Assembly (NCBI GenBank): GCA_017601145.1
Contig: JAFNIV010000014.1
Coordinates: 1-43,914, forward strand
Direction: 5' to 3'
Length of the DNA stretch: 43,914 nt
From: Candidatus Brockarchaeota archaeon
GTDB lineage: Archaea > Thermoproteota > EX4484-205 > JAAOZO01
Positions 1 through 43,914 of the stretch are shown piece by piece. Each line of letters begins with the position of its first letter. The stretch's first letter is position 1. A model generated the notes under the pieces. That model did no database searches and was not told where the DNA came from. It was given only the letters and a program-made list of their open reading frames with translations. The position numbers were made by a program, and so were the translations under genes.

Positions 1-66
1 ACTAACAATCTTTTTGACTCCAAGAAGCTTCTTCGCCTCTTTGATTTTATAGAGTTTTTCTGACAT
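1..66 (-). CDS. Partial CDS (N-terminus only, MSEKLYKIKEAKKLLGVKKIVS...), possibly a MerR-like HTH such as an IS607-type recombinase N-terminus; identity uncertain
   Basis: Open minus-strand frame from ATG at 64-66 running off the window start; 'YKIKEAKKLLGV' resembles MerR-type HTH N-termini. Confidence 0.35.
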   Translation of the reverse strand, partial: MSEKLYKIKEAKKLLGVKKIVS

Positions 67-403
67 TAATATTCTTCTTCTACCAATTATTTAAGCATAT
101 CTATTTTGAAACTGCTGAAGGGGCAAAAGTTTGCAGCTATAGGTATACTGAAAATAATTATTGAGAAAATCTACTGGTATGTTTCCGCTATCCTTTTTAT
201 GTTTTTAATCTAAAATATGCCCCTTTAGAGAAATAACTTAATAGCTTTAGAGAGCCCTTTACGCCATTTTTTATGCATGCCCTAACTTAATGTTAAGTTG
301 CCTGACTTTTCTATCATTGCCTCACTGTAAGCTCTAAATAGTTAACCCTCAATTTATCTTAAATAGGACAAAACTTATAATGGCGTAATAATTAGTAGAG
401 ATC

Positions 404-1744
404 ATGAAAGATCCACAGAAGGTGGTAGTAATAGGCGGAGGAGCAGCGGGGATGGCTTCTGCTGCTAGTGCTAGAAGGGTAAACAAAGATGCAAAAATAA
501 CTGTGATAGAAGCGTCAAAGTACGTTTCTTATGGTTCATGTGGTATACCTTACTATTTAGGAAACCTCGTAGATGATGTTTCGAAACTAGTAACTTATAC
601 CCCTGAACAATTTAAGAAAGAAAGAAACGTAGAAGTTTTAACAAACTCTTACGTTACAAAAATTAAAGTTAATTCAAAAACTATAGAATATATTTCAGAA
701 AAAGGAGAAGAAAAAGAAATTGAGTTTGATAGCCTAATACTTGCTACAGGCGCTAAACCGTTTATACCAAAGATGGAAGGCTTAAACCTAAGAGGGGTTT
801 ATACAGTTAGATTCTTAGAGGGCGCAGCAAAATTAAGAGAAGATCTTGCTTCTTCAAAAAAAGTTACGATAATAGGAGCAGGATACATTGGGTTAGAACT
901 AGCTGAAAACTTTAAAAAACTGGATAAAGAAGTTACAATACTCGAACTTCTCCCGCGTCCGATGCCAAATGTTGACGTAGAAATGGCTAACATAATAGAG
1001 CAAGAGCTTAGGAAAAATGGTGTAAAACTTGAACTCAATAAAAAAGTGGTAGGTTTTGAAGGAAAAAACAGAGTGGAAAGAGTAGTAACTGAAGATTCCA
1101 AATATGAAACAGATATCGTTGTTGTTACAGTTGGAGTAAGGCCTAACGTTACATTAGCTAAGCAAATAGGTGTTGAGTTAGGTAAAAGTGGTGCCATAAA
1201 AACAAATTCTCGAATGGAAACAAGCATTAAAGGAATATTCGCAGCCGGAGATAACGCTGAAGCGCATCATATTGTTCTTAATGCTCCAGCTTATATTCCT
1301 CTAGCACAGACAGCAAACAAGATGGGTTACGTTGCAGGCGCAAACGCTGCCGGAGGAAGTGAAGAATTTCCAGGCATAGTTGGAAGCGCCATAACTAAAG
1401 TGTTCGATTTGGAAATAGGTAAAACTGGTGTTAGTGAAGAAGAAGCTAAAAGATTTGGCATCGAAGTAAGAAGTGTTTTCATTAAGTCAAAATCTAGAGC
1501 AGGTTATTATCCAGAAGGAAAAGATGTGTGGATTAAACTAATTTTAGAGAAATCTAGTAATATAATTATTGGCGGGCAAATTGTTGGCTATGAAGGAGTT
1601 TGGGGGAGAATTGCAGCTTTGACTTTTGCAATCACAAATAAATTAACCCCAAAGCAAGTTCTTTTCTCAGATTTGCCTTATGCACCTCCATTTAGTCCAG
1701 TGTGGGATCCATTAATAGTTGCTTCAAGAGTTGCTCTAAGATGA
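404..1744 (+). CDS. FAD/NAD(P)-dependent pyridine nucleotide-disulfide oxidoreductase (NADH oxidase / CoA-disulfide reductase-like)
   Basis: VVVIGGGAAGMASA Rossmann motif, SYGSCGIPYYLG redox Cys motif, second GAGYIGLELAE motif, FAAGDNAE. Confidence 0.9.
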   Translation: MKDPQKVVVIGGGAAGMASAASARRVNKDAKITVIEASKYVSYGSCGIPYYLGNLVDDVSKLVTYTPEQFKKERNVEVLTNSYVTKIKVNSKTIEYISEKGEEKEIEFDSLILATGAKPFIPKMEGLNLRGVYTVRFLEGAAKLREDLASSKKVTIIGAGYIGLELAENFKKLDKEVTILELLPRPMPNVDVEMANIIEQELRKNGVKLELNKKVVGFEGKNRVERVVTEDSKYETDIVVVTVGVRPNVTLAKQIGVELGKSGAIKTNSRMETSIKGIFAAGDNAEAHHIVLNAPAYIPLAQTANKMGYVAGANAAGGSEEFPGIVGSAITKVFDLEIGKTGVSEEEAKRFGIEVRSVFIKSKSRAGYYPEGKDVWIKLILEKSSNIIIGGQIVGYEGVWGRIAALTFAITNKLTPKQVLFSDLPYAPPFSPVWDPLIVASRVALR

Positions 1745-1798
1745 AATATTAATGTCTTAAGATAAAGTTAAAAAATGACCTTAATTTGCTTGTGAACA

Positions 1799-2965
1799 AT
1801 GAATTCAAGCAAAGATACGTTTGAAGTTACTCCTTGGGGCGTTTCTGGAGTAGTTGATTACGAAAAGCTAATAAAGGAATTTGGGACACAACCTCTAACC
1901 GATGATCTAATTAAAAAAATAGAGCTCCTTGTTGGAGAAGTACACTTCATGATAAGAAGAAAAGTCTTTTTCTCTCATAGAGACCTAGACTTAGCACTTT
2001 CAGACTATGAAAACGGTATCGGTTTCTTTCTATATACTGGAAGAGGACCAAGTGGCCCTATGCACTTAGGGCATATTGTTCCATTTTACTTCACAAAGTG
2101 GTTACAAGATAAATTTAATGCAAACTTATACATACAAGTTACTGACGATGAAAAATTTCTAGAAGAAAAAAGAAATTTGTCATGGGAGGAAGTGAGAAAA
2201 TGGACAAATGAAAACATTCTTGATATAGCTGCTGTTGGATTTAATCCAGACAAAACTTTCATATTCACCGATACTGAATACATGTGGAAAATCTATCCTA
2301 TAGCTATAAAAGTAGCAAGAAAGATAAACTTTTCCTTAGCAAAAGCTGTCTTTGGTTTTGATCTCCAAACAAATATAGGCATGATCTTCTACCCCGCTAT
2401 TCAGATAGTTCCTACATTATTTGAGAAGAAAAGATGTCTTATTCCTGCTGCCATTGACCAAGACCCTTATTGGAGAATTCAGAGAGATATAGCAGAAGAC
2501 TTAGGATATTACAAGACTTCAGCAATGCATTCAAAGTTTATTCCACCCCTAACTGGATTTCAAGGAAAAATGAGCTCTTCGAAGCCAGAAACAGCAATTT
2601 ATTTATCTGATGATGCAAAAACAATAAGAACTAAGGTTTATAAGTATGCCTTCTCCGGAGGTCGTGCTACGATCGAGGAACATAGAAAGTATGGGGGAGA
2701 TCCATCAGTAGATGTATCTTTCCAGTGGTTGTATATGTTCTTAGAGGAAGATGACAAAAAAGTAAAGAGAATAGAAGAAGACTATAGAAATGGAAAGTTA
2801 TTAACTGGAGAACTTAAGGACATTCTTATCGAAAAACTAGTTACATTTTTAGAAAAGCACAAAGAAAGGAGAGAGAAAGCGAAAGAGATCGTAAACTTAT
2901 ACAAATATGAAGGAAAATTGGCAAAAGAAATGTGGAGTGATTTAAAAACACAAGCCCTAACTTAA
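1799..2965 (+). CDS. trpS: Tryptophanyl-tRNA synthetase (archaeal/eukaryal type)
   Basis: Class I signatures GPMHLGH and KMSSS; archaeal TrpRS-like sequence (FLYTGRGPSGPMHLGHIVPF, AAIDQDPYWR). Confidence 0.92.
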   Translation: MNSSKDTFEVTPWGVSGVVDYEKLIKEFGTQPLTDDLIKKIELLVGEVHFMIRRKVFFSHRDLDLALSDYENGIGFFLYTGRGPSGPMHLGHIVPFYFTKWLQDKFNANLYIQVTDDEKFLEEKRNLSWEEVRKWTNENILDIAAVGFNPDKTFIFTDTEYMWKIYPIAIKVARKINFSLAKAVFGFDLQTNIGMIFYPAIQIVPTLFEKKRCLIPAAIDQDPYWRIQRDIAEDLGYYKTSAMHSKFIPPLTGFQGKMSSSKPETAIYLSDDAKTIRTKVYKYAFSGGRATIEEHRKYGGDPSVDVSFQWLYMFLEEDDKKVKRIEEDYRNGKLLTGELKDILIEKLVTFLEKHKERREKAKEIVNLYKYEGKLAKEMWSDLKTQALT

Positions 2966-3022
2966 AAACAAGTAAGTGAAAACATATTTTCTTTTTTAAG
3001 TTTACTTTAATATTCAAAATAC

Positions 3023-3604
3023 CTATTGTTCTAGTTCTTCGATCGATACACCATAACTTAAGAGACAATCTTCGCAGACATACTTTCCTTGATAGAACAC
3101 TAAATGTTCGCTCCATTGACTACAGTCTTCACAGTATCCTTCATAATATTCTACTTTGTTTGTAAGAGTTAGTGGGGATATTTTTGAGTAATATGTCTCT
3201 AAGATTGCTGGAACTGCTAGGGCAATATCTCTTTCAGTTATTATCCCTACTAGCTTATCATTTTTCATTACACCTAACTTATGAACTTTATGTAAGCGCA
3301 TAGCATCTAGTGCCCTCTCTAAATCTTTGTTGTAATCTATTGTTATTAGGGGAGAACTCATAACTTCTTCTACTGTTACTTTTTTTGGGTCTAGTCCTCT
3401 TGCTACAACTTTGACGACTATATCCCTCTCAGTTATCATGCCTACTGGGTTATTTGAAGAATTAACTACAATTATACTTCCTATTCCTCTGAGGTCCATC
3501 TCCTTAGCAGCTTCTTCAACAGTTTGATTTTTGTTTACGGTATAAACTGGAAAAGTGGCAACATCCCCCACTATTATTTTGTTCGTTCCATTTATTCTTC
3601 TCAT
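3023..3604 (-). CDS. CBS-domain pair protein with C-terminal zinc-ribbon-like Cys motif
   Basis: Two CBS repeats (VGMITERDIVVKV..., VGIITERDIALAV...) plus CEDCSQ...CEDC. Confidence 0.85.
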   Translation of the reverse strand: MRRINGTNKIIVGDVATFPVYTVNKNQTVEEAAKEMDLRGIGSIIVVNSSNNPVGMITERDIVVKVVARGLDPKKVTVEEVMSSPLITIDYNKDLERALDAMRLHKVHKLGVMKNDKLVGIITERDIALAVPAILETYYSKISPLTLTNKVEYYEGYCEDCSQWSEHLVFYQGKYVCEDCLLSYGVSIEELEQ

Positions 3605-3990
3605 GCTTTTCAGTATGACTAACTTATAAAAACTAACTAAATAAGTTTTTCCTTTGTTCAGTGCGAATCAATGAAGATTTGAAGAAAAGAGAATTTTTCT
3701 ACTTTTCTAGAATCTTAAAAAATTTGAAATATAACTACAAGGCATCTTGATACACTTTACTGCTGCGTTGGAAACCATTAGTGTTATTTCTGGTTGAAGT
3801 GAAACAGAGAGCTACATTACGTTAATGATCTAATACTTTTTAAAAAGTCTTGCAAACCAAAAACAATTACTTGAAAAAATAATTCATATTTTATTATTTT
3901 TACATTCTCTTTTATAATGAGTTTTCGTAGAAATAAAGTAAAAAAGTTATAAAACAAAGAAAATGTAATAAGTGAACGGGAGAGTAGTTA

Positions 3991-4332
3991 ATGGGCGGAA
4001 AGAAAAAGCCTACAATAAGTCAGGCTGAAAAAGCCATTAGAAGAGCTCAAATGCAAGAAGCGGGAAAACAAGCACAAAAAAGAAAAGAAACTGAGAATAG
4101 AGAGAAAGCTAGATGGTCTATAACTCAGATCGACCTTGAAAAAGTAAAGGAGAAAATTTCTAGTTTAAAGGTTGTAACACCCTTTGAGTTAGCTTCACAG
4201 CTTTCCATCAATATAGGAGAAGCAAAAAGGGTCTTAAATGAATTGAGTAGTAAGGGAGAATTAGTTCGATTAAGTTCTTTTAATGGGCATCCGGTTTACA
4301 CACTCCCTAAGCAAGAACAAGTAACATCCTAA
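3991..4332 (+). CDS. rps25e: 30S ribosomal protein S25e
   Basis: MGGKKKPTISQAEKAIRR basic N-terminus, winged-helix core TPFELASQLSINIGEAKRVLNELSSKGELV. Confidence 0.9.
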   Translation: MGGKKKPTISQAEKAIRRAQMQEAGKQAQKRKETENREKARWSITQIDLEKVKEKISSLKVVTPFELASQLSINIGEAKRVLNELSSKGELVRLSSFNGHPVYTLPKQEQVTS

Positions 4333-4448
4333 ACTTTTTTTATAAAGTGCTAAAAGCCTAAACTTTACTTCTAGATGAATGAGTTGAAAGTTTTCATCTA
4401 AGCGAAGAAACAAATTCCTGCGAAACTTAAACCTATGTTTATCAAGAG

Positions 4449-5578
4449 GTGAACTACCCCTCGCTATCGCAAGGGGCTTCCAGCATAGGCTGGTTATGGG
4501 CTGGTTCACAGACAGCCCCGTCTAAGGGCATGTAGCCCAAAGACCTCTCGAAACGCTTAGCTATGTTTATGGCTCCGTTTAGGTCTGCGTTGTATTCTCC
4601 GCAGTAGGGGCAAAGGAAGAGTCCTTGAGTTTTTCTTTTTCCTTCACGCCCACAGATATGGCATATGGTTGAGCTATAAGCTTCACTTATGGTAATTACT
4701 GGTATTCCTTCTAGCATGGCTTTATATTCAATCATTTTCGTTAGGCGAAAGTATGGCATGTTGCTGACTATTCTGTTTAAGCGTTTGCCTTTAACTTGTT
4801 TTCTAATTCCCTTGAGGTCTCCCAAGACAATGTAAGAGTTGGTTGCAAGGGCGAAGCTGACTATCCATTTGCTGACTCGATGAAGGATGGTATTAACCAC
4901 CCTTCTCTCCTTGCTTCCAACTCTCTTTACGACTTGGGTTAGACCTCTTTCTTGAAGCCTTCTGCGGAGCCATGCGTAATGGCGTCTAACTCCTCTTATC
5001 TCCTTGCCGAGAAATTGAGCTTTCATCACGGTTCCATTCTGCCAAAGCACCGCAGTGGCAGGGAACCGCTCACCCAAATCCACAGCAAGGATTGAGGAGC
5101 ATCTACGCACAGGTGGAGCATCAAACTCGAAGGTTAGCATAGCGATATAGCGGTCTTTCCTCTTAACTATTTTACTCTCGCAAAGTTTTCCTTGCGGGAA
5201 TTCTCTATGAGGTTTTACTGGAACTTTTATTCCGCCCCTAACACCATAGACAGGGATTTTTAGAAACCAGAAAGCCTTAGCTCTTTTAAGATTAATCAAA
5301 TCATTTCTAAGACTGAGAGGATATTCCTTTTGTTTTACTTTCTTGTAGTACCTAATAGCCTGCTGTTTGTTTGCTGAATACAACGGAACAGTTTTATCAC
5401 CACTTAAGAACCTTTGGAGGTTTGTGTATTCCCTATCAAGAATTTCCTTTTTCCTTCGAGTCAGCCCCACAATGCCCGCTTGGATAGTCAGCTTCATAGC
5501 AGGCTTTAACTAACTTTTTAGACATTTAAATCTTATCGCAATTCATCCCCGCCCTTTCAGACGGGGTCTTCTTGCGAG
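4449..5578 (-). mobile_element. IS200/IS605-type element carrying tnpB only; proposed right end GTAGTTCAC at 4449, left end next to TTTGAC near 5579-5584
   Basis: Intact tnpB; right end shared with repeats at 30959-30991 and 43746-43778; left-end motif GAAAG..GGGGATGAA...AAG.TTAAAT resembles the left end at about 30730-30766. Confidence 0.7.
4454..5497 (-). CDS. tnpB: RNA-guided endonuclease TnpB family protein (IS200/IS605 OrfB)
   Basis: RuvC-I AVDLGE (D140), RuvC-III YNADLNGAINIA (D305), zinc finger CHICG...CPYCG; RuvC-II position reads YIVLGDLKGI (G226). Confidence 0.93.
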   Translation of the reverse strand: MKLTIQAGIVGLTRRKKEILDREYTNLQRFLSGDKTVPLYSANKQQAIRYYKKVKQKEYPLSLRNDLINLKRAKAFWFLKIPVYGVRGGIKVPVKPHREFPQGKLCESKIVKRKDRYIAMLTFEFDAPPVRRCSSILAVDLGERFPATAVLWQNGTVMKAQFLGKEIRGVRRHYAWLRRRLQERGLTQVVKRVGSKERRVVNTILHRVSKWIVSFALATNSYIVLGDLKGIRKQVKGKRLNRIVSNMPYFRLTKMIEYKAMLEGIPVITISEAYSSTICHICGREGKRKTQGLFLCPYCGEYNADLNGAINIAKRFERSLGYMPLDGAVCEPAHNQPMLEAPCDSEG

Positions 5579-5665
5579 TCAAAGATAAAAATTAATTCGA
5601 AGTTATAGAAGTAGAAAAATTTTAAATATTTGAAGAACTACATAAAGTAAGAAAGGTGATAAAAA

Positions 5666-6157
5666 TTGGATCAAACTCCAGATGTACCTTTTGTTCCAAC
5701 TTCAGAAGAAGTAGTAAGAAGGATGTTACAAATAGCTGATGTAAAGTCTAGTGATGTAGTATTTGATTTGGGCGCAGGAGACGGAAGAGTGCTTATAATT
5801 GCTGCTCAAGAATTTAATGCTAAGGCAGTTGGAATAGAAATTAGAAAAGATTTCGTTACAAATATAGAGAAAAAGATAAAAGAACTAAAATTGGGAGACA
5901 GAGTCTCTATAATTCATGGAAACTTTTTTGATGTAAACATAAGCAGGGCAGATGTTGTAACAATGTTTTTATTAGAAAGTGTGAATAAAAGAATAAGACC
6001 AAAACTTGAAAAAGAACTTAAACACGGAGCAAAAGTTGTGTCACATGAATTTAAAGTATCAGGATGGAAACCAGATTACTTTGAAAGATTTGTATGTAGT
6101 GATGGATCTAAACATGATTTATATCTTTACATAATGCCACCAGAAAAAGAGCAGTAA
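5666..6157 (+). CDS. SAM-dependent protein lysine methyltransferase, aKMT4/DOT1-like
   Basis: VPFVPTSEEVVRRMLQIA, DLGAGDGRVLI SAM motif, KLEKELKHGAKVVSHEF; TTG start with nearby AGGTGAT. Confidence 0.82.
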   Translation: MDQTPDVPFVPTSEEVVRRMLQIADVKSSDVVFDLGAGDGRVLIIAAQEFNAKAVGIEIRKDFVTNIEKKIKELKLGDRVSIIHGNFFDVNISRADVVTMFLLESVNKRIRPKLEKELKHGAKVVSHEFKVSGWKPDYFERFVCSDGSKHDLYLYIMPPEKEQ

Positions 6158-6197
6158 AGAACAAACTAGATTAAAAAGTTTTTATTCAAAACAAGTG

Positions 6198-7307
6198 CTA
6201 AATTGTTGTGAAAGATTCTACAGTTTTTAAATCAAGCCTTCTTATAAGTTCTACGATCAACTTTACTGCATTCTCTACATCATTTAAACTTAAAACTCCA
6301 ACGTGAGAATGGATATGTCTAGTTGGTATTCCAATTACTACGCTTGGACAACCTGTCTTATATAGATGAAACCTTCCTCCATCAGTCCCACCAGCAGGAA
6401 CGACTGACAATTGATATGGAATCTTGTTTTCTTCAGCAACACTAATTACGAATTCCTTTAGTCTTTCGTTTGGAATCATTGAAGCATCAAACGTTACTAT
6501 TGAAGGACCTTTACCCATTGCAGTAGGAGCCTCAGCAGGGTTAATTCCAGGAACATCTCCAGAAATATCAACTTCAGCTACTATAGCTACGTCAGGCTCT
6601 ACTAAGGATGAAGTTGTTTGCGCACCTCTTAAACCAACCTCTTCCTGGACAGTAGCAGTAGCATAGTATGTATTTGGATGAACTACCTTGTTTTCTACAA
6701 TGTATCTTAAAGCTTCTATTGCTAAGAATGCACCTATCCTATCATCAAATGCTTTACCAAAGACTACGGTATTGTTGCTCGCAAGAGAAAAAGGAGACCA
6801 AGGAACAACAGGATCTCCTATTCTTATCCCAATTTTTTCAACCTCTTCTTTACTGCTTGCTCCAATATCGATGTACATTTGGTCTATTGTTATTACTTTG
6901 TTCCTCTCATCCTCTTTTAGTAAGTGAGGAGGTTTTGAGGCTATAACTCCAAGTACTTTTTTGTCTTTAGCCCTAATTAAGACTCTCTGAGAAAGTAAAA
7001 CTTGGCTGAACCAGCCACCTAAAGGCTTAAACGTTAGAAAGCCTTCTTTAGTTATACTTGTAACTATGAAACCAACTTCATCAACGTGTCCTGCAACTAA
7101 AACTTTTGGTTTTTCACTTAAACCTTTTACAACAAATGCGGTAGAACCAAGCTTATCAGATTTTGTTTCGTCTGCAAAACGAGAAGCGTAGTCTTTTACT
7201 ATCTTAATGACCTCCCTTTCAAAACCTGATGGCCCGAAACTCTCAGAAAGCTGTTTCAAGAAATTTATTCTCTCCTCGTCTAATTTGTAGCTATTCATTT
7301 CATTCAC
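6198..7307 (-). CDS. M42 family metallopeptidase (TET aminopeptidase/endoglucanase M-like)
   Basis: VLVAGHVDEVGF, KAFDDRIGAF, VQEEVGLRGA, PAGGTDGGRFH, IPTRHIHSHVGV. Confidence 0.9.
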   Translation of the reverse strand: MNEMNSYKLDEERINFLKQLSESFGPSGFEREVIKIVKDYASRFADETKSDKLGSTAFVVKGLSEKPKVLVAGHVDEVGFIVTSITKEGFLTFKPLGGWFSQVLLSQRVLIRAKDKKVLGVIASKPPHLLKEDERNKVITIDQMYIDIGASSKEEVEKIGIRIGDPVVPWSPFSLASNNTVVFGKAFDDRIGAFLAIEALRYIVENKVVHPNTYYATATVQEEVGLRGAQTTSSLVEPDVAIVAEVDISGDVPGINPAEAPTAMGKGPSIVTFDASMIPNERLKEFVISVAEENKIPYQLSVVPAGGTDGGRFHLYKTGCPSVVIGIPTRHIHSHVGVLSLNDVENAVKLIVELIRRLDLKTVESFTTI

Positions 7308-7504
7308 AACTTTATTTTATTGATAAATAAATACTTTTCATAAAAATGGAGAAATTTTGTGACTTTAGTAGAGTACTAAAAGAATAATCAAGACTTCTAA
7401 GTAACATTTAAGATGTTTAGCAATAGCTTTGATACAGTTTTCTAGAGAACTTTGGAAATAAAATTTATTAGTAACTGGTTTGTTCTTTAGAAATTAGTAC
7501 CAAA

Positions 7505-8026
7505 ATGGATGAAAGTAGGAGCAGCTATAGAATTAAGATTAAAATAGGAGACAAGGAGCTCGAAGTTGAAGGAGATAAGGAGTTTGTAGAAAGAAATGCT
7601 GAGATCTTATTTAATAAAGTATACCAAGAAGTTACACCAAAGGAAGCGAAGCCAACTCAGGAAGAAAAAATAACCTTTAACGAGTTTATAAACGAGAGGT
7701 CAAAAACTTTTGGAAAGGACCCTGACCAACTTTCTGGATTTCAGAAGATACTCTTAATAGCATACTATGTATTTAGATTTGAGAATAGGGACTTCACTTA
7801 CGAAGACATAGAAAGATATGCTCAAGAAGCAAGGTTAAGTGGTCTTGCAAATCCAAGGCAGTACATGTCTGAAATTATAAGAAAAGGATTAGTAAAAGAA
7901 AGTGGTATCAGTGAAGACAAAAAGAAAACTTTTAAGATATTAAGAGGAGGCATTCAATATGTTGAGAGTAACTTCAAGGAAAGCTATGAAGCAGAAGAAA
8001 GAAGCTCAGAGGCATTATCAAGTTAA
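7505..8026 (+). CDS. Conserved archaeal hypothetical protein, C-terminal winged-helix-like region
   Basis: Long ORF with basic, helix-rich composition; N-terminal KIGDKELEVEGDKEFVERN; function not recognised. Confidence 0.65.
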   Translation: MDESRSSYRIKIKIGDKELEVEGDKEFVERNAEILFNKVYQEVTPKEAKPTQEEKITFNEFINERSKTFGKDPDQLSGFQKILLIAYYVFRFENRDFTYEDIERYAQEARLSGLANPRQYMSEIIRKGLVKESGISEDKKKTFKILRGGIQYVESNFKESYEAEERSSEALSS

Positions 8027-8101
8027 TTGACACTCTCCACAACTAAAGTTGGGAGATTCTCGGTTTTTCAAGGCTGAGCCTTTCATCATACGAGTTCTGG
8101 G

Positions 8102-8339
8102 TTAAGTAGTTAGCCCTTCCCTCTCGATTATTTCATCGAGGGCTCTTTGGGGGAACCCTTCTCCCCGCATCTGAAGGTTCAATACTGCTACGATGTCTCT
8201 ATCTAAGATTATGTTACATTCTTCGCATTTCATTATCCTGCCCAGATAGGAAGCTAGCTTCCAGAACAGAGAGGACAGGTTTTAGAAGAGTTTTTAGGAT
8301 TAACATATTTTACAGGCAACCCGTTCCAGAAATAAAGTT
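8102..8339 (-). pseudogene. Degenerate 3' fragment of a different tnpB (IS200/IS605 OrfB)
   Basis: Minus strand reads KLYFWNGLPVKYVNPKNSSKTCPLCSG, then after a 1-nt frameshift KLASYLGRIMKCEECNIILDRDIVAVLNLQMRGEGFPQRALDEIIEREGLTT*, a classic TnpB zinc finger / RuvC-III C-terminus. Confidence 0.88.
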
Positions 8340-9266
8340 TCAGGCTTTCTTGCCGAATTCGGTGTAAATTCCTGCTAAGTTACCAAAGAAAAGGCCAAGC
8401 AATGCTGATAAACCCCAGCTTACTATAGTTACAAAAAACAAAGTCTTTAGATTGAAAACTCTTACCTTTGATGCGAGCCCAACTCCAATAACAGAGCTCA
8501 TAACAGAAGCAGTTACAGAAGCTGGAAAACCAAATTGAGTAAAGACCCAAACTAGGAAAGAAGCAGAGAACATACTTACTGAGACACCAACTGAGCTTAT
8601 AACTATTAGATCTTCTCCCAAAGTTTTCGTCATTTTCCTACTGAAGTAAATTCCAATAGATGCAAAAAATGAAAAAAGAAAGCTTGTTATTAGACCTTCT
8701 TGATAAAATGCAGAGATTAGTCCTATGTTATTTGCCCCTAAAACATAAGATGAGTAGAATACCGCACTCAAAGTTATAAGTTTACTAAAGGCTGTGATGC
8801 TTAATAAACAAAACTTTTGTGTGACCATTAATGTCAGTTTGTAAACAAAATAAGACAAGAGAATTGAAAGAAATGGAGTGAGAAACCAAGAAAAAATAAT
8901 TTCAAAAGATAAGGAGAAATTTATTTGAGCATGTTGCACTAGCAGTATACCTAGTGCAGAAGAGAAGAAAATTTGTGCTAAGCTTGCTGGAGAATTAAGC
9001 AAACTTAAAAGAAGCATTACAAGGAGTGCTACTAGAATAATTTGAAATGCATAAAGATTAACTGAAGGAGACACAAATTGAATTCTTCTCATTTTCCATC
9101 CTTCCAACACTGATCCAAGAATTAGTCCAGAAGCTATGAGTAACGAAGCTTTCCTTTGATTTTGGAGACCAGAGCTTACTAAACTTGATTTTATCACAGC
9201 ACCGTTGTTTACTCCAAAGATAAAGAGCATTAAGAGGGCAACTATTAAAGAAAACAAAATAAACAC
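8340..9266 (-). CDS. PiT-family (inorganic phosphate transporter-like) membrane protein
   Basis: Multiple hydrophobic TM segments, paired motifs FGVNNGAVIKSSLVSSG and LGANNIGLISA; abuts a DUF47 gene. Confidence 0.75.
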   Translation of the reverse strand: MFILFSLIVALLMLFIFGVNNGAVIKSSLVSSGLQNQRKASLLIASGLILGSVLEGWKMRRIQFVSPSVNLYAFQIILVALLVMLLLSLLNSPASLAQIFFSSALGILLVQHAQINFSLSFEIIFSWFLTPFLSILLSYFVYKLTLMVTQKFCLLSITAFSKLITLSAVFYSSYVLGANNIGLISAFYQEGLITSFLFSFFASIGIYFSRKMTKTLGEDLIVISSVGVSVSMFSASFLVWVFTQFGFPASVTASVMSSVIGVGLASKVRVFNLKTLFFVTIVSWGLSALLGLFFGNLAGIYTEFGKKA

Positions 9267-9941
9267 CTAACTAAATCCCTTCGCAACTATCTTAAGAACA
9301 ATGTCTGAAGCATCTTCCGCATTATCAGCAATATTGTCAGCCATGTTAAGGAAATCCTTCATAGCAATAACGTCAAGCACGTTGAACTTTTTTGAATTTA
9401 AAAATAGGTTCCTCATTATCCTTGCTTTAATTAAGTCTGCATCTTCTTCGCACCTTTCTACGTTATGAGAAAACTTTATGAGCTCTTCTTTTTTAGAATT
9501 CTCTAGGATTTCGTAAAGTTTACTTAATGTTTTTACGGTTTTTAGTAAAGAGAACATGTAATCTTTTCCTTCTAACTCTTTAAAGACAAAAGCTAGAATG
9601 TCGCTATTTAAATTACTTTCAACAAGTATCTTAGCTGCATCTTTTGCAGCATCAGCAATATCATCATTCTTCTCCATTAAGTTTAAAAAGTCAGATGAAA
9701 GATATGCAAAGAACGAACCTGAAGCTATTTCTTCGGACGTGGATTTATGAATTTCATCAGCTTGAGTTTCTAGAAGATCAATTTCTGAAAATAAATTTGA
9801 AAAATTACGATCATTTTCGGAGATCTTTTCAACCATGGCGCAAAGTAGTTCTACACATTTTTCTACGACAACAAAATGTCTTCTTATATCTTTAACAACC
9901 TTTTGTTCTCCACTCACAAAGAGTTTAAGGATCTTTTCCAT
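9267..9941 (-). CDS. DUF47/PhoU-like phosphate transport regulator
   Basis: Helical PhoU-like sequence (LMEKNDDIADAAKDAAK, MADNIADNAEDASDIV) immediately upstream of the PiT gene. Confidence 0.85.
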   Translation of the reverse strand: MEKILKLFVSGEQKVVKDIRRHFVVVEKCVELLCAMVEKISENDRNFSNLFSEIDLLETQADEIHKSTSEEIASGSFFAYLSSDFLNLMEKNDDIADAAKDAAKILVESNLNSDILAFVFKELEGKDYMFSLLKTVKTLSKLYEILENSKKEELIKFSHNVERCEEDADLIKARIMRNLFLNSKKFNVLDVIAMKDFLNMADNIADNAEDASDIVLKIVAKGFS

Positions 9942-10034
9942 TTCTTAATTTGTAACTTATTAAATGAATTATTTAAACTTTTGTAAAATAGAAAAAGTTA
10001 TTTACTACATATTTAAACTAAAGACAAGAGCGCA

Positions 10035-11207
10035 ATGAGTAAGGAACTAACAATTGGATTTGTTTATAACGTTAGAAGCAAAAAATACGACGAGGAATTT
10101 TTGAAGAAATATACAGAATGGGATTACCCTGAAACAATTGAATCGATTTCAAGTGCACTAGAAGACACAGGAAATGACGTTATTCACATAGAAGCAGATA
10201 AACAAGTTTTTCATAAACTAGAAGAAAACAAAGATAAGATTGATATTGTATTCAATATAGCAGAGTATATCTCAAAAGACCTTTTTGGAGCTGAAAATAG
10301 AGAAGCACTTGTTCCCATGTTTCTAGAGTTTCTAAATATTCCATACTCTGGATCAGGTCCACAAGCTTTAATTAATGCCTTAGATAAGGCTGCTACAAAA
10401 GAAATAGTTTCTGCCTATGGAGTTGGAACAGCAGCGTTTCAAGTTGTAAGAGAGTATCCATTTGAACTAGACAATAGACTAAAGTTTCCACTTGTTGTTA
10501 AAGCTAGTTGTGAAGGTTCTAGTATAGCACTGAAGCAAACTTCTAAAGTAAACAACGAAGAAGAACTTAAAGAAAGAGTAAAGGAAGTAATAACTGTTTA
10601 TAATCAACCAGCACTTATAGAAGAATACATTGAAGGAACAGAGTATACTATTGGATTTGTTGGAAGGATGATTGTCCCAATAATGGAAATAGATTTATCT
10701 AAAATACCAGGTCATCCTGCCCTAAGAGATCAAGAAGTGAAAGATATGGAACCAGAATACACGTTTTTAAAAACTAAAGAAAAAGACAAACAAGCACTTT
10801 CATTATTAAATTTTAACGAAACTTATGTTTATCTAGCAACTCAAGCAGCAATTTCACATGATGCATTAAGGATAAGAGACTTTAATAGGATGGATGTTAG
10901 GTTGAAAGATGGAAAGTTTTACTTTTTAGAAATGAATCCACTTCCAGGAATGCACCCGAACTATGGAGACTTACCAACGATGGCAAAGGGAGCAGGAATT
11001 GCTTTCGATGAACTTGTTAACATGATCCTAATGGAAGCAATAAGAAGGTACGAAAAACATCCTTTATTTAAAGAAAGATTTAGTAAGAGAAGAATAGAAA
11101 AAATAGAAGAAAAATACAATAAAACTATAAAGAAACTAAAGTTTCATGAAGGAGAAGTAAAGGGCATTTGGTACAAGTATAAATTGATAGCACCCTCTAC
11201 GACCTAA
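10035..11207 (+). CDS. ATP-grasp protein, D-alanine-D-alanine ligase-like
   Basis: IPYSGSGPQALINALDKAATKEIV, PLVVKASCEGSSIAL, FYFLEMNPLPGMHP. Confidence 0.83.
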   Translation: MSKELTIGFVYNVRSKKYDEEFLKKYTEWDYPETIESISSALEDTGNDVIHIEADKQVFHKLEENKDKIDIVFNIAEYISKDLFGAENREALVPMFLEFLNIPYSGSGPQALINALDKAATKEIVSAYGVGTAAFQVVREYPFELDNRLKFPLVVKASCEGSSIALKQTSKVNNEEELKERVKEVITVYNQPALIEEYIEGTEYTIGFVGRMIVPIMEIDLSKIPGHPALRDQEVKDMEPEYTFLKTKEKDKQALSLLNFNETYVYLATQAAISHDALRIRDFNRMDVRLKDGKFYFLEMNPLPGMHPNYGDLPTMAKGAGIAFDELVNMILMEAIRRYEKHPLFKERFSKRRIEKIEEKYNKTIKKLKFHEGEVKGIWYKYKLIAPSTT

Positions 11208-11290
11208 ACTAAAATCCTTAGTGGTTTTCATTTTGTCATTGTTGAATTCTTGACTTAACAACAAAGCTTTTGTCGTTAAAAGAAGAAACT

Positions 11291-12448
11291 CTAGAACTCT
11301 ATTACTTCGATGTTTTTTAAAGTTTCTTGTACTATTTCTTCAAGGTTTATTTCTTTTTCTAGCTTTACGAAGGTACTATAGTTAGGCTTTGTAGAAGGAT
11401 GCTTTGCTATTATGCTGCAGCAGTCTTTGTACTCTTTTATTGAAGGCTCATAAGTCCCAATCTTCTCCGCCAAACTTACAATTTCATCTTTATCATATCC
11501 CAATAAGGGTCTTATTATTGGTAAGCTCATGCCAGTATCTGTTACTTGCATAGCTTCTAAAGTTTGAGATGCTTTTTGACTTAACGAGTCTCCAGTTACT
11601 ATACCTTTTGCATTTTCTTTTTTTGCAATTTCTTCTGCAACTCTAAACATTAATTTCTTAAACAAATGAAGGTTGTACTTTGGTGTTGAAAGCGAAATAC
11701 TCCTCAATAAAAACTCAGACGAAGGTGCTGCGTAAAGTTTTTTACTTGAACCCCATTCGGACAATAGGAGAATCAACTCTTTAATTTTTGAATTTTTTAC
11801 CATTTCTGAACTTTCATAAGGATGAAAATGTAAGTAAACAAGTTGAGCACCCCTTTTCATCGCTAACCAACTAGCAACTGGAGAATCTATGCCTCCTGAA
11901 ATTAAAGAAACTAATTTTCCAGCAACTCCAACCGGCAAGCCTCCTGGACCTTGAATCTTTTCTAAGTATATGTAAGATTTTCCTTTTGTTATCTCTATGT
12001 AAATTTTTCTAGTTGGATTCTTTAGGTCAACTTTTGCCTTAAATTTATTTACAAGAAAAGCTCCTACTTCTTCTTCAAGTTGCATTGAACTTAGTGGAAA
12101 GCTTTTGTTGGCTCTTTTTGCGACAACTCTAAAACTAACATTTTCAGATAGCAGATTATTACACAGAGAAAAAATTGTATCCCTTATTTTGTTTATGTCC
12201 TCTTCACATTCTTCTGCAATCGTAAACCATTTTACTCCAAACACTTTTTTTATTGAACTAACAGCTTTAGGTAGTAGTTCATCGCTTCTCAAACGAACAA
12301 CTACTCTTGTCTGCGTTTTACTAACTTCTTCTAGGTTAAGCTCCTTTAGCTTATTTTTTATGTTTCTGGCTAGGGTAGACTCGAACTTACTTCTGTTCAT
12401 TCCCTTTAAAGCAATCTCAGAGTGATGTACAAGTATAACTTTTGGCAT
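11291..12448 (-). CDS. thiI: tRNA 4-thiouridine synthase ThiI-like (THUMP + PP-loop)
   Basis: EIALKGMNRSKFE N-terminus, THUMP region, SGGIDSPVASWL PP-loop, YKDCCSI. Confidence 0.88.
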   Translation of the reverse strand: MPKVILVHHSEIALKGMNRSKFESTLARNIKNKLKELNLEEVSKTQTRVVVRLRSDELLPKAVSSIKKVFGVKWFTIAEECEEDINKIRDTIFSLCNNLLSENVSFRVVAKRANKSFPLSSMQLEEEVGAFLVNKFKAKVDLKNPTRKIYIEITKGKSYIYLEKIQGPGGLPVGVAGKLVSLISGGIDSPVASWLAMKRGAQLVYLHFHPYESSEMVKNSKIKELILLLSEWGSSKKLYAAPSSEFLLRSISLSTPKYNLHLFKKLMFRVAEEIAKKENAKGIVTGDSLSQKASQTLEAMQVTDTGMSLPIIRPLLGYDKDEIVSLAEKIGTYEPSIKEYKDCCSIIAKHPSTKPNYSTFVKLEKEINLEEIVQETLKNIEVIEF

Positions 12449-12844
12449 ACTGCTTCTTTATTAAAGTGAAGCAGTTTTTATGCGTTGCTTTAAGAGTAAA
12501 AGTTGAGAATTTATGTCGCAAAGCTAACATTAACCCAAATAACAAATCTTAAATTACGAGCAGATTCCTTAATTGATTTTTCTTTTAAGTCAAGTAGGAA
12601 TACCAAGTTAATGTAATCCTTCTGGTTACAAGCATTAACTCAGAACCCTTAGTTGACAATCTTTTAGAACAAGTGCTAATTATGGAGCGTAAAATCCAGC
12701 GATTAACTAGAATGTTGGAGAAATAAATTCATTTTGCAGGAATAACGTGAATTGTTTTATAAACAACCTGCATTACAGAACATTAAGGAAAAATATTAGT
12801 AAATTTTAAAAAGGAAAAATGTTCAATTTGAGACTACAAAAAAT

Positions 12845-13711
12845 TTGACTACCGTAATTTCAGTACTTGGAGCAAAAGAATTTGACTCAGGAAAAACCAC
12901 ACTTTCAACTTCATTGATTTTAACGTTAATAAAAAAAGGAAAGAGCGCGATTGGTTTTAAGCCTATTGCAGGCCATGAATGCATAGAGCAATATGATTTT
13001 TATTTAAAAAATATACAAGAATCTAAACTTTATGGGCATGATGCCTATTTTTTGCGTATAGCTAGTCAAACAAAATTACCTATTGAAGTTATTAATCCAG
13101 TAGACGTGATGACTAAGTATAACCTTAAGTTTGAAGGACACTACTCAAACATCTACGACAATCTTGGAATAGGAAGATTTTCGTTTTATGAGAAAGGTAA
13201 AATAAAAAATGTCTACTACTATAGAAAGGGATTGAAGGACAAATTATGTATAAAACTTTTGAATAAGTTGAAGACGAAAGATGAAGAAATACTTGAGATT
13301 TCTTCATTTGAAGAATTTCTTGGATTGCACAAAAAATATTATGAAAAATCAGTTAGTTCAATGTTTAACTTTATTAAAGAGCTTTCAAACATCATTTTAA
13401 TCGAAAGCTTTAATGACTCAGTCTATCCAGCACAACAAGTAGAAGAATCAAAGTTTATCTTTGTTTGTAACTTAAATGAAATTTATGTATATGAAGGGAA
13501 ACAATTCTTAGAAAGCATTAAGGGATTAGGAGATCCGTTTTTGTTGCGGGTTAAAGACATCAATGAAAAAATAAAACCAAACTATACATTTAAACTTCCG
13601 CTCCTTATAAGTACAGAAGACGAAAAACAACTGGAAAAACAGATTAAAGAATATACTTTTGAGTTAGAGAAGGCACTTGATCAATTAAAGCTAACGAATA
13701 ACGTTACTTAA
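12845..13711 (+). CDS. P-loop ATPase, dethiobiotin-synthetase-like fold
   Basis: SVLGAKEFDSGKTTLSTSL Walker A; TTG start; substrate unknown. Confidence 0.6.
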   Translation: MTTVISVLGAKEFDSGKTTLSTSLILTLIKKGKSAIGFKPIAGHECIEQYDFYLKNIQESKLYGHDAYFLRIASQTKLPIEVINPVDVMTKYNLKFEGHYSNIYDNLGIGRFSFYEKGKIKNVYYYRKGLKDKLCIKLLNKLKTKDEEILEISSFEEFLGLHKKYYEKSVSSMFNFIKELSNIILIESFNDSVYPAQQVEESKFIFVCNLNEIYVYEGKQFLESIKGLGDPFLLRVKDINEKIKPNYTFKLPLLISTEDEKQLEKQIKEYTFELEKALDQLKLTNNVT

Positions 13712-13878
13712 TAACAAGTTTAATATAATTTGATTAAAAGCATAAAAATGTTAAATGAAGAGTCTTTTATCATAGTTTTAGTAAAGAGTGCACAGTTTTC
13801 TTATATTTACAATCTCAGTTATTACCTAAGTTAACATTTTATTTCCTTATCTACTGCAGATATCTACGAAAAATACTT

Positions 13879-14592
13879 CTATTGTTTAAGAATTGGACAG
13901 TTTAAAATGTCTTTTGGTTTGTTAGTAGTTATGCTATCTACACCGTAGTTAAGAACTTCACGTAACGCATCACAATCATCTACTGTCCAAACATCAAAAG
14001 TTAAACCATGTAGGTGAGCTTCTCTTACGTCTTCTTGACTAAAAGATTTAAATCTAGCAGCTATTGTATTACTAAAGTGAGCCAATGCACTAAAAATAAA
14101 TGGTTTACTGAAGTTTGAAGTTATTGCAACAACTGATAGAGAAGGAAGCAACTCTTTTACTTTTTTTAAAGAACTTAAGTTAAAAGAAGCTATTGCAACG
14201 TTTTCTTCAAGTTCGAACAACTTTATCATCTCGACAACATCCTTTTCAATGCCTTCGTCCTTAAGCTCAATTCTCATAAGAACCTTAGAATTAATTTTTT
14301 CTAAAACTTCTTGTAGCGTTGGAACTTTTGTTCCTTTAAATGAGCTACTAAACCATGAACCTGCATCTAAGTATTCAATTTGTTCTAGAGTTAACTCTCT
14401 AACTAATCCTTTGCCATTAGTTGTTCTATTTAATGTATCGTCATGTATTACAACAAGTTTGCTGTCCCTGGTTTTTCTTACATCAAACTCTATAGCATCA
14501 ACACCAACTTCAATTGCTCTTAAAAAGGAAGGTAGCGTGTTCTCTGGACAAGCATCAGGAGATCCTCTATGCCCTACTATTATTGGTCTCAT
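13879..14592 (-). CDS. ugpQ: Glycerophosphodiester phosphodiesterase
   Basis: GHRGSPDACPENTLPSF, AIEFDVRKTRDSKLVVIHDDTLNRTTNGKG, WTVDD. Confidence 0.92.
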   Translation of the reverse strand: MRPIIVGHRGSPDACPENTLPSFLRAIEVGVDAIEFDVRKTRDSKLVVIHDDTLNRTTNGKGLVRELTLEQIEYLDAGSWFSSSFKGTKVPTLQEVLEKINSKVLMRIELKDEGIEKDVVEMIKLFELEENVAIASFNLSSLKKVKELLPSLSVVAITSNFSKPFIFSALAHFSNTIAARFKSFSQEDVREAHLHGLTFDVWTVDDCDALREVLNYGVDSITTNKPKDILNCPILKQ

Positions 14593-14906
14593 AAAAACAA
14601 AGTGTGAAAAGTGATGATAAAAGTCTTTTGTGAACTGATAGCAAAGTACAGTTCCTGTGGCAGTTGAGAATACGCAAAATTTGGAATTCTTTTACTAAAG
14701 GGAGAAAGGAGCTACTTTTCTATCTTCCAGTAAGTCATACTTTGTCCCTTATTTCTTCTTTTTGAGAATTCATTAAAAAGCTTACTCAAATCAACTTTTT
14801 GGTTATATTAGTTTTCTTCAGTAACGTTAAAAGCTTCTTAATTTAAGAAAATGTACTCTTAGCTGTAGAAGAAAAATTTAAAAGTCAACAATACAAAGAA
14901 GACACG

Positions 14907-15218
14907 ATGGAATACAAAGTTTTTGTAGAAGAGTCTAAAGATGGGGGCCAATTCTTCATTGAACTAGGAGAAAAAAGAGCTGTTCTAGACTTCGTTAAAA
15001 AAGGAAATGAAGTTTATGTAACTCACACTTACACACCTTCTGAGTTCAGAGGAAAAGGGATTGCGGCAAAACTAATGGAAGCACTTATAAGTTATTGTGA
15101 GAAAAACAACATGAAGATATACCCAATTTGTTCTTATGCAGTATCATTCTTTGAGAAAAATACAGAATTAAAACGTATGCTTTCCGAAGATTACTTAAAA
15201 GAAAAAGATAACAGATAA
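14907..15218 (+). CDS. GNAT-like N-acetyltransferase (short YjdJ/GTL3B type)
   Basis: TYTPSEFRGKGIAAKLMEALISYCEKNNMKIYPICSYAVSFFEK. Confidence 0.85.
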   Translation: MEYKVFVEESKDGGQFFIELGEKRAVLDFVKKGNEVYVTHTYTPSEFRGKGIAAKLMEALISYCEKNNMKIYPICSYAVSFFEKNTELKRMLSEDYLKEKDNR

Positions 15219-15488
15219 TATTTCTGTTAACTTCTAAGTTTATCTGGACAATCATTTAAATCCTCTTTAGTTTACGTACTAAGTAGTAAGAGTAAGTTCG
15301 CCTTTGTGCAACGCAAAATGTTACTCCTTCAGATTCTGAAGTTGGAAACTAAGACTTAGTTAAGCAAAAGTATATTCTTCTTAGAATAAATCATACAAAC
15401 TTCGGTTAACCCTTTGAAACTTCTATTTTATCTGTGCTAGAAAGTTTAAGGCGGCTAACGTTATTCTTGTTGCTCTAATTAAGTTACT

Positions 15489-16133
15489 TCACTTAACTTT
15501 TGTATTTAGAAAGTTAAGCTCCTTCATGATTCTTTTTAATTGTGTATAGCTCATCTGTCCAGGCGCAGTTGGAGTTTCTACATAACCGTATACTAACTTT
15601 GAACCAAATATTGCAAAAGCTATTCTCTCAACAGGATTAGTATTAATTGGCATCACGACAACTTTACTCGATATTGAAAGAAGAGAGATTAGCAATTGTC
15701 TGTAATTTCCAACTCCATTTACTACAACTTTAAAAGCAAAAGTTCCTCTAGTAAACTTATCTGCTAACTTTTTTACTTCAAAGAAACTTGGAAAGTTACT
15801 AAGGTAATGAACTGACACTATCTTTCCTTTGTAAGGAACCGGATATTTCTTTAGAAATGAAGCTTCCACGTCATAAAGGATTCCATATTTATGTAAGTTT
15901 ACTAAGAAATTTCTTTTTTCTTCCCTATCTATAAGGTTTACTCCCCCTTCATTGACATCACGAACTGTTACTATTATCTTTCTCTTGAACTTTAATAAAG
16001 TTCTAATACTTATTTGTTGCAAACTGTTCAGGTAATCTAATCTAAGTTCAACAAAGTCAGAATCTATATCTTTAACTTTATCTATATCTTTAGGAGATTT
16101 AACTGGCAAAGATGCAACTATAAAAGTTTTCAT
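15489..16133 (-). CDS. aroD: 3-dehydroquinate dehydratase, type I (start taken at MKTFIV; ORF extends to 16172)
   Basis: FVELRLDYL, KIIVTVRD, KIVSVHY, position at end of aro block; ATG overlaps aroA stop. Confidence 0.85.
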   Translation of the reverse strand: MKTFIVASLPVKSPKDIDKVKDIDSDFVELRLDYLNSLQQISIRTLLKFKRKIIVTVRDVNEGGVNLIDREEKRNFLVNLHKYGILYDVEASFLKKYPVPYKGKIVSVHYLSNFPSFFEVKKLADKFTRGTFAFKVVVNGVGNYRQLLISLLSISSKVVVMPINTNPVERIAFAIFGSKLVYGYVETPTAPGQMSYTQLKRIMKELNFLNTKVK

Positions 16134-17380
16134 AAACTTATTCTTCCTCCTATTTTCATTAGGTCGTTCCAAAAGTTAGGATTACTTTTATTAACACAAT
16201 CAGCATTTTCGATTTCAGCCCCAGCAAAGAAACCTAATGGTGCTACCATCATTGCAATTCTATGATCATTGGGACACAAAAATTTTCCTCTTAAAATATT
16301 GTTGCTTCCAGTTATAACTAAACTTTCTTTCTCAACGTATGAATGAACTCCAAAAAGGCTTAAGACTTCCACTATAGTTTTGAGTCTATTACTTTCTTTT
16401 ATAGATAATCTTTTAACTCCAGTTATTCTAGTTTCTCCGGACGTAAAAGGAGCAAGAGATGCAACCGAAACTGCAAGGTCTGGAACATCCTCAACGTTGA
16501 CGCTTATTGGTTTTAATTTATCCTTAATTTTTTCACCACTTACAAACCAAGAATAGTCCTTTAGCTTACTGTGAGCCCCCATTTGACTGAAAATTTCTAC
16601 AATGTTATGGTCACCAAAGAAGTTTGGCGGTTTGTATAAACCTTCTATTTCTAAGTAACCCTTAGTTGCTATTGATGAAGCAGCATAAAACGATGAGAGA
16701 GAAAAATCTCCAGGAACGTTACCTTCATATGGGGCAATCTCTCCACCTTCTACAGCTAAGATGTTCCCATCAAACTTTAGATTTAGTCCTCTTTCTTTTA
16801 ATATTTGTATAGTTAAGTTTATGTAACCTTTAGAAACTATTGGAGGTCTTACTACAATTTTTCCTCCTCCAAGAATATAAAGAGCGTACACCAACCCAGT
16901 TATATATTGACTACTTTCGTAACCATCTATTTCAACTTCTGTATGTCTTAGCTTACCTTCTATAGTTAGAGGGAGATGACTTGAAGAAACATTAATCTCG
17001 TTATCTCTTAAGAATTTTACTATAGCAGATAAAGGTCGTCTTCTTAAAGTTTCATTACCATCTACTGTAAATTTTCCTCCTATAGCTACTGCAATAGGGA
17101 TAAACATCCTAAGAGTGGTTGCAGAGCCTTCAAAATTAACGAAATTTGTATAAAGTTTAAGAGCTCTTGGCTTAAAGAATCTTTTACCATTAAATTTTAC
17201 ACCTAAAGCATTAACAGCTCTAATAGAAGCTTTAATATCATCAGAGAGAGTTAAATTTCTTAACGTTAGTTCACTAAACAACGATGTGAATATTAACCTT
17301 ATTCCTATACTCTTAGACTGAGGCGCTTTTATTTTGCCCCTAATGGTTGAAGGGAATAGGACTACCTTCATGTTTAACAC
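16130..17380 (-). CDS. aroA: 3-phosphoshikimate 1-carboxyvinyltransferase (EPSP synthase)
   Basis: [59 protein letters not shown]. Confidence 0.93.
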
Positions 17381-18164
17381 ACTCTACGAATAGTATGTTA
17401 CCAAACTTACTTAGCTCATCAAGAACAGGCCCTTCTTCGCCAGGCTTACATAATGCAAATACCGAAGGACCATTCCCACTTATTCCAGCAGCTAAAGCAC
17501 CTTTTCTTAAAGCTCTCTTAATTGGTGTTTTATCGTAACCAAGTATTTCAGCTACAGCAATTCCATTTAGCTTCATAGCTGTTATTATATCTCCTGATAA
17601 AGCTAACCTGAAGAATTCCACAAACATTAGTTCATGTTTTCGAAAAGCAGATAAGTTAACAGCCGGTCTATTGCTTTTCGGAAGTATGAGTAAAATTAGA
17701 TCTTCTAAAAGATTAGTAATCTTAAGTAGCTTTCTTTTTCTATTATCAGTAAAAGTTATTCCACCATAGTATGCCGCAGTAGCATCATCAAAGGCTCCAG
17801 TTATAGAGACTCCAGCTTTAATTGAAATATAGGCGGAAAGTTTTGGAACATCAACTTTAATCTTGAATTTCCTTGCAATTGCACTTATTAAAGCAACAGA
17901 AACAGCACTACTACTCTTTAGTCCACTTCTTTGTGGTATTTGGGAGTCTATTGTGACCTTTAGTCTAGGGATATTGTAATTTTTATAAAAGTAGTTTAGA
18001 ATTGTTCTTTCAAGTTTAGAAGAATGTTCTCCAGAACCTTCTTTAACATAAGCAGTAGCTTTTAAGTTAATTGCCATTGTTGAACCATAGAATGAGGGTA
18101 TTGCATTAACTACAGAAACACCACCATATGCTACTGCTTGCATAAGTTCATATATCGCCTCCAA
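17340..18164 (-). CDS. aroK: Shikimate kinase, archaeal GHMP type (start may be the internal Met at 18143)
   Basis: [28 protein letters not shown] motif, [14 protein letters not shown]. Confidence 0.9.
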
Positions 18165-19288
18165 TTTTTTTCTATTTTTTCCGAGTCATCCTTACTCAGT
18201 TTAACTGATGGTACTACTCCAGCTCTAATAGCATGGTCAATTAACACTAAGCTTACCATCGCTTCAACAACTGAAACCCCCCTTATTGCAACTGCTGGAT
18301 CATGCCTTCCTTTAGTAGATACTAAGTCTTCCTCATTAGTTTTTAAGTTTACTGTTTTAGAAGGTATTCGTATAGAGCTTGTTGGTTTGAATGCACATCT
18401 TACTACAATAGGTTCCCCTGTTGTAATTCCACCTAATATACCACCAGAAGTATTGTACCTAAGTCCTATGCTGTTACCTTTTTTTATGATTTCATCATTT
18501 ACTTCATTGCCTTTCATTTTAACTGCCTTAAATCCAAGCCCATACTCAAATCCAACTACTGCAGGAATTGACATTATAGCTTTAGCTAAGTCTGCCTTTA
18601 TTTTATCAAAAACAGGTTCTCCCAATCCAACTGGAGGATTCATTGCTACAACTTCAACAGTACCACCATAACTATTACCTTCTGCTATCGCATTTTTAAT
18701 TAATTCCTTAAACTTTTTTTCAAAGTCTTTCTTACTACACCTTAAAGGGCTATACTTTGAACAAAGTATTTCCTTAAAACTAACATTACAATTTAATTCC
18801 AATGGACCCAGACTAACAAGATGACCTGCAACTAAAGTATTAGTTAACATGAGCAGCTTTTTTGCTAAAGCTGAAGCTGCAACTCTACTGAGAGTTTCCC
18901 TAGCACTTGACCTTCCTCCGCCTCTATAGTCCCAGTTTTCATAACCATACTTCTTAATATAGGCAAGGTCTGCATGACCAGGTCTTGGTTTATATCTTAT
19001 TTCTTCATAAGACGAAGAAATAACATCAACATTCCTAACAACTATCGTTACAGGAGCTCCAGTTGTTCTACCTTCATAAATACCACTTAAGATTTTAGGT
19101 TCATCAGGTTCTTTTCTTTTAGATACAAAAGATTTTCCTGGTTTTCTAAAAGATAACTCAAACTTTATATCTTCCTCGTTTAATGGAAGCCCAGCTGGAA
19201 CACCATCTACAACGACTCCAACGACTGGACCATGGCTTTCTCCAAATGTTGTTATTCTAAACATCTCACCAAATGAATTTCCTGGCAT
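18131..19288 (-). CDS. aroC: Chorismate synthase
   Basis: [70 protein letters not shown]. Confidence 0.96.
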
Positions 19289-20072
19289 CTAAGTAAGCTA
19301 TCACCTCTTCATCACTTAATGACTTACCAAACCATAGTTTTTCAGATTCCAAGGCTTGTCTAACAAGCACCTCAATACCACTTATAGTTTTCATTTCTCT
19401 AAGTTTAGCTAATTTTAAAAACTCAGTATTAACTGGAGAATATAACAAGTCTATAGCTAAAATTCCACTTACATACTTTGGGTTAATGAAGTCTTGAACT
19501 GGTACAGCATTCACTACAATGTCTGCGCTTTTATACTCTTTTGCTAGCTCTGCATTTATACCATTTCGATTTAGCATATCTACAAGAAGTTTCCCTCTTT
19601 CTGGAGTTCTATTGTAAACGAAGATTGAACAACCTAAGTCGCCTAAAGCGAATGCAACTGCTTTGGCAGCTCCTCCTGCACCAAAGACAATACATTTGAA
19701 ACCATTAATACTCTTAAGTTTTTCTAACACTAAACTTTGTATTGCAATATAATCTGTATTATATCCTTTCTTATTGCTAATTGTATTTATTGCGCCTATT
19801 GTTCTTGCCTTTTCATTTACATCATCTAAGAAGCCCATTATTTTTTCTTTGTAAGGTATAGTAACATTGAGACCAGCACAGAGATCGATAAGTGTTTGCG
19901 CAACTTTGCTAAACTTTTCTTTGGATATATCAAAAGCTAAATATACTGCATTAGCACCAACCTTACTAAAAGAGTAGTTATGGATTATTGGCGAAAGAGT
20001 ATACTGTATGTTGTTTCCTAAAACACCAAAAAGCTTAGTAGAGTAGTTTATTTCAAACATTTTAACATACAC
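19266..20072 (-). CDS. aroE: Shikimate dehydrogenase
   Basis: [35 protein letters not shown]. Confidence 0.94.
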
Positions 20073-21121
20073 TTCTGTATGACTTCAACAGAAGTTTCAA
20101 TTTTCTTCCAACTACCTATGTTTTCAGGAGTAGGTAAAAATATCGTATTTTTCTTGGCCTTCTTATCTTTTGTTATTGCAAGTAGCAAGACGTCCAAAGA
20201 AACATTAACTTTAAGTTCTTCAAGTGCTACTGGTAAACCATAACTTTTTAAAACAAACTTTAACGCTTCAACCACATCTTCTTTTGCATAACCAAGTTCT
20301 TTGGCTATTTCTGCTTCATAAATCATACCAACTGAAACTGCTTCTCCATGATGAACCTTAAAGTTGGATGCTGCTTCTATCGCATGGCCTATCGTATGAC
20401 CAAAGTTTAATACAATTCTTACTCCCTTTGTTTCTTTTTCATCTTTCTTAACAATTGACAATTTGTTTAATGATGACTTATACACTATCTCTTCTAGTTT
20501 AGAGCTATCTCCTGAAAGAATTTTGTCTCTATGCCTTTCTAAGTAATTGAAAAGACCTCTATCTAAAGTAATTCCATACTTTATAACTTCAGCAAGTCCT
20601 CTGCATAACTCTTCTCTTGGGAGAGTTTCTAAAAATGAGACATCAGAAACAACCAACAGTGGTTGGTAGAAAGTCCCGATGATATTCTTTATTCCTCCAA
20701 AGTTAACACCATTCTTCCCTCCTAGTGCAGCGTCTACCATTCCAAGTAACGTAGTTGGTACATTAACTAAGTTTACCCCTCGCATATAGATTGAGGCTAT
20801 AAAACCTGAAAGGTCAATAATAGTTCCACCTCCAATTGCAACTACAAAGTCAGTTCTAGTGAAGTCATTATGAAACATCGCATCTAGAATTTGAACAGCA
20901 AGGCCCAGATCTTTTGCCCTTTCTCCATCTTTTATTTGAAAGTCAACAAAGTTAACTAGACTATGTTTTACTTTTTCTACTATAAAAGAAAGAGAGTTTG
21001 GATATACTAATATCTTTTTTTCTTTTATTTCTGAAATTGAAGAAACTATGTTTCTTCCTATTCTTACTTCAACTGAAGAATTACAAAAGTTTTCTTTTAA
21101 AGTTTTCATAGGAACCACCAT
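20048..21121 (-). CDS. aroB: 3-dehydroquinate synthase
   Basis: VAIGGGTIIDLSGFIASIYMRGV, PTTLLGMVDAALGGKNGVNF, NFGHTIGHAIEA. Confidence 0.96.
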   Translation of the reverse strand: MVVPMKTLKENFCNSSVEVRIGRNIVSSISEIKEKKILVYPNSLSFIVEKVKHSLVNFVDFQIKDGERAKDLGLAVQILDAMFHNDFTRTDFVVAIGGGTIIDLSGFIASIYMRGVNLVNVPTTLLGMVDAALGGKNGVNFGGIKNIIGTFYQPLLVVSDVSFLETLPREELCRGLAEVIKYGITLDRGLFNYLERHRDKILSGDSSKLEEIVYKSSLNKLSIVKKDEKETKGVRIVLNFGHTIGHAIEAASNFKVHHGEAVSVGMIYEAEIAKELGYAKEDVVEALKFVLKSYGLPVALEELKVNVSLDVLLLAITKDKKAKKNTIFLPTPENIGSWKKIETSVEVIQKCMLKCLK

Positions 21122-22113
21122 TAAACTTTTCTACCAAGTACACTAGCAAGAGCCTTAATTCTTTCCATAAGTAATGCAAATGAGCTAAGGGTAAGTTGCT
21201 GTTCTGAGTCGCTAAGGGCTTTTTCTGGATTGGGGTGAACTTCTACCAAAAGCATATCTGCACCTGCTGCTATAGCAGCTAATGCATGCGACTGAACTAG
21301 TTCTCTTTTACCAGCCGAATGACTTGGATCAGCACAAACTGGAAGATGGCTTAGCAGCTTTACTGCAGCTATTCCACCTATATCGAGTGTAAATCTAGTT
21401 ACTTTTTCAAACGTTCTAACTCCTCGTTCACACAATACTACATTTCCATTACCTTCATAAAGAACATAATCAGCTGAAGCCAACCATTCTTCTACCGTAA
21501 TGCTCATTCCTCGTTTCAACAGAACTGGTTTCCCAAACTTACCCAATTCCCTTAGCAATGGAAAATTTTGTGAATTTCTTGTACCAACTTGAATCATGTC
21601 AATGTCTTTGTATAGGTCCAAACTTCGAACATCTAGAATTTCAGATACAATAGGAAGACTTAGTGAATCTCCAACTTTCTTAAGAATTTTTATTCCTTCT
21701 AATCCTAAGCCTTGAAAAGAGTAAGGACTAGTTCTTGGCTTAAAGGTACCACCTCGAAGAAGCTTTGCTCCTGCAGATTTTATAACCTTTGCAACAGACT
21801 CAACTTGCTCTTCACTTTCTACAGAACATGGACCTGCAGCTACTACTATCTTTTCTCCCCCTATTTCTACACCACTTACGTTTACAACAGTAGGTTCTTG
21901 TTTCCAGTTATTTCCAGACAAGACATATGGAGATTTTAAATTAACAATTGATTCTATTGATTGATCCTGTAAGTTAAGTAAGCATGAATCTGGCCATCCT
22001 AGAACTAATTTCTTACCATATAGATCTATGAATTTATAAGATGCTGAGCTTGCTTCAAGTTTTTCTTTTAATGTAGAGTAGTCTGTGTTTTCTTTTAGTA
22101 AGTAAAGAATCAT
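21121..22113 (-). CDS. aroF: 3-deoxy-7-phosphoheptulonate synthase (DAHP synthase, KDPS-like type)
   Basis: VVAAGPCSVESEEQVESVA, LLRGGTFKPRTSPYSFQGLG, PVCADPSHSAGKRELV. Confidence 0.93.
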   Translation of the reverse strand: MILYLLKENTDYSTLKEKLEASSASYKFIDLYGKKLVLGWPDSCLLNLQDQSIESIVNLKSPYVLSGNNWKQEPTVVNVSGVEIGGEKIVVAAGPCSVESEEQVESVAKVIKSAGAKLLRGGTFKPRTSPYSFQGLGLEGIKILKKVGDSLSLPIVSEILDVRSLDLYKDIDMIQVGTRNSQNFPLLRELGKFGKPVLLKRGMSITVEEWLASADYVLYEGNGNVVLCERGVRTFEKVTRFTLDIGGIAAVKLLSHLPVCADPSHSAGKRELVQSHALAAIAAGADMLLVEVHPNPEKALSDSEQQLTLSSFALLMERIKALASVLGRKV

Positions 22114-23141
22114 TGTTTATCCAACTCTTTCTTTAACTTTAAAAGTTCGTTTAAGCCTAAGGCTCTTTCACTTTTACTATACTTATTGTACTTTTGGATC
22201 TCAAAAATAACTTTTATGTTACTTCTTGTTCTTTCTAAAATTTTTGAAACTTCAACGAAATTGTAAGTAGCAAACTTGCAAGTGTTTATGTTGAGTTTCT
22301 TCTTACTAACATTTATTGATCTCAATAAACCAACTAGGTAAAAGTGAACAAGTACTTGGACAATAGCCATTGCTTTTTCATGATCTTCTAGAGAAGAAAC
22401 TATTGGAATTAGTCCACTTTCTAACCAAAATTTTTTTACTTCGTTTACTACTTTTACCCCTGTAGAAGAGGGTATTATAACGATCCTCTCTCCGATAGGA
22501 AGATAGATAGGACCAAAAAGGGGATGTGTACTTACATAGGTAAAGCCATACTTTATAGAAAGTTTTTCCATTGTTAAAAAAGCTTTTTCTTTCGAAGAAA
22601 ATATATCCATCACTAGCTTTCTAGAACTAGACTTTAGAACTTGAAGCACAGTTTTACTATTAACTGCAGTAGGCGGTATAGCTAAAATTAAGTATTCAGA
22701 TAAGTCTAATGCATCTTTAATATATAATGCACGAACGTTAATTTCTGATGCAACTTTCATTGCCTCTTTTAGATTTATTCCAGTTAGTACAACATTATGT
22801 CCTGCAAAAGAAAGAAGAGAAGCAATAGATTTACTCATACTACCATATCCAAATATTGTAACATTTCTATGCTTTGATGCTTGCACTTGTGAAATTCTTG
22901 AAAAGGTTAGAAGTTGTGTTAAAATTTGTTCAGTAAGTCTTACTGGTAAGTTGTACTTTTGAGAAGATGAGATCCAGTGTACTTTAACTTCTTTCTCCCT
23001 TCTGTTATCCTTTATACCTTGAGCATACTTCCTCTTAAACTTGCCTATTTCTTTTGAGATTCTTAATCTTCGCGAAACTAACTTTAAGAGTTCTTCATCA
23101 ATAGTATCTATTTCTTTTCTTAATTCCTTAAGTTTAATCAT
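22110..23141 (-). CDS. tyrA: Fused chorismate mutase (AroQ) / prephenate dehydrogenase (TyrA)
   Basis: N-terminal LRKEIDTIDEELLKLVSRRLRISKEIGKFK (AroQ); GYGSMSKSIASLLSFAGHNVVLTG and THPLFGP (TyrA). Confidence 0.87.
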   Translation of the reverse strand: MIKLKELRKEIDTIDEELLKLVSRRLRISKEIGKFKRKYAQGIKDNRREKEVKVHWISSSQKYNLPVRLTEQILTQLLTFSRISQVQASKHRNVTIFGYGSMSKSIASLLSFAGHNVVLTGINLKEAMKVASEINVRALYIKDALDLSEYLILAIPPTAVNSKTVLQVLKSSSRKLVMDIFSSKEKAFLTMEKLSIKYGFTYVSTHPLFGPIYLPIGERIVIIPSSTGVKVVNEVKKFWLESGLIPIVSSLEDHEKAMAIVQVLVHFYLVGLLRSINVSKKKLNINTCKFATYNFVEVSKILERTRSNIKVIFEIQKYNKYSKSERALGLNELLKLKKELDKQ

Positions 23142-23145
23142 CTTT

Positions 23146-24096
23146 CTAATACCTCAGCCTTAAAAGTTCCAAAGAAGCATTGATTATTGATTTATCGTTA
23201 ATTTTATAATAGTCTAACAATTCTCTTTGACTCCTAGCAGACCTTCCAAAGTCGTTAGCTCCAATCATTTTCATTGGGACAGGATATTTTTTAACAATAA
23301 CTTCTGATACCGCAGAACCCAATCCACCAAGTACATTGTGTTCTTCTACAGTTATTACTCTGCCAGTTTTTCTTGCGTATGATTCTATGGCTTTTTCATC
23401 AATTGGTTTTATAGTTGACATGTTTATTACAGCCGCACTTATGTTCATTTGTTCTAATCTTTTAGCGGACTTAATAGCATCCCATAGAACGATACCTGCT
23501 CCAATTATTGTAATGTCAGAACCATCCTTTAGAATCGTAGCTTCTCCTACCTTAAAATGATTCAAAATACCTTGTGTTATAGGTGGGGAATAGTCTCGTC
23601 CTATTCTGTAGTATATTGGTCCAGGCTCATTAAGAATCACTGGAAGACTTCTCTTTACTTCTAAAGAATCTGCGGGCACTATAATCTTCATTCTTGGAAG
23701 GACTCTCATCAAGGCTATATCTTCTAAGGATTGATGACTTGAACCATCATTGTTATCACTATATCCGGAATGTGTCGCAACTATTTTTACATTTAAGTTC
23801 ATTCGACATATTGTATTCCTTATTTGTTCCCATGCTCTCATCAAAAACATAGCAAAACCAGTTACAACTGGGAGCTTTCCAGTAGTAGCTAATCCCGCAG
23901 CGAAGTCAATAAGATGTTGTTCAGAAATACCAACGTTGAAATATCTATTAGGAAACTTTTCCTTAAAGTATATTGCTTTGGTTGATTCTCCTACGTCAGC
24001 TGTAACAACCAATAGGTTCTTATACTCATCTCCGAGCTCACTGATCTTTCTTCCAAAAGTTTCTCGCATTGAAGAAAAGGCTTTACTCTTCTGCAT
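23146..24096 (-). CDS. Transketolase C-terminal subunit
   Basis: [75 protein letters not shown]. Confidence 0.93.
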
Positions 24097-24793
24097 CGTT
24101 ACTGATCACCCTTTGTTTCTTTGTATTTTCTATGGAGGGCAACCCTTTTCCTCTAACTGTTTTTGCAAATATTATTGTTGGCTTTCTTGAATTTATACTA
24201 CTACTTATTGCATAAGATATGCTCGATATGTCATGACCATCACAATATAAAACGTTCCAACCAATATCTTCCCAAACTTTAGGTAAGTAATGCTTTGGTT
24301 TTATTTCTTCTGTCGTACCATCAAGTTGATACCCATTAACATCTATTATACTAATTAAGTTGTTAAGTTCCATGGAAACTGCATGAGTTGCAGCTTCCCA
24401 GACTTGCCCTTCATCTTGTTCGCCATCACCCATTATTACGTAAACTCTTCCATCACCTTGAGACATCTTTATCCCCTTAGCAATGCCAACACCAAAGCTT
24501 AATCCTTGACCTAAGCTACCAGTAGACATGTCCACTCCAGGTATGAACACTTCTGGATGACCTTGAAGTATACTACTGATATCTTGAATTTTCCAAAGTT
24601 CATCTATAGATATTACACCCTTTTCTGCTAGTATAGCATACAAGGCAGGAGCAGCATGTCCTTTGCTAAGAATTAACCAATCCTTATCTTCATAGGGTTC
24701 GTCACGCTTAAACTTAAGGATAACTACAGCCAGAATTTCTATTACACTTAATGAAGAACCTAAGTGTATGTCACTATTGTACAATAATGACAT
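24083..24793 (-). CDS. Transketolase N-terminal subunit (called start probably downstream of the true N-terminus)
   Basis: [53 protein letters not shown]; in-frame upstream codons read [19 protein letters not shown], transketolase-like. Confidence 0.9.
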
Positions 24794-24833
24794 AGCTATT
24801 ACGTTTTTTCTTGCTTGTTCAGCTGCAATTTTA

Positions 24834-24851
24834 AGCCGATTTAAATCGGCT
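24834..24851. repeat. 18-bp perfect palindrome AGCCGATTTAAATCGGCT
   Basis: Read directly; equals its own reverse complement; just 5' of the transketolase N-subunit ORF. Confidence 0.8.
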
Positions 24852-25054
24852 ATCGATATTGGAGTTTAGTTTTCATCTCCATTCCTTACCGTTAAGGCAT
24901 AGAATTGTATATTTAAATATTTCGTTACAGTTTTATAATACTTTATAAGCAAACTATTTAAATCTAACCAAAAGGACTTATAGAAACTTTCAGCTTATTT
25001 TGTTGATTTATTCTAAAAACAAAGTTTGACGAACTTGCCAAGTTATGTAGCTTT

Positions 25055-27346
25055 CTATTCGATTAAGATACGTGAAAAGTATCTCCTTAACTTTAGAACA
25101 ACTCTTTTTTCGCCAACAACTTCAAAAGTTCCAGAAAGTTTTATGTCCTCAGATGAAGAACCAATCATTACTTCATAAGTGCCTGGCTCAACAACTAAGT
25201 TTAAATTCTCATCGTAAAAAGCAAGTTGATCAGTATAAAGAATGAAGGTAACTTTTTTACTTTCTCCTGGCTCTAAAGTTATTCTCTTAAAGCCCTTTAG
25301 CTCTTTGATAGGTCTAGTTAAACTAGCTACAACATCTCTTAAGTATAGCTGAACTACCTCATCACCACTTAGGTTTCCATTGTTCTTTACTTCAAACTTA
25401 ATGTAGACTTCTCCAGTTGGCTCAACTTCTCTTGGAGATATTTCTAAGTTGCTGTACTCAAACTTTGTATAGCTTAAACCATGACCAAAAGGAAACAACG
25501 GTTTTGAATCTGAAGAAACGTAGTTTCCCCAAGAAGTACCCTTTCTATTGTAGTAAATAGGAATTTGCCCTACTGATTTTGGAAAAGAAATAGGTAGTTT
25601 TCCACCTGGATTATAGCCCCCAAATAAAACATCAGCTACCGCATTGCCTCCTTCCTCACCAGGTAGCCAAACTTCTAGAATAGAAGGTATATTTTCAGCT
25701 ATCCAAGGTATAGCTAAAGGTCTTCCATTAACTAGAATAACTATTGTTGGTGTTCCTGTTTCATAAATGGCTTTAACAAGTTCTTCTTGAACTCCAGGTA
25801 AGCCTAGTTCATTTCTATCTCTTCCTTCTCCAGAAACATCTTCTTTTGTAAAACCTGATCTTTCACCAACTACCACTATAGCAACCTTTGATTTGCTTGC
25901 GAGCTCTATTGCTTCTGAAAATCCTTCTTTAGAGCTTCCAGTTACATCACAACCTTTTGCATAATAAACCTTAGTATTCTTAGAAACGTTTCTCTTTATT
26001 CCTTCAAGTATACTCACTATTGGAACAGCATCCTTAGTGAGAGAAAGATGTGCGGTAAAGCTATAATCTCCAAGCAAATTTCTCGTACTTGCTGCGTTTG
26101 GACCAATAACTGCAATGGACTCTATGTTTTTAGACAAAGGAAGAATATACCCATCATTCTTTAACAACACTATTGATTCTCTTGCTACTTCCAAAGCTAA
26201 GTTCCTGTATTCAGCCTTACTATCAAGAAACTCTGGAACTTCTGAAGGATCAACATAGGGATTCTCAAACAATCCAAGTTTAAACTTTAACCTTAAGACT
26301 CTTCTAACAGCATTATCAATTGTATCTTCAGAAACAATACCTTTCTTAACTGCGAAAATTAATGGCTCACCATAACAGTTTAAGCTTGGAAGCTCTACGT
26401 CTATTCCAGCTTCAATTGCTAACTTTGCTGCACCTTCTTTTGAGTCAGTAACTTTGTGAAAAGAGTAAAGCATATCTATCGCGCCATAATCTGAAACCAC
26501 GATTCCACTAAAATTCCATTCTTCCCTTAGGATTTTAGTTAAGAGCTCTTTTGAAGATGCACAAGGAATACCATCGATTTCATGGTAAGCGTTCATTATA
26601 GAAAGTACTTTAGCATTTTTAACTGCCACTTCGAATGGAAATAGAAATACTTCTCTAAATTCCCTTGGGGAAACATGCACTGGCGCTAAGTTTCTTCCAC
26701 CTTCTGAAAAACTATGACCTGCAAAATGCTTAGCTGTAGCAACTATTCCATTCTTAATATCTTCTCCCTGTAAGCCTTTGATATAACTTTCTCCAATGCT
26801 TGCTACTAAGTAAGGATCTTCTCCTAAAGTTTCTTCAATTCTTCCCCATCTTGGATCTTTAGCTACATCTAAAACAGGAGAAAGACCTTGATGTGCACCA
26901 ACATACCGCATTTGTGTTCTTATAACTGAAGTTACCTCGTAAATGATATCAGGATTCCATGTACTTGCAAGCCCTATAGCTTGTGGAAAAGTTGTAGCAG
27001 TGTTTGCCATAAAGCCACTTAAACATTCTTCGTGCACAATTGCAGGAATTTTAAGCCTTGTTTTTTCTATTAAAAATTTTTGGATTTCGTTGTAAATTTT
27101 TGCTACTTCCTTTGGAGGAAGAGCTGTTGCGCCCGCTAATCTTGAAACTTGTCCAATGCCATTTTTTAAAAAAGTACTTAGTTTCTCTTCAGAAAGCTTT
27201 CCATTTTCAATTATGTTTGGGGCCCATATTGAAGTTAGTTGGGCAATCTTTTCTTCCAAATTCATCCTTGAAATTAAGTCTTCAATTCTTGCTTCTATTG
27301 GATAACTAGAATCTAAGTAAACAGGGTTTGAGCCCATATTACTCAC
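25055..27346 (-). CDS. Glycoside hydrolase family 3 (beta-glucosidase / beta-xylosidase-alpha-arabinosidase, XarS-like)
   Basis: KHFAGHSFSEGGRN, GIVVSDYGAIDML nucleophile region, C-terminal Fn3-like region (VKNNGNLSGDEVVQLYL). Confidence 0.92.
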   Translation of the reverse strand: MSNMGSNPVYLDSSYPIEARIEDLISRMNLEEKIAQLTSIWAPNIIENGKLSEEKLSTFLKNGIGQVSRLAGATALPPKEVAKIYNEIQKFLIEKTRLKIPAIVHEECLSGFMANTATTFPQAIGLASTWNPDIIYEVTSVIRTQMRYVGAHQGLSPVLDVAKDPRWGRIEETLGEDPYLVASIGESYIKGLQGEDIKNGIVATAKHFAGHSFSEGGRNLAPVHVSPREFREVFLFPFEVAVKNAKVLSIMNAYHEIDGIPCASSKELLTKILREEWNFSGIVVSDYGAIDMLYSFHKVTDSKEGAAKLAIEAGIDVELPSLNCYGEPLIFAVKKGIVSEDTIDNAVRRVLRLKFKLGLFENPYVDPSEVPEFLDSKAEYRNLALEVARESIVLLKNDGYILPLSKNIESIAVIGPNAASTRNLLGDYSFTAHLSLTKDAVPIVSILEGIKRNVSKNTKVYYAKGCDVTGSSKEGFSEAIELASKSKVAIVVVGERSGFTKEDVSGEGRDRNELGLPGVQEELVKAIYETGTPTIVILVNGRPLAIPWIAENIPSILEVWLPGEEGGNAVADVLFGGYNPGGKLPISFPKSVGQIPIYYNRKGTSWGNYVSSDSKPLFPFGHGLSYTKFEYSNLEISPREVEPTGEVYIKFEVKNNGNLSGDEVVQLYLRDVVASLTRPIKELKGFKRITLEPGESKKVTFILYTDQLAFYDENLNLVVEPGTYEVMIGSSSEDIKLSGTFEVVGEKRVVLKLRRYFSRILIE

Positions 27347-27355
27347 CTAAATACT

Positions 27356-28399
27356 TTACGGCTTAATGAGAACTTTAATCATCCCTCTTCTCCTGCTAGT
27401 TAGTTCATTGAATGCTTTTGGTGCTTCATCTAGGCTGAAAATATGTGAGATTATTGGCTTGAGCTTTATTTTTCCTGAAGATGCAACTTCAACCGCCCTT
27501 TGGAAAGTATAAGGACTTCTGTAAGAGGTAAATATAGAAATTTCCTTGTCGTAAAGCTCAAAAGGCTTTACTTGCCATAAGTCATGTTCTGGAGCAACAC
27601 CAAATATGAGAAGCTTCCCTCCTCTCCTTGAAAGCTTAAATGCGGTTTCTATTGCAGCAGAACTTCCTACACATTCTATTGAAATATCAACTCCAATGCC
27701 TTCAGTTTTTTCGTACACAAAACTTTTAGGATCTTGCTCTTTGAAGTTTATCGTATAGGTTGCACCAAGCTCTTTAGCAAGCTTTAATCTATCTTCATCC
27801 ATATCAACTACAAACGTTTTTGAGGCACCATAATAATTAACAACTTGTGCCATAAGTAAACCAATTGGGCCAGCACCAACTATTGCTACGCTACTTCCAA
27901 CTTTTACTCCTACGTTGTCTAATCCTCTAACTATGCAAGCTAATGGCTCGATTAATGCAGCCTCTTCCAACGTTAGGTTGTCTGGTATCTTATATACATT
28001 TTGAGCTGGAACTTTTACATACTCAGCAAAAGCGCCATCTATAGTTACTCCAGTTGCTTCAAGATTTTCACAATAAAAATTTCTTTCGCTCATTCTACAG
28101 TACTTACATTCTCCACAAGGGATGTTTGGCTCAGCAACAACTCTATCCCCAACTTTTATGTTTGTAACATTTGAACCAACCTTTTCTACAACTCCAGAAA
28201 ATTCATGCCCTAAAACTAACGGAGTTTTAACTGGCCATTCTCCCTTAAAAAAATGAATGTCAGTTCCGCAAATTCCACAAGCAGTAACTTTTATGAGAAC
28301 TTCTTTGTCTCCAATTTTTGGTACTTCCTTTTCAATTACTCGGATGTCTCCAACTCCAAATAGCGCTACTGCTTTCATAACTTTAGTGAACAGCAGCAA
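27356..28399 (-). CDS. Zinc-dependent medium-chain alcohol/polyol dehydrogenase (threonine/sorbitol dehydrogenase-like)
   Basis: GICGTDIHFFKGEWP, LGHEFSGVVEKVG, four structural Cys CGECKYCRMSERNFYC, VAIVGAGPIGLL. Confidence 0.92.
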   Translation of the reverse strand: MLLFTKVMKAVALFGVGDIRVIEKEVPKIGDKEVLIKVTACGICGTDIHFFKGEWPVKTPLVLGHEFSGVVEKVGSNVTNIKVGDRVVAEPNIPCGECKYCRMSERNFYCENLEATGVTIDGAFAEYVKVPAQNVYKIPDNLTLEEAALIEPLACIVRGLDNVGVKVGSSVAIVGAGPIGLLMAQVVNYYGASKTFVVDMDEDRLKLAKELGATYTINFKEQDPKSFVYEKTEGIGVDISIECVGSSAAIETAFKLSRRGGKLLIFGVAPEHDLWQVKPFELYDKEISIFTSYRSPYTFQRAVEVASSGKIKLKPIISHIFSLDEAPKAFNELTSRRRGMIKVLIKP

Positions 28400-28452
28400 A
28401 ATTTATAAGTATTTTCTAAGAACTTATTTTAGGTGAACTTTCATACAAGAGA

Positions 28453-29010
28453 CTAACTTATTTTTAATAGTAATTTTTCTTCCTTACTTAACTGAGCAAT
28501 TCCAAACTTTAAAATTTTTGCATAAACAGCTAGTCTTCTTCCGAGTATCTCACAAGCTTTAATGTTTTCGGTCTTTGGAGTCCCAACAGAAACGGCGCCA
28601 TAATGTAAAGTCACTCCTGGTGCAGAATAGTCTGGAGTCCCAAACGTAACCATACCATAGTTTAAAGCAGCAAGAAGTATTGTGAGTATAGTAGTTTCAT
28701 TCCCTCCTCCTAAACCGCCAGAAGAAGAAAATGCAGCTGCGACCTTTCCTTGCATACGCCCCCACATTGGCATTGCTTTGTTTGTAAAAAATTCATTCAT
28801 AGCCTTGCTCATAACTCCACAGTGAGTTGGAGAACCAAAAGCAAATCCATCAAAATCATTTAAGTCTTCTATTGTGACTTCATTTACATGCTTAATGAGA
28901 ACTTCTGCTCCAAGGTCCTTAGCACCCTTTGCTACTGCTTTAGCCATCTCTAGTGTATTACCAGAGATGCTATCGTATACCACTAGCACTTTTACTTTCA
29001 TGACTCTCAA
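28453..29010 (-). CDS. wrbA: NAD(P)H:quinone oxidoreductase, WrbA-like flavodoxin fold
   Basis: VLVVYDSISGNTLEMAKAVAKGAK, GFAFGSPTHCGVMS, FSSSGGLGGGNETT. Confidence 0.85.
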   Translation of the reverse strand: MRVMKVKVLVVYDSISGNTLEMAKAVAKGAKDLGAEVLIKHVNEVTIEDLNDFDGFAFGSPTHCGVMSKAMNEFFTNKAMPMWGRMQGKVAAAFSSSGGLGGGNETTILTILLAALNYGMVTFGTPDYSAPGVTLHYGAVSVGTPKTENIKACEILGRRLAVYAKILKFGIAQLSKEEKLLLKIS

Positions 29011-29213
29011 ACGAAAGGAAGAAAGAGATTTTTTAATTTTTCTGATTATGTAAGTTACAACGTAAAGCTTAAGTGACTAGCTGTTTTCAAAAATCAAAAA
29101 AGTTTCTTCTCGTTCAGCTTCAATTTCATTAACTAGTCTTGGTTATGAACATCGAGTTAACGAGCTTTAGAGCGAAAAATTTAAATACAGTTAAATTTCA
29201 TTAATGTCCTTTT

Positions 29214-30593
29214 ATGAGCCGAGATGTACAAAATAGTACATTAAAGAACGAAAATGATAAATTCATATTTCTAGATCCAGAAGAGCTACCTACTTCTTGG
29301 TACAACATACAGGCAGACCTTCCAGAGCCATTACCGCCACCATTAGATCCAACAACCCTAAAGCCAATAAACCCAGAACTTTTAGAAAGAATATTCGCGA
29401 AGGAACTAATAAGACAAGAAGTTGCAACTGAACGCTACATCAAAATACCAGATGAAGTAATAGATGCCTATTTAAGACTTCCAAGACCTACCCCAATTTA
29501 TCGAGCTAAAAGACTTGAAAACTACTTAGGAACTCCTGCAGAAATTTACTTTAAATGTGAGAACTTTAGTCCAACCGGTAGTCATAAAACAAATACTGCT
29601 ATTGCTCAAGCATATTACAACAAAAAGCAAGGAACTGAAAGATTAGTAACAGAAACAGGCGCAGGACAATGGGGGACGGCCTTAGCTCTAGCAAGCACAA
29701 TTTTTGGATTAAAATGCAGGATTTACATGGTTCGCGTAAGTTACCAACAAAAACCAGGTAGGAGAATAATTGCACAAACTTATGGAGCTGAAATCTTCCC
29801 ATCACCAAGCGATCAAACAGAATTTGGCAAGAAGTTACTTAAAGAAAATCCAAATCATCCAGGGAACTTGGGTATAGCAATCAGTGAAGCTATAGAAGAT
29901 ACATTAACACACGAGAATACAAGATACTCTTTAGGATCTGTACTAAATCATGTTTTGCTACACCAATCGATAGTTGGCTTAGAAGCAAAAAAACAATTTG
30001 AAAAGATTGGCAAGTACCCAGATATTGTTGTTGGTTGTATAGGTGGAGGATCCAACTATGCGGGATTGGCTTACCCATTTATGGAAGATAAACTAAAAGG
30101 TAAAAGTGAAGCTGAGTTTGTTGCTGTAGAATCGAAGGCCGTACCTCATACAACTAAAGGAGTTTACACTTATGATTATGGGGATTCTGCAGGACTAACG
30201 CCACTTCTCAAGATGTTAACCATTGGACATACATATGAAACGCCACCAATCCATGCTGGAGGCTTAAGGTATCATGGAATGGCCCCCTCAATTTCATACC
30301 TTATATATAAAAACTACATGCGTTCTGTAGCTTATCACCAAACTGAAGTCTTTGAAGCTGCAAGAATACTAGCTAAGACAGAAGGTATGATTGCAGCTCC
30401 AGAAACAGCGCATGCTATAAAGTTTGTTATAGACGAAGCACTACGTTGTAAGAAAACAGGAGAAAAGAAAATAATATTGATGAACTATTCTGGGCATGGT
30501 CTGCTTGATCTATCGGCTTATGAATCGTACCTTGCAGGTAAACTTGTAAACTATGAACCAGAAAAAATTGAAGTTCCACAATTTAGTTACTAA
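29214..30593 (+). CDS. trpB2: Tryptophan synthase beta-like protein (TrpB2 type)
   Basis: Long N-terminus typical of TrpB2, NFSPTGSHKTNTAIAQAYY PLP Lys, TETGAGQWGTALALA, CIGGGSNYAG. Confidence 0.93.
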   Translation: MSRDVQNSTLKNENDKFIFLDPEELPTSWYNIQADLPEPLPPPLDPTTLKPINPELLERIFAKELIRQEVATERYIKIPDEVIDAYLRLPRPTPIYRAKRLENYLGTPAEIYFKCENFSPTGSHKTNTAIAQAYYNKKQGTERLVTETGAGQWGTALALASTIFGLKCRIYMVRVSYQQKPGRRIIAQTYGAEIFPSPSDQTEFGKKLLKENPNHPGNLGIAISEAIEDTLTHENTRYSLGSVLNHVLLHQSIVGLEAKKQFEKIGKYPDIVVGCIGGGSNYAGLAYPFMEDKLKGKSEAEFVAVESKAVPHTTKGVYTYDYGDSAGLTPLLKMLTIGHTYETPPIHAGGLRYHGMAPSISYLIYKNYMRSVAYHQTEVFEAARILAKTEGMIAAPETAHAIKFVIDEALRCKKTGEKKIILMNYSGHGLLDLSAYESYLAGKLVNYEPEKIEVPQFSY

Positions 30594-30629
30594 ACAGTAA
30601 TAAGATCTAACAGTTATCCATAGATTTTT

Positions 30630-30645
30630 GCTTCATCGATGAAGC
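30630..30645. repeat. 16-bp perfect palindrome GCTTCATCGATGAAGC downstream of trpB2
   Basis: Read directly; equals its own reverse complement; follows ATTTTT. Confidence 0.75.
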
Positions 30646-30754
30646 TTGCCAGTATCTTCTACTAACTTTTTTTCTCTTTTTTGTACACTTAATGTCTTTT
30701 TTAACTTTGATGGCGGGAAGTCTTCTTGCGAAAGCTGGGGGATGAAAGCCGAAA

Positions 30755-30764
30755 AGCTTATATT
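30755..30764 (+). promoter_or_regulatory. Putative archaeal TATA/box A (AGCTTATATT) for the ncRNA at 30786
   Basis: TATA-like sequence about 25-30 nt before the start of the GC-rich block. Confidence 0.5.
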
Positions 30765-30785
30765 TTTCTCATTATATCTATCATC

Positions 30786-30991
30786 GTCTGCTTGGCTGGA
30801 AGGGCTGGCAGACCTAGTAGGCATGGGACAGGCCGAAAGAGACGCCTGCTGAGGGCAAGACCTCCGTAACCCACCTTCCACACGGGTTCCTCGAAACGGC
30901 CTCACTTGCCGAGGCCTCCGCTGTGGGTGAGTGGAGATCGAGTCTGTCCGTGGAAGCAGGAAGCTCCTTGCAATAGCGAGGGGTAGTTCAC
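30786..30991 (+). ncRNA. Putative stand-alone omegaRNA-like structured ncRNA (scaffold; any guide would follow 30991)
   Basis: GC-rich island in AT-rich DNA; pairs AGTAGGC/GCCTGCT (30816-30822/30844-30850), GGACAG/CTGTCC (30826-30831/30944-30949), ACCCAC/GTGGGT (30869-30874/30923-30928), GGCCTC/GAGGCC (30898-30903/30911-30916), CTCCTTGC/GCGAGGGG (30964-30971/30976-30983); second copy at 43746+. Confidence 0.6.
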
Positions 30992-31067
30992 ATATTCTAA
31001 GAAACGCCTATTCTAAAGTTTGATACGACCAAAAAAAGAGTAAAACTATCTAGATCAAGTTTTTTGC

Positions 31068-32531
31068 TTACTTCCCAAAATTAAACAAAAACTTTACAAA
31101 GAACTTATGCGCAATGTCTATTCCAGAGACATACTTGTTTCCCTTAATTACAATATACTCGTTTGGACTATGAGCTCTAGCACCATGCCCTAAACCCAAG
31201 TGAACAGCAGGAGCTTCTAAAACGTCATTAAATAAGTACATGGGTGCACTTCCTGCTGTTAGAGGCCAGATTTCAACATCTTTGTTAAAGGAATGGATTG
31301 AAGAAATTACTGCTTGCACTACTGGATGATTTACACTCGTTTTACTCCATTTATAACCATTTAGCTGTCTTATTTCAATATCATTATACCCACGATTATC
31401 TAGATGTCGTCTTATTAGTGAAATTATTTTATTCGGATCATTTTGATTTGGAACTAATCTAACATCAACTTTACATGTTGCCTTATGTGGAAGAACAGTT
31501 TTAGACCCTGGCCCAATATAACCAGACCAGATTCCATCTATGTTAAGAGTTGTACTGAAAAGGAATTTCTTAAGAAGATTGTACTTATCGTTTTCATCAA
31601 AGATAAATTCTTTTACTTTAAGCGTTTCTTTTATCTTTTCTGGTTCAAAACTTTTTGCTAACTCTTTCAACAACTTTTCATCTTCTTCAGATGGTTCAAC
31701 AACATCATCATAAAATCCATCAATTGTTATTGTTCTTCCATTGTCTTTTGCCATTGTTGAAAGAGCATCGATTAGTCTCCATGTAGGACTATCAATCCAA
31801 GCTTTGTTACTAGAGTGTATATCGAATTCTATGGGTCCTTTTCCCCAGTTCTTACCACTGGCCTCAAGTTCAAAGTAAACAATTCCTTTGTTTCCTAGAG
31901 AAAGCTTTACTTTACCCCAAGTATCTTCTAAGAAGCTTGGAAATATTGTTGCCTTTGCACCTTTAAGCTTATTTTTATACTCGTTAACAAAATCTGGAAG
32001 ATGCGGGCTACCAAGCTCTTCTTCTCCTTCTGCTATAAACTTAAGATTTACTGGGAGCTTTCCTAAAGTACTAACTATAGCTTCTACTGCATTTATAAAA
32101 GTTATGAGCGGCCCTTTTGTATTTATACTTCCTCTACCAATGAGAGCACTAACTTTTCCAGAAGGTAAATCCAATGGAACTATGTTTGCTTCAAAAGGTG
32201 GTGAAACCCAAAGTTTTTCATCGTCAACAGGCTGCGTATCGTACATCATATAAACTAACAAGGTTGTTTCTGCATTCGAATCAAGCTCAGCATACACAAC
32301 AGGATGCCTTCTTGTTGGAACAATCTCCACATTTTGGCAGCCAATTTTTTTAAAATAACTCGCAAGTAACTTTGCAGCTTCTTGTACGCCTCTATTTTCA
32401 GCACTTATACTTGGTTGTCTTACGAATTCTTGGATTCGTGATACAAATCTGTTTAGGTTTTGATCTATATAGTTGTAAACTAAGTTGATTTCAGATTCCT
32501 TTGGCATAGAGCGTAAAGCATAAATAACCAC
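31068..32531 (-). CDS. M20 family metallopeptidase (dipeptidase/ArgE-DapE-like)
   Basis: MMYDTQPVDDEKLW, IGRGSINTKGPLITFINA, FIAEGEEELGSPHL, LGLGHGARAHSPNEY. Confidence 0.9.
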   Translation of the reverse strand: MVIYALRSMPKESEINLVYNYIDQNLNRFVSRIQEFVRQPSISAENRGVQEAAKLLASYFKKIGCQNVEIVPTRRHPVVYAELDSNAETTLLVYMMYDTQPVDDEKLWVSPPFEANIVPLDLPSGKVSALIGRGSINTKGPLITFINAVEAIVSTLGKLPVNLKFIAEGEEELGSPHLPDFVNEYKNKLKGAKATIFPSFLEDTWGKVKLSLGNKGIVYFELEASGKNWGKGPIEFDIHSSNKAWIDSPTWRLIDALSTMAKDNGRTITIDGFYDDVVEPSEEDEKLLKELAKSFEPEKIKETLKVKEFIFDENDKYNLLKKFLFSTTLNIDGIWSGYIGPGSKTVLPHKATCKVDVRLVPNQNDPNKIISLIRRHLDNRGYNDIEIRQLNGYKWSKTSVNHPVVQAVISSIHSFNKDVEIWPLTAGSAPMYLFNDVLEAPAVHLGLGHGARAHSPNEYIVIKGNKYVSGIDIAHKFFVKFLFNFGK

Positions 32532-32733
32532 TATTTAAACTTTTCTTAAAAAAAGGAGGAACTAAGAGATTACAATTTAAGGCAAAAATAGATATTTGTT
32601 TTAGACCGAGGAGTTAGCACATCTGACAACGTCTTTCTTCCTGTATCACTTATAGAAGAACAGGAAGCCTGGAAATAAGAATTTCTTCTGTGCATTAAGC
32701 TTGGCAGGATTTATACCTCACTTTTCCAGTATA

Positions 32734-33165
32734 TTATCGCCTTTCTGTCTTTGATTTAAAATATGCATATAATGCATCATATAAAGGAAACTGCTTTGCC
32801 AAGTTATCGTAATCATCTTTACTGATTAGCCTGAAGCCTTCAGCTATAGAATTAAGACCTGCAGATTCGGGTGTTAGACTTCTATTAGGCGTATCTGCTC
32901 CTCGAACCACAAGTGCTAATTGTTTAAGTGCAGGATCCTCTAGCTTGTATTTTTTGATTATAGCATCGAAAGTACATTCATCACCGTGATGCCCCAGCTC
33001 CACACCCTTTACGTCAAATGGTATCGCACCTTCTTTTTCAGCTACTTCCATAACTTTATCTTCCGGAACAAAAAGGAACTCTGCATCCTTATCTACAAAT
33101 CTTTTTATTAGCCAAGGACAGGCAACTCTGTCTACTTTTGCCTTCTCTCTAGTTACCCATTTCAT
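32734..33165 (-). CDS. ChrB C-terminal-domain-like protein (chromate resistance family); ORF extends to 33207
   Basis: MKWVTREKAKVDRVACPWLIKRFVDKDAEFLFVP... VELGHHGDECTFDAIIKKY. Confidence 0.85.
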   Translation of the reverse strand: MKWVTREKAKVDRVACPWLIKRFVDKDAEFLFVPEDKVMEVAEKEGAIPFDVKGVELGHHGDECTFDAIIKKYKLEDPALKQLALVVRGADTPNRSLTPESAGLNSIAEGFRLISKDDYDNLAKQFPLYDALYAYFKSKTERR

Positions 33166-33285
33166 GATATAGTGATACTTTGTTAGCTTAAAAACTTTAC
33201 TATACATAGTTGCATACTTCGGTCGTTTTATTACCTTTGCAGATAGGTATGTTCATATATCTACTAAATAAGGATTTTGATCTAT

Positions 33286-33395
33286 GCAGACACAACTGAA
33301 GAAAGATGCGCTTGTCTTTAGAGAAGTGCTATTCCAAGGAATTGTAGCTTAGCTCCTGCTGGTACAACAGTTGCGGCTTTGTGCTTCTAAATGTC
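33286..33395 (+). pseudogene. Decayed N-terminal fragment of an APC-type amino acid permease
   Basis: MQTQLKKDALVFREVLFQGIVA, then a 1-nt frameshift to LAPAGTTVAALCF and stop; resembles the permease N-terminus LKKDALxFREVLFQGIxxxAPA. Confidence 0.6.
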
Positions 33396-33530
33396 ATTGG
33401 GGTAAATAGAATATCTGAACATTTCGTTATGCTGAAGTTACTACAAATACACCAAGCAGAGCTTTAAGAGATCTTGGGATCTTTTAAACATACATAATCT
33501 ATCAGGTCTTCTTAGATCTAAATTATTCTT

Positions 33531-35231
33531 TTAGGTTCTACTGCTCAAGAAGCTTATTATCATAGGAGCGTCAGTAACGTTAATCTTCAAAAAGTTTCCA
33601 GTTATATGGAGAACTCTACTTTCTCCAAACATCCTTACAAATTCAACTTTTGTTGCGTTTGTAATGCCCATTTTTATAAGGTCTAAAGTTACTTCTCTTT
33701 CATTAGGTAATGTCGTCCAAATTACGAATTTTTGCTTTAAACCATTACTAAACTTGAGTAAGTAAATGCTACTATCGTTTTCTACTCTAACCCTTTCTAA
33801 GAATTTAAACCCATTCAAGTTTTTTGCTAAGTTGTAAACAGCATAATAGGCAGGTTTTATGAAGTAGCTTTCACTTAAGAACAAAGAACTAACTTGTTCG
33901 TTTGAAATTATTCCAAAACTATTTTCAGAGTTGCTTGGGTCTATACCATCATCTTTCCAATCATACATTATAGTAATTGGAACTTTATTCATTAGATTTA
34001 TCAAATACATTCTTGTTAAATATTTGGCTTGAGTCAATATATCAACTTTATTTCCATATGAACCGCTAGTAGTATAGCCCCACTCACTGCTCACTATTGT
34101 TTTGTTGTTAACCAGTTGCCTAAGTTTAGTGTAGTCATCTGAAACAGTTTCAGGATTTGAATTTCTATAAGGATGAACAGATACGGCTGAAACATAATTC
34201 AAAGCACCATATTCAATGAATATCCTTATGAAATTTAAATCTATTCCAGCGGTAGCAGGAGCAATAATTAGTATATCTTTGTTAATATTAAGAATCTTTT
34301 TTGCGGTTTCTATAGCTAGTTTAGAATAATCATCAACATTAGGACTTGGCTTCCAAAAACCATTTGGTTCATTCCATATTTCCCAAACTATGCTATAGTT
34401 CAAGAAGGTCTTTGTTGCATTTGCAGCAAAGTTTGCAAAAGCATTTCTTGCTCCTTCAGTATGCGGTGACAAACCGTTATCATACAAAGGATTACTGTAA
34501 TCAAGAATGAAAAGTGGAGCAAGCCCTCGTTTTTTTAGTTCTTCTGTTAGAATAAGGTAGCCTGAAAAATCATAAGTACCTTTAGTTACTTCTACATGAT
34601 CCCAGAAAAAATCCATTCTTACTAACTTAAAGCCAGCATACTTTATCATATCGAGCCAAAATTTTTGTTGATCATTTGGGTTTATGAAGTGAATGTTTAC
34701 GCCAAGACCATACGGAACAATTAATTCGTTTGCTTTATCAAAAGAAAAACTACTTGTTTGAAAATTGTTCATAACTGCTAGCATCCACGGATAAGATTCA
34801 AAATTGTACTGAGAACTTTGTTTACTACCATTCGTTTCAAACTTAATCTCTTTTGCTTCAACCTTAACTATGTAGAGACATTCATTAAGCGAATTTGTAT
34901 CTATGGTAAATTTAACAATTTTGACGTTTGGGAAAACAAAGGCTCCGGGAATCGTTGTAGAGTAAACTATATACGAATTACTTCTATAAGAATCCATAGG
35001 AACTAAGTAAAAATTCAACGAAAGAGCTGTGAAGTATGGATTTGTAACTTTAAAAGTAAACGTTGCAATTTCTCCTTTAAAGAACCAGTTTTTACAGTAA
35101 CTTGTAGTTTTATTTCCTTCATAGAGTAAAGTAATACTGAAAAGCAATCTTTGCACAACAAAAACATAAACCAAACCAGCCAGAATAATTATAATAATTA
35201 TTCCAATTATTATGCCTTTTTCAGCAGTCAT
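33531..35231 (-). CDS. Membrane-anchored glycoside hydrolase-like protein (clan GH-A, GH39/GH5-like)
   Basis: N-terminal TM GIIIGIIIIIILAGLVYVFVV; TIM-barrel motifs KLVRMDFFWDHVE, WEIWNEPNGFW (acid/base), TIVSSEWGYTTSG (nucleophile). Confidence 0.75.
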   Translation of the reverse strand: MTAEKGIIIGIIIIIILAGLVYVFVVQRLLFSITLLYEGNKTTSYCKNWFFKGEIATFTFKVTNPYFTALSLNFYLVPMDSYRSNSYIVYSTTIPGAFVFPNVKIVKFTIDTNSLNECLYIVKVEAKEIKFETNGSKQSSQYNFESYPWMLAVMNNFQTSSFSFDKANELIVPYGLGVNIHFINPNDQQKFWLDMIKYAGFKLVRMDFFWDHVEVTKGTYDFSGYLILTEELKKRGLAPLFILDYSNPLYDNGLSPHTEGARNAFANFAANATKTFLNYSIVWEIWNEPNGFWKPSPNVDDYSKLAIETAKKILNINKDILIIAPATAGIDLNFIRIFIEYGALNYVSAVSVHPYRNSNPETVSDDYTKLRQLVNNKTIVSSEWGYTTSGSYGNKVDILTQAKYLTRMYLINLMNKVPITIMYDWKDDGIDPSNSENSFGIISNEQVSSLFLSESYFIKPAYYAVYNLAKNLNGFKFLERVRVENDSSIYLLKFSNGLKQKFVIWTTLPNEREVTLDLIKMGITNATKVEFVRMFGESRVLHITGNFLKINVTDAPMIISFLSSRT

Positions 35232-35494
35232 CTTAAGAATAGTAAAGCTATAGCTTTTAAATTTTACTATTAATTCGCTACTTAAGAAGTTATGCTTCTA
35301 AAAACAATTTCTTGTCCTTCCTCTGAGAATCTTAACTATAGAATAGCCTGCACTTACCAATTATTCTCTAAGAAGAATATGTTTAAGTTTTTTTATAGCA
35401 TTTTGAGAACCATCGAAAGACTACACTTATGAACTCTTTTTTAGTCCATTAACTTTACAACCTGATATCCTCACATTAATAATGATTTAGTTTT

Positions 35495-36982
35495 TTATAG
35501 ATGCAAGTTTAACTGCTCAGATAAATTTAATAGTTCATGAACGCGTTTGTCTAATGCTTTTTTATAACTTAATAAGCTATCAAGTAAATTGTTGACTTCT
35601 TTACTTTGATACACTAACTTTTCTTTCCTTTTCTTTATTGCTCTTTTAACCTCTTCCGATGCAGGCCCTCCAACTAAGTTGTAGCTTTCAACGACCTTTT
35701 TAACGTTGAAACAATTTTCTATTTCCTGTAAACTTATGCTTAAGTTTAAGTTTTGCTTTAAGTAATTGCAAAATTGTTGTGGACTTAATTCATTTGCATA
35801 GCTTCTTAAGAAACTTCCAACAATCTTATGCGAAACTCTAAATGGAACACCATACTTCACAAGCAGATTAGAAAGTTCAGTAGCAGTCGAGACACCATCG
35901 TTTGCTTCCTTATACATTTTTGAAGTATTAAACTTAGCTTTTAGTAACATTTCTCTAACAACAAACAAGGAGCTTGATACAATTTCATATGAACTCCAAA
36001 TATGAGGAGTTATCTCTTGAAGGTCAAGGTTGTAGCCAAGAGGAAGAGCTTTTACTATTGACATGACTGAGAACAAGTTACCATAAGTACTACTTGTTTT
36101 AGCTCTAATCATTTCTGCAACTATTGGATTTCTTTTTTGCGGCATTATGCTACTGGTTGATACAAACTCGTCTGGGAGTTGAACAAAGTTAAACTCAGAA
36201 GTACACCAAAGCACAAACTCTTCAGCAATTGAACTTAAGTCCGTCATGATTAAAGAAAAATTAAACAAAGCCTCAACAGCAAAGTCCCTAGAAGAAACAG
36301 CATCTATCGAGTTTTCTAGCACTCCATTAAATCCAAGTAGTAAAGCTTCTTCATTTCTATCTATTTGAAAACTACTCGTGGCAAGTGCTCCAGACCCCAT
36401 TGGAGACATATTAACTCTTTTGTAAAGTTCAAAAAGCCTCTCGAAGTCTCTGTCTATTCTGTCATGATGAGCAAGTAAGTAGTGAGCCAACGTTGTTGGC
36501 TGTGCATGTTGAAGATGAGTATACCCAGGCATTATAGCATCAACAAGTTCATCACTTTTGCTTAGCATAGCTTCTTTAAGAGACAACAGTTGATTCATTG
36601 TTTTTACTATCTTCTCGCGTAATGCCATTCTTATAGCTGTTGAAACCTGATCGTTTCTGCTCTTTGCAAGGTTTACATTTCCTGCTAATTCAGGTCCAAC
36701 CTTACTTATAAGTAAAGCTTCTAGATTAGCATGAACATCCTCGGTTGAATAGTTTAGCTCAAAATCACCTAGTTCTGAGAGAACACTTAAAATCGACTTA
36801 GCTTCCTTTAACTTTATTAGATTTTTCTCATATAAGATAACTACATGTGCCTTTGTAATGTCAACTACATATTGCTTGATTTCATTGTCATGAGAAATTG
36901 AAGAAGTATAGTTAAGAACTACTTTGTTTATATCTTCCTTTAGAATTCCTCCCCTATAAGGATCACTGGACATAGGCTTCAA
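35495..36982 (-). CDS. argH: Argininosuccinate lyase
   Basis: NLAKSRNDQVSTAIRMALR, MPGYTHLQHAQPTTLAHYL, SSIMPQKRNPIVAE. Confidence 0.95.
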   Translation of the reverse strand: MKPMSSDPYRGGILKEDINKVVLNYTSSISHDNEIKQYVVDITKAHVVILYEKNLIKLKEAKSILSVLSELGDFELNYSTEDVHANLEALLISKVGPELAGNVNLAKSRNDQVSTAIRMALREKIVKTMNQLLSLKEAMLSKSDELVDAIMPGYTHLQHAQPTTLAHYLLAHHDRIDRDFERLFELYKRVNMSPMGSGALATSSFQIDRNEEALLLGFNGVLENSIDAVSSRDFAVEALFNFSLIMTDLSSIAEEFVLWCTSEFNFVQLPDEFVSTSSIMPQKRNPIVAEMIRAKTSSTYGNLFSVMSIVKALPLGYNLDLQEITPHIWSSYEIVSSSLFVVREMLLKAKFNTSKMYKEANDGVSTATELSNLLVKYGVPFRVSHKIVGSFLRSYANELSPQQFCNYLKQNLNLSISLQEIENCFNVKKVVESYNLVGGPASEEVKRAIKKRKEKLVYQSKEVNNLLDSLLSYKKALDKRVHELLNLSEQLNLHL

Positions 36983-38171
36983 GCTTATTGTTCTTCATTG
37001 CATTATAAGCAGCTCTAGTTTGGAGAGACCATATTTCGATGAACCCTTTAGCAAGTGTTTGATCAAACTTGCTTTGGGAATCATATGTAGATAAGGCAAC
37101 ATCATACAAAGAATAGGGAGAGCTTCTACTAACAACAGATACTGAGCCCTTAAACAACTTTACTTTTACTTCACCATAAACCCTCTTTTGTGTTTCTTTG
37201 ATAAATGCTTCAAGGTCTAGTCTAAGTGGATTTATCCAAAGTCCATCGTAAGTTAGATTTGTCCAAGTTTGGTCTATTAGTTGCTTAAACATAAGTTCAT
37301 TTTTAGTTAAAACTAGCTTTTCAAGTTCCTTATGAGCTTCTATAAGAGTAACAGCAGCAGGACATTCGTAAACTTCTCTTGATTTTATTCCAACTAGACG
37401 ATCTTCAATGTGGTCAATTCTTCCTACTCCATGTTTTCCAGCAAGCTCATTCAAGTAACTTATCAAACTAACACTATCTAAGTATGAATTATTTATTGCT
37501 GTTGGAACTCCATTTTCAAACTTTATTTTTACATACTCAGGATTATCTGGAGCTTTTGTAGGATCCACAGTTAGTTCAAATGCATCCTCAGGAGGTTCTA
37601 ACGAAGGATCCTCAAGCACTCCAGCTTCAATGGACCTTCCCCACAAGTTTTGGTCTATGCTGTATGGAGAGCTTTTAATTTTTATTGGGATTCCCTTTTC
37701 TTTTGCGTATACTAGTTCTTCATTTCTGCTTAGGTTCCATTCACGGACAGGCGCTAAAACCTTAATTTTTGGGTTCAGAGACATTACAGTTGTTTCAAAT
37801 CTAACCTGATCGTTTCCTTTTCCAGTTGAACCATGAGCTATAGTGTCTGCATTTTCTTTTAATGCAACTTCCACTAACTTTTTAGAAATTAATGGTCTTG
37901 AGAGTGCACTTGATAGTGGATACTTCTCCTCATAAAGAGCATTGGCCATGATTGCAGGAAAGATGTAATCTCTTACAAATTCTTCTTTTGCATCTATTGT
38001 GTAATGTTTTTTTGCTCCAAGTCTTAGTGCCTTATGTTCAACCTCACCAAAATCCTCCTTTTGTCCAACATCTACGGTAACGGTAACTACTTCAGCGCCA
38101 TACTTTTCCTGTAGCCACTTTATCATAACTGATGTATCCAATCCACCACTGTATGCTAGTACTACCTTCAT
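36963..38171 (-). CDS. argG: Argininosuccinate synthase
   Basis: MKVVLAYSGGLDTSVMIKWL, STGKGNDQVRFE, RSIEAGVLEDP. Confidence 0.97.
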   Translation of the reverse strand: MKVVLAYSGGLDTSVMIKWLQEKYGAEVVTVTVDVGQKEDFGEVEHKALRLGAKKHYTIDAKEEFVRDYIFPAIMANALYEEKYPLSSALSRPLISKKLVEVALKENADTIAHGSTGKGNDQVRFETTVMSLNPKIKVLAPVREWNLSRNEELVYAKEKGIPIKIKSSPYSIDQNLWGRSIEAGVLEDPSLEPPEDAFELTVDPTKAPDNPEYVKIKFENGVPTAINNSYLDSVSLISYLNELAGKHGVGRIDHIEDRLVGIKSREVYECPAAVTLIEAHKELEKLVLTKNELMFKQLIDQTWTNLTYDGLWINPLRLDLEAFIKETQKRVYGEVKVKLFKGSVSVVSRSSPYSLYDVALSTYDSQSKFDQTLAKGFIEIWSLQTRAAYNAMKNNKLEAYVQ

Positions 38172-38380
38172 TGGCTAAACTATGTTAAAATGTTATTAAA
38201 ACATGACGTTCTAAGATGAAACAAAAAAGAAGAATTAAGTTTCAAATAAAACTTAAACTTTTTATTTACCTATAAGAAGAAAATTTTATTAAACTTAAAA
38301 ACTAATAAGAGTAACATTCAAACAATGACTTTTTCTATCTAGAACATCATATATTTGAATAATTTTTCACAATTAAAGAC

Positions 38381-39259
38381 TTGCTGGTGCGCATTAAAGT
38401 AACTATGACAACTGTTGGACTTGTTTATGACCTTGCAAGAAAGGACGAAAAAATGATTGTAAATGCCTTAAACAATGTAGGAGCAAATGTTAAACTTATA
38501 GACTCAAGAACGAAGTACTTTACTTTAGTCAAAGAAGAAAATAGAGAGGAAGTTGATATTTACTACCAGCGTAGCATTAGCTACTTTAGGGCTCTTTACT
38601 TTAACTATGTTTTAGAAAAATTTTTAGAAGCAAGAGTAATAAATAGTTACGAAGCATACTTACTCTGTGGAAACAAGTTACTTACGACAGTAAACTTCAT
38701 AAAAAACGAGATACCAACTCCAAGAACAATTGTTTCATTTGATTCAGATTCAGCTCTAGAAGTAATAAATAAGCAAGGTTTTCCCTTAGTACTAAAACCA
38801 GTAATTGGAAGTTGGGGAAGGCTAGTTGCACCATTGAACGACCTAGAATCAGCAAAATCCATACTTGAAACTAGACAAATGATGCACCCAATTTATCAGG
38901 TTTATTACATTCAAGAAAGAATTAGGAATCTTCAGAGAGATTTAAGGGTAGTAGTTGTTGGAGACAAACCGGTTGCAGCCGAGTATAGGTATGCTACGAA
39001 TGGTGAATGGAGAACAAACCTTGCAAGGGGAGGAAAAGCAATAAAAGCAGAAATAACTGAGGAGGTTGAAAAGATAGTTGAAAAGATAATTAAGGCCTTT
39101 GGAAAGGGTATCTATGGAATAGATTTTATGGAGAATGAAAGAGGCTTACTTGCTCATGAAGTTAATCCAAACGTTGAGTTCAAGGGAGTAAGTGAAGCCT
39201 CTAGAGTTGATGTAGCAAAAGAAATAGCAAATTATTTACTAAAAGAAGCTAAAAGATAA
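38381..39259 (+). CDS. LysW-dependent ATP-grasp ligase (LysX/ArgX, RimK-like)
   Basis: FPLVLKPVIGSWGRLVAPL, YIQERIRNLQRDLRVVVVGDKPVAAEYR, LARGGKA, LAHEVNPNVEF; next to argG/argH/carAB suggests ArgX. Confidence 0.85.
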   Translation: MLVRIKVTMTTVGLVYDLARKDEKMIVNALNNVGANVKLIDSRTKYFTLVKEENREEVDIYYQRSISYFRALYFNYVLEKFLEARVINSYEAYLLCGNKLLTTVNFIKNEIPTPRTIVSFDSDSALEVINKQGFPLVLKPVIGSWGRLVAPLNDLESAKSILETRQMMHPIYQVYYIQERIRNLQRDLRVVVVGDKPVAAEYRYATNGEWRTNLARGGKAIKAEITEEVEKIVEKIIKAFGKGIYGIDFMENERGLLAHEVNPNVEFKGVSEASRVDVAKEIANYLLKEAKR

Positions 39260-39286
39260 TTTTTATTTCAAAAGAAAGATTTAAAA

Positions 39287-40435
39287 ATGTTCGAAGTAGT
39301 ACCTGAAAAGGGCTTTACGACATCTGAAAAAAGAGCATACGTCGTGCTAGAAGATGGAACAGTGCTTCAAGGTAAGCCCTTTGGTTACCCAAAGAATTCT
39401 GTTGGAGAAATAGTTTTCAATACTGGAATGGTTGGTTACACGGAAGCCTTAACTGATCCTTCTTACAAGGGACAAATACTTACTTTCACTTATCCTCTTG
39501 TTGGAAACTATGGAGTTCCAAGTTACATGAATAAGGATGAATTTGGAGTACCTAGATACTTTGAATCAGACTCAATAAAAGTTGAAGGAGTTGTAGTATA
39601 TGAACATTGCAAAAATCCTTCTCATTGGAGTTTAAATAAAAACTTAAACAGTTGGTTATACGAAGAAAAGATTCCTGGAGTATATGACATTGACACAAGA
39701 GAACTAACAAAGAAACTAAGAGTAAAAGGAGTTATGATGGGAGCTCTGATTTTTGATGAGAATGTTGAAAGAGCACTTAAAACAATAAAGAAAGCACAGC
39801 GCTATGAATCTAAAAACTACGTTGATGAAATTTCTGTAAAGGAACCAAAAACTTATGGAAAGGGTAAGAAAAAAGTTGTTATGGTAGATTTAGGAGTTAA
39901 GTACAACATAATAAGAAACTTAGCCTCTAGAGGATTTGAAGTAATAGTAGTACCTTATAACATTAGTTTTGATGAGATAATGAGTTTTTCTCCTGATGGA
40001 ATAGTAATAAGCAATGGTCCTGGGGATCCAAAGATACTAACTACCACTATAGACAATACGAGAAAAATGCTAGAAGAATATAAAAAGCCAATCTTAGGAA
40101 TATGCCTTGGACATCAGGTAATAGCTTTAGCGCTTGGAGCAGATACATACAAATTAAAATTTGGGCACAGAGGCCAAAATAAACCAGTAGTAGACCTTAC
40201 AAATGAAAAATGTTACATAACCAGTCAAAATCATGGTTATGCTGTAAAGGATGAAAATTTGCCGAACATTGGGTTGAAAGTATGGTTTAAGAACATAGAC
40301 GACAATACTATTGAAGGATTACTTCATGAAGAAAAACCAATAGTAACAACACAATTCCATCCAGAAGCATCACCAGGCCCTTATGATACTTCTTTCGTAT
40401 TTGATATTTTTTTGAAGCTTGTGGAGGGCTCTTAA
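39287..40435 (+). CDS. carA: Carbamoyl-phosphate synthase small subunit
   Basis: YVVLEDGTVLQGKPFG, FNTGMVGYTEALTDPSYKGQI, GICLGHQVIALALGA, TQFHPEASPGP. Confidence 0.96.
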   Translation: MFEVVPEKGFTTSEKRAYVVLEDGTVLQGKPFGYPKNSVGEIVFNTGMVGYTEALTDPSYKGQILTFTYPLVGNYGVPSYMNKDEFGVPRYFESDSIKVEGVVVYEHCKNPSHWSLNKNLNSWLYEEKIPGVYDIDTRELTKKLRVKGVMMGALIFDENVERALKTIKKAQRYESKNYVDEISVKEPKTYGKGKKKVVMVDLGVKYNIIRNLASRGFEVIVVPYNISFDEIMSFSPDGIVISNGPGDPKILTTTIDNTRKMLEEYKKPILGICLGHQVIALALGADTYKLKFGHRGQNKPVVDLTNEKCYITSQNHGYAVKDENLPNIGLKVWFKNIDDNTIEGLLHEEKPIVTTQFHPEASPGPYDTSFVFDIFLKLVEGS

Positions 40436-40436
40436 T

Positions 40437-43400
40437 ATGCCAAAGTTCGAGTGGATAAAGAAAGTATTAGTGATTGGGTCTGGACCCATTCAGATATCAA
40501 TGGCAGGAGAGTTTGATTACTCAGGAACGCAAGCTCTTAAAGCACTAAAAGAAGAAGGAATAAAGACGATTCTTGTTAATTCAAACGTTGCAACAATACA
40601 AACAGATCCAAAGATGGCAGATAGCGTATACTTGTTGCCCGCAACTCCAGAATTTTTAGAAGAAATTATAAGAAAAGAAAATCCAGATGGAATAATGTTA
40701 GGATTTGGAGGACAAACTGCACTAAATGCAGGATATGAACTTTACAAGAGAGGAATTCTAAAAAAATATGGAGTGAAAGTACTAGGCACTTCTGTTGAAA
40801 GTATAAACATAACATCTGATAGAGAACTTTTTATGCAAACTATGAAAGAAAATGGCCTACCAGTTTTACCTAGTAAAGCAGCAAGAAGTGTTGAAGAAGC
40901 TCTTAAGATAGCTGAAAAAATAGGGTATCCAGTAATAGTCAGAGTTGCCTATAACTTAGGTGGAAGGGGAGGGGGTGTTGCTTACAATCAGCTTGAACTT
41001 GAAGAAATAGTAAGTAGAGGAATTGCAAACAGCTACATAGGGCAAGTTTTAGTTGAAGAGTACATTGGGGACTGGAAACAAATAGAATATGAAGTTGTCA
41101 GAGACTACAATGACAACTGTATTACCGTCTGTAACATGGAAAATATGCTTGGTATGAGAGTTCACACAGGAGATAACATAGTCGTTTCGCCTTCTCAAAC
41201 TTTAAACAACAAAGAGTACCATATGCTAAGAGAAGCCTCAATAAAAGCTACTAGAGCTAGTAAGGTAGTTGGAGAATGCAATGTTCAGCTAGCTTTGGAT
41301 AAGAATTCAGAAAGATACTATATAATAGAAATAAACCCAAGACTTTCGAGGTCTTCAGCTCTCGCATCAAAAGCTACAGGCTATCCTTTAGCTTACATAG
41401 CTGCTAAACTTGCCATAGGATATACTCTTCCAGAAATACTAAATAAAGTAACTAATATAACTTCTTCATTCTTTGAACCTGCTTTAGATTATGTTGTTGT
41501 TAAAATACCAAGATGGGATCTTTCAAAGTTTGGCTTTGTAGATAGAAGACTGAGAACTCAAATGAAGTCTGTTGGAGAGGTTATGGGTATAGGGAGGAAC
41601 TTTGAAGAAGCTCTTCAAAAAGCAATTAGGATGCTAGACATTGGATTAGATGGTCTTACAGCAGAGTTAGAAGGGGAAAACGTTGAAGAAATTGAAAACG
41701 CTCTTGCTAATCCAACTGATGAGATACTTCTAACAATTGTAAAAGCAATAAAACTTGGAATAAGTGTTGAAAAGATAAGCAAACTAACTTGGATAGATGA
41801 GTGGTTTATCTGGAAAATAAAAAACATTGTAGACATGGAGCTTAAAATTAAGGAAATAAGAGAACTTGATGATGAAGATGAAGAAAAGATTAGAGAGGCA
41901 AAGAAGCTTGGCTTTTCCGATAGTCAAATTTCAAGGTTAATTAAAGTTAGTGAAGAAAAAGTAAGAGCCTATAGGAAGAAGCATAATATAATTCCAGTAG
42001 TGAAACAAATAGATACACTAGCTGCAGAATGGCCTGCAAAGACAAACTACCTTTACTTAACATATGGTGGAGAAAAAGATGATATAAGCTTCGTAAATGA
42101 AAATAAGAAGAAAGTTGTTGTCCTTGGAGCAGGAACTTATAGAATAGGAAGCTCTGTTGAGTTTGACTGGAGCACTATGAACTTAGTTTGGTCGTTGAAG
42201 AAGTTTGGTATGGATGAAGTAATAGTAGTAAACTGCAACCCAGAAACAGTATCAACAGACTACGACATGAGTGACAAGCTTTACTTTGAAGAACTGACTT
42301 TAGAAAGAATTTATGATATATATGAAAAAGAAAATCCGTTGGGAGTTATTACATGTGTTGGTGGACAAACCGCCAATAACCTAGCACCAAAATTATCTAA
42401 GGTTGGAGTAAAAATACTTGGTACAGAAGGTGAAAACATTGATAGGGCTGAAGATAGAGCAAAGTTTAGTTCGTTACTGGATGAACTTGGCATCCCTCAA
42501 CCAAAATGGGCAAAGTTTAGCTCAATAGAGGAAGCTAAAAGATTTGCAGAAAGTATAGGGTACCCAGTAATAGTTAGGCCTTCATACGTACTTGGAGGAG
42601 CAGTGATGAAGGTTGCTTGGAACAATAAACAACTAGAAGAGTTCTTGCTTAGAGCTACCAAGGTTTCGAAAGAACATCCAGTAACAGTTAGTAAATTTAT
42701 TACTGAAGCTATGGAAGTTGAAGTTGATGGAGTTTCTGATGGAACGAACGTTATGATAGGTGCAATAATTGAACATCTAGAATATGCAGGAATACATTCT
42801 GGCGATGCAACAATGATAATTCCGCCACAAAGGCTTACAAGTCATCATGTTGAAACTATAAAAAGTTATAGCAAAAAAATAGCAAGGGCTCTTAAAATTA
42901 TTGGACCTTTTAACATCCAGTACTTAGTTAAAGGAAATGAAGTCAGTGTAATTGAATGCAACTTGAGAGCAAGTAGATCTATGCCATTCGTTTCAAAGGT
43001 AAAGGGAATAAATCTTATGGAATATGCTGCAAGGGCTTTACTAGGACTAGGGATCGAAGAAATAGATGAAATTAATGTTCCGTATGTGGGAGTTAAAGTT
43101 CCACAGTTTTCTTTCATGCAAGTTGATGGTGCAGACCCAATCCTAGGAGTTGAAATGAAGTCAACTGGAGAAGCAGCATGTTTGGGCGACACCTTTCACG
43201 ATGCATTGATTAAAGCTACTGTTGCTGTTGGATTAAGGATACCGACACTTAATTCAAACAATAAAAAGGTCTTTGTTAGTGCAGGAACAGAAAGAGAAAA
43301 AATGGAAATTGAGCCTGTAGTTAGAAACCTATTGAAGTTAGGCTATGAAGTTTATTGCACTTCAGGAACAGGAAGTTATCTTATGGAAAGAGGGTTAAAC

Positions 43401-43739
43401 GTTAAGATACTTCATAAGATTAGCGAAAAAATAGAGCCAAATGTTTTGACTTATATTGTGAATAGAAACTTGGATTTAATAGTTAACATACCAGAATCTA
43501 AAGACATTAACGAATACGAGTTAATAATGAAAGATGAGTACACTATAAGAAGAAAAGCTGTTGAGATGGGAATTCCAGTAATTACAGTATCTAAAATCCT
43601 TGAAGAACTAATAAATGGAATTCTTAACGTAGAAAAGCCATCTGTAAGATCGCTACAAGAGTACTACAGCATAAAAGAAGAATACTATGAAAAACTTGTT
43701 CAGAAAAATAAAGAAAAAGATAAAAGTATTAGTTTTTAG
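40437..43739 (+). CDS. carB: Carbamoyl-phosphate synthase large subunit (start set at ATG 40437; ORF track begins at TTG 40419)
   Basis: VLVIGSGPIQISMAGEFDYSGTQA, two ATP-grasp halves, VLGAGTYRIGSSVEFDW, C-terminal MGS-like domain. Confidence 0.96.
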   Translation: MPKFEWIKKVLVIGSGPIQISMAGEFDYSGTQALKALKEEGIKTILVNSNVATIQTDPKMADSVYLLPATPEFLEEIIRKENPDGIMLGFGGQTALNAGYELYKRGILKKYGVKVLGTSVESINITSDRELFMQTMKENGLPVLPSKAARSVEEALKIAEKIGYPVIVRVAYNLGGRGGGVAYNQLELEEIVSRGIANSYIGQVLVEEYIGDWKQIEYEVVRDYNDNCITVCNMENMLGMRVHTGDNIVVSPSQTLNNKEYHMLREASIKATRASKVVGECNVQLALDKNSERYYIIEINPRLSRSSALASKATGYPLAYIAAKLAIGYTLPEILNKVTNITSSFFEPALDYVVVKIPRWDLSKFGFVDRRLRTQMKSVGEVMGIGRNFEEALQKAIRMLDIGLDGLTAELEGENVEEIENALANPTDEILLTIVKAIKLGISVEKISKLTWIDEWFIWKIKNIVDMELKIKEIRELDDEDEEKIREAKKLGFSDSQISRLIKVSEEKVRAYRKKHNIIPVVKQIDTLAAEWPAKTNYLYLTYGGEKDDISFVNENKKKVVVLGAGTYRIGSSVEFDWSTMNLVWSLKKFGMDEVIVVNCNPETVSTDYDMSDKLYFEELTLERIYDIYEKENPLGVITCVGGQTANNLAPKLSKVGVKILGTEGENIDRAEDRAKFSSLLDELGIPQPKWAKFSSIEEAKRFAESIGYPVIVRPSYVLGGAVMKVAWNNKQLEEFLLRATKVSKEHPVTVSKFITEAMEVEVDGVSDGTNVMIGAIIEHLEYAGIHSGDATMIIPPQRLTSHHVETIKSYSKKIARALKIIGPFNIQYLVKGNEVSVIECNLRASRSMPFVSKVKGINLMEYAARALLGLGIEEIDEINVPYVGVKVPQFSFMQVDGADPILGVEMKSTGEAACLGDTFHDALIKATVAVGLRIPTLNSNNKKVFVSAGTEREKMEIEPVVRNLLKLGYEVYCTSGTGSYLMERGLNVKILHKISEKIEPNVLTYIVNRNLDLIVNIPESKDINEYELIMKDEYTIRRKAVEMGIPVITVSKILEELINGILNVEKPSVRSLQEYYSIKEEYYEKLVQKNKEKDKSISF

Positions 43740-43745
43740 GCTTGC

Positions 43746-43914
43746 GTGAACTACCCCTCGCTATCGCAAGGAGCTTCCTGCTTCCATGGACAGACTCGCT
43801 CTCCACTCACCCACAGCGGAGGCCTCGGCAAGTGAGACCGTTTCGAGGAACCCGTGTGGAAGGTGGGTTACGGAGGTCTTGCCCTCAGCAGGCGTCTCTT
43901 TCGGCCTGTCCCAT
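43746..43914 (-). ncRNA. Second copy of the tnpB-less, omegaRNA-like element, truncated by the window end
   Basis: By eye about 4 substitutions over 169 nt versus the reverse complement of 30823-30991; same right end GTAGTTCAC. Confidence 0.65.

Follow-up and report, generated by a model that had tools for sequence, protein, structure and literature searches.

Gene-less IS200/IS605 elements, omegaRNAs and the miniature element SMN1 are already known. IscB systems have been mentioned as having omegaRNA loci that act in trans, and TnpB is thought to prevent transposon loss by cutting the empty site. ISC1733 presumably belongs to the IS200/IS605-type family. It mobilises SMN1, a Sulfolobus islandicus MITE of ~320 bp (PMC3718332). 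SisTnpB1 of S. islandicus employs the TAM TTTAA, and its guide is taken from the sequence past the right end (PMC10640517). In S. solfataricus, the RNA-257(1-4) species are transcribed and derive from the 3' end of tnpB; they possess promoters of their own, with an inverted repeat ahead of box A (PMC3674436), and can be regarded as a published precedent for the transcription of such RNAs. A covarying family of stand-alone TnpB-type guide RNAs on archaeal MITEs was not reported in the literature that we searched, most subscription papers lying outside that search; nor did that literature yield any account of archaeal omegaRNAs that are stand-alone or non-autonomous.

Our analysis concerns a window of 43,914 nucleotides, namely positions 1 to 43,914 of the forward strand of the Candidatus Brockarchaeota archaeon contig JAFNIV010000014.1 (GCA_017601145.1). 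The original prediction placed here a GC-rich island at 30786-30991, preceded by a TATA-like box. The island is present at that position and ends in a hairpin plus GTAGTTCAC, and the TATA-like box is CTTATA at 30757-30762. The alignment of the copies in the same genome revealed that this RNA part is enclosed in a 292-bp non-autonomous IS200/IS605-type repeat at 30700-30991. Judging from translations, the island is preceded by a tryptophan-synthase-beta-like gene, which ends at 30593, and followed at 31068-32531 by a peptidase-like gene of opposite orientation. The features are listed below, where R1 is a covariance model built from twelve stand-alone sequences, none from tnpB, and C1 is the contig with the sole tnpA-tnpB element of this genome.

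4454 to 5497, minus strand: TnpB ORF of 347 aa, with its right end at 4449-4484; PF07282 at 64.9 bits, R1 at only 24 bits
30700 to 30991, plus strand: whole non-autonomous IS200/IS605-type element, 292 bp; constant among the aligned own-genome copies, whose flanks differ
30700 to 30704, plus strand: TTTAA at the left end, putative target site and TnpB TAM, identical to the SisTnpB1 TAM (PMC10640517)
30711 to 30751, plus strand: left-end hairpin; 88% over 69 bp to the C1 tnpA-tnpB element
30757 to 30762, plus strand: TATA-like box CTTATA, its centre 26 nt before 30786
30786 to 30813, plus strand: 5' hairpin, as folded; predicted RNA 5' end at ~30786
30815 to 30991, plus strand: omegaRNA-like scaffold of 177 nt, model R1; 109.9 bits, being itself an R1 training sequence, with independent homologues in existence
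30820 to 30834, plus strand: H1 hairpin with a conserved UGGGAC-type loop; two-sided change in 3 of 3 pairs, also found in tnpB-embedded RNAs
30845 to 30960, plus strand: H2, CCTGCT 30845-30850 with AGCAGG 30955-30960; innermost pair weak, conserved in tnpB-embedded RNAs
30853 to 30949, plus strand: H3, 30853-30866 with 30939-30949; two-sided change in 6 of 11 pairs, 93.5% of cells paired
30871 to 30934, plus strand: extended arm H4-H6, 30871-30874 with 30931-30934, 30878-30885 with 30918-30926, and 30898-30903 with 30911-30916; two-sided change in 11 of 18 pairs
30963 to 30984, plus strand: right-end hairpin, within the right end terminating in GTAGTTCAC; two-sided change in 6 of 7 pairs, 95% identity to the C1 right end
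30992 to 31011, plus strand: putative guide, the host flank straight after TTCAC, placed here from TnpB omegaRNA biology; the flank differs per copy
43746 to 43914, minus strand: second element copy, cut by the window end; 97.6% identical, 90 bits with R1

BLAST places the repeat at 40 sites of the draft genome (1.62 Mb, 86.5% complete), many of which are contig ends where the repeat has broken the assembly, and 24 copies exceed 106 bits with the RNA model, so that the genome holds at least 24 full-core copies. The copies start with TTTAACTT and end with GTAGTTCAC, while their flanks are unrelated and show no duplication. TTTAA begins nearly all left ends in the genome and most of those in relatives. 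As in other IS200/IS605 MITEs, nearly all complete copies have TTTAA(C) on their left and show no target duplication, and the element has the ends of an autonomous tnpA element but no transposase ORF. The first 69 bp (88%) and the last 43 bp (95%) match the C1 element, and the middle (about MITE positions 68-249) shows no similarity to tnpB DNA by BLAST; the locus is therefore a tnpB-less IS605-type element, as originally proposed. A TATA-like stretch precedes the C1 tnpA just past the left hairpin, the same place as that of the box in the MITE. With the left end and the promoter-like box placed as in C1, the MITE seems to have arisen by internal deletion, which would have brought the left end and promoter directly before the omegaRNA and the right end. 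In 8 of the 31 copies with a left end, the loop of the left hairpin (window 30715-30743) is inverted, CCAGCTTTCGCAGG replacing CTGCGAAAGCTG, as though by a flip of the palindrome. The genes on either side of the window element lie on different contigs in the only congener, and no empty site was readable there.

Our comparisons with R1 support the identification of the RNA as a stand-alone omegaRNA, since they reveal its homology to the scaffold at tnpB 3' ends. Although built without tnpB sequences, R1 recognises the 3' ends of three tnpB genes in this genome at 59-68 bits (E 1e-11 to 1e-13), and tnpB ends in many other genomes; part of these scores is owed to the shared right end. The tnpB-embedded RNAs have H1 with the UGGGAC-type loop, a GCCUG:CAGG helix, the right-end hairpin and GGTAGTTCAC in common with the stand-alone RNAs. 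The locus displays two hallmarks of a TnpB omegaRNA, a scaffold homologous to the tnpB 3' end plus right end and a conserved secondary structure. The position of the putative guide beyond the right end would be compatible with this class, and the flanks vary among copies. The identification of the interior as an omegaRNA scaffold is supported most directly by two chimeric MITEs (L124:229-348 and L125:89-208), in which a tnpB-type core has been swapped in at the homologous place, between CCTGCTGAG and GAAGCAGG, while the 5' hairpin, H1 and promoter-like box of the MITE are kept. These chimeras suggest that sequence has passed between MITE and tnpB elements by recombination or copying. A search for unrelated families such as SRP and RNase P, a match to which would have told against the identification, returned none of the 4227 families of Rfam at gathering or relaxed thresholds. 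A 25-nt match of window 30793-30817 (MITE 94-118) in two other genomes was set aside, as it corresponds to MAGRAGRPRYD (motif VI region) in a Hel308/Ski2-like helicase gene and is probably due to chance.

The structure is upheld by covariation, the test that had been proposed for it. In alignment A2, a sequence-only alignment of 28 stand-alone RNAs with a lowest pairwise identity of 49%, the seven-helix structure has 91.9% of cells paired, and 27 of its 45 pairs show two-sided change. Two-sided compensatory cells number 185, compared to 65 in shuffles, which do not keep relatedness, and at most 50 in slid controls, over which the structure is somewhat favoured because it was drawn with the window sequence visible. 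The size of this difference and the variety of pair types, such as GC, CG and UA at one pair, make covariation by chance implausible. Plus-strand G-U cells (94) outnumber A-C cells (38), both being under their shuffled means (133 and 85), and this excess fits an RNA of the plus strand. The folding energy gave z = -0.97 for the plus strand and +0.37 for the minus strand, and the minimum free energy is not significant. The long-range helix of the original prediction, GGACAG 30826-30831 with CTGTCC 30944-30949, did not hold, as it is paired in 63.4% of cells compared to 64.5% in shuffles, and its 3' arm belongs to another helix, which does covary.

A promoter of its own had also been suggested for the element, and the spacing of the box agrees with this. 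Using a TATA weight matrix and hairpin starts set by hand, we found a TATA-like hexamer 24-30 nt upstream of the 5' hairpin of the RNA in all 24 stand-alone elements measured, and the spacing is kept although the 5' hairpin region ranges from 0 to 43 nt. The hexamer is weak in a few elements (L169, L173), and in 8 of the 24 a better-scoring one also occurs 36-44 nt upstream, in the left hairpin. The spacing may thus be taken as supporting, though not decisive, evidence of a promoter. In Sulfolobales elements the 5' hairpin lies at the same position with a different stem sequence. In a Borrarchaeum subtype (L104, L109, L112, L115, L118, L121, L122), ~70 nt are added between the TATA-like box (at about -97) and H1, apparently forming a longer 5' domain.

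The element probably takes its mover and its cutter from complete elements elsewhere in the genome. The only intact-looking Y1 transposase of the genome is the C1 TnpA, which has the HFH motif and a C-terminal Tyr. The C1 TnpB (L040) retains the RuvC D, E and D residues and lacks all zinc-ribbon cysteines, and the 3' end of its gene scores 59 bits with R1. The TnpB at 4.5 kb, named earlier as the user of this RNA, is a doubtful one in light of its 24 bits with R1 and the LGDL in RuvC-II. This protein (4454-5497) has a CxxC zinc ribbon, and where the usual RuvC-II motif is E-N/D-L it reads LGDL, such that it is possibly nuclease-dead or has a relocated residue. The MITE end matches this locus over 36 bp (92%), and only the right end is in common. 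The C1-type TnpB shares both ends with the MITE and, on sequence grounds, is therefore the likeliest partner in this genome and a better candidate than the TnpB at 4.5 kb. Since the stand-alone core is unlike the tnpB type and carries a ~55-nt extra arm, the local TnpBs may not bind it. C-termini similar to that of the C1 TnpB recur elsewhere (L172, L183, L214, L221).

The RNA is not confined to this genome. Stand-alone homologues occur in other families of the phylum; R1 matches 52 of 401 Thermoproteota genomes, from 35 genera, and a DNA-pattern search found tnpB-less homologues in the Asgard archaea Borrarchaeum and Sifarchaeum and in one Methanomethylicota genome. Among 60 loci that we read, a tnpB ORF never ends in the ~175-nt form with the long extra arm, while many end in the shorter forms. 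In three Asgard genomes (G401-G403), all 69 strong stand-alone copies (at least 95 bits, 118-125 nt) are without an adjacent tnpB, whereas 30 of the 32 copies of a longer form (65-95 bits, 140-151 nt) lie immediately downstream of a tnpB zinc-ribbon match, several ORFs at the latter measuring 427-436 aa and ending inside the right end. The element is also found, unannotated and ~320 bp long, on the S. islandicus plasmids pARN4 and pHVE14, as well as in Acidianus tailed spindle virus and IMG/VR contigs. On the viral contigs (L229-L233 and Acidianus tailed spindle virus), stand-alone copies number from one to several, and their flank-derived guides would match viral sequence. In two Methanomethylicota loci (L111, L184), an inserted stretch separates the conserved core from the right end. 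Among 13 carrier or related genomes, PF07282 (tnpB) is present in 12 and a Y1 tnpA in 8; a Y1 tnpA was not found in the MITE-bearing genomes G202, G144, G035 and G007, nor was a tnpB in G035. Some MITE copies are therefore relics.

Taken together, we consider it likely that this is a gene-less miniature IS200/IS605 element carrying a stand-alone omegaRNA as cargo and using TnpA and TnpB in trans. By analogy with known TnpB systems, the RNA would be transcribed from the TATA-like box through the right end and processed, its last ~16-20 nt being flanking host DNA. A TnpB made elsewhere would bind the MITE RNA and cut TTTAA plus the guide sequence, which is the empty site that would remain once TnpA excises the element, and repair from an intact copy would restore the MITE. 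Since TTTAA lies at the left, and TTCAC followed by variable flank at the right, the RNA of each copy would guide TnpB to its own empty site. TnpA in trans would thus serve movement, and TnpB in trans retention. A broader proposal holds that trans-acting omegaRNAs form a long-lived lineage of their own, apart from those embedded in tnpB and borne on promoter-equipped MITEs across Thermoproteota, Asgard archaea and their plasmids and viruses, with RNA-guided retention via a borrowed TnpB; on this our judgement is evenly divided.

The RNA might instead be a decoy that titrates or mis-targets TnpB, giving the MITE an advantage over complete elements even though its own empty site is not productively cut. 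The excess of stand-alone copies over tnpB-linked ones (69 to 30 in the three Asgard genomes), the different inner core and the extra arm would suit such a role, but the right-end hairpin, the TTCAC junction and the TTTAA left end are all kept and would be unneeded for a decoy effect, although TnpA needs the ends; we regard this possibility as unlikely. A transposon-derived antisense or other host-regulatory RNA, pairing with mRNAs, has a model in RNA-257(1-4), which comes from the ISC1904 tnpB 3' end and for which an action in trans on the 1183 mRNA has been reported (PMC3674436). That conservation lies in a scaffold of several helices and not in a pairing sequence, and that dozens of copies have unrelated flanks, renders this role very improbable here.

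It is also conceivable that the element acts only as DNA, its hairpins serving TnpA in single-stranded form and any RNA being incidental. IS200/IS605 transposases are established to need left- and right-end hairpins, and the inverted left loop in eight copies points the same way. Nevertheless, H2-H6 covary away from the ends, plus-strand G-U cells exceed A-C cells (94 to 38), and the promoter-like box is spaced relative to the 5' hairpin of the RNA, leaving a purely DNA-level role with a very small probability. Simple decay of a functionless tnpB fragment would accord with the lack of an open tnpB frame inside and with some carriers being devoid of tnpA or tnpB, yet it is hardly credible for a sequence that shows compensatory change over 28 members down to 49% identity and recurs in Asgard archaea.

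If MITEs do bring their own guide RNA, as in the trans-acting omegaRNA reading that we prefer, these parasites of parasites would exploit the homing nuclease as well as the transposase, which would help to explain the dozens of copies of such elements. Thermostable TnpB enzymes would also gain guide scaffolds that are separate (trans) by nature and bear extra arms, and repeats so far unannotated in Sulfolobales plasmids, viruses and Asgard genomes would become guide RNA genes. S. islandicus, with its established TnpB biochemistry and genetics, allows direct testing.

Among the described elements, SMN1 resembles ours in its host group, its lack of genes and, presumably, its dependence on an IS200/IS605-type transposase, the Sulfolobales element agreeing with it in size and host; SMN1 is described as a non-autonomous element, and the description consulted does not mention a guide RNA (PMC3718332). 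RNA-257(1-4), likened here to the MITE RNA by description, differs in that it was assigned to ISC1904, which has a resolvase gene, and was read as an antisense RNA. PATEs and other IS200/IS605-type MITEs have palindromic ends and no genes, like this element, and we know of no stand-alone RNA from them. With the TnpB omegaRNA or reRNA of ISDra2 and SisTnpB1, the MITE has in common H1, the GCCUG:CAGG helix, the right-end hairpin, TTCAC followed by variable flank, and TTTAA at the left end. It differs from them in having no upstream tnpB and a promoter-like box of its own. Moreover, the inner core of most MITE copies is distinct (CCTCCGTAACC...GATCGAG), and those in Thermoproteota add the ~55-nt extra arm.

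Follow-up and report, generated by a model that had tools for sequence, protein, structure and literature searches.

A transposase-free IS200/IS605-type element of a Brockarchaeota genome is likely a mobile omega-RNA gene

The stretch of Candidatus Brockarchaeota DNA analyzed here (the window, 43,914 nt) ends in 169 nt (43746..43914, minus strand) that comprise the RNA core and right end of a non-autonomous IS200/IS605-type element of about 292 bp, truncated by the contig end. A complete 292-bp copy, from TTTAA target to GTTCAC end, is located at 30700..30991 on the plus strand. Sequence comparisons leave almost no doubt that the element belongs among the transposase-free derivatives of IS200/IS605 (the PATE or SMN1 kind) and would be mobilized in trans. 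The best explanation for the observations as a whole, and a reasonably likely one, is that it is a mobile omega-RNA gene that is moved by TnpA in trans and is probably loaded into TnpB in trans. In other words, seemingly empty elements probably borrow the enzymes of another element both to move and to survive.

A total of 40 BLAST matches to the element (E <= 1.5e-39) were recovered from the 1.62-Mb genome, many of them broken at contig ends. This is far beyond chance. The copy beside carB is a recent duplicate, one of the two options that the initial annotation had given. The matches represent at least 34 insertions (29 distinct right-end flanks and five contig-end fragments), and complete copies span 245-299 bp. 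Copies start with TTTAACTTT..GGCGGGAAG, followed by a GC-rich hairpin and GATGAAAGCCGA, and finish with a hairpin and GTAGTTCAC. In the complete window copy (plus strand), the left end carries the TTTAA target or TAM (30700..30704), a sequence present at 29 of 29 left junctions examined in the genome and preceded by variable sequence. The left-end hairpin region follows (GCGGGAAG-...-GATGAAAGCCGA, 30713..30753); the 56-nt left end of an autonomous element on contig C1 is 94.6% identical to this copy. Downstream are a BRE/TATA-like promoter motif (GAAAA-g-CTTATATT, 30751..30764, score 16.1) and an omega-RNA-like structured region with helices P0-P5 (30813..30991), the latter being the window copy that was entered in the fold alignment (A5). 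On the minus strand of the carB copy, the right-end terminal hairpin P5 (CTCCTTGC-GATA-GCGAGGGG) lies at 43754..43773 and the right terminus, GTAGTTCAC, at 43746..43754. This terminus is constant in complete copies and is the expected guide junction; what follows GTTCAC is a different flank in every copy, such that each right-end RNA is succeeded by a variable putative guide. The loop of the left hairpin (30720-30742, and in other copies) occurs in two orientations, TGCGAAAGCT and AGCTTTCGCA, and in a subfamily comprising L006, L008, and L009 the spacer after the left hairpin is replaced by a palindrome; together these features suggest hairpin template switching.

The copy beside carB stops at 43914 because the contig ends there. 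Its left end, which the initial annotation proposed to seek beyond this position, was found through synteny with a genome of the same genus (G001): contig C3 (L096) of the present genome has the left 206 nt of an element at its beginning. In G001, the gene next after carB is convergent with it and resembles an ABC-type substrate-binding protein (an assessment based solely on the translation), and the same gene is found at the start of C3. The joined flanks of the carB copy and C3 align across the junction with G001, where the site is empty. As had been annotated, the two window copies (43746-43914, minus strand, and 30823-30991, plus strand) differ by exactly four substitutions. Numbered along the RNA (1 = A of ATGGGAC; window position = 43915 - n), these are 78 C>T, 116 T>G, 128 G>A, and 150 A>G, from the 30.8-kb copy to the carB copy. 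The terminal-hairpin loop contains position 150, and neither 116 nor 128 is paired in the structure evaluated here, both as described earlier. The remaining change, read as conversion of a C-G to a U-G wobble, does fall in a helix (P4, position 78) but may not be real: the 83-nt overlap between C3 and the carB contig is identical except at this position, where C3 has C and the carB contig has T, and the substitution may thus be an assembly artifact, the contig ending within a repeat. A distance to carB that had been given as 5 bp is 6 nt, since carB ends at 43739.

No TnpA or TnpB gene is present inside the element, whose copies are 245-299 bp in length. The genome encodes a single tnpA, carried by the 1,587-bp tnpA+tnpB element on contig C1; the left 56 nt of that element are identical to the family consensus, and no difference separates its final 39 nt from the right end of the carB copy. 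Similarly, a 1.73-kb tnpA+tnpB element in genome G255 resembles the standalone copies at its left end (96% over 82 nt) and right end (93% over 60 nt). The near-terminal palindromes of the standalone element are therefore those of autonomous IS605-type elements in both genomes. Insertion takes place on the 3' side of the TTTAA target, and empty sites in G001, at the carB copy and at L024, revealed no target duplication; transposition of the element family is well supported by these sequence comparisons. PATEs of Haloquadratum are likewise transposase-free and multicopy, with near-terminal palindromes, IS605-type ends, and no target duplication (PMC3119063). Unlike PATEs, which are described as fused ends, the element considered here has a conserved structured RNA and a promoter-like motif between its ends. 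A second relevant system is SMN1, a Sulfolobus mobile non-inverted-repeat element of about 320 bp that needs the transposase of ISC1733, an IS200/IS605 element (PMC3718332). The present element is also transposase-free, lacks terminal inverted repeats, and is of similar length, and homologs of about 313-328 nt occur in Sulfolobales-like genomes, which carry a 1.73-kb tnpA+tnpB element of this type, and in S. islandicus plasmids; this likeness rests on size, host, and an ISC1733-like partner element rather than on sequence, and the copies described here (245-299 bp) derive from a different lineage of the phylum. No literature linking SMN1 or PATEs to omega-RNA was found in a search that covered subscription papers and preprints in part.

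The initial annotation had proposed a guide-RNA anatomy in which the guide starts directly after GUUCAC, and this proposal is upheld by homology of the scaffold to tnpB-linked omega-RNAs. A covariance model built from standalone copies only (R1) also recognizes tnpB 3' ends, both in the present genome and in others. In autonomous elements, the fold runs P0-P1-P2-simple hairpin-P5-GTTCAC, and the scaffold common to both kinds of RNA is P0-P1-P2-P5-GTTCAC, with a larger apical domain in the standalone form. Like the omega-RNA (reRNA) of TnpB, the standalone RNA overlaps the right end of its element, ends where the guide starts, and shares P0, P1, P2, and the terminal hairpin; it differs in having no tnpB in cis, its own promoter-like motif, and an extra conserved apical domain. 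Because tnpB is missing in cis, the RNA is best termed omega-RNA-like rather than a classical cis omega-RNA. The division between the two forms is sharp: a TnpB match accompanies 26 of 28 loci with short R1 matches (about 109-134 nt), whereas none of 62 locus records with long matches (about 160-200 nt; some records overlap) has in-element TnpB coding beyond the tail encoded by the right end. One apparent tnpB-linked long form (G199:C2) was rejected, as an unrelated tnpB element is nested inside the RNA. Two simpler origins were also set aside. The RNA is not an unrelated structural RNA carried as cargo, since its core aligns with the 3' end of tnpB, and a recent deletion derivative of a resident tnpB element is too simple an account, given that the long form occurs phylum-wide without tnpB.

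The RNA, of about 170 nt, folds into helices P0-P5, with P3 and P4 forming the additional apical domain of the standalone form, and it is almost certainly a genuine structured RNA. The fold was evaluated on an alignment of 19 long-form RNAs from this genome, 15 other genomes of the phylum, one further archaeal assembly, a plasmid, and a virus. In this alignment, 92.7% of cells are paired versus 40-52% for slid structures, although these sequences were known when the structure was selected, and the slid control by itself would flatter the fold. Cells with changes on both sides of a pair number 118, as compared to 43 +/- 5 after shuffling; compensatory change is found in 23 of 39 pairs, including columns of P5 across lineages, and 0 of 500 shuffles attained any of five observed values. 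The 5' GAA present in 17 of the 19 RNAs could pair with the UUC that precedes the guide, a potential pairing that hardly varies. An initial structural model that paired ATGGGACAG with CUGUCC was rejected in favor of P1 and P2, the helices that find support in tnpB-linked RNAs and in distant standalone ones. Searches of Rfam with the window, the element, and seven relatives returned weak matches only and no family above the gathering score, and the apical domain thus represents a conserved RNA structure absent from Rfam. Subfamilies in genomes G201 and G328 (L218-L252) with shortened P3/P4 have nonetheless multiplied, indicating that this domain is partly dispensable for spread. In Sulfolobales-like copies (L109-L114, L121, L131, and L132) and their autonomous partners, an additional hairpin is present between P1 and the terminal hairpin.

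The few differences between the two window copies had been taken as a sign that substitutions avoid breaking helices and, with that, of selection for RNA structure. Selection on structure is strongly indicated between lineages by the excess of double changes, but the within-genome signal is weak: 7 of 11 changes at paired sites keep the pair (null 4.7, p = 0.016), and pair-breaking substitutions number 4 versus 7.9 expected (p = 0.047). In G201, a genome with 25 matches and no tnpA, paired sites change as often as unpaired sites. The combination of a strong signal between lineages, a weak one within this genome, and none in G201 suggests that the unit under selection is the lineage that continues to transpose rather than each copy, and the drift in G201 without tnpA suggests that single copies decay. 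The same drift, with pairs not preserved, would also be expected if the element were only a MITE or PATE mobilized by TnpA, its fold acting in single-stranded DNA or being inherited from the 3' end of tnpB, with no guide function. Several other observations are compatible with this account: IS200/IS605 transposition uses hairpins in single-stranded DNA, and the RNA and DNA strands share their sequence; PATEs are known as derivatives that consist of ends only (PMC3119063; PMC7290912); and an open frame in the core of the copies in this genome still resembles the C-terminal tail of TnpB. Such an account is nevertheless rather unlikely. First, P0-P4 are located away from the end hairpins used by TnpA, yet show strong compensatory change. 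Second, G-U pairs are frequent, and U-G is the commonest pair at one position of P1. Third, the GTTCAC end and the scaffold homology are traits of omega-RNA, and the promoter-like motif has been retained.

In 12 of 19 elements, the left hairpin is directly followed by a BRE/TATA-like motif whose score exceeds the 90th percentile of null windows (11.6; median 7.8), and the autonomous element has a similar motif in the same place, before tnpA. The standalone RNA could therefore plausibly be transcribed from the element itself, and it is judged quite likely to be a transcribed omega-RNA. In IS200/IS605 transposition, the donor copy is excised. In the proposed cycle, TnpA from the autonomous copy would move the element as single-stranded DNA; a transcript that reads past the right end into the flank would yield an omega-RNA with a guide that matches the donor site; and a resident TnpB, loaded in trans, would cut the vacated donor site, with repair restoring the copy. 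Loading of a resident TnpB in trans is inferred from the promoter-like motif, from the ISDra2 pseudoknot, in which the nucleotides that precede the guide pair with a 5' GAA (PMC10097598) located at a place where 17 of the 19 RNAs also have GAA, and from the activity of a Sulfolobus TnpB with a TTTAA TAM as an RNA-guided nuclease (PMC10640517). On balance, use of the standalone RNA by TnpB in trans is judged to have slightly more in its favor than against it. Against cross-loading, the nearest resident TnpB, that of the autonomous element (L049 1345-2472, minus strand; also L044, L045, and L193), lacks the four-cysteine zinc finger (NPRGTSEGLGYENPYRDWISA) and its omega-RNA lacks the extended apical domain. 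This TnpB keeps the likely catalytic residues D190, E274, and D334, and the zinc-finger gap is also found in G371. Its E-to-D spacing presumably resembles the one reported for SisTnpB1 (D187, E271, D335).

Non-autonomous IS605 derivatives have so far been read as DNA relics that need TnpA alone. If their RNAs are working omega-RNAs, such elements would parasitize the RNA-guided nuclease too, which would account for the persistence and multiplication of 300-bp elements despite excision of the donor, and dozens of guides would program one TnpB in trans.

The element is widespread but scattered. Matches to R1, with short forms included, were detected in 45 of 398 genomes of the phylum sample, and the long-form RNA without tnpB was found in 15 more genomes of the phylum, in a Sulfolobus plasmid, and in viruses. 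At E <= 1e-8, a model of the long form (R2) yielded 47 matches in G328, 41 in the present genome (pieces included), 25 in G201, 17 in G199, 16 in G144, 13 in G255, 10 each in G276 and G392, and 9 in G061, counts that can include a few tnpB-linked short forms. In G035, a genome that is 98% complete, the long-form RNA is present (L108) with no match to tnpB or tnpA. The element is also carried by S. islandicus plasmids, the Acidianus tailed spindle virus, and viral contigs, indicating that it travels between hosts. These Sulfolobus relatives, together with a Nitrososphaeria assembly (L077), suggest that the sampled phylum is Thermoproteota. Core sequence blocks are highly conserved across the phylum, as might be expected of a domesticated multicopy small RNA kept by the host for a cellular role. 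Such a role is scarcely credible, however, given the recent amplification in this genome (37 near-identical copies or contig-end fragments, with no long form found in the same-genus genome G001), the presence in plasmids and viruses, and the scattered distribution, all of which fit a mobile element. Extending the interpretation as a mobile omega-RNA gene to the phylum as a whole, it can be suggested tentatively, and with somewhat less than even confidence, that these elements form a long-lived lineage of protein-free mobile omega-RNA genes. Each such gene would be equipped with a promoter of its own and an apical domain peculiar to this lineage and would depend in trans on TnpA to move and on TnpB to survive excision. 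Together, the copies would supply a genome with tens of natural guides at dispersed sites (at least 34 in the present genome; G328 has 47 matches).

It had further been suggested that a guide beyond GUUCAC would be antisense to the 3' end of carB. The carB gene (carbamoyl-phosphate synthase large subunit; TIGR01369, 1448 bits; 40419..43739, plus strand) is convergent with the element, and the predicted 20-nt guide, GCAAGCCTAAAAACTAATAC (43726..43745, minus strand; positioned by analogy with omega-RNAs), comprises the 6-nt spacer and the last 14 nt of carB. The overlap itself thus holds, but it is most simply a by-product of the landing site, because the 3' flank differs in each copy and G001 has no element after its carB. 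Regulation of carB from its 3' end by antisense RNA from this copy, while compatible with the convergent arrangement and the 14-nt overlap, is very improbable for the same reasons and because most copies are intergenic, with no constant orientation to their neighbors.

Other tnpB genes are abundant. In this genome there are 27 tnpB matches and one tnpA, and other genomes of the phylum have up to 63 tnpB and from zero to six tnpA matches. Within the window, a tnpB with a zinc finger (4454..5497, minus strand) belongs to a separate element with no visible tnpA; the right end of that element (4449-4481) shares 97% identity with that of the carB copy over 33 nt, while its left end is different. 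A decayed tnpB remnant of another family is located at 8174-8328 (minus strand) and is followed by sequence like the right end of that family (CCCAGAAC).
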